Positions 1 through 64,000 of a DNA stretch of 64,000 nucleotides are shown one piece after another. The translations under genes were made by a program, and so were the position numbers. Source of the DNA: Armatimonadetes bacterium DC (GTDB taxonomy: Bacteria > Armatimonadota > Fimbriimonadia > Fimbriimonadales > GBS-DC); the NCBI GenBank assembly GCA_001442985.1, contig LDYB01000023.1:186001-250000 (forward strand), given 5' to 3'. Below the pieces are notes generated by a model, which searched no databases, was not told the DNA's origin, and saw only the letters and a list, made by a program, of their open reading frames with translations. Each line of letters opens with the position of its first letter. The stretch's first letter is position 1.

Positions 1-187
1 TTTGAGGGGATGGGCGAATCTCCTGCTGCCCTCGGGGCGACTGATGAGCGCCTATGAGCGCCAGCGTTTCGTTGCGAGAGGCAGGTCTCACTGGACAAAG
101 CCCGCTTTCGGGGGCAACTTTTCCCACTGAATCAGATTCCTCCGCCAGCGTGAGTTTGGAAACGCCCACAAGGGGCAGGGTTGCGTC
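1..187. other. Intergenic start of window
   Basis: No convincing gene. In frame 1 of the + strand the first 18 codons run open to a TGA at 55-57, so this could be the tail of a gene entering from the left, but 18 codons are too few to tell. The remainder lies downstream of the minus-strand dockerin gene. An imperfect GC hairpin near 100-116 is followed by a short T run and could act in termination. Nothing else is recognised. Confidence 0.3.
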
Positions 188-1153
188 TCAGCACCCCTGC
201 CCGAACTGGAATAGAACGGTCAGCAGGTCAGCGTCATCTACAATCCCGTCGCAGTTGGTGTCTTCCGCCAGTCCAGAGCCAGTGTTGCCGAAGGCGAACA
301 GCACTGCCAGCAGGTCGGCGTCATCCACGCAGCCGTTGCCGTCCACATCGGCGGAGGTCACGATAGCGTCCGCTTCAGTCGCTGCGCCCCTCACCTTCAT
401 GTAGAACGAGGCGCGCGGATTACCATTGAACCAGTAGTAACCCGCTCCGTAAGAGCCGTTGCATCTCGTGTCGCCTTCCCAGTAGAAGGTGTCGCCCTCA
501 TAGCCGGGTCCTGAAGCAAGCCACCAGCCAGGTCCGCCGCCCTCATACAGGGGAGCGCAATACTGCGGGAACTTGACGCCTATCCAGAAGCGATCGTACT
601 GGTTGCCGTCGGTACCTGTGAACTCGAAAGTCGACACAGAGTGGGGGGCGCAGCGTGGGAAAGTCAGGCTGACGACATAAGTTCCTGGGTCGAGATTACC
701 CAGCGAGATGTCCTCTACTGCCAGCATTACGCCTGTGTCAACACCGCCAGAAGCGTCTGAGGGCGCCAGATAGAGCGAGATAACCACCGGCTGCTGTGCC
801 GTAGCGGGCACATAGAACGAGACATCTACCTGAGTGATAAAGTAGGTGTTGTCTCCATCCGTGTCGAGGCTGTTGGGGATGTTCGCGTCGTCAAAGGTGA
901 TGTTGGATACTGGGAAGTAATAGCCTGCGTAGGTCGTGTTGTCGACGAGGGTTGTCGGCGCGGCAGGGAAGAAATCGCCCCCGTTCGGAGCAGAACCGCC
1001 GAATGGGGCAGGCAACAGGGAGACTGGCACTGCAGGCACCGGTAAGCCATGAACCGGTCGTACCCGAATCTGAGGCGCGAGTTCAGCCTGCGCGTATGCG
1101 CTTAGTAAGGTCGCACCCATCACTGCTGTAAGCCATCCTATCCTGTTCATCAT
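188..1153 (-). CDS. Secreted protein with dockerin-like C-terminal tail
   Basis: 321 residues. Residues 1-23 form a signal peptide (positive start, hydrophobic core, cleavage likely after AQA). The middle (about 60-250) is beta-rich, aromatic and Gly/Pro-rich, and resembles no catalytic family I know. The last 60 residues carry two EF-hand-like dockerin motifs (DVDGNGCVDDADLL and TNCDGIVDDADLL), each followed by a VLFxFG segment, and the protein ends in Gly-Cys. In dockerins such Asp/Asn positions bind calcium. Five other proteins in the window share this tail, so it probably acts as a surface-retention or docking module. The first ATG of a tandem pair is chosen because an AAGGAG lies 8 nt upstream. 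A -10 TATAAT lies at 1184-1189. Role unknown. Confidence 0.85.
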   Translation of the reverse strand: MMNRIGWLTAVMGATLLSAYAQAELAPQIRVRPVHGLPVPAVPVSLLPAPFGGSAPNGGDFFPAAPTTLVDNTTYAGYYFPVSNITFDDANIPNSLDTDGDNTYFITQVDVSFYVPATAQQPVVISLYLAPSDASGGVDTGVMLAVEDISLGNLDPGTYVVSLTFPRCAPHSVSTFEFTGTDGNQYDRFWIGVKFPQYCAPLYEGGGPGWWLASGPGYEGDTFYWEGDTRCNGSYGAGYYWFNGNPRASFYMKVRGAATEADAIVTSADVDGNGCVDDADLLAVLFAFGNTGSGLAEDTNCDGIVDDADLLTVLFQFGQGC

Positions 1154-1219
1154 ACCGCACGCTCCTTTTCGGTTGGTAACGGTATTATACCCCCATTTTT
1201 TTGGGAACCATTAATTTAG

Positions 1220-1429
1220 GAGACTGTCTCGGAATTTCGCGTTTGAATCCAGACGGGTGAACCCGTTCCTATCAAACAAAGCCAGCCTCCGCTGGCTATA
1301 GCCCCCTGTTTACGGGGATTGGGGGGCTGAGCCGACGCAGGTCGGCTTCGTCTCATGGGAACGGAACCTCAGCCGTCTGGCGTCAGCGCGGTGCAATTCT
1401 GTTGCTTGCTCGCTTTCCGAGACAGCCTC
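1220..1429 (-). repeat. Dispersed ~200-bp repeat, copy A
   Basis: The reverse complement of this stretch closely matches 34879-35075, colinear over almost the whole length. It contains perfect hairpins (AGCCAGC/GCTGGCT at 1281-1298 and AGCCGAC/GTCGGCT at 1330-1347) and a small GGGT/ACCC stem. Its ends form an imperfect inverted repeat (GACTGTCTCGG near 1221, CCGAGACAGCC near 1418). This architecture suits a MITE-like or REP/BIME-like element. It stops exactly where homology to a DNA methyltransferase begins. No coding capacity. Confidence 0.75.
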
Positions 1430-1585
1430 TTGGACCCCTTTTTTGGCTCTGGAACCACTCTGCTCGCATGTGTGGACTTGCGCAGGAACGGGATTGGATA
1501 CGAGATTAACCCGGAGATTGCTCTCGAGGCTGTGCGCCGACTGCGAAGCTATCAGGTCCCCCTCATAGAAAACTCTGGAGGTTAG
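1427..1585 (+). pseudogene. C-terminal remnant of a DNA methyltransferase
   Basis: About 52 codons survive. They encode LDPFFGSGTTLLA, the SAM-binding motif I (FxGxG), followed by RNGIGYEINPEIALEAVRRL, the typical end of beta-class N4/N6 DNA methyltransferases, in which motif I lies near the C-terminus. The catalytic (D/S)PPY motif, the target-recognition part and the start are missing. The reading frame runs backward into repeat copy A, which abuts the homology at about 1427-1430, so the 5' part was deleted or displaced. The gene that follows begins 5 nt after the stop, as in a coupled R-M operon. Almost certainly non-functional. Confidence 0.75.
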
Positions 1586-1590
1586 AACTC

Positions 1591-1818
1591 ATGGCACGCT
1601 CATGGGAGAGTGTTCGCCAGAAAATTTCCCTGACACAAGGACTACTTCAAGAGGTCGGTCTCAGCTTAGAGGCAATCATTGGAAGAATCTGTCGTGTAGA
1701 GATGCACTGGCCCTTCGGAGGCAAGCCTGCTATCAGGCTTAACCTCAACCTGTTAAGGGTGCAATTCCTCCCCATTAGAGAGTTCCCCAAAGGCTTGCCC
1801 TTCGTGGAATCCACTTAA
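1591..1818 (+). CDS. Small ORF after methyltransferase remnant, possibly a truncated restriction gene
   Basis: 75 residues, not recognised. The start has a good ribosome site (GGAGGT, 9 nt upstream) that overlaps the stop of the methyltransferase remnant, so the two were probably one operon. The first 40 residues (MARSWESVRQKISLTQGLLQ onward) look like a real helical N-terminus. The Pro- and Arg-rich end looks less natural, suggesting that the 3' part was lost. In R-M operons this position is often occupied by the endonuclease, which is the basis for the suggestion; no nuclease motif is visible. Confidence 0.4.
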   Translation: MARSWESVRQKISLTQGLLQEVGLSLEAIIGRICRVEMHWPFGGKPAIRLNLNLLRVQFLPIREFPKGLPFVEST

Positions 1819-1853
1819 GGGTATACTACTCTCATCACTCTGGGGGTTTTGCC

Positions 1854-3692
1854 ATGGCGATAACGGCGTATGAATGGTCTGGACGCTTGCGTCCCTATCG
1901 GTGGCGCGTGCGCATGTTGCTGGCGTGGAAGCTGGGGGCGATCGGGGGGACGGCAGGTGCGCTCACCTCGGCGCTACTGAGCCTTCTCGACTGGCGCGCT
2001 GTGCTGTTTGTGCCCACTCACTGGCTGCCTCTGATTGTGCTGGCAGGGGTATTGCTGGGCGTTGTGTATGCGATGCTGATTCGCCTGCCCGACTCGGCAA
2101 TCGCCCAGCTGATTGACCGCCGCGCAGGCCTCAAGGACCGCCTGCAGACCGCCCTGGAGCATTCCGAGGCGAGCCATCTGTTTGACCAGCCGCTGATTGA
2201 GGACGCCCAGCGCGCCCTGCAAAGCACGCACCCCGCGCAGATTTTCAAGCCGCGCTTCACCCGCTGGCAGGGGCTGTTTCTGGGAGCCGTCGCGCTCGCG
2301 CTGCTGATGCACTTTCTGCCCCAGATTCTGGCGCTCGCACTCCCCGAACGGCGCGAGGAGCAAAAAGAGATTGTCAAATCGGCAAAACAGATTGAAGAAG
2401 TGGTCAAGCCGATTGTGGAGGAAGCCAAAAAGCCCGACGCCGACGAGATTGCCAAACGCATCGCGCAGAACGCCGAGCTGTATAACAAACGCGCCCGCGA
2501 AGCGAAAATGAGTAAGCAGGAAGCGCTCCTGCGCTACAACCAGCTCCTCGAAGACGCCCGCAAACTGGAGCAGAAAAACACCCAGAAAATGAGCGAATCT
2601 GCCCAGAAGGCGCTCACCGCGGGCGAACAACTCGAAAAACTGGCGCAAAAGAAACAGCAGGAGCTCAACAACGCCTTCAAAGACCTGCAAGCGCAGCTCC
2701 AGCAAATCCAGCAACAGCTGGAAAGCGGCAAAGACCTGCAGGGTAACCCCCTCTCGGCGGAACAGCGTGCCAGCCTCATGAACCAGATGCGCCAGCTGCA
2801 GGCAACTATGCGCGCCATGCAGAACCCTGCAAACGCCCAGAACCTGCAGAGCCAGCTGAACGACCTCCAGAAACAGCTGGAGCAACTCCAGAAACAGCTC
2901 CAGTCGGGCAAAGACGCGAACGGCAACCCCCTCAGCAAGGAGCAGATAGAAGCGCTCCGCAAACAGATGGAGCGTCTCCAGCAGCAGATTCGCGCCCTCA
3001 GGCTCTCGCAAGAGGCACAGGAGTTCCTGCGTAAACTCTTCAACGATCCCGCCTTCAAAGAGGCGATGGAACACCTGCGCAAACTCGCCGAAGAGATGCG
3101 CAAAAACATGCAACAGCAGCAAAACCCCAATAACGCCGAAAAGCCCCAGCTCAGCCCCGAAGAGATTGAGAAACGCCTGCAGGAACTGGAAAAGCGCCTT
3201 GAAGAGCTGGCGAAGAAGTATAAAACGGACGAGCAAATCCACCAGCTCGCCCAGCAGATTCTGGAGCAGGTCAAGCAGATGAAAAAGCTCAATCAGTGCA
3301 ACGGCGCGTGTTTCGGGCTGGGGATGTGCTTCGGCCCGGGCGGGCTGATGCCAAGCTTCGGAGGCGGTGGCATCCGTCAGGGACCCGCCTGGGATAAGGG
3401 CGAGTTCTTTGGGCAACCGGAGCTGTTCAATCAGGGCGACAAGCAGCCTGAGCTGAAAATCCCCATGAAAGACACCGCCGTTTCGGGTCAGCAGCCGTTG
3501 CTGCCCGGACCTGCGGAGTATCAGGACTTCGAGGCGCCGCCCGTGCCGGGGGGCAGCTCCATCCCGCTGAATCAGGCACTGCCAACCTATCAGAAGAAAG
3601 CCGAGCAGGCGCTGAGCCAGCAGAACATCCCGCCTGCCGAGCGCAAGCGCGTCAAACGCTACTTCGAATCGCTCCAGAAGGGCGGTAATTAG
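1854..3692 (+). CDS. Membrane-anchored coiled-coil protein (DUF4175-like), partner of MoxR
   Basis: 612 residues. Two hydrophobic helices at about 24-46 and 50-75, and a third near 143-163, frame a cytoplasmic segment with the motif AIAQLIDRRAGLKDRLQTAL, which is seen in large membrane proteins encoded beside MoxR ATPases. From about 170 to 480 it is almost pure coiled coil, rich in Gln, Lys and Glu. A Gly/Pro-rich linker with CNGACFGLGMCFG follows, then a conserved-looking tail (ALPTYQKKAEQAL...RYFESL). A -10 TATACT lies at 1822-1827; the leader has only a weak GGGGG ribosome site. It probably acts in an envelope or protein-assembly role with the downstream ATPase, 45 nt away. Exact function unknown. 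Confidence 0.75.
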   Translation: MAITAYEWSGRLRPYRWRVRMLLAWKLGAIGGTAGALTSALLSLLDWRAVLFVPTHWLPLIVLAGVLLGVVYAMLIRLPDSAIAQLIDRRAGLKDRLQTALEHSEASHLFDQPLIEDAQRALQSTHPAQIFKPRFTRWQGLFLGAVALALLMHFLPQILALALPERREEQKEIVKSAKQIEEVVKPIVEEAKKPDADEIAKRIAQNAELYNKRAREAKMSKQEALLRYNQLLEDARKLEQKNTQKMSESAQKALTAGEQLEKLAQKKQQELNNAFKDLQAQLQQIQQQLESGKDLQGNPLSAEQRASLMNQMRQLQATMRAMQNPANAQNLQSQLNDLQKQLEQLQKQLQSGKDANGNPLSKEQIEALRKQMERLQQQIRALRLSQEAQEFLRKLFNDPAFKEAMEHLRKLAEEMRKNMQQQQNPNNAEKPQLSPEEIEKRLQELEKRLEELAKKYKTDEQIHQLAQQILEQVKQMKKLNQCNGACFGLGMCFGPGGLMPSFGGGGIRQGPAWDKGEFFGQPELFNQGDKQPELKIPMKDTAVSGQQPLLPGPAEYQDFEAPPVPGGSSIPLNQALPTYQKKAEQALSQQNIPPAERKRVKRYFESLQKGGN

Positions 3693-3737
3693 CAGGGCAA
3701 AACCCGCCTGAGCCGAACCGGAGAAGGGGAACGGGCA

Positions 3738-4741
<1,004 letters not shown>

Positions 4742-4745
<4 letters not shown>

Positions 4746-6019
4746 ACCAGCGGCGTCTTGCCCGGCTGGGGCACGGGGTCTACCGCCATCGGACCAAAGG
4801 CGAACCGCTCGGCGCGCTCTAGGTAGTTCTCTTTGGAGTTGAGCGCCTGCTCCCAGGTTACCTCTTTCCCCGTGTACGCCGCCATGCGCCCCATAATCGC
4901 GCTCAGCGTGCTTTCAGTCACGGCGCGGGTCTCGTTAATCGGCTTGCCGTCCCGAATGCTCTGAATCAGATGCACATGCTCCTGCAGGTAGGGGTTCGTG
5001 CGTGTGCCGCTGTAGCGCCATTCGGTCTCGCCGAAAATCGCGCCGCTGGGGTCGGCAGTGCCTTTTGTGCCCACAACCCATTCGCCAATCCGGTTGGCGC
5101 AGCCGTCAATCTGGCGGCACATGCTCAGCACGCGCACGCCACCGGGGTACTCAAACTCGATGGCGAAGTGGTCGTAGATGTGTCCATACACGGGGTCGGT
5201 GCGCACCTGACGCCCGCCAACGCCCATCGCCTTGACGGGATGCGCCTGAAGCACCCAGTTAATCACATCGATGTTATGGATGTGCTGTTCCACGATATGG
5301 TCGCCCGAGAGCCATGTGAAATAGAGCCAGTTGCGCAGTTGCCACTCGGTATCCGTCCAGTCGGGCTGGCGGTCGACATGCCACAGCCCGCCCTGATTCC
5401 AGTAGCAGTAGCCCGCCACAATCTTGCCGATGGCGCCCTCCTGCAGGCGTTTGATGGTCTCGCGATAGGCAAAGTCGTGGCGACGCTGTGTGCCCGCGAC
5501 CACCGAAAGCCCTTTCTGGGACGCCACCTCGCCCATCTCGAGCATCAGGCGCACGCCCGTCGGGCACACCGCCACGGGCTTCTCCATAAATACATGCTTG
5601 CCAGCCTCCACCGCGGCTTTGAAGTGGATTGGACGGAACGCAGGCGGAGTCGCCAGAATCACGATGTCCACCCCGCTGGCGATAACCCCCTTGTAAGCGT
5701 CCACCCCTGTGAAGCAACGGTCGTTGGAGACATTGAACATCTCGTTGCCCAGCGGCTCCAGGAGCTTTTTGCTGGCTTCGAGGCGGTCGGGGAAGATGTC
5801 GCCCATCGCGTAGATTTCCACACCTTTGGCGGCGAACACGGCGTCGCGCGCCGCGCCCGTGCCGCGCCCGCCGCAGCCAATCAACCCCACCCGCAAGCGG
5901 TCCGAACCCTGCGCGTGGGCATATGCATGCACAGGCAGCCCTGTCGCCAGTCCACCAATTACCACACCTGCGGACGCTTTGATAAACTCGCGTCGGCTCA
6001 TCCGAATCGGCTCGTTCAT
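4742..6019 (-). CDS. Gfo/Idh/MocA-family oxidoreductase with Tat signal
   Basis: 425 residues. The N-terminus has a twin-arginine signal (SRREFIKAS, Arg 9-10, then a hydrophobic stretch ending near AYAHA), so the protein is exported folded. The Rossmann fold starts at VGLIGCGGRGTG (44-55) and the family motif MEKPVA is at 145-150, placing NAD(P) binding and the catalytic Lys as in the family. The C-terminal region (HIHNIDVINWVLQAHPVKAMG, GGVRVLSMCRQ) is the usual substrate domain. Tat-exported members are common in Planctomycetes, Armatimonadota and related phyla, and are thought to oxidise sugars or polyols with bound cofactor. Substrate cannot be told. Confidence 0.9.
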
Positions 6020-6064
6020 AGGGATAACCTCCGCGATTCTATTTTACATCTTCCTGCACGAATC

Positions 6065-6090
6065 CTGCTACAGGGGCACGGAAGTCCACA
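6065..6090 (+). repeat. 26-bp direct repeat, left copy
   Basis: Identical over 26 bp, in the same orientation, to 7173-7198. The right copy is the last codons and stop of the AEC transporter gene; this left copy is a detached duplicate of that gene end. Together the copies bracket the methyltransferase segment. Confidence 0.9.
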
Positions 6091-6125
6091 GAAGCACCTG
6101 CTCGCGGGGTATACTTCAACTGCCT

Positions 6126-6992
6126 ATGTTTGACACGCAGGCGACGGAATCCACCAAAGTCGGCTACAAGTCGGTTATTGATCTGGGGCGGGAAGCAAGC
6201 GTGCCCTTTCCACACAATCTTGCCGAGTATCCTACCAAAATCCTGCCGCAGGTGATGGGCGCCTTCGTCGAGCGCCTCAGCGAACCGAACGAGTTGGTGG
6301 TAGACCCCTTCGCAGGGGGCGGTACCGTTGCGGTGGAGTGTGCCTTGCGGGGGCGGCGCTCAATCAACATCGACATCAATCCGCAGGCGTTGGCGGTCGC
6401 CCAGAAGAAGCTCAAGGCGCTGGTCGGTTCCCTCTTTGCGGAGCCACCCCGAATTGCGGATCAGCTCCTGATTCTGGGGGACGCGCGTGCCCTGCCGCTT
6501 GCTTCCGAAACCGCCGATGCGGTTGTTACGGATATTCCCTACGCTGACATGATTCGCTATTCCAGCCTGCCGAATGACCTCAGCACCATTGAGGACTACG
6601 ACACCTTCCTTATGGAACTTGGGCACGCCTTTGAAGAGGTAAAGCGTATCCTCAAGCCAAACCGTTATGTCGCCATCTTCGTGGCAGATTACCGTATCGC
6701 GCGATCGCGCCTGATTTTGCCCCTGCATGCCGATGTAATTGGGCTGATGCAGGAACGCGGGTTTGAGTTGTTCGACCTCTATGTGTGGCGCTATTATCGT
6801 TCTGGCGGGTTCCGCCCGTTCGGTGCGAAGCCGTATCAGGCAATGAATGTGCATTCGTATGTGCTGGTCTTCTTCAAACCTGCAACACCCCGTGAGCGAC
6901 TCATCAAAAACCGACCTGTGCGGTATCGTCCCAAGCTGGTGGAAAAACTGCAGAAGGTAAATGGAACCCCTTCTATATCACGCCGATTCTGA
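6126..6992 (+). CDS. Solitary DNA methyltransferase in a direct-repeat-bounded segment
   Basis: 288 residues from ATG 6126. A -10 TATACT at 6110-6115 lies 10 nt before it with no ribosome site, so it is probably leaderless; a longer upstream frame exists but lacks a promoter. SAM-binding motif I is VVDPFAGGGT (58-67), the acidic loop INIDINP is at 80-86, GDAR is at 118-121, and the catalytic tetrapeptide region reads VTDIPYAD (134-141). Ile replaces the first Pro of the usual (D/N/S)PP(Y/F). The C-terminal part SYVLVFFKP closes a class I methyltransferase fold. Probably an N6-adenine or N4-cytosine DNA methylase. An RNA or other nucleic-acid target is possible given the DIPY variant. No nuclease partner is adjacent. 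Confidence 0.8.
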   Translation: MFDTQATESTKVGYKSVIDLGREASVPFPHNLAEYPTKILPQVMGAFVERLSEPNELVVDPFAGGGTVAVECALRGRRSINIDINPQALAVAQKKLKALVGSLFAEPPRIADQLLILGDARALPLASETADAVVTDIPYADMIRYSSLPNDLSTIEDYDTFLMELGHAFEEVKRILKPNRYVAIFVADYRIARSRLILPLHADVIGLMQERGFELFDLYVWRYYRSGGFRPFGAKPYQAMNVHSYVLVFFKPATPRERLIKNRPVRYRPKLVEKLQKVNGTPSISRRF

Positions 6993-7156
6993 TTGGCTAC
7001 AAAACCGCCCGCGGTGTTTCGAGCGTTGCAGGGTCTCGTTTCACGCTCCCTCTTCCTCCTGGTGCTGCTGATGCGACCTTGGAGGTTATTGTTGAGCCGT
7101 TGAAAATTCTGCGATATCGCTACGATTTTTCGGTCGGGAACATCATCCTCTTTTAA
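6896..7156 (+). pseudogene. Frame-displaced C-terminal coding remnant, unidentified
   Basis: An open frame with no usable start runs from 6896, overlapping the end of the methyltransferase in another frame, to a TAA at 7154-7156. From about 6959 it reads like genuine protein: KWNPFYITPILIGYKTARG, then a Pro-rich turn, then LEVIVEPLKILRYRYDFSVG and a hydrophobic end. Codon usage is gene-like. It may be the 3' end of a gene cut by arrival of the methyltransferase, or the true C-terminus of the methyltransferase lost by a -1/+1 frameshift near 6950. I do not recognise the family. Confidence 0.4.
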
Positions 7157-7172
7157 GAGGGCTGGCCAGCCA

Positions 7173-7198
7173 CTGCTACAGGGGCACGGAAGTCCACA
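7173..7198 (+). repeat. 26-bp direct repeat, right copy
   Basis: Identical to 6065-6090. It contains the stop codon and last six sense codons of the minus-strand AEC transporter. A GCTGGCCAGC palindrome lies just left of it (7161-7170). Confidence 0.9.
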
Positions 7199-8105
7199 AC
7201 GGCAACAGCGCCAGCGCCACAGGCACCGACACCACCACCAGCGACGCCGCCAACTCCGCGTCGGTCTGGTAATACGCAGCATAGACCGCGCTGACCATCA
7301 CGGTCGGCATCGCGCTCTGGAGCAACACGGAACGCGCCAGCCCTTCAGGCAGCCCGCTCAGCAGCAGCCAGCCCAGCGTGAAAAGCGGCGCCGCCACGCA
7401 TTTGTACGCCACAATCAGCAACAGGGCGCGCCAGCGGTTGCCCAGCGCCCGCCAGCGGATCATCGCGCCAATCGCAATCAGCGCCAGCGGTACAGTAATC
7501 TGACCCAGAGTCTCCAGCGTAAACAGAACAGGTTGGGGGATAGGTATCGAGAGAAGCGCTGTGAGATAGCCCAGCAAAGTCGCCCAGAACACAGGCATCG
7601 AAGCCACCCGTTTCAGCCCTTCGGTGAGGCTTGTGCGCTCGCCCTTTGCGCCTGCCGCCGCCAGCAAACTCAACCCCAGCGTATGCACCAGCAACGCCGT
7701 GACGCCCATATCGAAGGTCACCGCACTGGCGATGCGCTGGGGGTCGCCCTCATAGAGCGCCGCGATCAGGGGCGTGCCCAGAAACCCCGTATTGCCCAGC
7801 GTGCCGCCCACCATCAGAATCGCGCGTGTGCTGGGGCGCAGGCGGAGCAGATGCCCCAGCAGCCACGCCAGCCCCAGCGCCCCCAGCGTGCTGACAAGTC
7901 CCACACCCCAAACGCCCAGCAAGCTCGGGGACACGGAAGATTTCGCTAATGCGCTGAACACCAGTGCAGAAAGCGGCACCCGCACAATCCACGGCACCAG
8001 CCAGTGAATATGGGCATCAGCAATCCAGCCCACACGGCGAATCACGGCGCCCAGCCCCAACAGGGCGAAAAACATCGTCAGGTACTGGGCAAGCGCGCCG
8101 TTCAC
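7176..8105 (-). CDS. AEC-family (auxin efflux carrier-like) transporter
   Basis: 309 residues, almost all hydrophobic, with about ten membrane helices in two inverted halves. The segments PWIVRVPLSALVFSALA and VGGTLGNTGFLGTPLIAALY (the unwound, Asn/Gly-containing region of helix 4) are typical of bacterial AEC carriers, as is LLQSAMPTVMVSAVYAAYY in the second half. Bacterial members export small organic acids or other metabolites; no substrate can be assigned. It is third in an operon with prfB and a nucleotidase-domain gene, 6 nt downstream of the latter. Its last codons form one of the 26-bp direct repeats. Confidence 0.85.
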   Translation of the reverse strand: MNGALAQYLTMFFALLGLGAVIRRVGWIADAHIHWLVPWIVRVPLSALVFSALAKSSVSPSLLGVWGVGLVSTLGALGLAWLLGHLLRLRPSTRAILMVGGTLGNTGFLGTPLIAALYEGDPQRIASAVTFDMGVTALLVHTLGLSLLAAAGAKGERTSLTEGLKRVASMPVFWATLLGYLTALLSIPIPQPVLFTLETLGQITVPLALIAIGAMIRWRALGNRWRALLLIVAYKCVAAPLFTLGWLLLSGLPEGLARSVLLQSAMPTVMVSAVYAAYYQTDAELAASLVVVSVPVALALLPLWTSVPL

Positions 8106-8111
8106 TGCAGG

Positions 8112-8738
8112 CTATTGGGCAACCCAGGCGGGTGTCGTGACCAGATAACGGGTGCGACTCAGCGGCTCTTTGAGGGTTTCGGCGATCGAGCGCCCGGTAG
8201 CGTTCACAATCTGGTCTTTGCTCCAGATACGGAAATAGCCGAGCGCGCCCCGTGCCAGCGGCGCGGTGGTCGCCACACGGTAGGTACGGCTCGGCTCCAG
8301 CTTGCCCCCCATAATCGAGACCGACACCACCCGCTTGCCTACAGGCGCTTTGGGGTCAAAGCGCACTTCTGCCCCTGCGAGCTGCAGAAAAGCGTTGTTT
8401 TTCTGCGGGTAGAGTTCCAGCGAGCGCTCCAGCGCCTGCAGAATCTGCTCGCCGCGCAGTTCCAGCACCACCACCTCGTCGTCGGGGTAGACCAGCGCCT
8501 TCAGCAGCTCCTGTGGGGCGACTGCACCCTGCGGCAGCTTGTAGGTTTCATCAAAAAAGGCGGCGCCCAGCATCGCCATGTCGGCGCCTGTGGCAGTGCG
8601 CAGGGCGTCCACAAGTGTTTGGGCAATCGGGTTCGCCCGCTCGCCCACATCGCCCATGTCCACCGCCTCAGGAACCGTTATCTGACCCCAGAGGCTCACC
8701 CAGAGTAAGCCCAGCACTCCAATCCAGACCCTTCGCAT
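8112..8738 (-). CDS. Secreted stand-alone 5'-nucleotidase C-terminal domain
   Basis: 208 residues. A signal peptide occupies about 1-19 (to LWGQ). The rest matches the C-terminal, substrate-binding domain of UshA-like 5'-nucleotidases: NPIAQTLVDALR, GADMAMLGAAFF, VVVLELRGEQILQALERSL, NNAFLQLAGAEVRFDP and YRVATTAPLARG. The N-terminal metallophosphatase domain (DxH, GNH motifs) is absent, so it cannot be a complete nucleotidase. It may work with a separately encoded phosphatase domain or bind nucleosides only. It begins 9 nt after prfB. Confidence 0.75.
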   Translation of the reverse strand: MRRVWIGVLGLLWVSLWGQITVPEAVDMGDVGERANPIAQTLVDALRTATGADMAMLGAAFFDETYKLPQGAVAPQELLKALVYPDDEVVVLELRGEQILQALERSLELYPQKNNAFLQLAGAEVRFDPKAPVGKRVVSVSIMGGKLEPSRTYRVATTAPLARGALGYFRIWSKDQIVNATGRSIAETLKEPLSRTRYLVTTPAWVAQ

Positions 8739-8747
8739 CGTATCTCA

Positions 8748-9876
8748 CTATCCTTGCGTTTCGACGGGTGTCCGCTTCGATGCGCTCCACCTTAAATACG
8801 CTTCAATAAAGCCATCTATCTCACCATCGAGAACCGCCTGCACATTCCCCGTCTCGTAGTCGGTGCGGTGGTCTTTGACGAGCGTGTAGGGCTGTAAGAC
8901 ATAAGATCGGATTTGATGCCCCCATTCTGCAGGGGCGACTTCGCCCTTGAGGGCGCGCATCTTTTGCTCCTCGAGGCGTCGGTAATATTCGGCAACGCGC
9001 GACGCCAGCACGCGCATCGCGACCTCTTTGTTCTGGTGCTGCGAGCGCTCATTCTGGCAGCTGGCGGTGATGCCTGTGGGCAGGTGTGTGATGCGGACTG
9101 CCGATTCGGTTTTGTTCACATGCTGTCCGCCGTGCCCGCCCGCGCGGAAGGTCTCAATTTTGAGCTCTTCGGGCTTCAGCACATATTCGGTCTGCTCCAC
9201 CTGGGGCATCACTTCCACCAGCACGAAAGAGGTGTGGCGTCGCTTGTTAGCGTCGAAAGGCGAGATGCGCACGAGCCGATGCACCCCGTGTTCGGATTTG
9301 AGTTTGCCGTAAGCGTATTCCCCCTCAATCAGCACGCCCACGCTGGAGTAGCCCGTTACGGTGCCGGGGCTTTCGTCCACGATTTCGGTGCGATAGCCGT
9401 GCCGTTGCGCCCAGCGCAGGTACATGCGCAGGAGCATTTCTGCCCAGTCGCACGCTTCGGTGCCGCCCGCGCCGGAGTTGATCTCCAGAATCGCGTTATT
9501 GCGGTCGTATTCGCCGTTGAGCAGGGTCAGCAGCTCCAGCTGTTCCACCTCGTGCTGGAGCTGGGCGATGCGTGCGGCGATTTCGCCCGCCATCGCCTCG
9601 TCATACTCCATCTGGAGCAGGCTCAGCCACTCACTGTATTCCTGCGCCTGAGCCTGCAGGCGCTCAACAGGTTCAATCTGATTGCGCAGGCGTGCGATTT
9701 GCTGCATTGTCGCCTGCGCGCGTGCCGGCTCCGCCCAGAATTCGGGGCTTTCCGATTCGCGCTGCAGGCGCTCTAACTCGGCTTTGAGGCGGGCGAGGTC
9801 AAAGATGCTCCCCGATCGCATCCAAGCGTCGGCGAGCCTCCTGAAGCGTTTCGTTCATGGTGCGCAGATCGTGCAT
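8748..9876 (-). CDS. prfB: Peptide chain release factor 2, made by +1 frameshifting
   Basis: RF2 reads UAA and UGA stops and hydrolyses peptidyl-tRNA. The protein shows the stop-recognition tripeptide SPF (in VRISPFDANKRRHTSF) and the catalytic GGQ (FRAGGHGGQHVNKTESAVR). The main frame opens only at 9821. A short zero frame starts at ATG 9876 (MHDLRTMNETLQEARRR), runs to CTT TGA at 9804-9799, and must shift +1 to continue DLARLKAEL. ATG 9876 is preferred because a -10 TATACT lies 6 nt before it; ATG 9858 is an alternative. It heads an operon with the nucleotidase-domain and AEC genes. The full product is about 366 residues, normal for RF2. Confidence 0.95.
9798..9813 (-). promoter_or_regulatory. 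prfB: prfB programmed +1 frameshift site
   Basis: On the minus strand the sequence is GGGGAGCATCTTTGAC: an anti-Shine-Dalgarno-binding GGGGAG, a 3-nt spacer, the slippery CTT, the in-frame UGA, and C. This is the arrangement of the classical RF2 autoregulatory site, where low RF2 leaves the UGA unread and lets the ribosome slip +1. Confidence 0.95.
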
Positions 9877-9882
9877 AGCATG

Positions 9883-9905
9883 AGTATACCCGATTCAGGT
9901 ATACT
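9883..9905. promoter_or_regulatory. Divergent -10 elements for prfB and the Rieske gene
   Basis: AGTATACC and GGTATACT form a perfect inverted repeat separated by 7 nt. Each arm is a -10 hexamer TATACT pointing outward, 6 nt from the prfB ATG and 10 nt from the Rieske ATG. The two promoters therefore sit back to back in 40 bp and should interfere with each other. Confidence 0.65.
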
Positions 9906-9915
9906 TTGCGCAGGC

Positions 9916-10233
9916 ATGTGGCACAAGGCGATACCCGACACCCTCCAGCCGAACGAATTTCGCGTGGTAGAACTGGAAAACCAGCGCATTCTGATTGGGC
10001 GAACCCAGAAAGGCTACTTTGCCGTGCGCGATGTCTGTTCGCACCAGAAGCTACCCCTCTCCGAAGCGGACGGGGTACCCGGGCGTATTGAGCGCGACCT
10101 GCTGGTGTGCCCCCACCACGGCGCGCGCTTTGACCCACACACCGGTCAGGCGCGCGGACTGCCTGCTGTCCGCCCCATCCAGACCTACCCTGTGAAGGTG
10201 GAAGAGGGCTTCGTTTGGGTACAATTAACTTAG
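9916..10233 (+). CDS. Rieske [2Fe-2S] ferredoxin-like protein
   Basis: 105 residues from ATG 9916, chosen because TATACT lies 10 nt upstream and the frame before it lacks signals. The two cluster-binding boxes are VCSHQKLPL (Cys-x-His) and VCPHHGARFD (Cys-x-x-His), spaced as in bacterial Rieske ferredoxins related to the nitrite-reductase small subunit and NDO-type electron carriers. It is soluble, with no membrane anchor. It lies 30 nt before sufS, so it may be an electron donor or Fe-S client made together with the cluster-assembly enzymes. Physiological partner unknown. Confidence 0.88.
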   Translation: MWHKAIPDTLQPNEFRVVELENQRILIGRTQKGYFAVRDVCSHQKLPLSEADGVPGRIERDLLVCPHHGARFDPHTGQARGLPAVRPIQTYPVKVEEGFVWVQLT

Positions 10234-10263
10234 TCAGGCAAAATGTCCTGCAGGAGGCAACCG

Positions 10264-11508
10264 ATGGCAACGACGCAACGGGTTTTAGACGCCAGCGAGA
10301 TACGCAAGCAGTTCCCGTTCTTCCAGCCGCACCCCGAAATGCGGAGCCTGATTTATCTCGATAACGCCGCCACCACCCACAAACCCTACAGCGTGATTGA
10401 GGCGGTGAGCCATTTCTGGGCGCACTATAACGCCAATGTGCATCGCGGGGCGTATGGGGTGGGCGCGAAGGCGTCCGAACTCTATGAGGGTGCGCGCGCT
10501 CGCGTGGCGCAGTTCCTTAACGCCCGCGAAATGGCAGAAATCATTTTCACACGCGGCACCACTGAAAGCATTAATCTCGTTGCCTACGCATGGGGCAGAA
10601 GCCAGCTCAAACCGGGCGACGAGATTATTCTCACCGAGATGGAACACCATGCGAACCTGATTCCGTGGCTCCGCGTGGCGCAGGAAACGGGCGCAAAGGT
10701 GGTCGTATGGAGCATCACCGACGAGGGGCGGCTGGAACTGGAAACCCTCAAAAGCCTGTTGAGCGAACGCACGCGCATGGTCGCCGTGACCCATGTGTCC
10801 AATGTGCTGGGCACGGTGAACCCTGTGGCGGAAATCTGTCGTCTGGCGCATGAGGCGGGCGCGCTGTGTCTGGTGGACGGGGCGCAGAGCGTGGCGCATA
10901 TGCCTGTGGATGTGCAAGCCATCGGGTGCGACTTCTTCGCCTTCTCAGGGCACAAAGCCTACGGTCCGACAGGGATTGGCGTGCTGTACGGGCGGCGCGA
11001 AGTGCTGGAGAACCTGCCCCCCTTCATGACAGGCGGTGGCATGATTCGCTCGGTGAACTGGGATCGAATCGATTGGGCGGAAATCCCGATGCGGTTTGAG
11101 GCGGGCACGCCACCGATTGCCGAAGCTGTCGGACTGCACGCCGCGCTGGATTTCATCGACTCGCTGGGGCGTGAACAGATTGAGGCTTACGAACACGAAC
11201 TCACCCAATATGCTCTTGAGCGCCTGCAGGAGGTGCCGGGGCTGAAACTCTACGGTCCCCAGCCTGACCGTGCGGGCATTTTCGCCTTCACGCTGGAAGA
11301 TATCCACCCCCACGACATTGCGACGATTCTGGACTCGCGCGATATTGCGATTCGTTCGGGCATGCACTGCGCCCATCCGCTGGGCGACCGTTTAGGACAA
11401 AAATCCACCGCACGCGCCAGCCTCGCGGTCTATAACGATACCGAACATATCGACAGGCTCGTTGAAGGACTCCACTATGTAAGGCAGGTTTTCGGCTATG
11501 CTGGATAG
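10264..11508 (+). CDS. sufS: Cysteine desulfurase SufS
   Basis: 414 residues from ATG 10264, which has CAGGAGG 6 nt upstream; an in-frame ATG at 10243 has no such site. It is a PLP-dependent aminotransferase-fold enzyme that takes sulfur from cysteine to supply Fe-S cluster assembly. The PLP lysine is K231 in FFAFSGHKAYGPTG, with the stacking histidine in EMEHHANLIPW (126-136) and the catalytic Cys369 in IRSGMHCAHPLG, the short-loop SufS/group II form. It overlaps sufU by 11 nt. The sufBCD scaffold genes are not in the window. Confidence 0.95.
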   Translation: MATTQRVLDASEIRKQFPFFQPHPEMRSLIYLDNAATTHKPYSVIEAVSHFWAHYNANVHRGAYGVGAKASELYEGARARVAQFLNAREMAEIIFTRGTTESINLVAYAWGRSQLKPGDEIILTEMEHHANLIPWLRVAQETGAKVVVWSITDEGRLELETLKSLLSERTRMVAVTHVSNVLGTVNPVAEICRLAHEAGALCLVDGAQSVAHMPVDVQAIGCDFFAFSGHKAYGPTGIGVLYGRREVLENLPPFMTGGGMIRSVNWDRIDWAEIPMRFEAGTPPIAEAVGLHAALDFIDSLGREQIEAYEHELTQYALERLQEVPGLKLYGPQPDRAGIFAFTLEDIHPHDIATILDSRDIAIRSGMHCAHPLGDRLGQKSTARASLAVYNDTEHIDRLVEGLHYVRQVFGYAG

Positions 11509-11932
11509 ATTCTATCAGGAAGTGATACTGGACCACTACCGCAACCCGCGGGGGCGTGGTCATCTGGAACCGCCCAAAATTGTGCAGGAGGGGATGAATC
11601 CCCTCTGTGGCGATGAAATCACGCTGGAGTTGCGCGTGCGCGATGGGGTGATCGAAGACATCGCTTTCGACGGGCACGGGTGCGCCATCAGTCAGGCGTC
11701 GGCGTCGATGCTGGTGGAAGCCGTCAAAGGCAAATCGGTTGCGGAAGCCGAAGAGTTCCTCCAGCAGGTGCTGGCGATGTTTCGCGGTGATGTGGAACCT
11801 GATGAATCGCGCTTTGGCGAACTCGCTTACCTTGCAGGCGTGCGCTTCATCCCCCAGCGTACCAAGTGCGCCACCTTAGCATGGCACACCCTCGAGGAGG
11901 CGCTCCAGCACACCAACGGGCAGACGCCCTGA
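11498..11932 (+). CDS. sufU: SufU zinc-dependent sulfur-transfer protein
   Basis: 144 residues. It starts with MLDRFYQEVILDHYRNPRG, the SufU signature, and has three conserved Cys: C37 in NPLCGDE, C62 in GHGCAISQASASM and C124 in RTKCATLAWHTL. With Asp they bind zinc and accept sulfur from SufS. The insertion between the second and third Cys, which separates SufU from IscU, is present. It overlaps sufS, so translation is coupled, as in Firmicutes and Actinobacteria. Confidence 0.94.
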   Translation: MLDRFYQEVILDHYRNPRGRGHLEPPKIVQEGMNPLCGDEITLELRVRDGVIEDIAFDGHGCAISQASASMLVEAVKGKSVAEAEEFLQQVLAMFRGDVEPDESRFGELAYLAGVRFIPQRTKCATLAWHTLEEALQHTNGQTP

Positions 11933-11959
11933 AAAAATTGCGTCCGCAAGCCGATAATT

Positions 11960-11984
11960 CGGGGCAGCGGAACCCCGCGCCCCG
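11960..11984 (+). terminator. Possible terminator after sufU
   Basis: A 6-bp GC stem CGGGGC/GCCCCG closes a 13-nt loop. No T run follows, so it is a weak candidate. A promoter-like TACACT follows at about 11991-11996 for the response regulator. Confidence 0.3.
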
Positions 11985-12018
11985 ATAGGGTACACTAATT
12001 AAGCGCGGAGGAGAACGC

Positions 12019-12423
12019 ATGAAGAAGATACTGGTTGTAGACGACGAACGACACATCGTGCGCCTGATTCAGGTCAATCTGGAGCGGCAGGGCTATCATG
12101 TGGTCACCGCACATGATGGCAAAGAGGCTCTTGAGAAAGTCGCCTCCGAGAAGCCCGACCTGGTGGTGCTGGATGTGATGATGCCCTACATGGACGGGTT
12201 CGAAGTGTTGCGCACCCTGCGTCGCAACCCCGAAACCGCCGAACTGCCGGTGATTATGCTCACCGCCAAAGCGCAGGATCAGGATGTGTTTCGTGGGTGG
12301 CAGGAGGGCGTGGATATGTATCTCACCAAGCCCTTCAACCCGCAGGAGTTGATTACCTTTGTGAAGCGCATCTTTCGTTCCCGCGAGACGGGCGAAGATG
12401 GAGAGAGTCGCTATGAACTCTAA
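12019..12423 (+). CDS. Single-domain response regulator (CheY-like receiver)
   Basis: 134 residues, a receiver domain only. Acidic pocket D8-D9 (VVDDE), phospho-acceptor D52 (VVLDVMMPYMDG), Thr83 (MLTAKAQ) and K104 (YLTKPFNP) are all present. There is no output domain, so it passes signals by binding, as in chemotaxis, pilus control or phosphorelay. No histidine kinase is adjacent; the GAF kinase at 45-47 kb is one possible partner. GGAGGAG lies 5 nt before the start. The next small gene starts within its last codons. Confidence 0.92.
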   Translation: MKKILVVDDERHIVRLIQVNLERQGYHVVTAHDGKEALEKVASEKPDLVVLDVMMPYMDGFEVLRTLRRNPETAELPVIMLTAKAQDQDVFRGWQEGVDMYLTKPFNPQELITFVKRIFRSRETGEDGESRYEL

Positions 12424-12628
12424 CAGCGGACAGTCGCGGTGCTACTATGGCTGGTTGATCGGGGCGGCGGTCGTCACGGCTGCCGTCACCGCTTTCGCCA
12501 TTTATCGTCGTTTTCAGGAGCGCCAGGCGCAACCCGAATATCGGGCGGAACGCGCCTACCAGCGGGGCATCAAGCAGGTGCAGGCAGTGGAAGAGCGCAT
12601 CCCGCGCTGGCTCACCGAGCAACACTGA
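12413..12628 (+). CDS. Small single-pass membrane protein
   Basis: 71 residues if started at ATG 12413, inside the end of the response-regulator gene; an in-frame ATG at 12398 would add five. One hydrophobic helix (WLIGAAVVTAAVTAFAIY) is followed by a basic/acidic helical tail ending near PRWLTEQH. Not recognised. The overlap with the response regulator suggests co-translation. Confidence 0.5.
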   Translation: MNSNSGQSRCYYGWLIGAAVVTAAVTAFAIYRRFQERQAQPEYRAERAYQRGIKQVQAVEERIPRWLTEQH

Positions 12629-12688
12629 GCGATTGCACCGTGCAGGTACACACCTGCACAAAGCCTATTTTCACGGGGAGGGTCGCGC

Positions 12689-13957
12689 GTGGCGGTGCGG
12701 GTTGTTGTGGGCGCTCAATGGGGCGACGAAGCCAAAGGCAAAGTCGTTGACTTGCTTTCACAAAACTCGCGCTATGTCGTGCGCTATGCGGGGGGAAGCA
12801 ACGCAGGGCATACTGTTTGCACCAACGGCAAAACCTACAAATTTCACCTCATCCCCTCCGGGATTCTGCATCCCCATGTAACGGCGGTGATTGCCGACGG
12901 CGTGGTGGTGGATTTACGCGCCCTCAAGGCGGAAATGGAGGCACTGGCGGAGCAAGGGGTAGAGTTCTCGCGCCTGCGCGTGGGGTTGGGGGCGCACCTG
13001 ACCCTGCCCTATCACCGCCAGCTGGACGAGCTGAACGAGGCGCGCCTTGAGGGACGAATCGGCACCACCCGCCGCGGCATCGGTCCCACCTACGCCGATA
13101 AAGCGGCGCGAATCGGGCTGCGCGTCGCCGACCTGTTAGACCCCGAACGGTTCGCGATGCTGCTTCACCGGGTGCTGGAAGTGCGCAATCGCGTGCTGAC
13201 CCGCGTTTATAACGCGCCCCCGATAGACGAAGCCGCGCTCCGCGACGAATTTCTGGCGCACGCCGAATGGCTGCGCCCTATAGTCGCCGATGTGCCCGCG
13301 ATGCTGATGGACGCCGTTGCCCGCGGCGAACCCATTCTGTTGGAGGGCGCGCAGGGCACGCTGCTGGACCTGGATTACGGAACCTACCCGTATGTAACCT
13401 CCTCACACCCCGTCTCGGCGGGCGCGTGTCTGGGCACAGGAATTGCGCCCAATCAGCTCACCGAAATCTGGGGCGTCGCCAAAGCCTACACCACCCGCGT
13501 GGGCGAAGGTCCCTTCCCCACCGAACTGAACAACGAGATCGGGGATTATATTCGCAATCGGGGTCGGGAATACGGCACAACCACAGGGCGTGCGCGCCGG
13601 GTGGGGTGGCTCGATCTTGTCGCGCTCCGCTATTCCGCACGGTTGAACGGTTTTACGGCGCTGGCGGTCACGCTACTGGATGTGCTTTCAGGACTGCCCA
13701 CGCTCAAAGTCTGCACCGCCTACCGCTATCGGGGCGAGCTGCGCGAACAGTTCCTCGCCGATGGCTTCGCGCTCGCGGAGTGCGAACCTATCTACACCGA
13801 GCTGCCCGGCTGGGACGCCGACCTCAGCGCCTGTCGCCGACGCGCGGACTTGCCTCGCAACGCACAGGCGTACCTCGATTTCATCGAGGACTATGTGCAG
13901 ACCCCTATCAAACTGATTTCCGTTGGACCGAACCGCGAGCAGACGATTCTGGATTAG
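12689..13957 (+). CDS. purA: Adenylosuccinate synthetase
   Basis: 422 residues starting at GTG 12689 with GGGGAGGG upstream. It makes adenylosuccinate from IMP, aspartate and GTP, the first committed step to AMP. The IMP/GTP loop reads QWGDEAKGK, where most homologues have GDEGKGK. NAGHT, IGTTRRGIGPTYADKAAR, LEGAQGTLLDLDYGTYPYVTSS and the C-terminal SVGPNREQTI are intact. The end overlaps the convergent small gene by 4 nt. No other pur genes are near. Confidence 0.96.
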   Translation: MAVRVVVGAQWGDEAKGKVVDLLSQNSRYVVRYAGGSNAGHTVCTNGKTYKFHLIPSGILHPHVTAVIADGVVVDLRALKAEMEALAEQGVEFSRLRVGLGAHLTLPYHRQLDELNEARLEGRIGTTRRGIGPTYADKAARIGLRVADLLDPERFAMLLHRVLEVRNRVLTRVYNAPPIDEAALRDEFLAHAEWLRPIVADVPAMLMDAVARGEPILLEGAQGTLLDLDYGTYPYVTSSHPVSAGACLGTGIAPNQLTEIWGVAKAYTTRVGEGPFPTELNNEIGDYIRNRGREYGTTTGRARRVGWLDLVALRYSARLNGFTALAVTLLDVLSGLPTLKVCTAYRYRGELREQFLADGFALAECEPIYTELPGWDADLSACRRRADLPRNAQAYLDFIEDYVQTPIKLISVGPNREQTILD

Positions 13958-14193
13958 TCGTCCACGCCCAGAATCTGGGTATACACCACCTGATCGGGAT
14001 GCACCGCCACTACCCCCCGCGCACCCAGCTCCGTCGAGCCAGAGTGGCGCACAAAGCAGATTCCGGGCAGGCGGGTCAGCTCCGTCGCCTGGCGCAGCGA
14101 TTCGATCACCTGCTCCGCTTCCTCGCGCGAATTAATCGGGCAATCCACTTCCATCCCGTTCGTTAGCCCAACCAGCAAAGTAACGCGTGCCAT
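13954..14193 (-). CDS. Small conserved-looking protein of unknown function
   Basis: 79 residues, soluble, alpha/beta pattern: VTLLVGLTNGMEVDCPI, a helix SREEAEQVIESLRQA, then ICFVRHSGSTELGARGVVAVHPDQVVY. AGGAGGC lies 6 nt before the start. It stands 48 nt upstream of the greA end on the same strand, so it may be separately transcribed or share transcripts with greA. Not recognised. Confidence 0.65.
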   Translation of the reverse strand: MARVTLLVGLTNGMEVDCPINSREEAEQVIESLRQATELTRLPGICFVRHSGSTELGARGVVAVHPDQVVYTQILGVDD

Positions 14194-14241
14194 AATGTGC
14201 CTCCTGTCTCTGGAGATTCGCAGGGAAGTGCGGGATTCCTG

Positions 14242-14706
14242 CTATTCGATGCGCTCAATCCGATACTGGATGGTTCCCTTTGGTGTCTGCACCGTGATGG
14301 TATCGCCCACCACCTTGCCGATCAGTGCCTCTCCTAACGGCGATACGATGGAGATACGGTCTTGCAGGGGGTCGGCTTCAAACGAGCCGACGAGCGTAAT
14401 TGTGCGCGTGTTGCCTTCCTCATCGCGGAGCGTGACGGTGCTGCCGAGATGCACCACCTCGCCGGCGTTATCGGGGCGCGACACGACGCGCGCGCGTCCC
14501 AGCACAGTTTCCAGGTCTTTAATCCGCCCTTCCAGCATCGCCTGCTGGCGTTTCGCGTCCTGATAGTCGAAGTTCTCGCTGAGGTCGCCCAGCGCACGCG
14601 CTTGACGAATGCGCTCGGCAATCTCCCGGCGCTTGACGGTCTTCAGCTCCTCCAGCTCTTTTTTCAGGCGCTCATAGCCCTCAGGCGTCATCAGAATGTC
14701 GGACAT
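14242..14706 (-). CDS. greA: Transcription elongation factor GreA
   Basis: 154 residues, the usual size. The N-terminal coiled coil is MTPEGYERLKKELEELKTVK with the acidic tip region ALGDLSENFDYQDAK, whose Asp and Glu stimulate RNA cleavage by stalled RNA polymerase. The C-terminal FKBP-like domain includes ISIVSPLGEALIGKVVGD. GreA rescues backtracked polymerase. Confidence 0.96.
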   Translation of the reverse strand: MSDILMTPEGYERLKKELEELKTVKRREIAERIRQARALGDLSENFDYQDAKRQQAMLEGRIKDLETVLGRARVVSRPDNAGEVVHLGSTVTLRDEEGNTRTITLVGSFEADPLQDRISIVSPLGEALIGKVVGDTITVQTPKGTIQYRIERIE

Positions 14707-14779
14707 GGCAATTGAATATACCCTATCGGGGAGAGGGAAGCGAATCAGGGCAGGCGCTACCCATGCTCACACGCTGGCT

Positions 14780-16558
14780 TTAATCGGCATTCCCTTTTTC
14801 CAGCAGCAGGATGGTCTCGTAGTAAGCATCCAGAGAGCGGGGGCGAGCAACTGTGTTCTGTTTTTGCAGCTCTACATGAACCAGCTCAAGCACCCGTAGA
14901 CCCGCTTGCACGGCTAACTGGGCTGTAATATCGGCACTTTCGACAACACGCACGACCTCGCGCGATTGATAGCGGTAAAATACATGCCGTCGTGCCACGA
15001 CATAGGCACATCTGCCTCCCGGCACCAGCACGCGACGAATTTCCCGTAGCGACGCGCGTAAATCGGCAAAATAACTGGCAGTTGCCGACGCCTTGACGCA
15101 ACGAGTCGGGTCGTTGTGCATCCACTCGACAACAGCGCGGGCGTCTTCAGGCAGGTCTTCCGATTCGCCAACACGCTGTACGGAGCCTATTTGCTTGGCT
15201 TCGAGGGCGTCTACCTCATCAGGCTTGATCAGCCCTAACGCCGTCATCGCGTAGGCTTTGCTTTTAAGATAGTTTTCGCGCCCCGATGAGGCAGGCATAT
15301 AAGGAGGACTTGTCACGACGCAGTCCACGCTCTCATTTGCCAAAGGCAGCCGACGCGCATCGCCGTGTAGCACGCGCACTGGTGCTGGACGCACCCCCGT
15401 CTGCGCCCGTAGCCATTGCCAAACCCCCAGCGAACGCGAAAGATAGTTCAGGTTGTCAACAAACATCGTTCGTACTCGCCGCGGCTGAATCGAGAGCGAA
15501 AATCGCCCATAGCCCAGTCCCAGAAATCGGAACTTGAACTTGCGCGAGAGGGCATCGCTCAGAGCAATATGGAGAGGACTACACGCAGGCAGATGACGCA
15601 GGGCGTGGAGTATTTGCGCAACATCGGTCTCGACTTCGCGCAGCTCAGGTTCGGGGACGCGATGGCGCAAAAAGTGGGGCGTGATACTGTACGCCGCAGG
15701 TGCCTCGGCAATCTCAAACAGGCTCACCTGCCCTTTCGCCGAAGCGTCCAGTCGTGCCAGGACCCCCTGAACCGCATCAGCCAGCGTCCCGTCATCGTGA
15801 AGCAGCTGGATCTTCGCTTGCGCAATTGCCACAGAGAGAGGGTCAATATCCACTCCTATCGCAGGAACGCCCATGACGGCAGATTCCACCAGCGCCGTCC
15901 CACTGCCCACAAAGGGGTCAAGTACGGTCGTGCCGCCGCACAGGTTGACAAATGCTCGCGCCATTCGGGGGAAGAATTTCGCCTTGTAGACATGCAGTCC
16001 GTGAAACAGGTGTCCTGTTGTTTGTTTCGCACAGACGATTGGGCGCACATTCTGACTCAACTCTGCTGGAGCCGGTGCAATGAGGGCATCGGTTAGAAAG
16101 TCCAGCAGGGCGATGGCATCTCTGGACGATTTCGCGCGACGCGCCACAACATCGGACCACTCAGCAATGGTGTTGAAGGGGAGAAACACTGCCCATGCAC
16201 GCCCATTCGCCACTCGTATCCGCCTCAGGCGCGCAGGTAACGCCTGAAACGCCGAGGTATCCTCATCGGGCGCAATTGCCAGCACCTGCTCACAAAACGA
16301 TAGACGCCAGAAAAGACGCTCTAAATCGGGGGCCTCGACGGTGCAACGGAATCCCACCACCCCCCCGCCCCGATGAATTGCTACATCTTTGGGAAGCAGC
16401 CAGCCCTGCTTGCAAAGCGCGTGAAGCATCTCTTCGTCTACAGGTTCCACAGGCGCCCCTGTCAGAGCGCACAACTCGCGTTGTGCTAACGCCACATCAT
16501 CTTCCAACGCGATGTTATTCCTGAGCTTAAAAATCAAGGTCCAGCGCGAGTCCGTCAT
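14780..16558 (-). CDS. DNA methyltransferase of a putative R-M system
   Basis: 592 residues. A unique N-terminal domain (1-180) precedes HGLHVYKAKFFPRMA (186-200), motif I VLDPFVGSGTALVE (212-225), GVDIDP (235-240), then about 150 residues of likely target-recognition sequence, GDARRLPL (399-406) and catalytic TSPPYMPAS (416-424). Motif I preceding SPPY with a long insert is the alpha-like order. SPPY favours N4-cytosine but does not prove it. The 3' end reads LREIRRVLVPGGRCAYVV, a standard methyltransferase strand. Its ATG overlaps the TGA of the upstream nuclease candidate (ATGA), giving coupled translation. Confidence 0.88.
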   Translation of the reverse strand: MTDSRWTLIFKLRNNIALEDDVALAQRELCALTGAPVEPVDEEMLHALCKQGWLLPKDVAIHRGGGVVGFRCTVEAPDLERLFWRLSFCEQVLAIAPDEDTSAFQALPARLRRIRVANGRAWAVFLPFNTIAEWSDVVARRAKSSRDAIALLDFLTDALIAPAPAELSQNVRPIVCAKQTTGHLFHGLHVYKAKFFPRMARAFVNLCGGTTVLDPFVGSGTALVESAVMGVPAIGVDIDPLSVAIAQAKIQLLHDDGTLADAVQGVLARLDASAKGQVSLFEIAEAPAAYSITPHFLRHRVPEPELREVETDVAQILHALRHLPACSPLHIALSDALSRKFKFRFLGLGYGRFSLSIQPRRVRTMFVDNLNYLSRSLGVWQWLRAQTGVRPAPVRVLHGDARRLPLANESVDCVVTSPPYMPASSGRENYLKSKAYAMTALGLIKPDEVDALEAKQIGSVQRVGESEDLPEDARAVVEWMHNDPTRCVKASATASYFADLRASLREIRRVLVPGGRCAYVVARRHVFYRYQSREVVRVVESADITAQLAVQAGLRVLELVHVELQKQNTVARPRSLDAYYETILLLEKGNAD

Positions 16559-17811
16559 CAGCTCCCTCCAAGCGCATGGTAAAGTGTTTGCAGTGAAAAA
16601 GCTCGCTCCAATCGTTCCCCACGAAACCAGGACCTTGTGAGCGTGAGCAACATATCATAGAAGGGTAATAGGTTATCACTGTCGATGGATACGATTCTAC
16701 CGCGTTGCTCTTGAACATCCGCTTCGTGTGTCCAGAGAGCATCTTCAAAGCCTTTCAGGTACTCTTCATAATGCACCACAGGATGGATATTCGACAGCAA
16801 CGCAACACGCACGCGCTTCTCCTTGCAGCCTCTTCGATACTTCTCGGCGATTTTGAGCATCTGATAGATGCCCTTTTTTATATCATCTGTTCGGTCAAGT
16901 CCGGGCGCGTTTTTTGAATCGTCTACACCACCTCCACAGCCACAAGTAAACCAGCGTAGTTGCTCGTTCTGACTCCAGCGGCTGGTATAACCTTCGTACA
17001 TCTTCGCCCAAGCGTCTATCACAGCCTTCAGAATTTCACATAACTCGCGGTTTTTCCTACCACTTCTCAATGCGAAGCGTCGTGAACCGCCGTCGCGGAC
17101 TCGACGCAGAGGGATGCGGAGTTCTCCAACAAGGTGCAGATACAGCGATGTGTTATCGAGGTCAGGAACATCTGTTATTTTATGGGTCGGCACGGGACCG
17201 TTTTCATCCTCCAGAGGCTTTTTATGTAGAACACAGACAGGGAGCAAATACAAGGGCGATGCCTTGACTTCGCAAAGAACGAGTGTCTCGTTGTTGAAAA
17301 TGATCATGTCTACATCCCCCTGTGAGGAGCTAAGAAATTGCACCCTGAACCCATTGCGAGAAACCCTGCATGTTTCGGAAAGAATCGCTCCCAGACATGC
17401 AGTTGTATACCTGCCTATTGTATCTGATGATGGTTTATGCGAAGGAGAATCTTTTGTATCATTATATTTACCGCATCTGGGACAACTTCTGAGGTAGGGG
17501 TAGAAGCTCGTCGCAGGGCTACTTGGGCAGTACAGCCATCCAGTATTCGCCACCCGTTCGGCGTAAAGTAGACTAAGACACAAGTCGAAGACCGCCCCGA
17601 GCGCCACACCGAGCGACTCAGCATCCTTTATCTGTCTGTCACCTACCATCTGCCGAAGACATGCGAATAATTGGCTCACCAGACTGCTCAGGTAGGGTCT
17701 AACTTCGCTGACTTCCCTTGCCGCGTGATAGAAGCTCTGAAGGTCGCCCTTGATAGGGCAGTCCTGTGAGCAGTCAAGGCACGGAGCGAGGCTGGTAGAC
17801 AATCGGCTCAT
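16558..17811 (-). CDS. Probable type II restriction endonuclease (PD-(D/E)XK)
   Basis: 417 residues from ATG 17811. A TACAAT -10 lies 8 nt before it and no ribosome site exists; the frame extends 33 codons further but without signals. GDVDMIIFNNETLVLCEVKA (165-184) fits the PD-(D/E)XK core, with D168, E181 and K183. Cys-rich spots (CLDCSQDC at 11-18, C110-x-x-C113) could bind zinc. The C-terminal half (about 250-417) is unlike anything I know and may bind DNA. It is AT-richer than its neighbours and sits next to a tRNA gene, both signs of transfer. Coupling to the methyltransferase makes restriction the best reading, but sequence family is unassigned. Confidence 0.68.
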   Translation of the reverse strand: MSRLSTSLAPCLDCSQDCPIKGDLQSFYHAAREVSEVRPYLSSLVSQLFACLRQMVGDRQIKDAESLGVALGAVFDLCLSLLYAERVANTGWLYCPSSPATSFYPYLRSCPRCGKYNDTKDSPSHKPSSDTIGRYTTACLGAILSETCRVSRNGFRVQFLSSSQGDVDMIIFNNETLVLCEVKASPLYLLPVCVLHKKPLEDENGPVPTHKITDVPDLDNTSLYLHLVGELRIPLRRVRDGGSRRFALRSGRKNRELCEILKAVIDAWAKMYEGYTSRWSQNEQLRWFTCGCGGGVDDSKNAPGLDRTDDIKKGIYQMLKIAEKYRRGCKEKRVRVALLSNIHPVVHYEEYLKGFEDALWTHEADVQEQRGRIVSIDSDNLLPFYDMLLTLTRSWFRGERLERAFSLQTLYHALGGS

Positions 17812-17893
17812 TGCGCAGAATTGTACCTGACTGGGGGAGGTTGGGAAGTTTCCTGGTAGCTCCTTTGTTGGGGCTCGGTGCCACCTGCAGGGG

Positions 17894-17923
17894 TTGCATA
17901 AAAGAGACACCGTCGGGTATAAT
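17894..17923 (+). promoter_or_regulatory. tRNA-Gln promoter
   Basis: TTGCAT (17894-17899), an 18-bp spacer and a perfect TATAAT (17918-17923) lie 9 nt before the tRNA. It is one of the few promoters here with a recognisable -35. Confidence 0.75.
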
Positions 17924-17932
17924 TACGCCCGG

Positions 17933-18006
17933 TGCCGGGTCGTCTAACGGCAGGACGCCAGACTCTGGATCTGGTAGTGGTGGTTCGAATCCACCCCCGG
18001 CAGCCA
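17933..18006 (+). tRNA. tRNA-Gln (CTG)
   Basis: 74 nt with encoded CCA. Acceptor stem TGCCGGG/CCCGGCA is perfect, the anticodon stem is CCAGA/TCTGG with loop CTCTGGA (anticodon CTG), and the T loop is TTCGAAT. It lies between the R-M pair and the aldolase gene. Confidence 0.96.
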
Positions 18007-18029
18007 AACCCCTTTCTGGAGCCGCTATC

Positions 18030-18698
18030 ATGAAACTCTTCGTGGACACAGGGCAGGTCGAAGAAGTGCGTCAAGCCGCCGAGTGGGGCATTATCGATGG
18101 CGTTACCACCAACCCTTCCCTGATTGCGAAAGCGGGGCGTGGTTTCAAAGAAACCGTTCTTGCGATGTGCGAGATTTTGCCGCACGGCTCCATCAGTGCG
18201 GAAGTGGTGGGCACCACGGTTCCCGATATTCTCAAGGAGGCGCGTGAGATTGCCTCTTGGGCGCCCAATATCGTGGTGAAGGTCCCCATGACGCCTGCGG
18301 GCATTCAGGCGACACGCCAGCTGCGTCAGGAAGGTATTCGCGTCAATATGACCCTTGTGTTTTCCCCGGCGCAGGCGCTGCTCGCTGCCAAAGCGGGAGC
18401 GACCTACATCAGCGTGTTTGTGGGGCGCGTGGATGACATCGCCAGCGAAGGCATGCGCACGATTGAAGAGGTCGTGCAGATGGTGGACGCCTACGGCTTT
18501 GAAAGCGAAGTGCTGGTTGCCAGCATCCGCCATCCGATGCATGTGGTGGAGGCGATGCGGATGGGCGCCCATATCGCCACGATGCCGTTTAAAGTGCTGG
18601 AGCAGCTGTTCCACCATCCGCTGACCGATATCGGGCTTCAGCGCTTCCTGGAGGACTGGAACAAAGCAGGGTTGCGCATTTTCGACAACCCTGCCTGA
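18030..18698 (+). CDS. Transaldolase / fructose-6-phosphate aldolase-like enzyme
   Basis: 222 residues, the short MipB/TalC length. Start at ATG 18030, just after the tRNA. The Schiff-base lysine is K84 in NIVVKVPMTPAG; other family segments are MKLFVDTGQVEEV, GVTTNPSLIAK and ISVFVGRVDD. The enzyme cleaves or transfers three-carbon units between sugar phosphates, probably serving the non-oxidative pentose phosphate pathway. Sequence alone does not separate transaldolase from F6P aldolase activity. Confidence 0.93.
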   Translation: MKLFVDTGQVEEVRQAAEWGIIDGVTTNPSLIAKAGRGFKETVLAMCEILPHGSISAEVVGTTVPDILKEAREIASWAPNIVVKVPMTPAGIQATRQLRQEGIRVNMTLVFSPAQALLAAKAGATYISVFVGRVDDIASEGMRTIEEVVQMVDAYGFESEVLVASIRHPMHVVEAMRMGAHIATMPFKVLEQLFHHPLTDIGLQRFLEDWNKAGLRIFDNPA

Positions 18699-18701
18699 GA
18701 T

Positions 18702-19733
18702 TCAGATTTTCAGCACAATCTTGCCGAAGAAGTCACGGCTTTCCAGCTTTTCGTGCGCTTTGCGCGCTTCGGCGAGGGGGAACACGCTATCCACCACGGG
18801 TTTGAGGCGTCCCCGCTCCACATGGGGCAGTAATTGTGCCAGCTCCGCGCGCGTGCCAATGTAGGCGCCGTGAATCTCAATCTCGCGGCTGAACACATAG
18901 CGAATATCGAACTGCGCGGTCTGCCCCGTGGTCGCACCGCAGGTCACCAGACGCCCGCCCTTATTGAGCAGGCGCACGCACGAATCGAACACCGCCTGCC
19001 CGATATGCTCGAACACGACATCAATTCCTTCGCCTTCGGTCAGCTCCTTGACTTTTTTCCACCATTCGGGATCGTTGTGGTTAACAACGGCATCGGCGCC
19101 CAGTTCCAGACATTTTTGCATTTTGGTCTCGTTGCCTGCGGTGGCAATCACCAGCGCGCCGCGCAGTTTGGCAATCTGAATGCCTGCACTCCCGACGCCG
19201 CTGCTGCCGCCCATAATCAGCACCCACTCACCTGGCTGCAGACGCCCCAGCGTCATGAGCATATGCCACGCCGTAAGGAACACCAGCGGCACGGCGCTCG
19301 CCTCTTCATAGCTGAGAATGGTGGGTTTGGGGAGCAGATTGCGGGCGGGCACAACAATATATTCCGCATAGCCTCCTGCCCGATGCGCCCCAATCACCTG
19401 AACCTGCACACACAAATTCTCGCGCCCTGTGCGACAAAACCGACACTGACCGCAGCTAATCACGGGGTAGATCACCACCAGGTCGCCGGGGCGCCAATCC
19501 GTCACGCCCGGTCCCACCTCCGCCACTTCGCCCGCAATATCGCTCCCCAGAATGTGGGGCAGGGGCGTCTGATAGGCGGGGATTCCGTTGCGCACCCAGA
19601 TGTCCAGATGGTTCAGCGCACAGGCATGCACGCGCACCTTCACTTCGCCGTGCTGGGGGGTCGGTTCCGGCACATCGTCCTCGTAAATCAGGTTCTCCGC
19701 TGTGCCAAACTGATGAATTCGGACGGCTCGCAT
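18702..19733 (-). CDS. Zinc-binding alcohol dehydrogenase (MDR family)
   Basis: 343 residues. The GroES-like part contains HILGSDIAGEVAEVGPGV and the structural zinc site CGQCRFCRTGRENLC. The Rossmann half has MGGSSGVGSAGIQIAKLRGA. It belongs with the medium-chain dehydrogenase/reductase family; a quinone-reductase or aldehyde/alcohol role are both possible. Minus-strand TACTAT at 19741-19746 lies 7 nt before the start with no ribosome site, so it is probably leaderless. It ends 3 nt from the convergent aldolase stop. Confidence 0.9.
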   Translation of the reverse strand: MRAVRIHQFGTAENLIYEDDVPEPTPQHGEVKVRVHACALNHLDIWVRNGIPAYQTPLPHILGSDIAGEVAEVGPGVTDWRPGDLVVIYPVISCGQCRFCRTGRENLCVQVQVIGAHRAGGYAEYIVVPARNLLPKPTILSYEEASAVPLVFLTAWHMLMTLGRLQPGEWVLIMGGSSGVGSAGIQIAKLRGALVIATAGNETKMQKCLELGADAVVNHNDPEWWKKVKELTEGEGIDVVFEHIGQAVFDSCVRLLNKGGRLVTCGATTGQTAQFDIRYVFSREIEIHGAYIGTRAELAQLLPHVERGRLKPVVDSVFPLAEARKAHEKLESRDFFGKIVLKI

Positions 19734-19758
19734 AGGCTATATAGTACCCCAAAGCAGG

Positions 19759-20805
19759 CTAAAATCCCACCCAGTCCAGATACGCCCGCACTCCTGCCGC
19801 AAACCCCTCACCCCACAGAAGCGTCGCCATCGTACCCAGCCCCAGAAAGGGACCGAAGGGGAGCATGCCCGGTTGCTCGTGTGCCTCCTCCACCCAGCTT
19901 TCCAGCTCAGGCTCTTCGTAGACCTGCCCCAGCCTGCGATAGAGGGCATCCTGAACGCGATAGGGGAGGAAGGTCAGCAGCACATCCACCCAGAGCAGGT
20001 ACAGCACGCAGGCAATCAGCAGGTTCGGGATTGGCTCTGGCGGTAGCGGCGGCGGTTCAGGCTGGGTGGAAGTGCTGGGAAGCGGCTGGCGTCGGCGTTG
20101 GATCAGCGCCCATGCGCCCCCGATGACGGCGCCTGACGCAATCGCCAGCCCAAACGCCACCGCCATGCCCGGCAGCAGCAACAGCGCGCCCATCGCCCGC
20201 GCCAGCTTGATGTCGCCATGCCCCATCGCATCCCGGCGGAACACGAGCCGCCCAATCAGAGCAATCGCACAAAACAGAAACGCCCCCACCTCCGCCGCCA
20301 GCAGCGCGTTGGACAGATTCAGCCGCCCCCATTCTGCCCAATCCCACGGCGTCGGCTGCCCTGCGAGCAAGCCTGCATGCAGTAGCCCCAGCAGCAACAG
20401 CGCCACATTCAACTCGTCAGGGATCAGATAATGCTCCAGATCGGTAAAAAAGAGCGCAATCAACGCCGAGCCGGCAAGCGCGTAAAACAGAAACCGTAGC
20501 GGCAGCTCGCCCACCACCAGCCACTCCCACCAGAGCCAGCCCCAGAGCGCCGCGTTCCATAACTCCACAAAAAAATAGCGCGCCGCAATCCGCGCCCGGC
20601 AGTACCGACACCGCCCCCGCTGCAACACATAGCTCAGCAGGGGGATTAAATCCAGCACGCCCAGCCGATGTTTACACGCAGGACAGTGCGAGGGCGGAAA
20701 CACAATAGAAAGCCTTCGGGGCAGCCGGTAGATCAGCACATTCAGAAAGCTGCCTACCGCCGCCCCGAAGGCGACGCCGAACACCACGCTCCACGCAGGG
20801 AACAT
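19759..20805 (-). CDS. pilD: Type IV prepilin peptidase
   Basis: 348 residues, an eight-helix membrane aspartyl protease (family A24) that cleaves and N-methylates prepilins. The four-Cys zinc loop is HCPACKHRLG...GRCRYCRARI (C41, C44, C66, C69) and the catalytic Asp are D122 (FTDLEHYLIPD) and D198 (GHGDIK). A Pro-rich insertion (about 234-250) in a loop is unusual. The start overlaps the pilC stop (TGATG), so it is the last gene of the pilus operon. Confidence 0.94.
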   Translation of the reverse strand: MFPAWSVVFGVAFGAAVGSFLNVLIYRLPRRLSIVFPPSHCPACKHRLGVLDLIPLLSYVLQRGRCRYCRARIAARYFFVELWNAALWGWLWWEWLVVGELPLRFLFYALAGSALIALFFTDLEHYLIPDELNVALLLLGLLHAGLLAGQPTPWDWAEWGRLNLSNALLAAEVGAFLFCAIALIGRLVFRRDAMGHGDIKLARAMGALLLLPGMAVAFGLAIASGAVIGGAWALIQRRRQPLPSTSTQPEPPPLPPEPIPNLLIACVLYLLWVDVLLTFLPYRVQDALYRRLGQVYEEPELESWVEEAHEQPGMLPFGPFLGLGTMATLLWGEGFAAGVRAYLDWVGF

Positions 20806-22028
20806 CAGGTGCCCTGGTTCTGGCTCAGGTTCGAGATGACCTCAATCATCGGCAGGAACATCGAGATGACGATAAACCCGACGATGAAGCCCAGCAGCAC
20901 AATCATCACAGGCTCAATCGCGGCGGTGAGACTGGCAATCGTCATCTCGACCTCGTTCTCGTAGAAGTCCGCAATCTTGTTGAGCATGTGGTCCAGCGAA
21001 CCCGATTCCTCACCGACGCTGACCATATGCACCACCATCGGCGGGAACATTTTGCTCTTCTGGAGGGGGTCCGCAATCTTTTCCCCTTCGCGGATGCGGG
21101 CGCGCGATTCCAGCACCGCATCGGACACGACCGAATTCCCCACGACGCCGGCGACCGTCTCCATCGCCTGCAGAATCGGCACGCCCGAAGCCAGCAGCGT
21201 GCCCATCGTGCGGCTGAAACGCGCCATCACGATTTTATGGTGGAGCGGTCCGAACACGGGCACGCGCAGCTTGACCCGATCCGCCACGCGCCGCCCCACG
21301 CGCGTGCTGACAAAGAGCCGGTACGCAATAAACACCACCACTACCGCGATAATCATGATGTACCATTTCTGGGTGAGGAACGCGCTGAGGTCAATCAGGA
21401 ACTGGGTGGGGGCAGGCATTTCTTTGATGCCCAGCTCCTTGAAGAGGTTCGCGAACTGGGGGACCAGCCACGAGACCAGGAAAATCACGATTCCGATCGC
21501 GGCGAGCAACACGATTACGGGATAGGTCAAGGCGGAGCGGATTTTGCGTCGCAGCTCCACATCCTTCTCAAGGAACGCCGCGATACGCTGGAGCGACTCT
21601 TCCAGCACGCCGCCGACCTCCCCAGCGCGGATCAGACCGATAATCAGCTGGCTGAACGCTTTGGGGTGGCGTGCCATCGCGCGGGAGAGGCTCTCACCCG
21701 ACTCGACGCGCGTGGAAAGGTCTATCAGGATTTTGCGCAGGCGGGCGTTGTTCGTCTGCTGTTGTAGCACATCGAGGCATCGCACCAGCGACACGCCCGC
21801 GTCCAGCATGGTGGAGAACTGGCGGGCGAAGATGGCAAGGTCGCTGAGTTTTACGCGCCCATAGCCGCCTGCCGGCACGCGCGGCGCCTTGCGGTCCTCG
21901 CTGATTTCAATCACCTGCAAGCCTTCTTCCTGCAGGCGCTTGCGCAACTCCTCCGCGTTCGGCGCCTCTACCTTGCCCGTTCGGGTCTGCCCTGTCGCGT
22001 CTCGAATGGTATAGTTGAAGTACGGCAT
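20805..22028 (-). CDS. pilC: Type IV pilus inner-membrane platform protein PilC
   Basis: 407 residues with two GspF domains. The N-terminal region MPYFNYTIRDATGQTRTGKV and the repeats RQFSTMLDAGVSLVRCLDVL and SRTMGTLLASGVPILQAME are the family hallmarks; three membrane helices lie at about 175-200, 225-245 and 375-400. It is the platform on which the PilB and PilT motors act. A ribosome site GGAGGCGAG precedes the start. It sits 18 nt after pilT. Confidence 0.95.
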   Translation of the reverse strand: MPYFNYTIRDATGQTRTGKVEAPNAEELRKRLQEEGLQVIEISEDRKAPRVPAGGYGRVKLSDLAIFARQFSTMLDAGVSLVRCLDVLQQQTNNARLRKILIDLSTRVESGESLSRAMARHPKAFSQLIIGLIRAGEVGGVLEESLQRIAAFLEKDVELRRKIRSALTYPVIVLLAAIGIVIFLVSWLVPQFANLFKELGIKEMPAPTQFLIDLSAFLTQKWYIMIIAVVVVFIAYRLFVSTRVGRRVADRVKLRVPVFGPLHHKIVMARFSRTMGTLLASGVPILQAMETVAGVVGNSVVSDAVLESRARIREGEKIADPLQKSKMFPPMVVHMVSVGEESGSLDHMLNKIADFYENEVEMTIASLTAAIEPVMIVLLGFIVGFIVISMFLPMIEVISNLSQNQGT

Positions 22029-22046
22029 CGTTCTCGCCTCCTCCGA

Positions 22047-23267
22047 TTAGCGTCCGCGCGTGGGTGCGGGCTGTCCGCCCGGCATGCCCGTCGGCGCAAT
22101 CATCTTGCGCAGCTCATCCGGATTAATCGCGCGCGACATCGCCTCTTCGTAAGTGACCCAGCCTTTGATGTAGAGGTCGCGCAGCGCCTGATCCATCGTC
22201 TGCATGCCCAGCTGACCGCTGGTCTGAATCATGGTGTGAATCTGGTGGGTCTTGTTCTCGCGGATCAGGTTTCGGATGGCTGGGGTCGCAATCATCACTT
22301 CGACGGCAGGCACGCGCCCCGGTTGCCCCGCCCGCGGCAGCAACTGCTGACTGATGATGGCTTGCAGGTTGTTCGCCAGCTGGATTCGAATCTGCTCCTG
22401 TTGCCCGGGCGGGAACACATCGACGATACGGTCAATCGATTCGGCGGCGTTGTTGGTGTGCAAAGTCGCAAACACCAGGTGCCCCGTTTCGGCAGCGGTG
22501 ATGGCAAGCTGGATGGTCTCCAGGTCGCGCATCTCGCCGACCAGAATCACATCGGGGTCTTCGCGCAGTGCGGAGCGGAGCGCCGCCGCGAACGATTTGG
22601 TGTCCTGCCCCAGCTCGCGCTGGTTGATAATGCTGAACTTATGGGTGTGCAGGTACTCAATCGGGTCCTCAATCGTGATGATATGCACGCTCCGCTCGGA
22701 GTTAATCTGGTTAATCATCGCGGCGAGCGTGGTGGATTTACCTGACCCCGTGGGACCCGTCACCAGAATCAATCCGCGCGGGCGTCGGGTCAGTTCCTCC
22801 AGTACCGGGGGCAGGTTCAACTCGCGAATGGTGGGCACGCGCGCCGGGATCAGACGGAACGCCGCCGCGACCGCGCCCTTATCTTTATAGACATTCACGC
22901 GGAAGCGCGCGACCTTATGCAGGCTGTAGGAAAAGTCCAGCTCGAAAGTGGTTTCGAATCGCTGGATTTGTTCGTCGGTAAGGATATCGTACATGAGGCG
23001 CTGGGTGTGCTGCGGGGTGGCTTTTTCGAAGTTGAGCCGCAGCAGCTGCCCGTCCACCCGGATGACCGGCTCCACAAAGGGGCACAGGTGCAGGTCCGAG
23101 GCGCCTTTTTCCACCACGATATAGAGCAGCTCGTCGATATGGATATCTTCGAGACTGCGTGCCTGCCCGGCAGCGGTGGGTTGCGCGGTGGGCATCGCCC
23201 CACTGCCGACAGGCGTCGCCCCACCATTTGCAGGGGCAGCTCCAGAACCAAAATTGTTCATGCTCAT
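22047..23267 (-). CDS. pilT: Type IV pilus retraction ATPase PilT
   Basis: 406 residues from ATG 23267, chosen for GGAGGAGGT 8 nt upstream; the longer frame overlaps pilB and lacks a site. An unusual Gly/Ala/Pro-rich N-terminus (about 40 residues) precedes the standard fold. Walker A is GPTGSGKST, the Asp box is TIEDPIEYLH, Walker B is LVGEMRDLETIQ, His box TLHTNNAAESI. The PilT signature AIRNLIRENKTHQIHTMIQT is present, separating it from PilB. It powers pilus retraction and twitching. Confidence 0.95.
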   Translation of the reverse strand: MSMNNFGSGAAPANGGATPVGSGAMPTAQPTAAGQARSLEDIHIDELLYIVVEKGASDLHLCPFVEPVIRVDGQLLRLNFEKATPQHTQRLMYDILTDEQIQRFETTFELDFSYSLHKVARFRVNVYKDKGAVAAAFRLIPARVPTIRELNLPPVLEELTRRPRGLILVTGPTGSGKSTTLAAMINQINSERSVHIITIEDPIEYLHTHKFSIINQRELGQDTKSFAAALRSALREDPDVILVGEMRDLETIQLAITAAETGHLVFATLHTNNAAESIDRIVDVFPPGQQEQIRIQLANNLQAIISQQLLPRAGQPGRVPAVEVMIATPAIRNLIRENKTHQIHTMIQTSGQLGMQTMDQALRDLYIKGWVTYEEAMSRAINPDELRKMIAPTGMPGGQPAPTRGR

Positions 23268-23292
23268 CGTTTGTGAGACCTCCTCCAGGGTA

Positions 23293-25065
23293 TCAATAGA
23301 ATCCTGCGGTGAAGACCACGCGCCGTACCTCATCGGGTGTGGTGATGCCTTCCAGCACTTTGATAAGACCGTCTTCGCGGAGTTCTTTCATGCCGTTCGC
23401 TTTGGCTGCCTCCTTGATGTCGGACAGCGGCGCCCGGCGTACAATCATCTCCGCGATTTCGGCGTTCACCACCATCAGCTCGTAGATTCCGACACGCCCT
23501 GCATACCCGCGCCCGCGGCAGTGGTCGCACCCCACGCCTTCCCAGATGGTTACAATCTGGTCGGGGTCTTCCACCTGGAATCCGAAGGCACGCAGGTCGG
23601 ACGCCGGGATTTCGCGCGGCTCCTTGCAATGCTGGCAGACGCGACGCGCAAGGCGCTGTGCCAGCACGCCCGTTACGGTTGCCGCAATCAGGTATGGCTC
23701 CACGCCCATGTCCACCATACGAATCACGGCGGACGGCGCGTCGTTGGTGTGGAGCGTTGAGAGGACCAGGTGTCCCGTCAGCGCTGCCTCGATAGCAATC
23801 TCCGCCGTCTCCAGGTCACGCATCTCTCCGACCATGATGATGTCCGGGTCCTGACGCAAGAACGCGCGCAGGGCGGTCGCAAAGGTCAAGCCCGCCTTGC
23901 GGTTCACCTGAACCTGGGCAATGCCTGGCAACTGGTACTCAATCGGGTCTTCAATCGTCAGGATGTTCTTTTCGACGGAGTTCAGCTTGTGAAGTATTGA
24001 ATACTGGGTGGTGGTTTTCCCGGAGCCAGTGGGACCGGTGGACAGTACCATACCCTGCGGCTGCATGACCAGCTCTTCGAGGCGCGCCTGCGTTTCAGGG
24101 GTGAAGCCCAGTTTGTTGAGACCGATCAGCACGCTCGTCTTATCGAGAATACGCATGACGATTTTCTCGCCGTGCGGTGTGGGGATAGACGAGACGCGCA
24201 GGTCGTACTCTTTGCCCTGATAGCGGATGGGGATACGCCCGTCCTGTGGGAGGCGCTTTTCGGCGATGTTCATCTCCGCCATGATTTTATAGCGGGAGAT
24301 GAGCGGCGCCTGAACATATTTGGGCAAAGTGAGCGCCTCGTGCAGGACGCCGTCGATGCGGTATCGGATTCGCACATTGCGCGCCTGGGGTTCCACATGG
24401 ATATCGCTGGCGCGCTCTGCGATTGCCTGCTGAATGATGGTGTTCGCAACGCGGACGATGGGACCCTCTTCCGCTTCGCGAAGCACCGCTTTTTCGTCCT
24501 CTTCCGTGTCTCCGCGTGCGCTATAAGCGGCGACATCGGTCATGACGCTGGCGCGGAGGTCGGTGGGGCGTGGCGCGATTGCGCCGCCTTCGCCACCGCC
24601 TGCAGGCGCGCCGTCCGTTGCCGCTACCGCCGAGCCGCCATAAGCTTTGGCGATGGCGTCCTGAATGGCGCCCGGCGCTGCCAGCACAGGACGCACCACA
24701 CAGCGCGAGTTCACACGCACATCATCAATCGCCATCACATTGTTCGGGTCCGCCATCGCCAAATATAGAATGTTGCCTTCCTTCTTGACGGGCATCACAT
24801 TGTAGCGCTTGGCGATATGCTCTTTGACTACATTCACCGCTGACGGCTCCGGCGTAACGCGGTCCAGGTCTACAAACGGCATGCCCATCTCGTAGGCTTT
24901 CGCCTCGTAGGCATCCCGTTCGCTCACTATCGTTTGGTCTATCAGAATCTGTTCAAGGGGCTTCCCTGTGGCTTGCTGGATTTTTAGCGCGTCTTCCAGT
25001 TGTTCGCGCGTGATTAAGCCTTTTTCGAGGAGGTATTCCCCCATCGTTTTGCGTGTCATCGCCAT
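23293..25065 (-). CDS. pilB: Type IV pilus extension ATPase PilB
   Basis: 590 residues. An N-terminal MshEN-type domain (MGEYLLEKGLITREQLEDAL) is followed by an Ala/Gly-rich linker near 160-180 and the ATPase with Walker A GPTGSGKTTT, TIEDPIEYQL and the zinc tetracysteine CQHC...CDHC. MshEN domains in some PilB proteins bind cyclic di-GMP, which may link this motor to the GGDEF protein in the window. TATAAT at 25107-25112 is the likely operon promoter. First gene of pilB-pilT-pilC-pilD. Confidence 0.95.
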   Translation of the reverse strand: MAMTRKTMGEYLLEKGLITREQLEDALKIQQATGKPLEQILIDQTIVSERDAYEAKAYEMGMPFVDLDRVTPEPSAVNVVKEHIAKRYNVMPVKKEGNILYLAMADPNNVMAIDDVRVNSRCVVRPVLAAPGAIQDAIAKAYGGSAVAATDGAPAGGGEGGAIAPRPTDLRASVMTDVAAYSARGDTEEDEKAVLREAEEGPIVRVANTIIQQAIAERASDIHVEPQARNVRIRYRIDGVLHEALTLPKYVQAPLISRYKIMAEMNIAEKRLPQDGRIPIRYQGKEYDLRVSSIPTPHGEKIVMRILDKTSVLIGLNKLGFTPETQARLEELVMQPQGMVLSTGPTGSGKTTTQYSILHKLNSVEKNILTIEDPIEYQLPGIAQVQVNRKAGLTFATALRAFLRQDPDIIMVGEMRDLETAEIAIEAALTGHLVLSTLHTNDAPSAVIRMVDMGVEPYLIAATVTGVLAQRLARRVCQHCKEPREIPASDLRAFGFQVEDPDQIVTIWEGVGCDHCRGRGYAGRVGIYELMVVNAEIAEMIVRRAPLSDIKEAAKANGMKELREDGLIKVLEGITTPDEVRRVVFTAGFY

Positions 25066-25198
25066 CGTTTTCCACTCCCGATTGGTCTACCGTCCACTGC
25101 CATACAATTATAGCATGTCCGTCAAGGCAGTGTGGTACAATAGTGTTCGACGGCAGGAGCTGGTTTCCTGTCGCTGATGATTCGGAGGAGGCAAAAAA

Positions 25199-25993
25199 AT
25201 GCGCAACATGGTGCTGGCGCTTTGCAGTTTGAGTTTTGCGTTCGTGGTGGGGCAGCCCACAGAGGGTTCCAGGGGCGATAAGAAGACGCCTGAGGATGGG
25301 CGTGTGCCAATCAGTCAAGCGATTACAGAGATTGCCCAGAAGTTTTCCGTGCGAATTGTGGTGGACCCTGCGCTGACCGCGCGTGTCAAACCCGCGACAG
25401 CGGAGACTCTGGAGCGCGCGCTGGACGAGATTACCGCGCAGGTTTCAGGAGTCGTGTGGCGTAAGGTGTTTACAGGCAAAGTGCTGGGGCAGGAAGTGCC
25501 CGACGATCAGGTGCTGTCTGCCACCCGCGCCCTGCTGAACATCCAGCTCACGGGGCTGATGGTGGTGGACCCGCGCAACAACACACTCAACTCGTTTGTG
25601 GCGAACTACCCTGCCCCGCCCGGCTTCGAACAAACGCTGGAACAGATGCAGCCGCCTTTCAGCGCCAAACCCATCTATGTGGTGCTGAACCCACGCCCTG
25701 CGCCCACAGGGCAGAATCTGCGTGGCAGCCGCGCCGAGCAGTATCAACAACTCCAGCAGCAACTGATGGACCTGCTGGCGAAGATGAGTCCCGAAGAGCG
25801 ACGCCAGGCGATTCAACAGGGATTCTATGCCTGGATGAACGCCGACCCCGAGATTCGCAATCAGATGCTATTTGAGGGAATGCGCCTGTCGTTTGAATAC
25901 TGGCAGTCGCTCAGCCCCGACCAGCAGCGCGAGATGATGGAAATGGGGCGACGCTGGTTCGAGCAGTATTTTGGGGGCGGCGGTAATCCGTAG
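25199..25993 (+). CDS. Secreted protein, possible STN-like domain, unknown function
   Basis: 264 residues with a signal peptide (about 1-19). Residues 35-75 (ISQAITEIAQKFSVRIVVDP...) resemble the short STN/secretin N-terminal fold found in secretins and pilus-associated proteins, followed by a Gln-rich stretch (QYQQLQQQLMDLLAKM) and acidic helices ending FGGGGNP. It is divergent from the pilB operon, 133 nt away; a pilus-biogenesis role is an inference from position and the STN-like segment. A strong GGAGGAGG site precedes the start and TACAAT lies at 25135-25140. Confidence 0.6.
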   Translation: MRNMVLALCSLSFAFVVGQPTEGSRGDKKTPEDGRVPISQAITEIAQKFSVRIVVDPALTARVKPATAETLERALDEITAQVSGVVWRKVFTGKVLGQEVPDDQVLSATRALLNIQLTGLMVVDPRNNTLNSFVANYPAPPGFEQTLEQMQPPFSAKPIYVVLNPRPAPTGQNLRGSRAEQYQQLQQQLMDLLAKMSPEERRQAIQQGFYAWMNADPEIRNQMLFEGMRLSFEYWQSLSPDQQREMMEMGRRWFEQYFGGGGNP

Positions 25994-26007
25994 AAACTTC
26001 GCAGCAA

Positions 26008-26033
26008 GGGGGCACGGCAGTTGCCGTGCCCCC
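26008..26033. terminator. Bidirectional hairpin between convergent genes
   Basis: A perfect 12-bp stem GGGGGCACGGCA/TGCCGTGCCCCC with a tiny loop. There is no T run on either side, so it may act as an attenuating or RNA-stabilising hairpin for both genes. Confidence 0.6.
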
Positions 26034-26045
26034 GACAGAAGGAGG

Positions 26046-27161
26046 TTAGCACCCCGTACCGAAGTTGAACAGCACGACCAGCAGGTCGGCGTCGTCAACG
26101 ACTCCGTCGCCGTTGAGATCCTCCGCGCCGCCCTGACCACCGAACGCGAACAGCACGGCAAGCAGGTCGGAATCATCCACACAGCCATCGCCGTTCACAT
26201 CGCCCGGAGGTGGCGGCGTGTCGCCAGACTCCCCGCTACCGCCAATCTGAACTGATTCCAGCTCCCAACCCCTCGGTACACGGAACGACAGGTCAAACTC
26301 ATGGGGAACCTCAATACTGGACGGCATCCGTTCACCCACATTCGGCAGCTGGACGCCATCAAAGATGCCGCTCTTGAACGACTCTGTGACGATGCCGCTC
26401 CGGACGCTGAGGCGCAGTTCGCCGCCTTGCCCGGTCAACGAATCACCGCCGACCCGCGCAGTAATCCCGCCGTCCATGATGATATCAGGGAGGCAGCAGT
26501 AGTTCAACCTCGCGGTATCGCCCCAACCGTCGCCGTCTAAATCCTGGGTCTCCCATGTGAACGCCCCCTGAGTGCGCAGGTCAAACAGCACATCGTCGCG
26601 TTCCTCGCCTGTTAGCGGGTTGCGCAGACGGAGAATGACCGGATCGCGCATTCGTTCACACTGACCTCTCACCTCGTCCTTCAAGACAGGCTGCCATGTG
26701 ATGGTTCCCGTGGCGTTTGGTGTGCCGCAGCGAATCACGATGCCGGAAGCGCTGATCGCCTGGGCGCCATACCCACGACAACGCGCGCATGACCGCCCAA
26801 ATGCTTCATGGAATCCTTGAATGCACTGTGTGCCGGGAATCCAGTCCACCTGAAAACGGGCGCATGCACTGGCAAAGGCGCATTCCTGGGCAGCAAACGC
26901 GCTTACACATTTGACATCGGAGCTGGGAATAGGATAGGTTTGGGAACCGCTGTTCGTGTTGGTGGTCAAGGGATGCCAGGCAGACGCTTGCGTGTTCCAG
27001 AACCACTTCACGGACTGAAAAGTACACTGGTTGAGACACAGCTTGAAGTTGTGGCGTACCTGGTAGCTGCAACACTGGTCATTTTGCGCAGACACAGGCG
27101 CGCTGAGAGTCAGAAAGAGCGCGCTCGCAATTAACCCGAAACTCCAGAGACTCCGTTTCAT
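26046..27161 (-). CDS. Secreted Cys-rich protein with dockerin-like tail
   Basis: 371 residues. The signal peptide is about 1-25 (ending PVSAQ). The mature part is Cys-rich (QNDQCCSYQVRHNFKLC and about twelve more), which suggests a disulfide-bonded extracellular protein, and is otherwise unrecognised. After a Pro-rich linker (GDTPPPPGDVNG) the last 55 residues form the dockerin-like pair DVNGDGCVDDSDLL / DLNGDGVVDDADLL with VLFAFG and VLFNFG, ending TGC. It converges on the upstream gene's hairpin terminator. Confidence 0.82.
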   Translation of the reverse strand: MKRSLWSFGLIASALFLTLSAPVSAQNDQCCSYQVRHNFKLCLNQCTFQSVKWFWNTQASAWHPLTTNTNSGSQTYPIPSSDVKCVSAFAAQECAFASACARFQVDWIPGTQCIQGFHEAFGRSCARCRGYGAQAISASGIVIRCGTPNATGTITWQPVLKDEVRGQCERMRDPVILRLRNPLTGEERDDVLFDLRTQGAFTWETQDLDGDGWGDTARLNYCCLPDIIMDGGITARVGGDSLTGQGGELRLSVRSGIVTESFKSGIFDGVQLPNVGERMPSSIEVPHEFDLSFRVPRGWELESVQIGGSGESGDTPPPPGDVNGDGCVDDSDLLAVLFAFGGQGGAEDLNGDGVVDDADLLVVLFNFGTGC

Positions 27162-27303
27162 TGAGTTATCCTCCTATCCCATATCATGCGCGAAAGGGGC
27201 AAATGTACCCGGGGCGCCTCAAACTCACTCCTTTTTGACTCAGGAAGCGAATCCCGTGAGCGCGGCTTTCACGCTAATCTTTTTAACAACTCAAGCTGCA
27301 GAA

Positions 27304-27341
27304 AAGTTCCTGATGGAAGCGGCTCATGCTGACAGGAACTT
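27304..27341. promoter_or_regulatory. Inverted repeat upstream of the isomerase
   Basis: AAGTTCCTG (27304-27312) and CAGGAACTT (27333-27341) are perfect 9-nt inverted repeats around a 20-nt loop, in the 222-bp gap between divergent genes. It could be an operator or an mRNA hairpin. The rest of the gap shows only the isomerase ribosome site. Confidence 0.35.
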
Positions 27342-27383
27342 GTCCCTCGATGTCAAAACTGGCAATTTCAGGAGGTTGCAACG

Positions 27384-28418
27384 ATGGCACGACCAGTAAC
27401 GCTTTTCACCGGGCAATGGGCAGATTTGCCGCTGGAGACGATGGCGCAAAAAGCCAGCGAGTTCGGCTATGACGGGCTGGAGCTGGCTTGCTGGGGCGAC
27501 CATTTCGATGTGGAAAAGGCGCTGACCGACGAGCGCTATTGCGAATCGCGCTGGGAGATTTTAGGACGCTATAACCTCAAGTGCTTCGCGATTAGCAACC
27601 ATCTGGTAGGTCAGGCGGTCTGCGACCCGATTGATGAGCGGCACAGGGCGATTCTGCCGCCGCGCGTGTGGGGCGATGGCAACCCCGAAGGGGTGCGCCA
27701 GCGCGCCGCCGAGGAGATGAAAAACACTGCCCGCGCCGCGCGCAAACTTTTCAACTGTGCGCCGCCCGAAGTCAAGAGCCAACTCACCCGCGTGGTGGTG
27801 AACGGCTTCACGGGCAGCTCCATCTGGCAATATCTCTACTCGTTCCCGCCGAACCCGCCCGACCTCGTGCAAAAAGGGTTCGAGGACTTCGCTACGCGCT
27901 GGAAACCGATTCTGGATGTGTTCGAGCAGGAAGATGTCTACTTCGCGCTGGAGGTTCACCCCACCGAGATTGCGTTCGATATCGTAACCGCCGAGCGCGC
28001 GCTGGAAGCGATTAACCACCACCCACGCTTCGGTTTCAACTATGACCCCAGCCACCTCGGTTATCAGGGCGTGGACTATGTGGCGTTCATTCGGCGGTTC
28101 CGCGACCGAATCTTCCACATGCATGTCAAGGATGTGTGGTGGGCAGACACCCCCCGCCTGTCGGGCGTGTTTGGCGGACACCTGAACTTCGGCGATTCGC
28201 GCCGCTACTGGGACTTCCGCTCGCCGGGGCGCGGCTCGATCGATTTTGAGGAGATTATCCGCGCCCTGAACGAGATTGGCTATCGCGGTCCGCTCTCGGT
28301 GGAATGGGAGGACAGCGGCATGGATCGCGAGCATGGGGCGCGCGAGGCGTGCGCCTTTGTGCGTAGTCTGGACTTCGAGCCGTCGCGAATCGCGTTTGAT
28401 GCCGCGTTTGAGCGGTAA
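27384..28418 (+). CDS. Sugar phosphate isomerase/epimerase-like TIM-barrel protein
   Basis: 344 residues of the xylose isomerase-like AP-endonuclease 2 superfamily. Metal-site residues occur in order: [12 protein letters not shown] (Glu), [11 protein letters not shown] (Asp, His), [10 protein letters not shown] (His, Asp) and [12 protein letters not shown] (Glu). These barrels isomerise sugars or inositols using a divalent metal. Substrate is unknown. CAGGAGG lies 7 nt before the start. It is alone on its strand and shares a terminator with ppdK. Confidence 0.85.
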
Positions 28419-28426
28419 GACATAAA

Positions 28427-28449
28427 AGCCCCCCGATTTTCGGGGGGCT
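28427..28449. terminator. Bidirectional intrinsic terminator
   Basis: A 9-bp stem AGCCCCCCG/CGGGGGGCT with an ATTTT loop, A-rich on the left and T-rich on the right, so it can stop both the isomerase and ppdK transcripts. Confidence 0.9.
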
Positions 28450-28453
28450 TTGT

Positions 28454-31129
<2,676 letters not shown>

Positions 31130-31245
31130 AGACCTCCTTATTTTTCTGATGTTGGGATGAGATTGCCCCCCGATGGGCTGGATGGCAGCGCCACTGCTAC
31201 CGACTGTGTATTATGACACAAACCGCGTGTGAGAGTGCTGATTTT

Positions 31246-31827
31246 TCAGCGTCCGCTGACAGGTTCGGTACCTGTCAAGCCTTCGAACGATTCGCCCGCG
31301 TGCGGGTGGGTCAGGTCTTCTATTGCGGGTCCCATCGTGTTCTGGGCGAAGGGGATTTCTTCGCCGCCCAGCGGGAAGTCCTTGCGCAAGGGATGTCCCA
31401 CCCAGTCGTCGGGCATCAGGATGCGCTTCAGGTTCGGATGCCCCTCAAAGGGGATGCCGAACATATCGTACACCTCGCGTTCGGGGTAGTTCGCGCCCTC
31501 CCAGATGGGAGTTACGGAAGGCACGCTTTCGCCTTCATTCACGCGCACCTTCAGGAAGATTCGCTGGAAGGTCACGGGCGAGTAGAGGTTATACACCACC
31601 TCAAAGCGTTTGGGGCGCTCGCCTGCCTGCCATTTCGGGAGCCAGTCGATGCCCATCACATCGGAGATGTAGAGGTAGCTCAGGTCAGGGTCATCGCGGA
31701 GCAGGCGGCACACCTCCAGCAGGCGTTCGGGACGGATGTAAATCCATGTGTCGCCCCGAAACTCGTAAATCTCTTCGATCGCGTCGGGGTATTGCGCCTG
31801 AATTTTTTCGATTTCCATTCGGCTCAT
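31246..31827 (-). CDS. nuoC: NADH-quinone oxidoreductase subunit C
   Basis: 193 residues. The subunit C signature [19 protein letters not shown], then [14 protein letters not shown], is intact; it belongs to the hydrophilic arm of complex I. Its start overlaps the nuoA stop by 4 nt (ATGA), so it is translationally coupled. The usual nuoB between nuoA and nuoC is missing, and no nuoD follows; the next gene is ppdK. Confidence 0.93.
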
Positions 31828-32255
31828 GGCTGTTCTCCTGCGGGCGCGGGCTGGGGTTCAGGCTTGAGGCGGCGATGCTCCACAGGGTCTTCCCACTCCA
31901 GCGCGCCCTTCTTCCACTCGTACACGAAGCCAATCACCAGCAGGAAGGTGAACACGCCGACCACGCCCAGCGCGAACGCGCGGGTCTCTGGTGGCAGCTC
32001 ACGCAGTACCACAAAGAACGGGTACAAAAACGCCACCTCTACATCGAAGATGATAAAGAGCATCGCGGTGAGGTAAAAATGGATGGGGAACCGTTCGCGC
32101 GCGGAACCGACAGGCGTCATCCCACACTCGTAGGGTGATTGCTTCGCGGGGGTTGGGCGCCGCGGTCCCAGCAGCCACGAGCCGCCCACCATCACCGCCG
32201 CAATCACCAGCGCAATCCCCATCAACAGCGCAATCGGCACATAGTCGTAGACCAT
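31824..32255 (-). CDS. nuoA: NADH-quinone oxidoreductase subunit A
   Basis: 143 residues with three membrane helices. [19 protein letters not shown] and [20 protein letters not shown] are the subunit A hallmarks (Cys39-type loop and conserved Glu/Asp in helix 2). A Pro-rich, charged C-terminal tail ([12 protein letters not shown]) is longer than usual. Minus-strand TATAAT at 32264-32269 lies 8 nt from the ATG with no ribosome site, so it is probably leaderless. Operon with nuoC. Confidence 0.94.
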
Positions 32256-32308
32256 CGGAGTTGATTATACCCGTTGCACCCTGCGCCGCCATCGTGTATA
32301 ATCTTACT

Positions 32309-34879
32309 ATGCAGGGAACGATTCGTTACTGGGGCATCTTGACCAGCCTTGCTGTCCTTTTGCTTCCCACCACGATAGCGGTTGCCGACACGGGGCGCAC
32401 GCCGCCGCCCATTCACTCGGTACGACAGCTGAAACGCTGGATTGAACAGGAAAAAGCCCGCGCCCGGCAGCACCTCCAGAAACTGGAAGCGCAGGGCAAG
32501 CAACTCCCTGAGACCGTGAAGCACAGGCTGGAAGAAGGTCCCGAATATCTGGAAGCGTTGCTCCACTATCTGGAGATTCGTGCCTATCCCTACGATTCGG
32601 TAGACTGGAGCGCGTATCTGCGTGCGGCGGAACACCGCGACCAGATGAGCGGCGTCTTTTTCCCTGCTTCAGGCGCACGCTGGGAGTTTGTCGGTCCGCG
32701 CAACTTCATGCCCCCCTATCGCACCTACTTCGGCACTCAGCCGATTAGTGGGCGCGTGAACGCTGTCGCCTACGACCCTGTGAACGAAGGCGTCTACTAT
32801 ATCGGTGCGCCGCAGGGGGGAGTGTGGAAAAGCACCGACTACGGCACCACATGGCAGCCGCTGGGCGACAGCTGGCAGTTTTTGCAGGTGGCATGTATTG
32901 CCATCCACCCGACGGACCCGAACATTATTTATGTTGGCACGGGCGACTTTCAGGGCTGGATGCGCCCCTTCTCGATGGGGATTATGAAGTCCACTGATGG
33001 GGGACAAACATGGGTCAGCCTCGGCGCCCAGCAGTTCGGCAACAAGTGCGTCTCCGATATCCTGATTGACCCCGAAAACCCGAACCTTATTGTTGCCTGC
33101 ACAGGCTGGGGACCCTATCAGGGCATCGCGGGCGACATCTGGCGTAGCACCGACGGCGGGCAAACATGGACACGCGTGAACCCCGTCAGCGCTATCTGGA
33201 GCGATATGGCAATCAGCGCACGCAACCCCAGCACAGGCGTGCGCTATTATTATGCGGTGGGGCACGGGAACCCGGGACGCCTGCTGCGCTCCACCAATCG
33301 CGGGCAGACATGGACCGTGCTGACACCCCCCTTCCCATCAGGCAACAAATCTTCCCTGCGTGTGGCGACCTCGCCCACCGTGCCAGAGCGCGTCTACCTG
33401 CTCTCAGGCGATGACTCGCAGGTCTGGGTCAGCAACGACGCAGGCAACACATGGACGGCGCTCAACCCCAGCGTGGATGGGGGCTTCTATCAGGCGTGGT
33501 ACGACGCCCACCTGCATGTCGCGCGCGATCATCAGAATCAGGATGTGGTGTACCTGGGGCTGGTAGACCTGGTACAGCGCACGGGCGCAGGCACATGGCG
33601 CAGTATCGGTCTCAGCCTGACGAATAACGCGCTGGTGCATGTGGATCAGCACAGTTTTGCGGTTAATCCCCGTAACCCCAACGAAGCGCTGGTGGGCAAC
33701 GATGGGGGCGTCTATCGGATGGTGTATAACCCCAGCACGGGCACGGTGAACTTTACTTCGCTGAACGCGAATCTGGGCATCACGCAGTTCTACGCGGCGG
33801 CGTTCCATCCGACGAACCCGGCAGTGATGCTGGGTGGCGCGCAGGATAACAGCACCGCCTTCGCGAACGGCGATCTGAACAGCTGGCGCGGCGTGGTGGG
33901 TGGTGACGGCGGCTTCTGCGCCATCCATCCGAACAACCCCAGTATTCAGTACGCCTCGTGGCAGTATCTCGGCATCGTGCGCACGACCAACAGCTGGGCG
34001 TCAGGCACGAATATCTCGCCGAACTATGGCAACGACTCCGTGGCGTTTATTGCACCGCTCACGCTCCACCCTGCGAACCCCAACTGGCTTCTGGCGGGCA
34101 CGAACTACCTGTACCGTTGGGACGCCACGACAGGCACATGGACGGCGCGGCTGGGCAATCAGGCGCTGACAGGGCGCGTGTTGTTGACGATTGCGGGCGC
34201 GCCCAGTAACCCGAATGTGATTTACACAGGCGGGAGCGATGGACAGGTGTGGATGACCACGAACGGCGGCACCACATGGCGTGCCATTCACACGGGAGCT
34301 CCTTCCCTGCCCAATCGCGCCATCACGGAGATTGCAGTGCATCCCACCAATCCCTACAAAGTCTATGTCGTGGTGGGGGGTACGGGCACGCCCCATGTGT
34401 TCCGCTGCGATAACACGCTGGCGAACCCCGTGCAGTGGGTCAACATCAGCGGTTCGGGTAGCACAGGCTTGCCCGATGTGCATTTCAACTCTATTGCTCT
34501 GGACCCCACCGCGCCCGACACGGTGATTTATGTCGGCACCGATATCGGGGTCTTCTTCACACTGGATGGCGGCGCCACATGGCGCAACGCGACACAACCC
34601 TACGGCTTGCCGAATGTGCAGGTCAACACCGTGCGTGTGATTCCGGGCACGGGCTACCTGATGGCAGCCACCTACGGGCGCGGCATCTGGCGAATTGCCC
34701 TGCCCCTGACTCCCACAGGCGATGTGAACGGCGACGGCTGTGTGGAGGATTCCGACCTGCTGATGGTGCTGTTTGCGTTCGGTAGCACAGGCAGCCAGCC
34801 CGCCGACCTGAACCGCGACGGCGTGGTGGATGACGCAGACCTGCTCATAGTGCTGTTGAACTTTGGGGCGGGTTGTTAG
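32309..34879 (+). CDS. Secreted BNR-repeat (sortilin-like) beta-propeller with dockerin-like tail
   Basis: 856 residues from ATG 32309; TATAAT at 32297-32302 lies 6 nt upstream, so it is leaderless and the longer frame is excluded. The signal peptide is about 1-26. A helical region (30-115) precedes propeller repeats with Asp-box motifs: STDYGTTW, STDGGQTW (twice), STNRGQTW, SNDAGNTW, TTNGGTTW and LDGGATW. Such propellers occur in sialidases, sortilins and xyloglucanases, but no catalytic residues are evident. The last 55 residues are the dockerin-like pair (DVNGDGCVEDSDLL / LNRDGVVDDADLL), ending AGC. Probably surface polysaccharide or protein binding. Confidence 0.85.
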   Translation: MQGTIRYWGILTSLAVLLLPTTIAVADTGRTPPPIHSVRQLKRWIEQEKARARQHLQKLEAQGKQLPETVKHRLEEGPEYLEALLHYLEIRAYPYDSVDWSAYLRAAEHRDQMSGVFFPASGARWEFVGPRNFMPPYRTYFGTQPISGRVNAVAYDPVNEGVYYIGAPQGGVWKSTDYGTTWQPLGDSWQFLQVACIAIHPTDPNIIYVGTGDFQGWMRPFSMGIMKSTDGGQTWVSLGAQQFGNKCVSDILIDPENPNLIVACTGWGPYQGIAGDIWRSTDGGQTWTRVNPVSAIWSDMAISARNPSTGVRYYYAVGHGNPGRLLRSTNRGQTWTVLTPPFPSGNKSSLRVATSPTVPERVYLLSGDDSQVWVSNDAGNTWTALNPSVDGGFYQAWYDAHLHVARDHQNQDVVYLGLVDLVQRTGAGTWRSIGLSLTNNALVHVDQHSFAVNPRNPNEALVGNDGGVYRMVYNPSTGTVNFTSLNANLGITQFYAAAFHPTNPAVMLGGAQDNSTAFANGDLNSWRGVVGGDGGFCAIHPNNPSIQYASWQYLGIVRTTNSWASGTNISPNYGNDSVAFIAPLTLHPANPNWLLAGTNYLYRWDATTGTWTARLGNQALTGRVLLTIAGAPSNPNVIYTGGSDGQVWMTTNGGTTWRAIHTGAPSLPNRAITEIAVHPTNPYKVYVVVGGTGTPHVFRCDNTLANPVQWVNISGSGSTGLPDVHFNSIALDPTAPDTVIYVGTDIGVFFTLDGGATWRNATQPYGLPNVQVNTVRVIPGTGYLMAATYGRGIWRIALPLTPTGDVNGDGCVEDSDLLMVLFAFGSTGSQPADLNRDGVVDDADLLIVLLNFGAGC

Positions 34880-35075
34880 AGGCTGTATAGGAAAGCGAGC
34901 AAGCAACAGAACTGTACCGCGCGGACGCCAGACGGCTAAAGCCGTTCCTATGAGACGAAGCCGACCTCCGTCGGCTGCAGTAGCACGCGTATCCTGCGCG
35001 TGGACGGGGGCAGGAGAGCCAGCGGAGGCTGGCTTTGTTTTATAGGAACGGGTTCACCCGTCGGGATTCACGAGG
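34879..35075 (+). repeat. Dispersed ~200-bp repeat, copy B
   Basis: Reverse-complement counterpart of 1220-1429. It begins 1 nt after the stop of the propeller gene. Conserved hairpins are ACGGCT/AGCCGT, AGCCGAC/GTCGGCT, AGCCAGC/GCTGGCT and CGGGT/ACCCG, while the connecting sequence differs, which suggests structure matters. Apart from this element the 214-bp gap to the SLBB gene is empty. Confidence 0.78.
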
Positions 35076-35093
35076 GGGCTACTTCCCAGAGAG

Positions 35094-36215
35094 CTACCGC
35101 CGCGTCACCAGATAGATAATACTCAGCAGGAGCCACACAACGCGCAGGGGTTCTTCGGGGGAAGAACGCCGCTCGCGGATGACGGGCACTTCCACCGTGT
35201 CGCCGCCCTGAAGCGGCTCGTCGGGGCGCGAACCCTGCGCCACCTCCAGCAGGTTGACGGTAATCCTTTGCGTGCGCCCGCCTGCAACAGGGCGCGAAAT
35301 CACGATTTTCTCCAGTATCGCCCTGTCGGTGGGTCCCCCGGCGGCGTCCAGCGCCTGGGTGAGCGTCATGCCTTCGGTGTAGTTGATGATGCCGGGCTGG
35401 CGCACGCCGCCCCGCACCACGATAAACTGCCTCACCCGGCGGAAGGGTACCAGAATCTGGTCGCCCGCCTGCAGCTCCACATCGCCCGCGAGCGTGCGCA
35501 GGTTCACGATAATCGGCTCCGCCAGCCCCGCGCGTTTGATGGAAACCTGCGTGAGGTCGGCTTCGGTTTGGGTGCCTCCCGCCAGGCTGATGGCTTGCAA
35601 AAGGGTTTTCGCCTCCGCAAAGTCGTAGGTGCCGGGGCGATTCACGGCGCCCAGCACGATAATGTTGCGGTCGGAGGGCATAAGGGGCACGAAGATTCGG
35701 TCGCCTGCCTGCAGGAGGGGGTTCTCGCTCTCCTCGCCCGACTGGCGATAGCGCAGGATGTTGAGCGTGAGTTTCGTGCCGTCGGCGCGCTCGAGCCGCA
35801 CGGCGGTCAGGTCAGCGACATTGGTGGGGCTGGCTGCCTCCAGCGCGTCGTTCACGCGCCAGCCGGGCTTGAGTTCCAGCTCCCCCGCGCGGCGCACCGC
35901 CCCCGCCACCGTTACCACAGGGCGCGCAGGCTGCACAATCTCCACCTGCACCTTCGGGTCGCGATAAAATCGCCCCTCAATCAGCCGCTGGCGAATCTCC
36001 TCTGCCAGCGCGCTTGGGGTCTTCCCGCTCGCCTTGAGCGTGCCAATCAGGGGCATGAGAATCTCGCCCCGCGAGTCCACCTCGTAGACGCGCGAGAGCG
36101 ACTCGTCGCCCTCTACGGTGATTCGAATCTTGTCTCCGGGCTGAATGGTCGGCTCCTGTGCCTCCGCCCAGCCGAGTGCCCAGACCCACAATGCCAGAAT
36201 CAGCAGCCAGCGCAT
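35094..36215 (-). CDS. Polysaccharide export protein with SLBB domains
   Basis: 373 residues. Signal peptide 1-19. A Poly_export domain (IQPGDKIRITVEGDESLSRVYEV, GEILMPLIGTLKASG) is followed by three SLBB repeats (about 105-165, 187-245 and 265-325, each near VVLGAVNRPGTYDF or VVRGGVRQPGIINY). A C-terminal hydrophobic helix (VVWLLLSIIYLVTRR) replaces the usual outer-membrane alpha barrel position. Members form or gate Wza-like exit channels for capsule and exopolysaccharide. No glycosyltransferase or tyrosine kinase partner is adjacent. Confidence 0.88.
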   Translation of the reverse strand: MRWLLILALWVWALGWAEAQEPTIQPGDKIRITVEGDESLSRVYEVDSRGEILMPLIGTLKASGKTPSALAEEIRQRLIEGRFYRDPKVQVEIVQPARPVVTVAGAVRRAGELELKPGWRVNDALEAASPTNVADLTAVRLERADGTKLTLNILRYRQSGEESENPLLQAGDRIFVPLMPSDRNIIVLGAVNRPGTYDFAEAKTLLQAISLAGGTQTEADLTQVSIKRAGLAEPIIVNLRTLAGDVELQAGDQILVPFRRVRQFIVVRGGVRQPGIINYTEGMTLTQALDAAGGPTDRAILEKIVISRPVAGGRTQRITVNLLEVAQGSRPDEPLQGGDTVEVPVIRERRSSPEEPLRVVWLLLSIIYLVTRR

Positions 36216-36251
36216 TCTTATTCCCTCCGCGTAAAGTGTACCATGCGCCTC

Positions 36252-37676
36252 CTACAGGCTTTCCCAGAGCGCTTGCACAATCGCGTCCTGCAGGGCGCGC
36301 GCCTCGCTTGCCGACACCGTATAGAAGTTCATCACGATGGAAAACGCCACCGTGCGCCCCGAACGACAGACGAGATACCCCGACAGGCTGCTGACCCGAT
36401 AGAGACTGCCTGTCTTGGCGAAGCCTTTGCCCTGCACGGGGGTATTGCGCAGGCGGTTGCGGAGCGTGCCGTCTTCGCCGTAGATGGGGAGCGAACGGCG
36501 ATAGGCTTCGGCATACGGGGAGCGCGCCATGTAGACCAGCAGGCGCACCAGATTTTCGGGGCTGATAGCGTTCATACGCGACAGCCCGGAGCCGTCCACC
36601 ATCTGCACCGCGCCCATCTCCAGCCCGGCGGAGCGCAAAAACTCCATCAGCACGCGAATGCCCGCCGCGGTCGTGCCCTCGCCTGCTCGCTCCTTGCCGA
36701 TGACCTTAAGCACCATCTCGGTGAGCAGGTTATCGCTGGGCTTGTTGATGAGGGCAACGATTTCGCTCATGGGTGGTGAGAGATGGGTGGCAATCCGTGT
36801 CGCGTTGGGGTGTAGCGCCAGCACCGTGGGCGCCAGTTCCGCTGGGACGCTGACCCCCGCTTCCTGAAGCGCCTGCCGAAACAGCCACGCCGCGTAGCGT
36901 GAGGGGTTCTCCACTGCATAGCGTCCCACCAGCACCTCCTGAGCGTCTTCAGCGATTGTGCCCGTGAGGATAATCTGATTGCGGGCGCGGAGTCGGGTGG
37001 CGCTCAAAGCGGTATTCGGCGTACCTTTAGGCACGGTACGCGCGAGATTGATAACCTGCACATAGTCCGTGGGGGGGTCCAGCCGCACTTGTGGGGGTTC
37101 ACCCCCTTTTTCGGCGGGGCGGGCGTACAGTCGGACAGCGTTGCGCTCGGCGCAGAGCGCACTCATCTGCGCCTGATAGCCGAACGGCTCATCGTCAATA
37201 TTCCAGCCGAAGCCGTAGCGCTCGGCGTCCAGCCAGGTGTCGTCGTACAGCAGGCGCCCCTCCACGCGCCGAATGCCTGCCTCGCGCACCTGTTGCGCCA
37301 GTTTTTGCAGGTCGCTGTAGATCAGACTCGCGTCGCCCTTGCCCACCAGAATCAAATCGCCTTTCAGCACGCCATCGGCGTCCACCGTGCCGTGGCGCCA
37401 GACCTCCGTGCGCAGGCGATAATCGGCTCCCAGCAGTGCCAGCGCGCCCGCCGTAACAAGCAGTTTGTTGTTGGATGCGGGAATCAGCACCCGCTCGGCA
37501 TCGCGCTGATAGAGCGTTTCGCCCGTTTGCAGGTCGCGCACCACAATCCCGCAGTAGCCGAAGCGGAGCCAGTCGGCAGTGAGGAGTTTGTTGAGCGAGT
37601 CGGCGAGTGTGCTGGGCTGGGCGGCGAGCGCACTCCACACTAAAAGCCAGCCAAGCCAGAGGGCGCGTCGGGTCAT
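36252..37676 (-). CDS. dacB: D-alanyl-D-alanine carboxypeptidase/endopeptidase (PBP4 type)
   Basis: 474 residues, family S13. Signal peptide 1-20. The active-site triad is SNNK (in IPASNNKLLVTAG), SDN (KPSDNLLTEMVL) and KTG (FAKTGSLYRVSS). These enzymes trim or cut peptidoglycan peptides in the periplasm. The family insert between SxxK and SDN is present. It ends 36 nt upstream of the SLBB gene start on the same strand, so both may be co-transcribed. Confidence 0.94.
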   Translation of the reverse strand: MTRRALWLGWLLVWSALAAQPSTLADSLNKLLTADWLRFGYCGIVVRDLQTGETLYQRDAERVLIPASNNKLLVTAGALALLGADYRLRTEVWRHGTVDADGVLKGDLILVGKGDASLIYSDLQKLAQQVREAGIRRVEGRLLYDDTWLDAERYGFGWNIDDEPFGYQAQMSALCAERNAVRLYARPAEKGGEPPQVRLDPPTDYVQVINLARTVPKGTPNTALSATRLRARNQIILTGTIAEDAQEVLVGRYAVENPSRYAAWLFRQALQEAGVSVPAELAPTVLALHPNATRIATHLSPPMSEIVALINKPSDNLLTEMVLKVIGKERAGEGTTAAGIRVLMEFLRSAGLEMGAVQMVDGSGLSRMNAISPENLVRLLVYMARSPYAEAYRRSLPIYGEDGTLRNRLRNTPVQGKGFAKTGSLYRVSSLSGYLVCRSGRTVAFSIVMNFYTVSASEARALQDAIVQALWESL

Positions 37677-37759
37677 GGGGAACAGTTTTCTGCCCGTGGG
37701 GGCAAGCTCCTGCTATGCTTTATCGCTTCTACCTGCGCCCTTCTCAAGCTTCCAATCCT

Positions 37760-37927
37760 GGAACCCTGCCCGCATTTTTGCAGTCATATGAGTGCCAGTT
37801 CTTTTCGGAGATTATCGCATTCAGCACAGGAGGAGGAACGATGAAGATGCGGGGAATACGCACTTTTTTCAGAGTGTTTCTGAGGGCATCGGCTCTGCTG
37901 CTCATCACAGCCACAAGCTGGTCGCAG
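37760..37927 (+). repeat. 168-bp duplicated leader and signal-peptide block, copy 1
   Basis: Matches 39191-39358 with only two differences that I see. It spans 81 bp of untranslated leader, the ribosome site GGAGGAGG, and the codons for the signal peptide of the first HAF protein. Confidence 0.9.
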
Positions 37928-39091
37928 ACTCTAATCTGGCTGGGCGTGCTTCCTGGCTACCAACGCGGCACGGCTACTGATGTTTCCGCAGACGGCACGG
38001 TTATCATTGGCTTCTCGTACGATCCCACCATCAGTGGGAATCGTCGTGCTTTTCGCTGGACACGAGCGGAAGGCATACAAGACCTCGGCACCCTTGGAGG
38101 GACGCAGAGCGCAGCGTATAATATTTCACTGGATGGCACGGTGGTCGTCGGTTGGGCCCACAACGCCGACGGATACCTCCGCGCCTTCCGCTGGACGCCA
38201 ACGCAGGGCATGCAAGACCTTGGCACCCTCGGCGGTAACGAAAGCGCGGCGTTTGGGATCTCTGCCGATAGCACGGTTATCGTTGGCTATGCCCACAACG
38301 CCGACGGATACCTCCGCGCCTTCCGCTGGACGCCAACGCAGGGCATGCAAGACCTTGGCACCCTCGGCGGTAACGAAAGCGCGGCGTTTGGGGTCTCTGC
38401 CGATGGCACGGTTATCGTTGGCTATGCCCACAACACCAACGGACACCGCCGCGCCTTCCGCTGGACGCAAGAGACGGGGCTGCAGGAAATCCCTAATGCG
38501 TTCGGCGGCAGGGAGAGCATATGTTATAGTGCTTCGGCGAACGGCACAGTGGTCGTCGGTCAGGCGCGCAATGCCAGTGGGGACTGGCGTGCATTTCGCT
38601 GGACGCCGGAAGAAGGAGTGCAAGATCTCGGTACACCCGGACTCACATGGAGCTGGGGGCAGGATGTTTCAGCAGACGGTACAGTGGTCGTCGGCTATGT
38701 CTACGATCGAAATGAGCCCCTCAACCGATATATTGCCTTTCGCTGGACGCAAGGGATGGGAGCGGATAATTTGAGTCTCAGCTACGGTAGTCTGCTTACA
38801 GATGGCTCGCTGCTGATTATAGCCAACGCTCTCAGCCCCGATGGGCGCTACATCGTGGGGGAGGGCTACAACGCGACGGCGCAGCGGTACATGCCATTTT
38901 TGCTGGACACCTGGCGCACGGGCGATACCAACGGCGACGGCTGTATTGACGACACCGACCTGCTAAAGGTGCTCTTTGCGTTCGGCACCCCAGGCACTGG
39001 CTACACCCGCCACGAGGACATCAATAAAGATGGCATCGTGGACGACGCCGACTTGCTGATAGTGCTGTTCCACTTCGACAGTGGATGTTAG
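37841..39091 (+). CDS. HAF-repeat secreted protein with dockerin-like tail, paralog 1
   Basis: 416 residues from ATG 37841 (GGAGGAGG 5 nt upstream). Signal peptide about 1-29 (to TSWSQ). Seven or so repeats of about 45 residues follow, each with DLGTLGG...SADGTVVVGxAxN...RAFRWT, the 'extracellular repeat, HAF' pattern. Two repeats at 38156-38425 are almost identical in DNA. The end carries the dockerin pair (DTNGDGCIDDTDLL / DINKDGIVDDADLL) and finishes DSGC. Predicted beta-propeller-like surface protein. The gene 36% downstream in the pair is its paralog. Confidence 0.85.
   Translation: MKMRGIRTFFRVFLRASALLLITATSWSQTLIWLGVLPGYQRGTATDVSADGTVIIGFSYDPTISGNRRAFRWTRAEGIQDLGTLGGTQSAAYNISLDGTVVVGWAHNADGYLRAFRWTPTQGMQDLGTLGGNESAAFGISADSTVIVGYAHNADGYLRAFRWTPTQGMQDLGTLGGNESAAFGVSADGTVIVGYAHNTNGHRRAFRWTQETGLQEIPNAFGGRESICYSASANGTVVVGQARNASGDWRAFRWTPEEGVQDLGTPGLTWSWGQDVSADGTVVVGYVYDRNEPLNRYIAFRWTQGMGADNLSLSYGSLLTDGSLLIIANALSPDGRYIVGEGYNATAQRYMPFLLDTWRTGDTNGDGCIDDTDLLKVLFAFGTPGTGYTRHEDINKDGIVDDADLLIVLFHFDSGC
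38156..38425 (+). repeat. Tandem 135-bp repeat inside HAF gene 1
   Basis: Two adjacent 135-bp (45-codon) copies, 38156-38290 and 38291-38425, differ at only a few positions; a diverged third begins at 38426. Confidence 0.9.
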
Positions 39092-39190
39092 ATTGCTTAC
39101 GGACTTCTCTGCCTGAACCAGCAGGGTGGGCTAAGAAGTACTCCTGGCAGGGGCACATCACAGGGCGCTCCTGCCAAGCTTTTACTGTTG

Positions 39191-39358
39191 GGAACCCTGC
39201 CCGCATTTTTGCAGTCATATGAGTGCCAGTTCTTTTCGGAGATTATCGCATTCAGCACAGGAGGAGGAACGATGAAGATGCGGGGAATGCGCACTTTTTT
39301 CAGAGCGTTTCTGAGGGCATCGGCTCTGCTGCTCATCACAGCCACAAGCTGGTCGCAG
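39191..39358 (+). repeat. 168-bp duplicated leader and signal-peptide block, copy 2
   Basis: Copy of 37760-37927, offset 1431 bp. It includes the leader and signal peptide of the second HAF gene. The promoter presumably lies within or before it. Confidence 0.9.
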
Positions 39359-40498
39359 TCCATCACCTGGCTTGGCACGCTCGATGGCGTTGCCAGCTGG
39401 GCAAGTAGCGTTTCGGCAGATGGCACAGTGGTCGTTGGTGGGATACTCAGCTCCAGTAATCGGTTGCATGCCTTTCGCTGGACCGCGGCAAGGGGGATGC
39501 GATACATGGGCGATTTCGGAGGTGGCGAGAGCTGGGCTAGCGATGTTTCGGCAGACGGTTCCGTGGTTGTTGGCGAAGCCCTTGCCCCCAATGGTCGGCG
39601 GCATGCCTTCCGCTGGACACAGGCGGGGGGAATGCGAAGCATCCTTGCGCTCGGCAGTACCGAAAGCTATGCTGAAGCCACTTCAGCGGATGGCTCCGTT
39701 ATTGTTGGCGCCGCGTATATCCGCCATTACATCGCCTTTCGTTGGACCACAGCGGGAGTTCTGCAGGACCTTGGCAGACTTCCTGGAGGTGGCATCAGCT
39801 GGGCTTTTGGAGTTTCTGAGGATGGCTCCGTAGTCGTCGGTGCCGCACGCAACGCCAGCGATCTGTGGCGTGCCTTCCGCTGGACAGCGACAACCGGAAT
39901 GCAGGAACTCGGTACGCTCGGCGGCGATGAAAGCTGGGCTGAAGCCGTTTCGGCAGACGGCTCTGTGGTGGTGGGCAGGGCACGCAACGCCAGCGGTCAG
40001 TGGCGTGCCTTCCGCTGGACAGCGACAACCGGAATGCAGGAACTCGGTACGCTCGGCGGCGACGAAAGCTGGGCTGAAGCCGTTTCGGCAGACGGCTCTG
40101 TGGTGGTGGGTAGGGCACGCAACGCCAGCGGCCAGTGGCGTGCCTTCCGCTGGACGCAGGCTGGGGAGATGGAAGACCTGAACCAGACCTACGCCAGTCT
40201 GCTCACCAGCAACTCGTATCTCAAGGTAGCCTCTGCGCTTAGCCCCGACGGACGATACATCGTGGGTTGGGGCTTCAACGCAGCAACTGGACACGAAGAA
40301 ACATTCCTGTTAGACACCTGGCGCACGGGCGATACCAACGGCGACGGCTGTATTGACGACTCGGACTTGCTTGCCGTGTTGTTCGCCTTCGGCACCCCAG
40401 GCACTGGCTACACCCGCCACGAGGACATCAATAAAGACGGCATCGTGGACGACGCCGACTTGCTGATAGTGCTGTCCAACTTCGGTAGTGGGTGTTAG
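39272..40498 (+). CDS. HAF-repeat secreted protein with dockerin-like tail, paralog 2
   Basis: 408 residues from ATG 39272 (GGAGGAGG 5 nt upstream). Signal peptide nearly identical to that of paralog 1, then HAF repeats (SADGSVVVGRARNASGQWRA and similar, RAFRWT). Two DNA-level 135-bp copies lie at 39881-40150. The dockerin tail (DTNGDGCIDDSDLL / INKDGIVDDADLL) ends GSGC. The repeats differ from those of paralog 1 while both ends are almost the same, so ends are homogenised or recently exchanged. An intrinsic terminator follows. Confidence 0.85.
   Translation: MKMRGMRTFFRAFLRASALLLITATSWSQSITWLGTLDGVASWASSVSADGTVVVGGILSSSNRLHAFRWTAARGMRYMGDFGGGESWASDVSADGSVVVGEALAPNGRRHAFRWTQAGGMRSILALGSTESYAEATSADGSVIVGAAYIRHYIAFRWTTAGVLQDLGRLPGGGISWAFGVSEDGSVVVGAARNASDLWRAFRWTATTGMQELGTLGGDESWAEAVSADGSVVVGRARNASGQWRAFRWTATTGMQELGTLGGDESWAEAVSADGSVVVGRARNASGQWRAFRWTQAGEMEDLNQTYASLLTSNSYLKVASALSPDGRYIVGWGFNAATGHEETFLLDTWRTGDTNGDGCIDDSDLLAVLFAFGTPGTGYTRHEDINKDGIVDDADLLIVLSNFGSGC
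39881..40150 (+). repeat. Tandem 135-bp repeat inside HAF gene 2
   Basis: Copies 39881-40015 and 40016-40150 differ at about three positions. Same period as in HAF gene 1 but a different sequence. Confidence 0.9.
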
Positions 40499-40513
40499 CG
40501 CCTTCCCTCTTTT

Positions 40514-40546
40514 GCTCCCTCTCCTGCCTGGTACGGGAGAGGGAGC
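40514..40546 (+). terminator. Terminator between HAF gene 2 and rluB
   Basis: An 11-bp stem GCTCCCTCTCC / GGGAGAGGGAGC with a 10-nt loop, followed by TTCTCAGTTTT. It serves the HAF gene and perhaps the convergent rluB. Confidence 0.75.
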
Positions 40547-40549
40547 TTC

Positions 40550-41281
40550 TCAGTTTTGCTCTCTTAGCACGCTTTTGAGCGCCTCGATCTCCTCTTGCGT
40601 GAGCCAGCGCCATTTGCCCGGAGGCAGGTCGCGGGGCAGGCGCAACGGACCGAACGCAATCCGCACCAGTTTACGCACAGGATGCCCCACCGCCTGACAC
40701 ATGCGCCGAATCTGGCGCTTGCGCCCTTCACGCAGGGTAATTTCCAGCAGGCTCTCGTGGGGCGCGGCTTTTAACAGGCGCACTTTTGCAGGAGCCGTGC
40801 GCCCCTCTTCCAGCATGACGCCCTCGCGCAGAGCTTTCAGCGCCGCTTCGCTGGGCATCCCTTTCACCCACACGCGATAGGTCTTGGGCATCTTATAGCG
40901 TGGGTGGAGCAGGCGATTCGCCAGTGCGCCGTCGTTGGTCAGAAGCAACAGCCCTTCCGAGTCGGCGTCCAGCCTGCCCACGGGGAACACAGGCACAGGC
41001 ACATCAGCAATCAGCTCCATGATGGTGCGCTTCGCGTGGGGGTCAGAGCGGGTCGTGACAAATCCGCGCGGCTTGTGCAACATCAAATACACCGTTTTGG
41101 GCGGCTCACGCACGGGCTTGCCGTCCACCAGAATGGTGTCCCGTTCGGGGTCTACCTTCATGCCGAGCGTGGCTGTTTGCCCGTTGACCAGCACGCGCCC
41201 CTGCTCGATGAGTTGCTCACACGCCCGTCGTGAACCCAGCCCACACCGCGCCAGCCACTTCTGCAGACGAATCGGCTCCAT
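40550..41281 (-). CDS. rluB: RsuA/RluB-family 23S rRNA pseudouridine synthase
   Basis: 243 residues from ATG 41281, adjacent to the upstream stop; the S4 domain then starts at once (MEPIRLQKWLARCGLGSRR). The catalytic Asp is in FPVGRLDADSEGLLLLTNDG and the family motif LHKPRGFVTT precedes it. RluB modifies U2605 of 23S rRNA; RluE/F/RsuA have similar sequences, so the target is inferred. Third gene of an operon after the cyclodeaminase-like gene. Confidence 0.88.
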   Translation of the reverse strand: MEPIRLQKWLARCGLGSRRACEQLIEQGRVLVNGQTATLGMKVDPERDTILVDGKPVREPPKTVYLMLHKPRGFVTTRSDPHAKRTIMELIADVPVPVFPVGRLDADSEGLLLLTNDGALANRLLHPRYKMPKTYRVWVKGMPSEAALKALREGVMLEEGRTAPAKVRLLKAAPHESLLEITLREGRKRQIRRMCQAVGHPVRKLVRIAFGPLRLPRDLPPGKWRWLTQEEIEALKSVLREQN

Positions 41282-41282
41282 C

Positions 41283-42242
41283 TCAGTTCTCGGAAGTGGT
41301 GAGCGATTCGTAGACCGCGCTGGCGACCGCCACATCTTCCAGCGCAATCCCCAGCGATTTGAAGAGCGTAATCTCTTCGGGTGCCTGGCGCCCTAAAGCC
41401 AGCCCGCCCACGAGGTAAGACAGCGGCAGCACGCGCTCCCATGTGAGGCGTCGCACCTCTATCGGGATGACCAGCTCCGCCGCTTCGATTCGCGCCTGTT
41501 GCACATCGTCCACGAAGATGCGGTCGCATCGCGCGACGGCGTGGGTGTCCAGCTCGCGGCGCGCCAGCGAGTTCGCGCCCACGGCGTTCAGGTGCATGCC
41601 GGGCTTGAGCATCGCGCCCGACACAATCGGCTCGCGGGCGGTGGTCACGGTAATTACGATATCGGCGCTATCCAGCGCCCCCTCCACGCTTTCGGCGGGT
41701 TCGAGGGGCACGCCTAACAGGGGCGCGTTCGCCTCGCAGAAGGCTTTCGCACGCTCTGGAGTACGGCTATAGACGCGCACGCGCGTGATCGAGCGCACGG
41801 CGCACACCGCCTGCAGCTGGGTCAGCGCCTGCCCGCCCGCGCCAATCAAAGCCACCGTCTGGGCGTCGGGGCGCGCGAGCCAGCGAGTCGCCACGCCCGT
41901 CGCCGCGCCCGTGCGGATTCTGCCGAGCCAGTCCGCCTCTATGAGGGCTAAAATCTCGCCCGTCTGCGCCGATGCCAGCACGACCACAAAGCGCGTCCCA
42001 CCAGGGAAGGAAAAATAGCTTTTGTAGCCGATATACTGCCGCCACGCCGCGCCCATCAGGTGCAGGGTTCCCTGGGCGGTATGCACGCGCTGGCGGGGCT
42101 GGTTCGTCGCGCGCCCGTGCGCCCAATCGCGAAACGCCGCCTCAACCACTTCAATCGCGCGCGCCATCGGCAGATGCGCCTGCACCTCCGCCTCGCGTAT
42201 CAACAGGGGCGTACTATCGCCCAGAAGAAGGGTTTCTGCCAT
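41283..42242 (-). CDS. Ornithine cyclodeaminase / mu-crystallin family enzyme
   Basis: 319 residues. It shows TPLLIREAEVQAHLPM, the NAD(P)-binding GAGGQALTQLQAV, TGAATGVATRWLARPD and the C-terminal LGIALEDVAVASAVYES. Family members convert ornithine to proline, reduce imino acids, or make alanine dehydrogenase activity; substrate is unassigned. It lies 12 nt after the coiled-coil nuclease-like gene and overlaps the rluB start region (stop to start 0-1 nt). Confidence 0.9.
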   Translation of the reverse strand: MAETLLLGDSTPLLIREAEVQAHLPMARAIEVVEAAFRDWAHGRATNQPRQRVHTAQGTLHLMGAAWRQYIGYKSYFSFPGGTRFVVVLASAQTGEILALIEADWLGRIRTGAATGVATRWLARPDAQTVALIGAGGQALTQLQAVCAVRSITRVRVYSRTPERAKAFCEANAPLLGVPLEPAESVEGALDSADIVITVTTAREPIVSGAMLKPGMHLNAVGANSLARRELDTHAVARCDRIFVDDVQQARIEAAELVIPIEVRRLTWERVLPLSYLVGGLALGRQAPEEITLFKSLGIALEDVAVASAVYESLTTSEN

Positions 42243-42254
42243 ATCAGGACCCCT

Positions 42255-43229
42255 TTACGCCTGTTTCAGAAGCTCCTCTCCTTGAACCTTCGAGTCGGTT
42301 ATCAGAACGACCCCTTCGCGTCCTGCCAGCGTCCTGGCTTTCGGTGTTGCCGCTCTGCCGATGGCGACAGGCACAGCAAGGTATCCACACTCACGCAGAA
42401 TGGCGGCGCGCTCGCGCGCTCGAGAGATATCTTTGACGCCCACGCCCCACGAGACCTCCACCGCCAGAACAATCTCTTTCCCGTCGGAGCGCCTTACGCC
42501 CTGTATCACATAGTCCAGTTCCAGCAGCTGGTCGCGCTTGGAGCTTTCGAGCGCCACCCGCTTCTCAATCTCCCTGTCATAGAACTCGCCTGGCGCGTAG
42601 ACTCTCACATGACGCAACAATCTGCCAAAGAACGACTTAGCGCGCCGTTCCCAATCTATTTCCAGCACAATCCCCTTCACACTGGCGAGGTCGTCTTTGA
42701 CCTCTTTCATATCTTTTTTGAGCGTCTCTATATCCTGCTCTACGCGCTCAAAGCGTGCGGTGAACTCGGTGCGCGTCTGGTGCATCTCCAGTTCAATCTG
42801 CTCAAAGCGTGCGGTGAACTCGGTGCGCATCTGGTGCATCTCCAGTTCAATCTGCTCAAAGCGCGCGGTGAACTCAGCACGCATTGCCTGCATCTGTTGC
42901 TGGAACTCTAAACGCAGTTGCTGGAGTTGCTGCTGAAACTCGAGGCGCATCTGCTGCATCTGCTGTTCAAACTCCGCACGCTGGCGGGCAATCTGTTCTT
43001 CGATGGCTTCCATGCGCCGCTCGTGCGCTTCTATGCGCTTCTCATAGGCTTCCATCCGCTCGCGCATCTCGGCGCGAAAGGCGCGGAACTCCTGCGGCAG
43101 GAGCAAAAGGTCCTGAGGCAGCAGCGCGCTCAAAAGCGCCTCGCGCCACTCAGGATGCTGGCGAATAATCTGAATGAGTTCCTCTACCGAACGGATTTGC
43201 GGCACGCTCTGATTATACCACAGGGACAT
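42255..43229 (-). CDS. Coiled-coil protein with PD-(D/E)XK-like C-terminal domain
   Basis: 324 residues from ATG 43229; the longer frame runs into the divergent hutU. The N-terminus ([20 protein letters not shown]) is followed by a long coiled coil (50-190), including three 18-residue repeats near [17 protein letters not shown] encoded by 54-bp tandem DNA. The C-terminal domain (about 200-324) has [22 protein letters not shown] and [14 protein letters not shown], the pattern of DUF3782-type nuclease-like folds (Asp, Glu-x-Ser). The EVS in place of ExK leaves catalysis doubtful. Common in thermophiles and cyanobacteria; role unknown. Confidence 0.75.
42747..42908 (-). repeat. Tandem 54-bp repeat in the coiled-coil gene
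   Basis: Units begin at 42747, 42801 and 42855; the first two are nearly identical and the third has diverged. Each encodes 18 residues of coiled coil. Confidence 0.85.
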
Positions 43230-43258
43230 GGTATAATCCCCGCAGGAGGTTTCCGACG

Positions 43259-44914
43259 ATGGCAACCTTAGCACGCACCGTTCGCGCTCCACGCGGCGCC
43301 CAGCGCACCGCCAAAGGCTGGATTCAGGAAGCCGCCAAGCGCATGCTGATGAACAACTTAGACCCCGAAGTCGCCGAAAAGCCCGAAGAGCTGATTGTCT
43401 ACGGCGGACGCGGCAAAGCCGCCCGCAGCTGGGAAGATTTTGAACGCATCCTTCGCGTGCTGGATCGCCTCGAAAACGACGAGACCCTGCTGGTGCAGTC
43501 GGGTCGGGCAGTTGGCGTATTCCGCACCCATGAGCGCGCTCCGCGCGTGATTCTCGCCAACTCCAACCTCGTGCCCAAATGGGCGACATGGGAAGTGTTC
43601 GATGAGCTGGAACGCGCCGGGCTGATTATGTTCGGGCAGATGACCGCAGGCAGCTGGATCTACATCGGCACGCAAGGCATCCTGCAGGGCACTTACGAGA
43701 CCTTCCTCTCGGCTGCCAAAAAACACTTCAACGGCTCGCTGAAAGGCACGATTACCGTAACGGCGGGCTTGGGCGGTATGGGCGGCGCGCAGCCGCTTGC
43801 GGTTACGCTCAACGGGGGCGTGATTATCGCCGTTGAGGTAGACCCCCACCGCATCCAGCGCCGCATCGAGACGAACTATCTGGACACCTGGACGGATAGC
43901 CTCGAACAGGCGATTCAGATGGCGGAAGAGGCGAAGCGCAAGGGGCAGGCGCTCTCAATTGGGCTGCTGGGCAACGCGAGCGAAGTACTGCCCGAAATGG
44001 TGCGACGCGGCTTCATTCCCGACTTAGTGACGGACCAGACCAGCGCCCATGACCCCCTGTACGGCTATGTGCCGCGCAGAATGTCGCTCCGCGAGGTGGA
44101 AGAGGCACGGCGCACGCGCCCCGAAGAAGTCCGCCAGCGCGCGATTGAATCGATGGCGATCCACTGCGAAGCAATCGTTGCTATGCAAAAAGCGGGCGCG
44201 ATTGCGTTTGACTACGGCAACAACCTGCGCGCCTTCGCGAAAGAGGGCGGCTTTGCCGATGCCTTCAGCTACCCCGGCTTCGTGCCCGCGTTTATTCGCG
44301 ACCAGTTCTGCGAGGGGCGCGGTCCGTTCCGCTGGGTGGCGCTGTCGGGCGAGCCGTCCGACATTTACAAAACCGACGCCGCCCTGCTCAAGCTCTTCCC
44401 CGAAGACGAGGGGCTACACCGCTGGCTCACCGAGGGTGTCAAGCGGTTCAAGTTTCAGGGCTTGCCTGCCCGAATCTGCTGGCTCGGCTACGGCGAGCGC
44501 GATAAAGCAGGGCTTCTGTTCAACGAGATGGTGCGCAAGGGCGAACTGCAGGCGCCAATTGTAATTGGGCGCGACCATCTGGACGCAGGGAGCGTCGCCA
44601 GCCCCTACCGCGAGACGGAAGCCATGCTGGACGGCTCCGACGCGATTGCCGACTGGCCGTTGCTGAACTTCGCTTTGAACGCGGTCTCTGGCGCGGCGTG
44701 GGTCAGTTTCCATCACGGTGGGGGCGTCGGAATGGGCTACTCGCTCCACGCGGGGCAGGTCTGCGTCGCCGACGGCTCCGACGAAGCGGCATGGCGACTG
44801 GAGCGTGTGCTGACCAACGACCCCGGCACGGGCGTCATGCGCCATGCCCACGCAGGCTACGAGAAAGCCCGCCAGATTGCACGCGAGCGCGGGATTGATC
44901 TCGCTGAAGACTAA
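43259..44914 (+). CDS. hutU: Urocanate hydratase
   Basis: 551 residues, normal length. It hydrates urocanate to imidazolonepropionate with tightly bound NAD in histidine breakdown. Signature regions include [27 protein letters not shown] (NAD site), [32 protein letters not shown] and [21 protein letters not shown] at about 43232-43237 and CAGGAGG 10 nt before ATG. No hutH, hutI or hutG is nearby. Its stop overlaps the convergent kinase by 4 nt. Confidence 0.96.
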
Positions 44915-46659
44915 GGGCGCGGGAACACCACCCGCGCCACCGTGCGCGAGTCGGCGCTGCTGATTTCAAAGCGCCCGCGAAGCGTGCCGCGCACCAGATT
45001 GTCAATAATCTTCACGCCGAGCGTGTTGGAGCGTGCCGCGTCAAAATCGGGCGGGAGCGGTTCGCCATCGTTGGCGACTTCCAGCAACACATGCCCGTTC
45101 GTGAACTCCACCCGCACGCTGATTTCTCCTTCCGTGCGATCTTTGAACCCATGCTCGATTGCGTTCTGAATCAGCTCGTTCAAAATCAGTGCCACGGCAG
45201 TCGCCTGTTGCAACGGCAGGAGCACATCTTCCCCCTCCACGCGCGAGTGAATCTGTTTCCCCGGAGGCACAAGCGCCTGCTTCGTGTTATGCAGAATGCT
45301 GGAGGCAATCTTGCGCAGGCTCACCATGTCCAGGTCTTCACGCGAGAGCAACTCATGCACCTGTGCAATTGCCAGAATGCGGCTGAGGCTGTCCTGAATC
45401 ACCTCTTCCACCGTTTTGTAGCGCGAGTAGTGCATCTGCAGGCGCATCAGGCTCGCAATCTGCTGGAGGTTGTTTTTGACGCGATGGTGCATCTCCTGCA
45501 GAATGGCACTGCGCACCATGAGTTTGGCGTGGTCAATCGCGAGCGCGGCTTGACTGGCGACCGCCTCCAGCGTGCGCAACTCCTCATCGGTGAACAGATG
45601 CGGGCGATCCGTGTAGCAGTTCAGCACGCCAATCACCTGCTCGCGCACGCGCAGGGGCACGGAGACCATCGAGTGCAACCCCTCGCGCGCCGCAATATCG
45701 GGGAATCGGTAGTTCGGGTGGGCGCGTACATCAGGCACGACAATCACGCGGTTCTCCGCCACGGCGCGCCCTGCAATACTCTCTCCAACCCGTAGCGGGG
45801 GTTTCTTGCGATACTCTTCGCTTTCTGCCTGAGTGGCTTTCAGCACCAGTTCGCCCTTCTCCTCGTCCAACAGCATGACCGTAACAATCTTATAGCCCAG
45901 TGTCTGGGCGGTGATATGCACCAGTAGCTGCAATACCTCTTCCAGATAGAGGTTGCCCGTGAGCGTGCGGCTGATTTCCGAAAGCGTGGCGACCTGGGTG
46001 GCGGTGCGCTCCAGCTGTTCGATACGGCTCAGCTGATTGAGCGCGCCCGCCAGATGACTCGCAATCCCCGACAGCAGGCGAATCTGGTCTTGCTGATACT
46101 CTTTGGGCTTGCGCGTGCGCACGCTGATGACCCCAATCACCTCGTTATTGACCACCAGCGGTACAGCGAGCATGCTCTCGTACTGTTGCTCGTTCAGGGC
46201 GGGGTAGAGTTTGAAGCGGGGGTCTTTGTAGGCAGCGCGTGCGACAGCGACGGGACGGCGCTCTTTGGCGACCCAGCCTGTGATGCCCTCGCCCGGTTTG
46301 AGCCGAATCTCGTTGATGAATCGGGCATCGTCGCCTGTGGCAGCGCGCAGCACCAGTTCCTCGCGGGTTTCATCAAACAGAAAGATGTGGCAGATTTCGG
46401 TTTCGGTGATGCGCATCGCGATTTCGGCGATAGACTGGAGCATGGCTTCGGAGGCGAAAGCGCTGCCGGTGGCTTCGCTGATTTTACGGAGCGCCTCAAT
46501 CTCTGCTTCGCGGTCGGCGAGTTTATGCTCCAGCTGGCGCAGGGCGCGACGCGCCTCTTGAAGCTCGCGCTCTTTGCGCTCCAGCTCGGCGCGGAGTTCC
46601 GCAGGGTCGTCGCTCTGCCAGCGGCGCTGACGCTGGCGCCACAACTTCAACACGCGCAT
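44911..46659 (-). CDS. Sensor histidine kinase with two GAF domains (HisKA_2 type)
   Basis: 582 residues, cytoplasmic. A coiled coil (15-62) leads into GAF 1 (about 70-205) and GAF 2 (about 230-370). The phospho-acceptor helix [20 protein letters not shown] marks the HisKA_2/HWE group, with an ATPase domain after it ([26 protein letters not shown]). Such kinases often sense redox or small ligands and feed single-domain response regulators, so the regulator at 12 kb is a possible partner (inference). TATACT at 46667-46672, 7 nt from the ATG, predicts a leaderless mRNA. Confidence 0.93.
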
Positions 46660-46683
46660 GGGTTAAAGTATACCGAGCGCGAA

Positions 46684-47322
46684 TCAGCCGAACCGAACCC
46701 CAACTGCCTTGAGCCACTCCTGCGCAATCAGCATGTGCCCTGCCATAGTGGGATGGACGCCATCGGCTGCCCAGAAGGCGGGATCACGCCGCATGGCGAC
46801 TTCGCGAAACCGCCGATCCAGCGGCACCAGCGTGGCTTTGAACTCGCGCGCCAGCTGGCGCACCACCTGAATCTTCGGGTCCAGGTCCTCGCGCCATGTC
46901 TCGCGGTCAGGCGGCGTGTGCAACACAAACGGTTCCATCAGAATAATCTGCGCTTCGGTGCGCTCGCGCGTCAGGCGCAGGAGGGCGCGATAATCACGCT
47001 CAAATTCCTGCACGCTGGTGGGGTCGTTGCTGTCGTAGCGGCGCCATGTGTCGTTGATGCCAATCAGGATGGAAACCCAGTCGGGTTTGAGAGCGATGCA
47101 ATCGGCTTCCCAGCGTGCCAGCAGGTCGCGCACACGGTTCCCGCTGATGCCCCGATTCAAAAACCGAATCTGGCGTTCGGGATACATCGCCGCAATCCAG
47201 GAAGCAATCAGCAAGGGGTAGCCCCAGCCCAGATCGGTGGCGACTTCGCGCTTGCGCCCGCCGTCGGTAATACTATCACCCTGAAACAGGACCAGACTGT
47301 TCTCGGCAATCCGCAGAGGCAT
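46684..47322 (-). CDS. SGNH/GDSL-family hydrolase
   Basis: 212 residues from ATG 47322; the longer frame crosses a terminator. The four blocks are LFQGDSITDGG (Ser nucleophile), NRGISGNRVRDL (Gly), LIGINDTWRR (Asn) and ADGVHPTMAGH (Asp-His). These esterases act on acetylated sugars or lipids; no signal peptide is visible, so it is intracellular. Substrate unknown. Confidence 0.92.
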   Translation of the reverse strand: MPLRIAENSLVLFQGDSITDGGRKREVATDLGWGYPLLIASWIAAMYPERQIRFLNRGISGNRVRDLLARWEADCIALKPDWVSILIGINDTWRRYDSNDPTSVQEFERDYRALLRLTRERTEAQIILMEPFVLHTPPDRETWREDLDPKIQVVRQLAREFKATLVPLDRRFREVAMRRDPAFWAADGVHPTMAGHMLIAQEWLKAVGVRFG

Positions 47323-47365
47323 GGGTATGGGGTTCGCGCCAGCCCCCGTGTTTCCTTCAAGAATC

Positions 47366-47395
47366 AAAAAGCCCCTCCAGCAGGAGGGGCTTTTT
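47366..47395 (-). terminator. Intrinsic terminator after the PEP-CTERM gene
   Basis: AAAAAGCCCCTCC / GGAGGGGCTTTTT, a 13-bp perfect stem with a 4-nt AGCA loop and T run on both strands. Confidence 0.92.
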
Positions 47396-47416
47396 CGCCA
47401 AGCCGCTCTGATTGGC

Positions 47417-47971
47417 TCAGTTCTTCTTGCGTCGGCGCAGCGCCAGCAGGCTGACCAAGCCAGTGCCCAGCGCAACCATGCTGGCAGGCTCAGGCACCAC
47501 GCTCACGGTCAGGATGTAGTCGCCAGCCTCGCCGTGAGTGGCGCCCTCATAGTAGGACAGGCTGGACTGCACCCCGCCGTGATACCCCGTAATCGCAATG
47601 TAGTAGTCGCCCGTAGCGGTCGCCTGCCAGCGGATGGCAGAGCCGAAACCGCTACCAGCATCGTCGTTCCACACAATCGCCGTTGTGCCAGTGGCGTCAA
47701 ACAGCGCCATCACAGTGTCCGGAACATTGTAAAGCGTGCTGATAGGGAAAGTAATCGCCGTCAGGTAGTCCCCTGCATTCAGGCGGATTTTGAAGAAGTC
47801 GGAGTCGTTTGCCGTGAGGCTAATCACGCCCACATCCGCCCATGGGGCACTATTGCCGTAGAGAACCATATCTGCGGTCGCGCGTGTGTCGTTCGGCTCA
47901 GTTTCACCAAACAACGCGAAAGCGTTGACGGTCAATAAGGCACCCAAAGCCAGTGTTGCCAATCGTTTCAT
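47417..47971 (-). CDS. PEP-CTERM sorted extracellular protein
   Basis: 184 residues from ATG 47971 (AAAGGAGG 8 nt upstream). Signal peptide about 1-21. The mature part is a bacterial pre-peptidase-like (PPC/DVUA0089) beta domain (GETEPNDTRATADMV, NDSDFFKIRLNAGDYL, TGDYYIAITGYHGG). The C-terminus is VPEPASMVALGTGLVSLLAL followed by RRRKKN, an exact PEP-CTERM sorting signal. Exosortase, which cleaves it, is not in the window. Often linked to extracellular polysaccharide. Confidence 0.93.
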   Translation of the reverse strand: MKRLATLALGALLTVNAFALFGETEPNDTRATADMVLYGNSAPWADVGVISLTANDSDFFKIRLNAGDYLTAITFPISTLYNVPDTVMALFDATGTTAIVWNDDAGSGFGSAIRWQATATGDYYIAITGYHGGVQSSLSYYEGATHGEAGDYILTVSVVPEPASMVALGTGLVSLLALRRRKKN

Positions 47972-48157
47972 ACAGCATCCTCCTTTCCGGGCTTCCCGGA
48001 GATATTGCACGGGGCGAACCGTGCGACTATATTATAGCACACTCTGGGCGCAATTGTCAAGAGGAAAACAGGCAATTCAGGGAGAATTCAGGACGAAAAC
48101 CCGCAAAATTGCGGGGCGAGGCGCGGAGTCCCGGCATATGGGGTACTATTATGGCAT

Positions 48158-49192
48158 ATGGAGATACCCTCTCTGGTGCGCATGGTTTTGGAAGGCGAGG
48201 ATTTGAACGAGGCGCAAGCTTACGCCCTGATGCACGCGCTGATGGAAGGGCAGCTCACCCCTGTGCAGGTGGCGGGCGTGCTGATGACGATGCGCACGCG
48301 CGGCGAAACGCTGGACGAAATTGTCGGCTTCGCACGCGCGATGCGCGAACACTCCGTGAAGGTTTCGGTCAACCGCCCCGACCTGCTGGATACCTGCGGC
48401 ACGGGGGGCGACCGCATTAAGACATGGAACCTCTCCACTGCGACGGCGTTTGTGGTGGCAGGTGCAGGCGTGCCCGTGGCGAAGCACGGCAACCGCGCCG
48501 TCAGCAGCCGCTGTGGGAGCGCCGATGTGCTGGAAGCGCTCGGCGCGAACATTCAGCTCACTCCAGAGCAGGTCGCCAGATGTATCGAAACCGTTGGCGT
48601 GGGGTTTCTTTTTGCGCCGTTGCATCACCCTGCGATGAAGCATGTCGCCCCCGTGCGTCGCGAGCTGGGGGTGCGCACTGTGTTCAATCTGCTGGGACCG
48701 CTGACCAATCCCGCAGGCGCGAAGCGCCAGATGGTAGGCGTGTTCCACTGGGAGTGGCTCACGATGCTCGCGGAGGCGCTGGCGCGACTGGGCGCCGAAC
48801 GCGCCTGCGTGGTGCATGGGATGGACGGGCTGGATGAGGTCTCCCCTATCGGCGTCACGGTGCTGACCCATCTTAGAAGCGACGGCACGCTGGAGTCGTT
48901 CGAGTTCAGCCCGCAGGATTTAGGTTTAACGCCGCTTCCGATGACAGCGATTGCGCCCGGTGAAACCCCCGAAGAGAACGCGCAAATTCTCCGCGCCGCG
49001 CTCGCCGGTGACGACGAGCAGCGGATGCAGGCGCTGCTACCTAACGCGGGCGTCGCCCTCTGGATTGCAGGACGTGCCAGCGACATCCGCGAGGGGGTTC
49101 ACATGGCGCTCCGCGTGATTGAAACGGGACGCGCGATAGAGACTTTAGAAGACTACATCGCCTTCACGCGCTCTTTGGCATCGGAAGGCTGA
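48158..49192 (+). CDS. trpD: Anthranilate phosphoribosyltransferase
   Basis: 344 residues. It couples anthranilate with PRPP in tryptophan synthesis. Motifs: DTCGTGGDRIKTWNLST (PRPP), VAKHGNRAVSSRCGSADVLEALG and HHPAMKHVAPVRRELGVRTVFN, PLTNPAGAKRQMVGV. TACTAT at 48144-48149 lies 8 nt before ATG with no ribosome site, hence probably leaderless. No other trp genes are near. Its last 40 nt overlap the convergent CDF gene. Confidence 0.96.
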   Translation: MEIPSLVRMVLEGEDLNEAQAYALMHALMEGQLTPVQVAGVLMTMRTRGETLDEIVGFARAMREHSVKVSVNRPDLLDTCGTGGDRIKTWNLSTATAFVVAGAGVPVAKHGNRAVSSRCGSADVLEALGANIQLTPEQVARCIETVGVGFLFAPLHHPAMKHVAPVRRELGVRTVFNLLGPLTNPAGAKRQMVGVFHWEWLTMLAEALARLGAERACVVHGMDGLDEVSPIGVTVLTHLRSDGTLESFEFSPQDLGLTPLPMTAIAPGETPEENAQILRAALAGDDEQRMQALLPNAGVALWIAGRASDIREGVHMALRVIETGRAIETLEDYIAFTRSLASEG

Positions 49193-50094
49193 TGCGAGGC
49201 ACGGGTGGGGTCGTAGGGGTCCACATGAATCACCACCTGCGCGGGCGCCAGCGCCTGCGCGATTCGCTTTTCCAGTCGGTCGGCAACGGCATGCGCCTGC
49301 TGTAAACTCCAGTCGCTGGGCACCACGATATGGAGGTCTATATAACGCATTGCGCCCGAACGGCGCGTGCGCAGGCGGTGATAACTGATGACATCGGGTT
49401 CGCTCCGCACCAGCGCATCAATCAGAGCAATCTCGTCAGGAGGCAGGCTCTGGTCTATCAGGTCATGGAACGCATGGGTGGCTAAGCGCCACGCGCCCCG
49501 CATGAGCCACAGCGCAATCCCAATCGCCAGCAGGGGGTCAATCGCCGTCCAGCCCGTCAGCTCGATAATGCCCAGCGCGACGAGAACGCCCAGACTGGTC
49601 CAGAAGTCCACCATCAGGTGCTGCCCGTTGGAAAGCAGTGCGAGCGAGCCTGTGCGCTTGCCCACGCGCAACACATAACGCCCCACAAAGAAACTGGTGA
49701 TTGCGGAGAGCGCCATCACCCCGATCCCGACCTCCAGGCTCTCCAGCTCACTGCCCACGAACAGCCGGTGAACGCCTTCCCCTATCAGGTACAGCACCAT
49801 CAGGAACAACAGAATAGCTTCTCCGAAGCCTGTGAGGGTCTCCACCTTGCCGTGCCCATAAGGGTGGCGTTCGTCGGGCGGGGCGGACGCCACCCGCACG
49901 CCCACATATGCCAGTGTGGAGGCGACAATATCGGTCGCCGAATGGAGCGCCTCCGAGAGCAGGCTCATCGAACCTGTGAGCAACGCCGCCACCAGCTTGC
50001 CCGCCGTGAACAGCACATTATACGCCAGCGAGATGGTGGTCGCGCGCCGCTTGGCACGCTCGTGATGGCTCCACTCTGCAGGATAGTTTGCCAT
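49153..50094 (-). CDS. Cation diffusion facilitator (CDF) transporter
   Basis: 313 residues with six membrane helices and a C-terminal cytoplasmic domain. Helix 2 has LLSEALHSATDIVASTLAY (metal-site Ser/His/Asp), helix 5 MVDFWTSLGVLVAL, and DERHPYGHGKVE is the conserved loop. CDF proteins export Zn, Fe, Mn or Co by proton antiport; the His/Asp pattern (HSATD, HLMVD) suggests Fe/Zn/Mn but is not decisive. It lies 13 nt after the ABC ATPase gene. It is 40 nt convergent with trpD. Confidence 0.93.
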   Translation of the reverse strand: MANYPAEWSHHERAKRRATTISLAYNVLFTAGKLVAALLTGSMSLLSEALHSATDIVASTLAYVGVRVASAPPDERHPYGHGKVETLTGFGEAILLFLMVLYLIGEGVHRLFVGSELESLEVGIGVMALSAITSFFVGRYVLRVGKRTGSLALLSNGQHLMVDFWTSLGVLVALGIIELTGWTAIDPLLAIGIALWLMRGAWRLATHAFHDLIDQSLPPDEIALIDALVRSEPDVISYHRLRTRRSGAMRYIDLHIVVPSDWSLQQAHAVADRLEKRIAQALAPAQVVIHVDPYDPTRASHQPSDAKERVKAM

Positions 50095-50107
50095 GGGGTT
50101 TTCCCCC

Positions 50108-50863
50108 TCAGGTTTGTACGGGCGTTTCCGAAACAGGCGCTTCCGCCTCTTCTGTCAGGCGCAGGAACACCTCCTCGAGGGTGCTGCCCTCCATCTGGGC
50201 GCGTTCCTGCAACTCCGAGAGGGTGCCTTCGGTCAGCAGCTTGCCCCGATGCATAATAATCACGCGGTCGCACAGGCGCTCGGCGGTGTCCAGCTGGTGC
50301 GTGCTGACGAGGATGGCGCAGCCTTCGTCGCGCAGGCGCATCAGGTCGTTTTTGAGCGTATACTGCCCGCGCGGGTCAATCCCCATCAACGGCTCATCGC
50401 AGAGAAACACCTTCGCGTCATGCACGAGGGCGCAGACCACCGCCAGCTTCTGTTTCATGCCTTTAGAGAGCGTGCCTGCCAGCGCGTCCGCCTTGTCTTT
50501 CAGTTCGTAGCGTTCCAGCAGGGCATCAGCGCGCGCCTCATAAAGCGGCACGGTCTGATAGCACATCGCCACCAGGCGCATATGCTCTCGCACGGTAAGC
50601 AGCTCATAGGGGTTGGGCATTTCGGGAATGAACGCCAGCAGGCTTTTCGCTTCACGCTCGGCTTGCGCCAGGTCGTACTCCCCTATCTGGATGCGCCCCG
50701 AATCGGGTTTGAGGATGCCCGCAATACAGCGCAAAGTGGTGGTCTTGCCCGCGCCGTTGGGACCCAGCAGCCCCACGATTTCACCCGGCTCCACGCGAAA
50801 ACTGACCCCATCCACCGCGCGCAGCCCCTTGAACGACTTCACCAGATTCTCAACGACCAACAT
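50108..50863 (-). CDS. ABC transporter ATP-binding protein
   Basis: 251 residues. Walker A GPNGAGKTTT, signature LSKGMKQKLAV (variant of LSGGQ), Walker B VFLCDEPLMGID and switch His in STHQLDTAERL. This is the CcmA/NatA-like class used for ABC-2 type export. No permease is adjacent; the neighbour is a LolA-like protein 2 nt upstream and a CDF gene downstream. Confidence 0.92.
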   Translation of the reverse strand: MLVVENLVKSFKGLRAVDGVSFRVEPGEIVGLLGPNGAGKTTTLRCIAGILKPDSGRIQIGEYDLAQAEREAKSLLAFIPEMPNPYELLTVREHMRLVAMCYQTVPLYEARADALLERYELKDKADALAGTLSKGMKQKLAVVCALVHDAKVFLCDEPLMGIDPRGQYTLKNDLMRLRDEGCAILVSTHQLDTAERLCDRVIIMHRGKLLTEGTLSELQERAQMEGSTLEEVFLRLTEEAEAPVSETPVQT

Positions 50864-50865
50864 GT

Positions 50866-51588
50866 TTACTGTTTCGGCTTGCGGAAAAGCGAGTCGTTTA
50901 TCGGAACATTGTGGCGCACTTGCTGGAGATAAATGACGCTCTCCATTCCCGACACCTGTTGACGCACGCGAAACGGGTACATTATTCCGTCCACACGGCG
51001 GTAGTCTTCCAGCAGGCTGGTGGCGACGATACTACCCTGCGGGGTCACCACTTCGCTATCGTCGCGGCGAACAAGAAATTCGCGCGTATCGATATACAGG
51101 GTCGCTTTCGTGCCATGTGTTGTGGTGAGGTCAATCACATAGACCTCGTGGTTGCCAAGCTTCTGCACCCCGCGCAGCCTGGGATTGCGATACTGCTTGC
51201 GCCAGTTGCCCACACTGGTGAAATTCGCCGCCGATTTGAGCTGCTCCAGTTCCTTGCCCTTAATCTCGCGCAGACCCGTCATGTTGCTCTTTTCCCAGCC
51301 CACCTTGCCGTCAAAGCCGCTGGTCTGCTCCAGCACGCCGGGGATCGTCTGACGAACCAGCACTTTGTTTGGCGCTTTGAAGTAGATTTCTATCGTGCCG
51401 CTCAGTTTCTGAGCAGGCGCCTGGAAAGTCCCTTTGACATGGATACTTTTGAGTGTGCGGATTTTCGCGCCGCCTGCAGCGGCTTCGGCTTTGTCCAGAA
51501 CCTGCTCGGCGGTCAGTCGCTGCGCCACAACCGATGCGCCCAGTAGCACTGCGGTAAGACCTGCTATTCCGAGTATGCGAGTTTTCAT
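50866..51588 (-). CDS. LolA-like periplasmic outer-membrane lipoprotein-sorting protein
   Basis: 240 residues. Signal peptide about 1-22. The fold pattern (LTAEQVLDKAEAAAGG, a Trp-containing strand GFDGKVGWEKSN, LYIDTREFLVRRDDS, DGIMYPFRV) resembles LolA/LolB and DUF4292. It may ferry lipids or lipoproteins, or measure a ligand as a lipoprotein-like chaperone; its place in the ABC operon suggests a shared export role. Confidence 0.75.
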   Translation of the reverse strand: MKTRILGIAGLTAVLLGASVVAQRLTAEQVLDKAEAAAGGAKIRTLKSIHVKGTFQAPAQKLSGTIEIYFKAPNKVLVRQTIPGVLEQTSGFDGKVGWEKSNMTGLREIKGKELEQLKSAANFTSVGNWRKQYRNPRLRGVQKLGNHEVYVIDLTTTHGTKATLYIDTREFLVRRDDSEVVTPQGSIVATSLLEDYRRVDGIMYPFRVRQQVSGMESVIYLQQVRHNVPINDSLFRKPKQ

Positions 51589-51622
51589 CGTTGTTCCCCT
51601 CGCCGAGAAGTATACCCTGCCC

Positions 51623-52006
51623 TCAACGCATCGTGAACGCCGACCAGATTGCCAGCGCGGTCATCACCGCCAGAGGAATGACCACACCGACCACAAATCC
51701 AATCACCATCGGGGTTCCACCCTGCACCACTCCATAGACCACCGCCATCATCAGGGGGTATTTCGCGAGGTTGAACAGAGGCAGGAGTCGCTGGACGCCT
51801 TTGCCCCGCAGCAGCCAGACCAGAAAGCCATAGTATCCCATAATCCAGCCCAGCATGGCGGCACCAATCAGAACCCCCAGTGCGCCATGGGGGAAGCCCA
51901 GCCCCCACGCGATGCCCGCAACGCCCAGCGAAAGGATGAGGCTGCCGAGAGCCACAGCCCGCCACAGGCGCGATGGTTCGTCCATAAGCGAGTGTGCCGA
52001 ACGCAT
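51623..52006 (-). CDS. Small four-helix membrane protein, AtpI-like
   Basis: 127 residues with four hydrophobic helices (about 20-40, 43-63, 80-98 and 104-123), the size and layout of ATP synthase subunit I and related DUFs. No F0F1 genes are adjacent, so the name is uncertain. Start is ATG 52006, with ATGGGGG before it; ATG 51985 is a possible alternative. It is first in the operon with the LolA-like, ABC and CDF genes. Confidence 0.55.
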   Translation of the reverse strand: MRSAHSLMDEPSRLWRAVALGSLILSLGVAGIAWGLGFPHGALGVLIGAAMLGWIMGYYGFLVWLLRGKGVQRLLPLFNLAKYPLMMAVVYGVVQGGTPMVIGFVVGVVIPLAVMTALAIWSAFTMR

Positions 52007-52164
52007 CCCCCATGAGGATACTCGAAAAGAGTTCGCAGGCGGTGAACCGACTCCATTGTCTTATTTACTTGCCTGAAAAACGCGATTCGCAAAAAACAGG
52101 TATTGCCATATAACCCCTCCAGCAAACACATGCCCATTCCGAGTATAATTAGAGTTGTATCACG

Positions 52165-54183
52165 ATGGCTCTGGAGTCGCGCTGGTATTTTCAGCTGTTT
52201 GGGGGGTTCGAAGCGCGCTGTGGCACTCGGCGCGTGAACCGGTTGCGCACGGCAAAAACCGTCTCGCTACTGGGATACTTGATTACACACCCCCCGCATC
52301 GCTTTCCGCGTGAGGCGCTGGCGGAACTGTTCTGGCAGGATATGGAACCAGGGCGCGCCCGCAACAACCTGAGCGTTGCGCTGAACGCCATCCGATACGC
52401 CTTTGAGGCTCCTGAACCTGCGCCACCCCTGCTGATTGCCGAACCCCAGAGTGTGGGGCTGAACCGCGCCGCGTTTGACGCCGATGTGCTGGACTTCGCC
52501 GACGCGATTGCCCTCGCGCAACAAGCCAGCGACCCCAGTGCCCAGTATCAGTACTATCTTCAGGCAGTGCGTCTTTACACAGGCGAGTTTCTGGCAGGCT
52601 ACTACGACCTGTGGATCGTGGACGCGGGCGTTCAGTTTCAGCTGCAGTATAGCGAAGCGCTAAAACGCCTCACAGAGATAGACCTTCAGCAGGGCAACCG
52701 TGTGCAGGCAATCGAGTGGCTCCATCGGCTGGTGGCGCTGCACCCCACCGATGCAGAACCGCTCTGCACCCTCGTTGGTTTGTATCTGGACGAAGGGCGC
52801 CCCGAACCAGCGTATCAGGTCTGCAGTGCTTGGATCGAGCAATATCAGCGCGAACAGCGGCGTCGCGCCCCCATGGCTGTCCAGCGGCTGTTGCTCCAGT
52901 GCCAGCAGCTGGGGAGTCGGCGCGCCGTGCTGGCACGCAGGTCCAAACGCGCCCGCTCCGATAAGCCCGACCTCACAGCGCCAGCCCTGCCCACAACCCC
53001 GCGCGTGGAGACCGGAGCGCCCGAGCTCCCACAGCCAACTACACCGCTGTTTGGCAGGCAAACCGAGCTCCAGTCGCTGCTTAACTTGCTCCAGCGCCCC
53101 GAAACGCGCTGTGTCAGCATTCTGGGGCTGGGAGGGGTTGGCAAAACGCGCCTCGCAATAGCCGTCGCACAGCAGCTGGCAGGATCGCCTGAACGCACGG
53201 TGCTGTGGGTTCCGCTGGCGGGCATCCTGAATCCCGAACAGATGGGCGAAGCGATTCTCGCGGCGCTGGGCGTATCTGTTGCGTATGACCCCCTGGAGCA
53301 AGCGATTCACTGCCTGCGCCAGCTTGAGCGTGTGGTGCTGGTGCTGGATAATATGGAGCAACTCCTGCCCGAAGCATCAGCGATAATTGCGCGCCTTCTG
53401 GAATCGGTTCCTTATTGTCAGATGTTGATTACCTCGCGCGTGCCGCTCACAATTGACGCCGAGATTCGTTTCCATCTGGAGCCGCTCGCCTGCTCTGACG
53501 CGCCCGAATGCCCCGCCCTGCAGCTGTTTGTGCATCGGGCACAGCAGGTGGCGCAGGACTTCCGCCTGACCGAGCAGAATCGGAACCTCATCACCGCGCT
53601 CTGTCAAAGTCTGGACGGCATTCCGCTCGCGCTGGAGCTGGCAGCCTCGCGCGTGAATGTGTTGAGTCCCCGCCAGATGCTGGAGCAGGTGTCTCATCGC
53701 CTGAGCTGGCTTAAAACCCATCGTGTGGACATCCCTGCCCGCCACCGTGAAATGCGCACGGTGCTGGAGATTACCTGTGCCTCGCTGCCCGCCGATGCCC
53801 AGAAGCTCCTGCGCCAGATGGCGGTAGTGCCCGCCGCGTGGTCGGCAGACACGCTTCGGGAGATTTTTTACACCGAAGCGCCAGCCGACTCTCTTCTCGA
53901 ATCGCTGGAGAGTTTGTTGGGGGCAGGTCTGATTCAGCGTGTCGCCGCCAACGGCGCGGTTCTGTTTCGGATGCTGGAAGTTGTGCGCGAGCACGCTCTG
54001 GAGCAGATGACGCCCGATGAGCAGCGCGCCTGCAGAAGCCAGATTGCGGCGTGGGTGTGCGCCCAGGCAGACGCCCGCCGCGCCCAGAGCCGCACCGAAC
54101 AGCTCCCTCAGTGGCTCGCTTTCTGGGACGCGCACCGCGAATGCCTGCAGGACGCGCTCCAGCTCCTGCTGGAACAGGGGTAG
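52165..54183 (+). CDS. BTAD/SARP-like regulator with ATPase, N-terminal part (stops at in-frame TAG)
   Basis: 672 residues. An N-terminal winged helix (QLFGGFEARCGTRRVNRLRT, 9-28) and BTAD domain (about 115-245) precede a STAND/NB-ARC ATPase: Walker A ILGLGGVGKTRLA, Walker B VVLVLDNMEQLLP. This layout fits AfsR/MalT-type signalling regulators that bind DNA and a ligand. The frame ends in TAG at 54181-54183 and reopens in the same frame, so the natural protein was probably one of about 1083 residues. TATAAT at 52144-52149 lies 15 nt before ATG. Confidence 0.85.
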   Translation: MALESRWYFQLFGGFEARCGTRRVNRLRTAKTVSLLGYLITHPPHRFPREALAELFWQDMEPGRARNNLSVALNAIRYAFEAPEPAPPLLIAEPQSVGLNRAAFDADVLDFADAIALAQQASDPSAQYQYYLQAVRLYTGEFLAGYYDLWIVDAGVQFQLQYSEALKRLTEIDLQQGNRVQAIEWLHRLVALHPTDAEPLCTLVGLYLDEGRPEPAYQVCSAWIEQYQREQRRRAPMAVQRLLLQCQQLGSRRAVLARRSKRARSDKPDLTAPALPTTPRVETGAPELPQPTTPLFGRQTELQSLLNLLQRPETRCVSILGLGGVGKTRLAIAVAQQLAGSPERTVLWVPLAGILNPEQMGEAILAALGVSVAYDPLEQAIHCLRQLERVVLVLDNMEQLLPEASAIIARLLESVPYCQMLITSRVPLTIDAEIRFHLEPLACSDAPECPALQLFVHRAQQVAQDFRLTEQNRNLITALCQSLDGIPLALELAASRVNVLSPRQMLEQVSHRLSWLKTHRVDIPARHREMRTVLEITCASLPADAQKLLRQMAVVPAAWSADTLREIFYTEAPADSLLESLESLLGAGLIQRVAANGAVLFRMLEVVREHALEQMTPDEQRACRSQIAAWVCAQADARRAQSRTEQLPQWLAFWDAHRECLQDALQLLLEQG

Positions 54184-55416
54184 ACCGAAACGCTTTTCGA
54201 AGTGATTGTGTCGCTGGATCGGTATTTTCTTGCGCGCTGTGTCCTGCCCTGGGTGGAGGTGTTCCTGACACAGGCGATTCAGTTGCCCAACGGCACGTCC
54301 CTTATGCGATGTCGCCTACTCCGTTTGCTGACGGGCGTCTACTTCAAACGCGAGAGCTTTGAAACCAGCCGTGCGCTGGCGCACGAAATGCTCGCGCTGG
54401 CTGAAACGCTTCCCGAAAGCCCGGAAACGCTTGGCTGGGCGCTCTACTGGGTGGTACAGCACGCACTTACCGAGCGCGACTGGGCAACGGTTCACCATTA
54501 TTGGGAGCGCCTGTGGTCGATGTACCCCTGCCATGAGGATTTTGAGCTCCACATCCAGATTCACTACCTGGCGGGCTACATCCCCTGGGAGCGTCAGCCG
54601 CCTGATTGGCGCGAGCGAGCCGTGCGAGAGGCGTTTCAGCAGCCCGATTTGCTGGTGCGTCAATCGCCCCTGAGTGCGTACAGCGAAGAGCTGACCCTGA
54701 GAGGCGATTACGAGAAGGCGCGACTGGTCTGCCTTGAGGAAGTGCAGCTCGCCCGCCAGCTGGATGACCCTATTCGCGTGGGTTCCGCGCTGGTAACCCA
54801 GCTCTTTATTGCCATTCAGCAGGGCGAACTGGAGAGCGCTGAGGCGCTTTTGCATGAGCTGCGCCAGTTAGACTTGCAGGTGGGTCGGTTCGCCGATACG
54901 CTCCTGTGGCTGGAAGGGCACTGGCGCCTGCGTCGCGGCGAGCCAGAACAGGCGCTGCAGGCGGCGCTGGAGCTGGTCGCCCGCCATCTGCCTTATGACC
55001 GCCCCCACGAGCTGGGAGGCGCATGGGACCTCGCCGCGCTCGCCGCTATTGCACAGGGCGACCTGCCCACCGCTTTGCGCTACGCCGAAAACGCGCTTGA
55101 CGCCCGCCGCCAGCAAGAAGACGCTTACCGCCTGCACTTCAGCAAAACGCACTACTACGGCATTCGCGCCATGCTCCAGCCAGACCCTGAAGCGGCGCAG
55201 GCGCTGGAAGCGTGCCTTGTGTTCTGGCAAGAGCGCGAGGCGCGCCCCTGGCAGGCGAACACCCTTTATTACCTTGCCCACGCCTACAAAGCGCTGGGCG
55301 ACCTGCCCCGCGCAAAAAGTGCCCTCGAAGAAGCCATCCAGCTGAACCAGGCGATGGGACGCCAGATCGCCCTCCAGCAGTGCCGCGCCCTCGCCGACGA
55401 AATGGCGACTTTTTAA
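54184..55416 (+). pseudogene. TPR C-terminal part of the same regulator, after the in-frame stop
   Basis: About 410 residues in the same frame as the upstream gene, directly after the amber codon; a GTG at 54202 is the first possible start but no ribosome site precedes it. It contains helical TPR-like repeats (YSEELTLRGDYEKARLVCLE, QALQAALELVARHLPYDR, NTLYYLAHAYKALGDLPRAKSA), the sensor part of such regulators. Read with the upstream part it completes the protein, so this is one split gene, unless the TAG is read through or is an assembly error. Confidence 0.7.
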
Positions 55417-55436
55417 GGGAATTTGCCCTTAAAAAA
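55410..55436 (+). terminator. Intrinsic terminator of the regulator gene
   Basis: TTTTTAAGGG / CCCTTAAAAA, a 10-bp stem with a 6-nt loop, overlapping the TAA stop of the TPR part. Confidence 0.85.
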
Positions 55437-55447
55437 CCCCAAATTTA

Positions 55448-55459
55448 GGACTTAAGTCC
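55448..55459. promoter_or_regulatory. Palindrome upstream of the tail-fibre-like gene
   Basis: GGACTTAAGTCC is a perfect 12-bp palindrome in the 130-bp gap, possibly an operator. The ribosome site AAGGAGG (55531-55537) belongs to the next gene. Confidence 0.3.
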
Positions 55460-55545
55460 CAGAAACCCCCCGATTTTTTAAGACTCTCGTAAGACCCCCT
55501 GTGGATAATAGAGGCAGGATATATTCCCGTAAGGAGGTGTATGCG

Positions 55546-57558
55546 ATGAAACGATGGCTTACAATCTCGGTGATGAGCGCACTGGTTGCGCTTTCGGCGC
55601 TTGCAGGCGCGTTCGCTCAGGGCGTAACGCAAGCGTTCACTTATCAGGGCTATCTGCGCCAGGGCGGCGCGCCCCTGAATAACCCCTCGCAATCGATGCG
55701 ATTCCGCATCTTCGCCACCGCCACAGACACTACCGTGCTCTGGGATTCGGGCACGCTGACCGTGAATGTGTCCAACGGGCTGTTTACCGTGCAGCTAAAC
55801 CCGCCTGCGTCCATCTGGACAGGCGCGGATCGCTACCTTGAGATTGGGATTGTTAGTGGCAGTTCAACCACTTGGCTCACCCCGCGCGTGCTGATTCGCG
55901 CGACCCCCTATGCGAACACGGCAACCCAGCTGAACATGTTCCAGTCGGGCACGTCCAACGCCGACCGCATGGTGATTACCCATTCGCCTGCGTTCCCGAA
56001 CTGGGGTTTGCAGTATCAGGACAGCACCGACAAGTTCAACTTCTTAGCGGGCGGCGCTTCTGTAATGACAGTGGATCTGGGCGTGGGTCGCGTCGGGATT
56101 GGCACTTCAACGCCTGCACACGCGCTGGATGTGTCGGGCGATGTGCGCTGGAGCGGCGTTTTGCAGGGTGGTTCGGTGCCGTGGGCGCGTATCACGGGCG
56201 CGCCGAGCTTTCTGAGCGGGTCGGGCACAGCGAACCGCGTCGCGTTGTTCACCGCCGCGAACACGCTGGGCGACTCCGTAATTTTCCAGAGCGGCTCCAA
56301 TATCGGTATCGGGACGACCACTCCCACCTATCCTCTGGAAGTCAGCGGTGGAATGCTGGTCAATAGTTCTACGGGGACTCTGCGAATAGGATTTCCATCT
56401 TCTGCCAACCAGTGGTACTTCGGTACCATCGGCGGAGGCGCCAACCTGCAGCTATGGGAGAATGCCGCGAGTGCCGTCCGAATGTATTTTCAGGCGGGTG
56501 GCAATGTCGGCATCGGCACGACCAGCCCTGCCGCAAGGCTGGACATCGCAGGTGGCGCGTGGAACACCGAGACCAGTGAAGGCGACCTGCGCATCGGCAA
56601 CGCAACCTATCGCCTGAAGATGGGAGTCGCGACAGGTGGCGGCGGTGCAGGGCACGCCACGATTGCCGCGCAGGGTGGCGCGAACCTGCTCTCACTGGGC
56701 GCGGGCACCACGCTTGCCACCCAGCGCACGCTCACCATCACAGGCAGTGGGAATGTGGGTGTTGGCACAATTAATCCCACATATCTGGTGGATGTGCAAG
56801 GCAACCGCAACACGCAACTGGTCAACATCAGCAACGCCAACACTGGCACTACCGCGAATGGCATCTGGGTGACTGTGGTGGGCAGCAGCGCTTACGGTAT
56901 CTACTCAACCGCTGCTGGAACCACTGGCACGGGCGTGTATGGCTTTGCAACCGCCACCACCGGCGCCCCCTGGGGCGTGTGGGGACGCACCGCCGGCTCC
57001 ACCTCCGACTCCTACGGCGTGGTCGCCCAGGAACCCGCTGGCGGCGCAGGACACGCCTTCTTTACCACGGGCAGCGTCGCCGCCGCCATCAAGTCGTTCC
57101 AGATTGACCACCCCCTCAGCCCCGAAACCCACTACCTGAACCACTTCTGCGCCGAAGGTCCCGAACCCTACACCCTCTATCGGGGTATGGTGGTGCTGGA
57201 TGCACGCGGCGAAGCGTGGGTGCAACTGCCCGATTACTTTGAAGCCATCAACCGCGACGCCACCTACCACCTGACCCCTGTTGGTGCGCCGATGCCGAAC
57301 CTGCATGTCGCCGTGGAAATCCAGAATAATCGCTTCAAAATCGCGGGCGGCGTACCGGGCAGAAAGGTCAGCTGGGAAGTGAAAGCCATCCGCAACGACC
57401 GCTGGGTACAGCAGTACGGCTACCAGACCGAGCAGGAGAAGGAGGACGAAATCAAGGGCAAGTACCTGCATCCTGAGCTGTACGGGCAACCAACGGAGCG
57501 CGGGATTCTCTATCGCCCTGAACCCGATTCCACGCCGAGCGGAACGAGCAAGCCGTGA
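55546..57558 (+). CDS. Large secreted protein with phage tail-fibre-like repeats
   Basis: 670 residues from ATG 55546 (AAGGAGG upstream); the longer frame is rejected. Signal peptide about 1-25 (AGAFAQ). Repeats such as RVGIGTSTPAHALDVSGDV, NIGIGTTTPTYPLEVSGG and NVGIGTTSPAARLDIAGG resemble tail-fibre shaft repeats. The C-terminal 170 residues (FQIDHPLSPETHYLNHFCAEG, VQLPDYFEAIN) form a conserved end domain seen in many extracellular proteins of environmental bacteria. No phage genes are near, so it is probably a cell-surface fibre. Confidence 0.72.
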   Translation: MKRWLTISVMSALVALSALAGAFAQGVTQAFTYQGYLRQGGAPLNNPSQSMRFRIFATATDTTVLWDSGTLTVNVSNGLFTVQLNPPASIWTGADRYLEIGIVSGSSTTWLTPRVLIRATPYANTATQLNMFQSGTSNADRMVITHSPAFPNWGLQYQDSTDKFNFLAGGASVMTVDLGVGRVGIGTSTPAHALDVSGDVRWSGVLQGGSVPWARITGAPSFLSGSGTANRVALFTAANTLGDSVIFQSGSNIGIGTTTPTYPLEVSGGMLVNSSTGTLRIGFPSSANQWYFGTIGGGANLQLWENAASAVRMYFQAGGNVGIGTTSPAARLDIAGGAWNTETSEGDLRIGNATYRLKMGVATGGGGAGHATIAAQGGANLLSLGAGTTLATQRTLTITGSGNVGVGTINPTYLVDVQGNRNTQLVNISNANTGTTANGIWVTVVGSSAYGIYSTAAGTTGTGVYGFATATTGAPWGVWGRTAGSTSDSYGVVAQEPAGGAGHAFFTTGSVAAAIKSFQIDHPLSPETHYLNHFCAEGPEPYTLYRGMVVLDARGEAWVQLPDYFEAINRDATYHLTPVGAPMPNLHVAVEIQNNRFKIAGGVPGRKVSWEVKAIRNDRWVQQYGYQTEQEKEDEIKGKYLHPELYGQPTERGILYRPEPDSTPSGTSKP

Positions 57559-57573
57559 GGCGCTTATCCCCTA

Positions 57574-57605
57574 CCCCCTCTTCTCTCCGAGCAGGAGAGA
57601 GGGGG
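57574..57605 (+). terminator. Hairpin after the tail-fibre-like gene
   Basis: CCCCCTCTTCTCTCC paired with GGAGAGAGGGGG over 12 bp with one bulge. No clear T run. It precedes the small dockerin gene. Confidence 0.5.
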
Positions 57606-57633
57606 CACAACGAAACGATGGAGGTGAACAACA

Positions 57634-58038
57634 ATGAGAACGCTGATAGTGTGTGTGGTTCTTGCGACACTGATGGGTGTCGCCTGCGCCCAGTCGGGCG
57701 GCGGCTACGACCTTAGCTGGTGGACCATCGACGGCGGCGGGGTCACCTTCGCCACAGGAGGCACTTTCAACCTCGGCGGCACAGTCGGTCAGCCCGACGC
57801 CAGCAACGCCCTCACAGGGGGCACTTACAGCCTCACGGGGGGCTTCTGGTTCACGCCCGCCTGCATTCCCACAAACGGCGATGTGGACGGCAGCGGTTGC
57901 GTGGATGATGCCGACCTCTTGATGGTACTGTTCGCCTTCGGCGCGACAGGCACAAACCCCGCCGATGTGAACTGCGACGCGAATGTAGATGACGCTGACC
58001 TGCTGATCGTGCTGTTCAACTTCGGTAGCGGGTGTTGA
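57634..58038 (+). CDS. Small secreted dockerin-tailed protein
   Basis: 134 residues. Signal peptide about 1-19 (VACAQ). A short Gly-rich beta domain (YDLSWWTIDGGG, LTGGTYSLTGGFWF) precedes the dockerin pair (DVDGSGCVDDADLL / DVNCDANVDDADLL) with VLFAFG and VLFNFG, ending GSGC. The first domain is widespread ahead of such tails. Ribosome site GGAGGTG before the ATG. Unknown role. Confidence 0.82.
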   Translation: MRTLIVCVVLATLMGVACAQSGGGYDLSWWTIDGGGVTFATGGTFNLGGTVGQPDASNALTGGTYSLTGGFWFTPACIPTNGDVDGSGCVDDADLLMVLFAFGATGTNPADVNCDANVDDADLLIVLFNFGSGC

Positions 58039-58043
58039 ACCGT

Positions 58044-58071
58044 GCCCCCTCTCTCGCGAAGGGGAGGGGGC
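58044..58071. terminator. Hairpin between convergent genes
   Basis: GCCCCCTC / GAGGGGGC, an 8-bp stem with a 12-nt loop between the dockerin gene and the convergent diguanylate cyclase. Confidence 0.5.
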
Positions 58072-58072
58072 T

Positions 58073-59080
58073 TCACGCTGCCTGCAGCTGGTTTTTGCCC
58101 GCGCGCTTGGCGGCATAGAGGAGCTGGTCAGTGCGCTCCAGCCACGCCCGCGCCTCTTCCATCTCCTGCAGCACGCTCACGCCTGCGGAGACCGTAATCG
58201 TGAGCAGGTTGCCATCGGGCAGCTGGAATACCTCGCGACGCACCGCGTCCAGAATCTTTTGTGTGATGGCTTTCGCCTCTTTGAGTGTGGTCTCACGCAA
58301 CACAATCGCGAACTCTTCGCCCCCATAACGCGCCACAAAGTCGCCCTTGCGCTTGCACACCCGCACCAGCACCTCCGCAACAGCCTTCAGCACCTCGTCG
58401 CCTGTGGTGTGCCCCCATGTGTCGTTGAGCCGCTTGAAGTCGTCAATATCAATCAGGATGAGCGCCGCGCTGTAGCCAAAAAGCCGATTCAGCTCCACCG
58501 TACTCTGCAGGTGGTGTTCCAATGCGCGGCGGTTGTAGAGTCCTGTGAGGGGGTCTATATGGCTTTCTTTCCGCGCCTGCTCCAGTTCCTGCAGGAGCTG
58601 CCCCATCTGGCTCTGCATCTGCTGGAGGGTCTGCTTATGGCGGCGTTCGCGTTCTTCCAGCATCTGGGTGAGGGCAGTAAGCGCCTGCTTGAGAACCTGC
58701 ACCTCTGTCGGGGGCGATTCGGCAATTTTCTGAATCTGCTGACGCACGGCACGGTCGCCCTCGCCGTCCTCCTGCAGGATGCGCGCCATCCCGCTGATGA
58801 GCTGCCATGTGAGCTCGCGCAGGTCGTTCAGGCTCTGCGCCACGAACGCCTGTTCCGCCCTGCGGTGTTCGCATACGCGCTCTGGGATCCCCTGCACCTG
58901 CCCATCCCGCGCCTGTTGCGCCAGCTTCTGGAAACGGCTTTGAATCTCGCGGGCGCGCTGGTCGGGCAAGTCAAACGCATAGCGTCCGAAGCATTCCAGC
59001 GTTGCCGCGAGCGCTTCGGTGGCAGGCGAATCAGGCTCTACCTCGCCCTCGCAAAACCATCGCCAGAACCGCCATCTCAC
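58073..59080 (-). CDS. Diguanylate cyclase (GGDEF)
   Basis: 335 residues, GTG start at 59080; a GATAAT at 59089-59094 lies 8 nt before it, so it is probably leaderless. The N-terminal part is helical with no sensory domain recognised. The GGDEF domain starts near DPLTGLYNRRALEHHL and has the active site RYGGEEFAIVL. RKGD, five residues before it, is the RxxD inhibitory site that binds product. It should make cyclic di-GMP, which may act on the PilB MshEN domain here (inference). Confidence 0.92.
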   Translation of the reverse strand: MRWRFWRWFCEGEVEPDSPATEALAATLECFGRYAFDLPDQRAREIQSRFQKLAQQARDGQVQGIPERVCEHRRAEQAFVAQSLNDLRELTWQLISGMARILQEDGEGDRAVRQQIQKIAESPPTEVQVLKQALTALTQMLEERERRHKQTLQQMQSQMGQLLQELEQARKESHIDPLTGLYNRRALEHHLQSTVELNRLFGYSAALILIDIDDFKRLNDTWGHTTGDEVLKAVAEVLVRVCKRKGDFVARYGGEEFAIVLRETTLKEAKAITQKILDAVRREVFQLPDGNLLTITVSAGVSVLQEMEEARAWLERTDQLLYAAKRAGKNQLQAA

Positions 59081-59114
59081 ATGAGCCGATTATCGGCACA
59101 GTTTGCCTGAAAAG

Positions 59115-60050
59115 TCAGGGGGTGATGGAGGCTTTGGGTTCCTGCACGATTGCCCGCGCCTGCGGCTGGTTCGCCAGAAGAGAAGCTGACAGCACCACCA
59201 GCATAATCCAGAGGATGTCGGTGATGAGCAGGTGAACCAGCTGCATCCACACAGGCGCCTTGAGCCACACATTCAGCGCGCCCAGCCCCAGCTGCGCCAG
59301 ATACAGCCCATTGAAGCCCAGCGCCAGCCGGAGGATGGTGGGCGAAGGACGCGCCAGGGCAAGATTGGTCAGCACCAGAATCATATAGACGGCAATTCCT
59401 ATCGCCAGCGTGGGGTGATAAATTCGCAACGCGAGCAGGGTTTCGCCCACAAGTGGGTTTTTCTCGATGGCGCCGAGATGGAGCAGTGTGTCGCCGAGCG
59501 CCGTGACCGCGCCGCTCATGCCAATCAAGGTCATCAAAAACAGCGCACCGAACACGCCCCAGCCTGCGCTCCCCTGACCCCGCAGCGCAAAGCGGCTCCC
59601 CCCCGAAGCCCACCATGCGGTCAGCGTGATCCAGCCCAGCAGAATGAAGGTGTTCAGCAAATGCGCCGCCATCCACACCGCCCGCGCCATCGTCACATTA
59701 TCGGCAACCTGCTCGAACAGCACCAGCCCTGCGCCTACCAGCGCCTCAAGCACCATAAACACCATGCTCATCAACGCGCCGAACCGAACAATGTGCTTGC
59801 GTGGGAACGCCCGAAATGCCCAGATAAGCATCGCCAGCACCAGCAGCGCCGCCAGCCCGCTGGTCAAACGGTGGCTATACTCTATCAGCGTTTCCACAGT
59901 AGGGGAACGGGGAATAATCTCGCCGTTGCAGAGCGGCCAGTGGCTTCCACAGCCTGCTCCTGAGCCGGTGGCACGCACATAGGCACCCCACAGAATCACC
60001 AGCACATTATAGCCCAGCACGAGCCAGGCAAACTTGGCGAAACGGCTCAT
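59115..60050 (-). CDS. ctaA: Heme A synthase (CtaA/COX15)
   Basis: 311 residues with eight membrane helices. YVRATGSGAGCGSHWPLCNG carries the paired Cys of the first loop, and EYSHRLTSG, MAAHLLNTFILLG, RIYHPTLAIG and VHLLITDILW supply the conserved His ligands of the two heme sites. It oxidises heme O to heme A for cytochrome oxidase, so aerobic respiration is implied. TATAAT at 60060-60065, 9 nt from the ATG, predicts a leaderless mRNA. No ctaB or cox genes are near. Confidence 0.93.
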   Translation of the reverse strand: MSRFAKFAWLVLGYNVLVILWGAYVRATGSGAGCGSHWPLCNGEIIPRSPTVETLIEYSHRLTSGLAALLVLAMLIWAFRAFPRKHIVRFGALMSMVFMVLEALVGAGLVLFEQVADNVTMARAVWMAAHLLNTFILLGWITLTAWWASGGSRFALRGQGSAGWGVFGALFLMTLIGMSGAVTALGDTLLHLGAIEKNPLVGETLLALRIYHPTLAIGIAVYMILVLTNLALARPSPTILRLALGFNGLYLAQLGLGALNVWLKAPVWMQLVHLLITDILWIMLVVLSASLLANQPQARAIVQEPKASITP

Positions 60051-60455
60051 GGTGGAAAAATTATACCCCGATAAACCCCTCTAAAGATTACGGGCAGGGC
60101 TGCCGATAATTACCAACAGCGACAGGGTACAGGTTGACCAGAGAACCTCCTGCTAAACTTGGTCGCACCTCCCCTACCCCTGGAGAGGCGGGTTCCTCCC
60201 CACCCGCCTCTCGCTCTTGCTCACTCACCCCCAAACTTTTCGGAAAAAGCCCCCTGCGGAACACTGCGCCGCAGGGGGGTGTGGCGGTGGCGCTGGACGG
60301 TGCTGATGAGAGAAGCCTCGCAACCACCGATCTGCCATCCGCCTTGGGGTTTCCCCCGCGCCTGAAGAAGTTTTGCCATACCCCTTCTCAGTGCATATCA
60401 AAAGGAATACGGGGATTCGCCAAAACGGGGGATTCTACGGGGTATAATCCCCCAT
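60051..60455. other. 405-bp intergenic region with strong hairpins
   Basis: No gene. It holds divergent promoters for ctaA (left edge) and cysS (TATAAT at 60443-60448). In between are two strong hairpins: GAGAGGCGGGT/ACCCGCCTCTC (60183-60212) and CCCCCTGCGG/CCGCAGGGGG (60250-60278). The open frames here have unlike composition and are not coding. A small RNA or a decayed repeat is possible. Confidence 0.6.
60443..60448 (+). promoter_or_regulatory. cysS: cysS -10 element, leaderless
   Basis: TATAAT flanked by GGGG and CCCCC, with 7 nt before the ATG at 60456 and no ribosome site. Confidence 0.7.
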
Positions 60456-61886
60456 ATGGGAGAACTGCGCCTGTATAATACGCTCACCCGAAAAGAAGAG
60501 CCGTTTGTGCCCCGCGAGCCGGGCAAAGTGGCGATGTATGCCTGCGGTCTCACCCCCCAAGCGCCTGCCCATGTGGGGCATATGCGCGGCGTGGTCGTGA
60601 TGGATGTCGTGCGCCGATGGCTGGAACAACACGGCTATGAAGTCCACTTCGTGCAGAATTTTACCGATATTGATGACAAAATCATCCGCCGCGCGCAGGA
60701 AGAGGGAATCTCCACGCAACAGGTCGCCGAAAAGTATAGCCAGATGTATATTGAGGACGCGCTGGCGCTCGGCGTGAAACTCCCCCACTTCGTGAAGGTC
60801 ACGGAGAATATGCAGGACATTATCGCGATGGTCAAAAAACTGGTGGACGACGGCTACGCCTATGTGGTGGATGGCGATGTCTACTTTGAGGTGAGCAAGT
60901 TCCCCGAATACGGCAAGCTGTCAGGACGCACGGTGGAAGAGCTGAAAGCAGGGGCGCGGATTGAAGTGGACGAACGCAAGCGCCACCCCGAAGATTTCGC
61001 GCTCTGGAAATCTGCCAAGCCCGGCGAGCCTGCATGGGACAGCCCATGGGGACCCGGACGCCCCGGCTGGCATATCGAATGCTCCGCACTCAGCCTCAAG
61101 TACCTCCAGCCTGCGTTCGATATCCACGCGGGCGGGATGGATCTCATCTTCCCCCACCACGAAAACGAGATTGCCCAATCGGAGGCGTACCTGAACTGCC
61201 AGCAGCCCTTTGCACGCTACTGGCTCCACTGGGGACCCGTGCGCCTGCGCCAGGAGAAGATGTCCAAGTCCACAGGCGTGGTGGTGCCCATTCGCGAGCT
61301 GCGCCAGCAATATGAGCCTGCCGTGATTCGCTTCTTCCTGCTGACGGTGCATTATCGCACGCCGCTGGAGTTCTCTTATGAGCGTCTGGACGAGGCGAAA
61401 GCGGGTCTGGAGCGGATTCGCACGGCTGCCCAGCGTGCGGAGGCGTTCCTGCGGGCGCTCCCCCAGCCCCCTGCGCCCGACGACTCGGTAGCGCAACCCT
61501 ACCGCGAGCAGTTCACCGAAGCGATGGATAACGACTTTAACACCGCGCAGGCGATTGCGGTGGTATTCGAAGTGGTGCGCGAGATTAATCACCGCCTCAA
61601 CACCCCCGAGCTGGCACAGCGCCCCGAAACTGCCGCCGAGCTGCAGGGACTCCTGAACGCTCTCCGCTGGATGATGGAGACCGTGCTGGGCGTGCCCCTG
61701 CAAGCCACAACACCGATGCAGAGCGAGCGTTTTGAGCAACTGATGGGGGCGGTGATTGCGTGGCGAGCCGAACTGCGCGCCCGAAAACTCTACGATCTCG
61801 CCGACCGCATCCGCGACGACCTCAAAGCGATGGGGATTGTGCTGGAAGATAGCCCGCAGGGCACCACATGGCGCCTCGCCGAGTAG
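60456..61886 (+). CDS. cysS: Cysteinyl-tRNA synthetase
   Basis: 476 residues. Class I motifs: HVGHMR (39-44, the HIGH box), NFTDIDDKIIRRA and KMSKS near 268. Zinc ligands are C30 (YACGLT), C209 (HIECSALS), and His/Glu in GMDLIFPHHENEIAQSE. The region around HIGH reads PQAPAHVGHM rather than the usual YDYAHIGHAR, so the sequence is a divergent member. Leaderless start as noted above. It is followed 24 nt later by the thioredoxin-NHL gene. Confidence 0.95.
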   Translation: MGELRLYNTLTRKEEPFVPREPGKVAMYACGLTPQAPAHVGHMRGVVVMDVVRRWLEQHGYEVHFVQNFTDIDDKIIRRAQEEGISTQQVAEKYSQMYIEDALALGVKLPHFVKVTENMQDIIAMVKKLVDDGYAYVVDGDVYFEVSKFPEYGKLSGRTVEELKAGARIEVDERKRHPEDFALWKSAKPGEPAWDSPWGPGRPGWHIECSALSLKYLQPAFDIHAGGMDLIFPHHENEIAQSEAYLNCQQPFARYWLHWGPVRLRQEKMSKSTGVVVPIRELRQQYEPAVIRFFLLTVHYRTPLEFSYERLDEAKAGLERIRTAAQRAEAFLRALPQPPAPDDSVAQPYREQFTEAMDNDFNTAQAIAVVFEVVREINHRLNTPELAQRPETAAELQGLLNALRWMMETVLGVPLQATTPMQSERFEQLMGAVIAWRAELRARKLYDLADRIRDDLKAMGIVLEDSPQGTTWRLAE

Positions 61887-61910
61887 CAGAGGGGTATAAT
61901 CCTGCCTGCT

Positions 61911-63887
61911 ATGAAAACCTTTGTTCTTGGCGGGGGTCTTGTGTTTCTGGGCGTTTTGATGCTCAGCCTGTGGTGGTTCTTCCGCCCCACGCCGCCCCTG
62001 CCTCCGGAGGGTCAAACGATGGAAGGTCAACTCACCGCGCCCGATTTCCCCGATGGACTGGAATGGCTCAACACGGAGCGCCCGCTCAGCCTGCGCGAAC
62101 TGCGTGGCAAAGTTGTGCTACTCGATTTCTGGACCTACTGCTGTATCAACTGTATGCACATTTTGCCCGACCTGAAGCGGCTGGAGCGCAAGTATGCTAA
62201 CGAACTGGTGGTGATCGGCGTCCACTCCGCCAAGTTTTTCACAGAGCAAGAAACCGAAAACGTCCGTCAGGCGATCCTGCGCTACGAGATTGAACACCCC
62301 GTGGTGAACGATAACCAGATGGTCATCTGGAGCCAGTACGCCGTGCGCGCCTGGCCCACCCTCGTGCTAATTGACCCGCAGGGCAAAATTGTGGGCTATC
62401 ATTCGGGCGAGGGCATTTACGAGATTTTTGATAAGGCGATTCAGCAGGTTATTCAGACCTTCGAAGCGCGTGGACAGCTGGACCGTACTCCGTTACGCTT
62501 CAAGCTGGAACGCGAGCGCACACCGCGAACCGTACTCCACTTCCCCGGCAAGGTGCTGGCAGACGAAACGAGCCAGCGACTGTTTATTGCGGATTCTAAT
62601 CATCACCGCATTCTGGTGGTGTCGCTCAAAGACAACACGATTCAGAAGGTGATTGGCTCTGGCGAGGCAGGTTTCGCCGACGGCGCGTTCGACAAAGCCC
62701 GGTTCCGCAATCCACAGGGCATGGCATATGACCCCAAAACCGAGACGCTCTACATCGCCGACACGGACAATCACGCCATTCGCAAGGCGGACTTACGACG
62801 CGAGCAGGTGGAAACGCTCGCGGGCACGGGCGAGCAGAGTCGCGTCTACCCGCCACGCCCTGGCAAGGGCAAAGAAGTCGCGCTGAACTCCCCATGGGAT
62901 GTGGTGCTGCTTGGCGATACGCTTTATATCGCGATGGCAGGCTCCCACCAGCTGTGGCGCTTGGATTTGCAAACGCTTCAAGCAGAGCCACACGCAGGCA
63001 CCGGGCGTGAGGCATGCATCGACGGTCCTCTGCCCGCCAGCGCGCTGGCTCAGCCTTCAGGCATCACCACCGACGGCACGAAACTCTATTTCGCCGACAG
63101 CGAGGTTTCCTGCATCCGGATGGCGGATGTGAACCCTAACGGGCAGCTGGAAACGCTGGTGGGAGGCGACCTGTTTGAATTTGGCGACCGCGACGGCACA
63201 GGACGCGCCGCGCGACTCCAGCACCCGCTCGGCGTGGTCTATGTGGAGGGTATGCTCTATGTTGCCGATACCTATAACAACAAAATCAAGCGGTTAGACC
63301 CCAAAACCCGCCGCATCGAGACCTTCGTTGGCACTGGCGAGGCGGGCGCGACCGACGGCACACAGGCACGCTTCGATGAGCCGGGCGGAATCTCCTATGC
63401 GAACGGCAAACTCTATGTCGCCGACACCAATAACCACCTCATCCGCGTGGTGGATATCAAGACGCGCCAGGTGTCCACGCTCACACTCAAAGGGTTAGAG
63501 CGCATCCGTCCGCCGATGCAGGGACAAACCGCGCTTGTTGAAACGCGCCCCGTTGCCAAAGTGAGAGGCGACTCTTTTACCCTGCGGATTGAGTTTCGCT
63601 TGCCTGAAGGACACAAGCTCAACCCCCACGCCCGCTCGCAGGTTTTCCTCAAAGCAGAGGGCGCCACACTTAACGGCAAGTCCGAAGTGAGCCTTCTCTT
63701 AGACCAGCCCACGCTGGAGATTGCGGGAACGCTCACTCAGCCCGAAGCGGTTATCGAGATTCACGGGACGCTTTACCACTGCGAGTCGCACAACGAGGGA
63801 CTGTGCTACTTTGCAGAGCGCAGGCTACGCCAGCCGATTCAGCGGGGTGGGGCAGAAAACCAGATTCTCGTTTCGGTGCCGTTATAA
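61911..63887 (+). CDS. Membrane-anchored thioredoxin-fold protein with NHL repeats
   Basis: 658 residues. One N-terminal helix (5-24) anchors a TlpA/NHLRC2-like thioredoxin domain (LRELRGKVVLLDFWTYCCIN, CxxC at C78-C81). NHL beta-propeller repeats follow (about 190-510; GFADGAFDKARFRNPQGMAYD, LYIADTDNHAIRK, LYVADTYNNKIKRLD, YVADTNNHLIRVVD). The last 130 residues form a beta domain with two Cys (YHCESHNEGLCYF). Known homologues of this layout (NHLRC2) are widespread but not well understood. Predicted periplasmic thiol-disulfide role. TATAAT at 61895-61900, 10 nt before ATG. Confidence 0.88.
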   Translation: MKTFVLGGGLVFLGVLMLSLWWFFRPTPPLPPEGQTMEGQLTAPDFPDGLEWLNTERPLSLRELRGKVVLLDFWTYCCINCMHILPDLKRLERKYANELVVIGVHSAKFFTEQETENVRQAILRYEIEHPVVNDNQMVIWSQYAVRAWPTLVLIDPQGKIVGYHSGEGIYEIFDKAIQQVIQTFEARGQLDRTPLRFKLERERTPRTVLHFPGKVLADETSQRLFIADSNHHRILVVSLKDNTIQKVIGSGEAGFADGAFDKARFRNPQGMAYDPKTETLYIADTDNHAIRKADLRREQVETLAGTGEQSRVYPPRPGKGKEVALNSPWDVVLLGDTLYIAMAGSHQLWRLDLQTLQAEPHAGTGREACIDGPLPASALAQPSGITTDGTKLYFADSEVSCIRMADVNPNGQLETLVGGDLFEFGDRDGTGRAARLQHPLGVVYVEGMLYVADTYNNKIKRLDPKTRRIETFVGTGEAGATDGTQARFDEPGGISYANGKLYVADTNNHLIRVVDIKTRQVSTLTLKGLERIRPPMQGQTALVETRPVAKVRGDSFTLRIEFRLPEGHKLNPHARSQVFLKAEGATLNGKSEVSLLLDQPTLEIAGTLTQPEAVIEIHGTLYHCESHNEGLCYFAERRLRQPIQRGGAENQILVSVPL

Positions 63888-63891
63888 AAAC

Positions 63892-63967
63892 TGGCAGGGG
63901 CGGCCGGATTCGAACCGACGACCTTCGGTTTTGGAGACCGACGCTCTGCCAGCTGAGCTACGCCCCT
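63892..63967 (-). tRNA. tRNA-Trp (CCA)
   Basis: 76 nt with encoded CCA. Acceptor AGGGGCG/CGCCCCT, anticodon stem TCGGT/ACCGA with loop CTCCAAA (anticodon CCA), T loop TTCGAAT. It lies directly downstream of rpmG. Confidence 0.96.
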
Positions 63968-63976
63968 GCTTCGGTG

Positions 63977-64000
63977 CTACTTCGCCTCGCGATGAAGCAC
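63977..64000 (-). CDS. rpmG: Ribosomal protein L33, last codons only
   Basis: The final 24 nt read, on the minus strand, VLHREAK then TAG. That is the standard C-terminus of L33 (LHREAK). The rest lies beyond the window. The order rpmG then tRNA-Trp is common in bacteria. Confidence 0.8.
   Translation of the reverse strand: MLHREAK

What the first reader, a model, noticed from the sequence alone, without database searches (positions are those of the whole stretch)
6065..7198. A DNA methyltransferase sits between perfect 26-bp direct repeats, one of which is the 3' end of the next gene
Seen directly: 6065-6090 and 7173-7198 are identical and in the same orientation, and the right copy is the last codons and stop of the AEC transporter. 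The 1.08 kb between them holds only a solitary methyltransferase and a coding remnant. Known: R-M genes in some genomes have been reported to insert with long target duplications, and integrative elements often enter gene 3' ends and restore them. Inference: this is a small mobile methyltransferase module, with the 26 bp being a target duplication or att-like site. No integrase or transposase lies inside, so mobility would need help from elsewhere.
Basis: partly seen in the sequence, partly recalled or inferred. Interest (0 to 1): 0.72.

Follow-up and report, generated by a model that had tools for sequence, protein, structure and literature searches.

The report
Inserted, half-decayed restriction-modification system
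A bacterial DNA-cutting defence system appears to have dropped into the end of a transporter gene, copying 26 letters of its landing site, and has since lost its cutting enzyme while keeping its DNA-marking enzyme; each step is of a known kind.

Summary
The repeats are real: 26/26 identical bases at 6065-6090 and 7173-7198, only two copies in the 2.85-Mb genome, far beyond chance. The gene between them is an intact N6/N4-type DNA methyltransferase (6126-6992). The 'coding remnant' is the last ~62 codons of its partner restriction endonuclease. In two relatives (G004, G011) the gene directly after the orthologous methyltransferase carries that C-terminus and matches a type II restriction-enzyme profile; its catalytic domain folds like a PD-(D/E)XK nuclease. 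So this is a type II R-M system whose R gene was deleted from about its start codon to ~62 codons before its stop. Eight genomes of this Fimbriimonadales family form a decay series: one full R, one shortened R, two scars, four without R. The system changes place within the family; in G011 its 4.1-kb insert is missing from six relatives. The best reading of the 26 bp is a target duplication made when the compact M-R unit entered the 3' end of the AEC transporter gene, as described for R-M systems in Helicobacter. No empty site was found in any genome searched, so the insertion step is inferred. No integrase lies nearby and no other copy of the module has such repeats. New member of a known kind, modest interest.

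The parts
6065..6090 (.). left copy of the 26-bp direct repeat, 45 bp upstream of the oxidoreductase start codon
   Evidence: unique in the genome apart from the right copy
6091..6125 (+). leader carried with the module; GGTATACT (TATACT at 6110-6115) is also present just before the methyltransferase start in sister genome G002
   Evidence: sequence comparison; no sigma-70 consensus pair was found by the scan, so promoter function is inferred
6126..6992 (+). intact N6/N4-type DNA methyltransferase (M), 288 aa, with DPFAGGGT and TDIPY motifs; the last residues (PSISRRF) come from the deletion junction
6961..6963 (+). relic of the R start codon: AAATGGAAC is shared with G004, where this ATG overlaps the M 3' end and starts R
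6965..7156 (+). 3' scar of the restriction endonuclease gene (about the last 62 codons, stop TAA 7154-7156), out of frame with the relic start codon
7157..7172 (.). 16 bp between the R stop and the right repeat, containing the palindrome GGCTGGCCAGCC
   Evidence: sequence read
7173..7198 (.). right copy of the 26-bp direct repeat = 3' end of the AEC transporter gene
7176..8105 (-). AEC (auxin efflux carrier-type, Mem_trans PF03547) transporter, inferred target gene
4742..6019 (-). GFO/IDH/MocA oxidoreductase on the other side of the insertion

Best explanation
This is the remains of a compact type II restriction-modification unit (M followed by R, same strand). It entered the 3' end of the AEC transporter gene and duplicated 26 bp of target, so the transporter kept its last codons. 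Most likely the R-M fragment was captured at a staggered break whose single-stranded ends were filled in; that molecular step is inferred, not shown. The R gene was then removed by one deletion from about its start codon to about 62 codons before its stop, leaving an intact, presumably active orphan methyltransferase.
For: Decay of R: the scar matches the C-terminus of the gene directly downstream of the orthologous M in G011 and G004; that gene matches PADLOC REase_II (E 1e-16), has a conserved D..ExK motif, and its C-terminal domain folds like the nuclease EndoMS. The R start-codon context AAATGGAAC survives at the junction. R deletions of other kinds are seen in G013, G008 and G011. Insertion: perfect, genome-unique 26-bp direct repeats closely bracket the unit, 35 bp before M and 16 bp after the R stop; the AEC C-terminus is of normal length against relatives; insert GC is 55.9% against 60.5% for the window, in the lowest 4% of segments. 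Mobility of the system: different gene neighbourhoods in the family, and in G011 a 4.1-kb insert with M and R is absent at the same junction in G004, G007, G008, G010, G012 and G017; relatives in a WOR-3 genome and on a 170-kb contig of the viral collection. M under purifying selection: dN/dS about 0.14 between G007 and G010, which both lack R.
Against: No empty site was found: AEC and oxidoreductase are adjacent only in this genome among those searched, so insertion between them is inferred. No other copy of the module has flanking direct repeats. The clean G011 insertion shows no target duplication. A perfect repeat beside a decayed R gene implies either a recent insertion or a fast deletion, or that R was already decayed when the unit inserted.
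Confidence: 0.7

Rival explanations
1. Remnant of a site-specific integrative element: a tyrosine recombinase integrated a larger element at an att core in the AEC 3' end and restored the gene end; the integrase and cargo were later deleted, leaving M and part of R between attL and attR.
For: 26 bp and a gene 3' end that is kept intact are typical of such att sites (general knowledge). The genome has four tyrosine recombinase genes.
Against: None of the four lies on this 250-kb contig. The repeats hug the M-R unit, leaving no room for other element genes unless deletions were exact. The 26-mer has no relative at the M borders in ten other loci, where best matches are at about chance level.
Confidence: 0.12
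2. The 26-bp repeat is a by-product of local repair or rearrangement (template switching at the AEC 3' end) at a breakpoint that brought M-R, AEC and the oxidoreductase together, not a target duplication by an inserted unit.
For: Gene order in this family is poorly conserved; the neighbours of AEC and oxidoreductase differ among relatives. Only this copy of the module has repeats.
Against: The repeats bracket the M-R unit closely on both sides, which a one-sided breakpoint duplication does not predict.
Confidence: 0.15
3. The methyltransferase was always a solitary gene and the remnant is unrelated coding debris.
For: [quoted passage not shown]
Against: The remnant is homologous to the C-terminus of the R gene beside the orthologous M, and the R start context survives at the junction.
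Confidence: 0.03

Closest known systems
R-M 'insertion with long target duplication' (Nobusato et al. 2000; Furuta et al. 2010; as described in PMC3031569, PMC1643837 and PMC4978471)
   Same: R-M gene unit without transposase or integrase, flanked by a direct repeat taken from the target.
   Different: There, comparison of two strains showed the insertion; here no empty site is available. Here R has been deleted.
Orphan (solitary) DNA methyltransferases derived from R-M systems
   Same: Intact M without a functional R; M under purifying selection in a pair of relatives without R.
   Different: The R scar and the family decay series show the origin directly; PMC4176335 reports that this origin is rare at the species level.
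Type II R-M systems with a PD-(D/E)XK endonuclease (PADLOC REase_II PDLC03582) and an N6/N4 methyltransferase with motif I before motif IV
   Same: Intact G004 and WOR-3 loci hold M and R side by side.
   Different: In this window R is reduced to about 62 codons.
Integrative elements using gene 3' ends as att sites
   Same: Gene end is kept intact by a short direct repeat.
   Different: No integrase, no wider cargo, and no att-like sequence at other copies.

Membership tests
Decayed type II R-M system / orphan methyltransferase | intact methyltransferase with catalytic motifs | tested here: met
   PF01555 E 2.5e-20; residues invariant in nine relatives kept
Decayed type II R-M system / orphan methyltransferase | cognate R gene next to M in relatives | tested here: met
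   G004, G011 and WOR-3 loci; REase_II profile
Decayed type II R-M system / orphan methyltransferase | R non-functional here | tested here: met
   only the last ~62 codons remain, without the D..ExK motif; no other strong match in the genome to that C-terminal stretch
R-M insertion with long target duplication | perfect direct repeat flanking the R-M unit, one copy belonging to the target gene | tested here: met
R-M insertion with long target duplication | empty site with a single copy in a close relative | tested here: inconclusive
   no other genome searched has AEC next to the oxidoreductase
R-M insertion with long target duplication | no transposase or integrase in the unit | tested here: met
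   1082 bp accounted for by leader, M, R scar and 16 bp
Site-specific integrative element | linked integrase | tested here: not met
   four Phage_integrase genes in the genome, none on contig C23
Site-specific integrative element | att core carried by other copies of the element | tested here: not met
   best matches at about chance level in ten M loci

The most novel reading that the evidence does not exclude
The solitary methyltransferase itself is a minimal, transposase-less mobile unit that moves within and between genomes after losing R, using an unknown enzyme that makes ~26-bp target duplications.
Probability: 0.06. Interest if true: 0.65.

Novelty: new member of a known kind. Interest (0 to 1): 0.33.

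Why it matters
It gives a clear natural example of how an orphan methyltransferase arises: R is deleted while M and its leader stay, with the scar still readable. Across eight Fimbriimonadales genomes M persists while R is full in one, shortened in one, a scar in two and absent in four. That bears on the claim that solitary methyltransferases rarely come from degraded R-M systems (PMC4176335). It also adds a candidate long target duplication outside the Helicobacter cases cited here.

Tried and rejected
Empty-site search: AEC protein in 61 relatives, oxidoreductase in the family and AEC in genome contigs (nothing) gave no syntenic junction. Dispersed-repeat idea: rejected, only two copies. att/integrase idea: no linked integrase, no att-like sequence elsewhere. 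Target duplications at other module sites: none convincing in G002, G013, G008, G004, G007, G011, G010, the WOR-3 locus or the viral contig. The G002 and G013 sites could not be compared with empty sites because their neighbours are not adjacent elsewhere. Carriage on plasmids or phage records: only distant methyltransferases; R in viral contigs: none. R against solved structures by sequence: no hit. The paper by Furuta et al. 2010 is not held, so the size range of known target duplications was not checked.

Full report
Observation. The two 26-bp copies are real, identical and in the same orientation at 6065-6090 and 7173-7198. They are the only copies in the 2.85-Mb genome at up to three mismatches. 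The window is G000:C23:186001-250000; named relatives that carry the methyltransferase are Fimbriimonadales MAGs and Bacterium HR15. In the first 30 kb no other direct repeat within 3 kb exceeds 16 bp, and simulated sequence gives 12-16 bp.

What lies between. The unique 1082 bp are a 35-bp leader, a methyltransferase gene (6126-6992), a short out-of-frame coding stretch ending at 7156, and 16 bp. The methyltransferase has Pfam N6_N4_Mtase (E 2.5e-20), with motif I (DPFAGGGT) before motif IV (TDIPY); its first part matches the end of the Pfam profile, as expected of a circularly permuted domain order. Its orthologs at 73-80% identity are in seven genomes of the family, and a 66%-identical one is on a 170-kb contig of the viral collection.

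The remnant is the partner's tail. A search with the 65-residue remnant found, besides itself, weak matches in G011 and G004 that lie about 1 kb downstream of the orthologous methyltransferase. There, ORFs of 320 aa (L089:5025-5987) and 433 aa (L087:4878-6179) follow M directly on the same strand and end in the homologous C-terminus. They match PADLOC REase_II (E 4.7e-7 and 9.7e-17). A convergent gene of 416 aa beside M in a WOR-3 genome is 44% identical. The conserved core reads GG(E/D)KSD...(I/V)ELK. In an AlphaFold model of low overall confidence (mean pLDDT 47) most of the C-terminal domain is modelled at about 60-85, and Foldseek finds EndoMS, a nuclease, as best PDB match (E 6.9e-4). So the pair is a type II R-M system with a likely PD-(D/E)XK endonuclease.

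How R was lost here. In G004 the R start codon overlaps the M 3' end (GCAAATGGAACTGACAAGCACTGA). The window reads GTAAATGGAACCCCTTC: the same AAATGGAAC runs directly into the NPF codons of R's last ~62 residues. One deletion from about R codon 3 to the C-terminal stretch, joining at or near GGAAC, explains this; it also replaced the last residues of M. The remnant is out of frame with the relic start codon and lacks the catalytic motif.

A decay series. G004 has a full R; G011 has R with ~100 residues missing in frame; G013 has M fused to the last ~19 residues of R; the window has ~62 codons; G008, G002, G007 and G010 have none. G008 and G004 hold the system at the same place beside a TPR gene, so the loss in G008 happened in place. 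The M tree pairs G000 with G002, G004 with G008, and G007 with G010. M is kept under purifying selection: dN/dS about 0.04 for G004/G008 and 0.14 for G007/G010, both of the latter without R (for the most divergent pairs dS is saturated).

Mobility. The system sits in different gene neighbourhoods. The clearest case is G011: a 4.1-kb insert (M, shortened R, and a second methyltransferase gene with a DUF6996/DUF6997 gene) lies between two 3' ends that are directly adjacent in G004, G007, G008, G010, G012 and G017. No target duplication is visible there. Gene order in the family is generally fluid, so different neighbourhoods alone are weak evidence.

The 26-bp repeat. The AEC C-terminus in relatives ends a few residues after a conserved Trp (WSTQF, WMGMR, WLKAGL); here it ends WTSVPL. 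The gene end is thus of normal length and is also what is repeated on the far side of the unit. This fits a target duplication on insertion of the compact M-R unit. R-M systems that insert with long, variable target duplications are described for Helicobacter (PMC3031569, PMC1643837, PMC4978471). A site-specific integrative element is less likely: no integrase on this contig and no att-like sequence at other copies. The decisive test, an empty site, failed for lack of data: AEC was not found in the nearer genera (G001, G002, G003) and is not next to the oxidoreductase where both occur; genome contigs gave nothing.

What is shown and what is inferred. Shown: the repeats, their uniqueness, the intact M, the identity of the R scar, the decay series, the G011 insertion. 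Inferred: that the 26 bp is a target duplication; that intact M-R entered before R was deleted; the staggered-break mechanism; that M is active.

Noticed in passing
L089:4103-8120 (G011): A 4.1-kb insert between two convergent gene ends holds two R-M-like pairs: this M with a shortened R, and a second N6_N4_Mtase next to a DUF6996/DUF6997 protein with an ExK-like motif. The junction is empty in six relatives.
   Followed up: partly
L085:4466-5470 (G013): The methyltransferase ORF is fused in frame to the last ~19 residues of its lost restriction enzyme.
   Followed up: partly
L099:4974-5804: A 170-kb contig of the viral collection, with a terminase-like ORF nearby, carries a solitary ortholog of this methyltransferase at 66-68% identity.
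   Followed up: no
L090:1037-1180 and many places in G007, G010, G016; L085:5555-6140 in G013: Short GC-rich tandem units (GACGCCGACGCTACG type) beside M are dispersed in many copies in genomes of genus g5, as is a ~100-bp repeat in G013.
   Followed up: no
window 37607-40498: Two neighbouring genes share a near-identical 5' region (37760/39191 repeat) and code for proteins with AFRWT...LGTLGG repeats and a dockerin-like C-terminus; 135-bp tandem units lie inside.
   Followed up: partly
window 6126-6992: Motif I precedes motif IV and the Pfam N6_N4_Mtase profile matches in two pieces, so the methyltransferase looks circularly permuted against the usual beta class.
   Followed up: no
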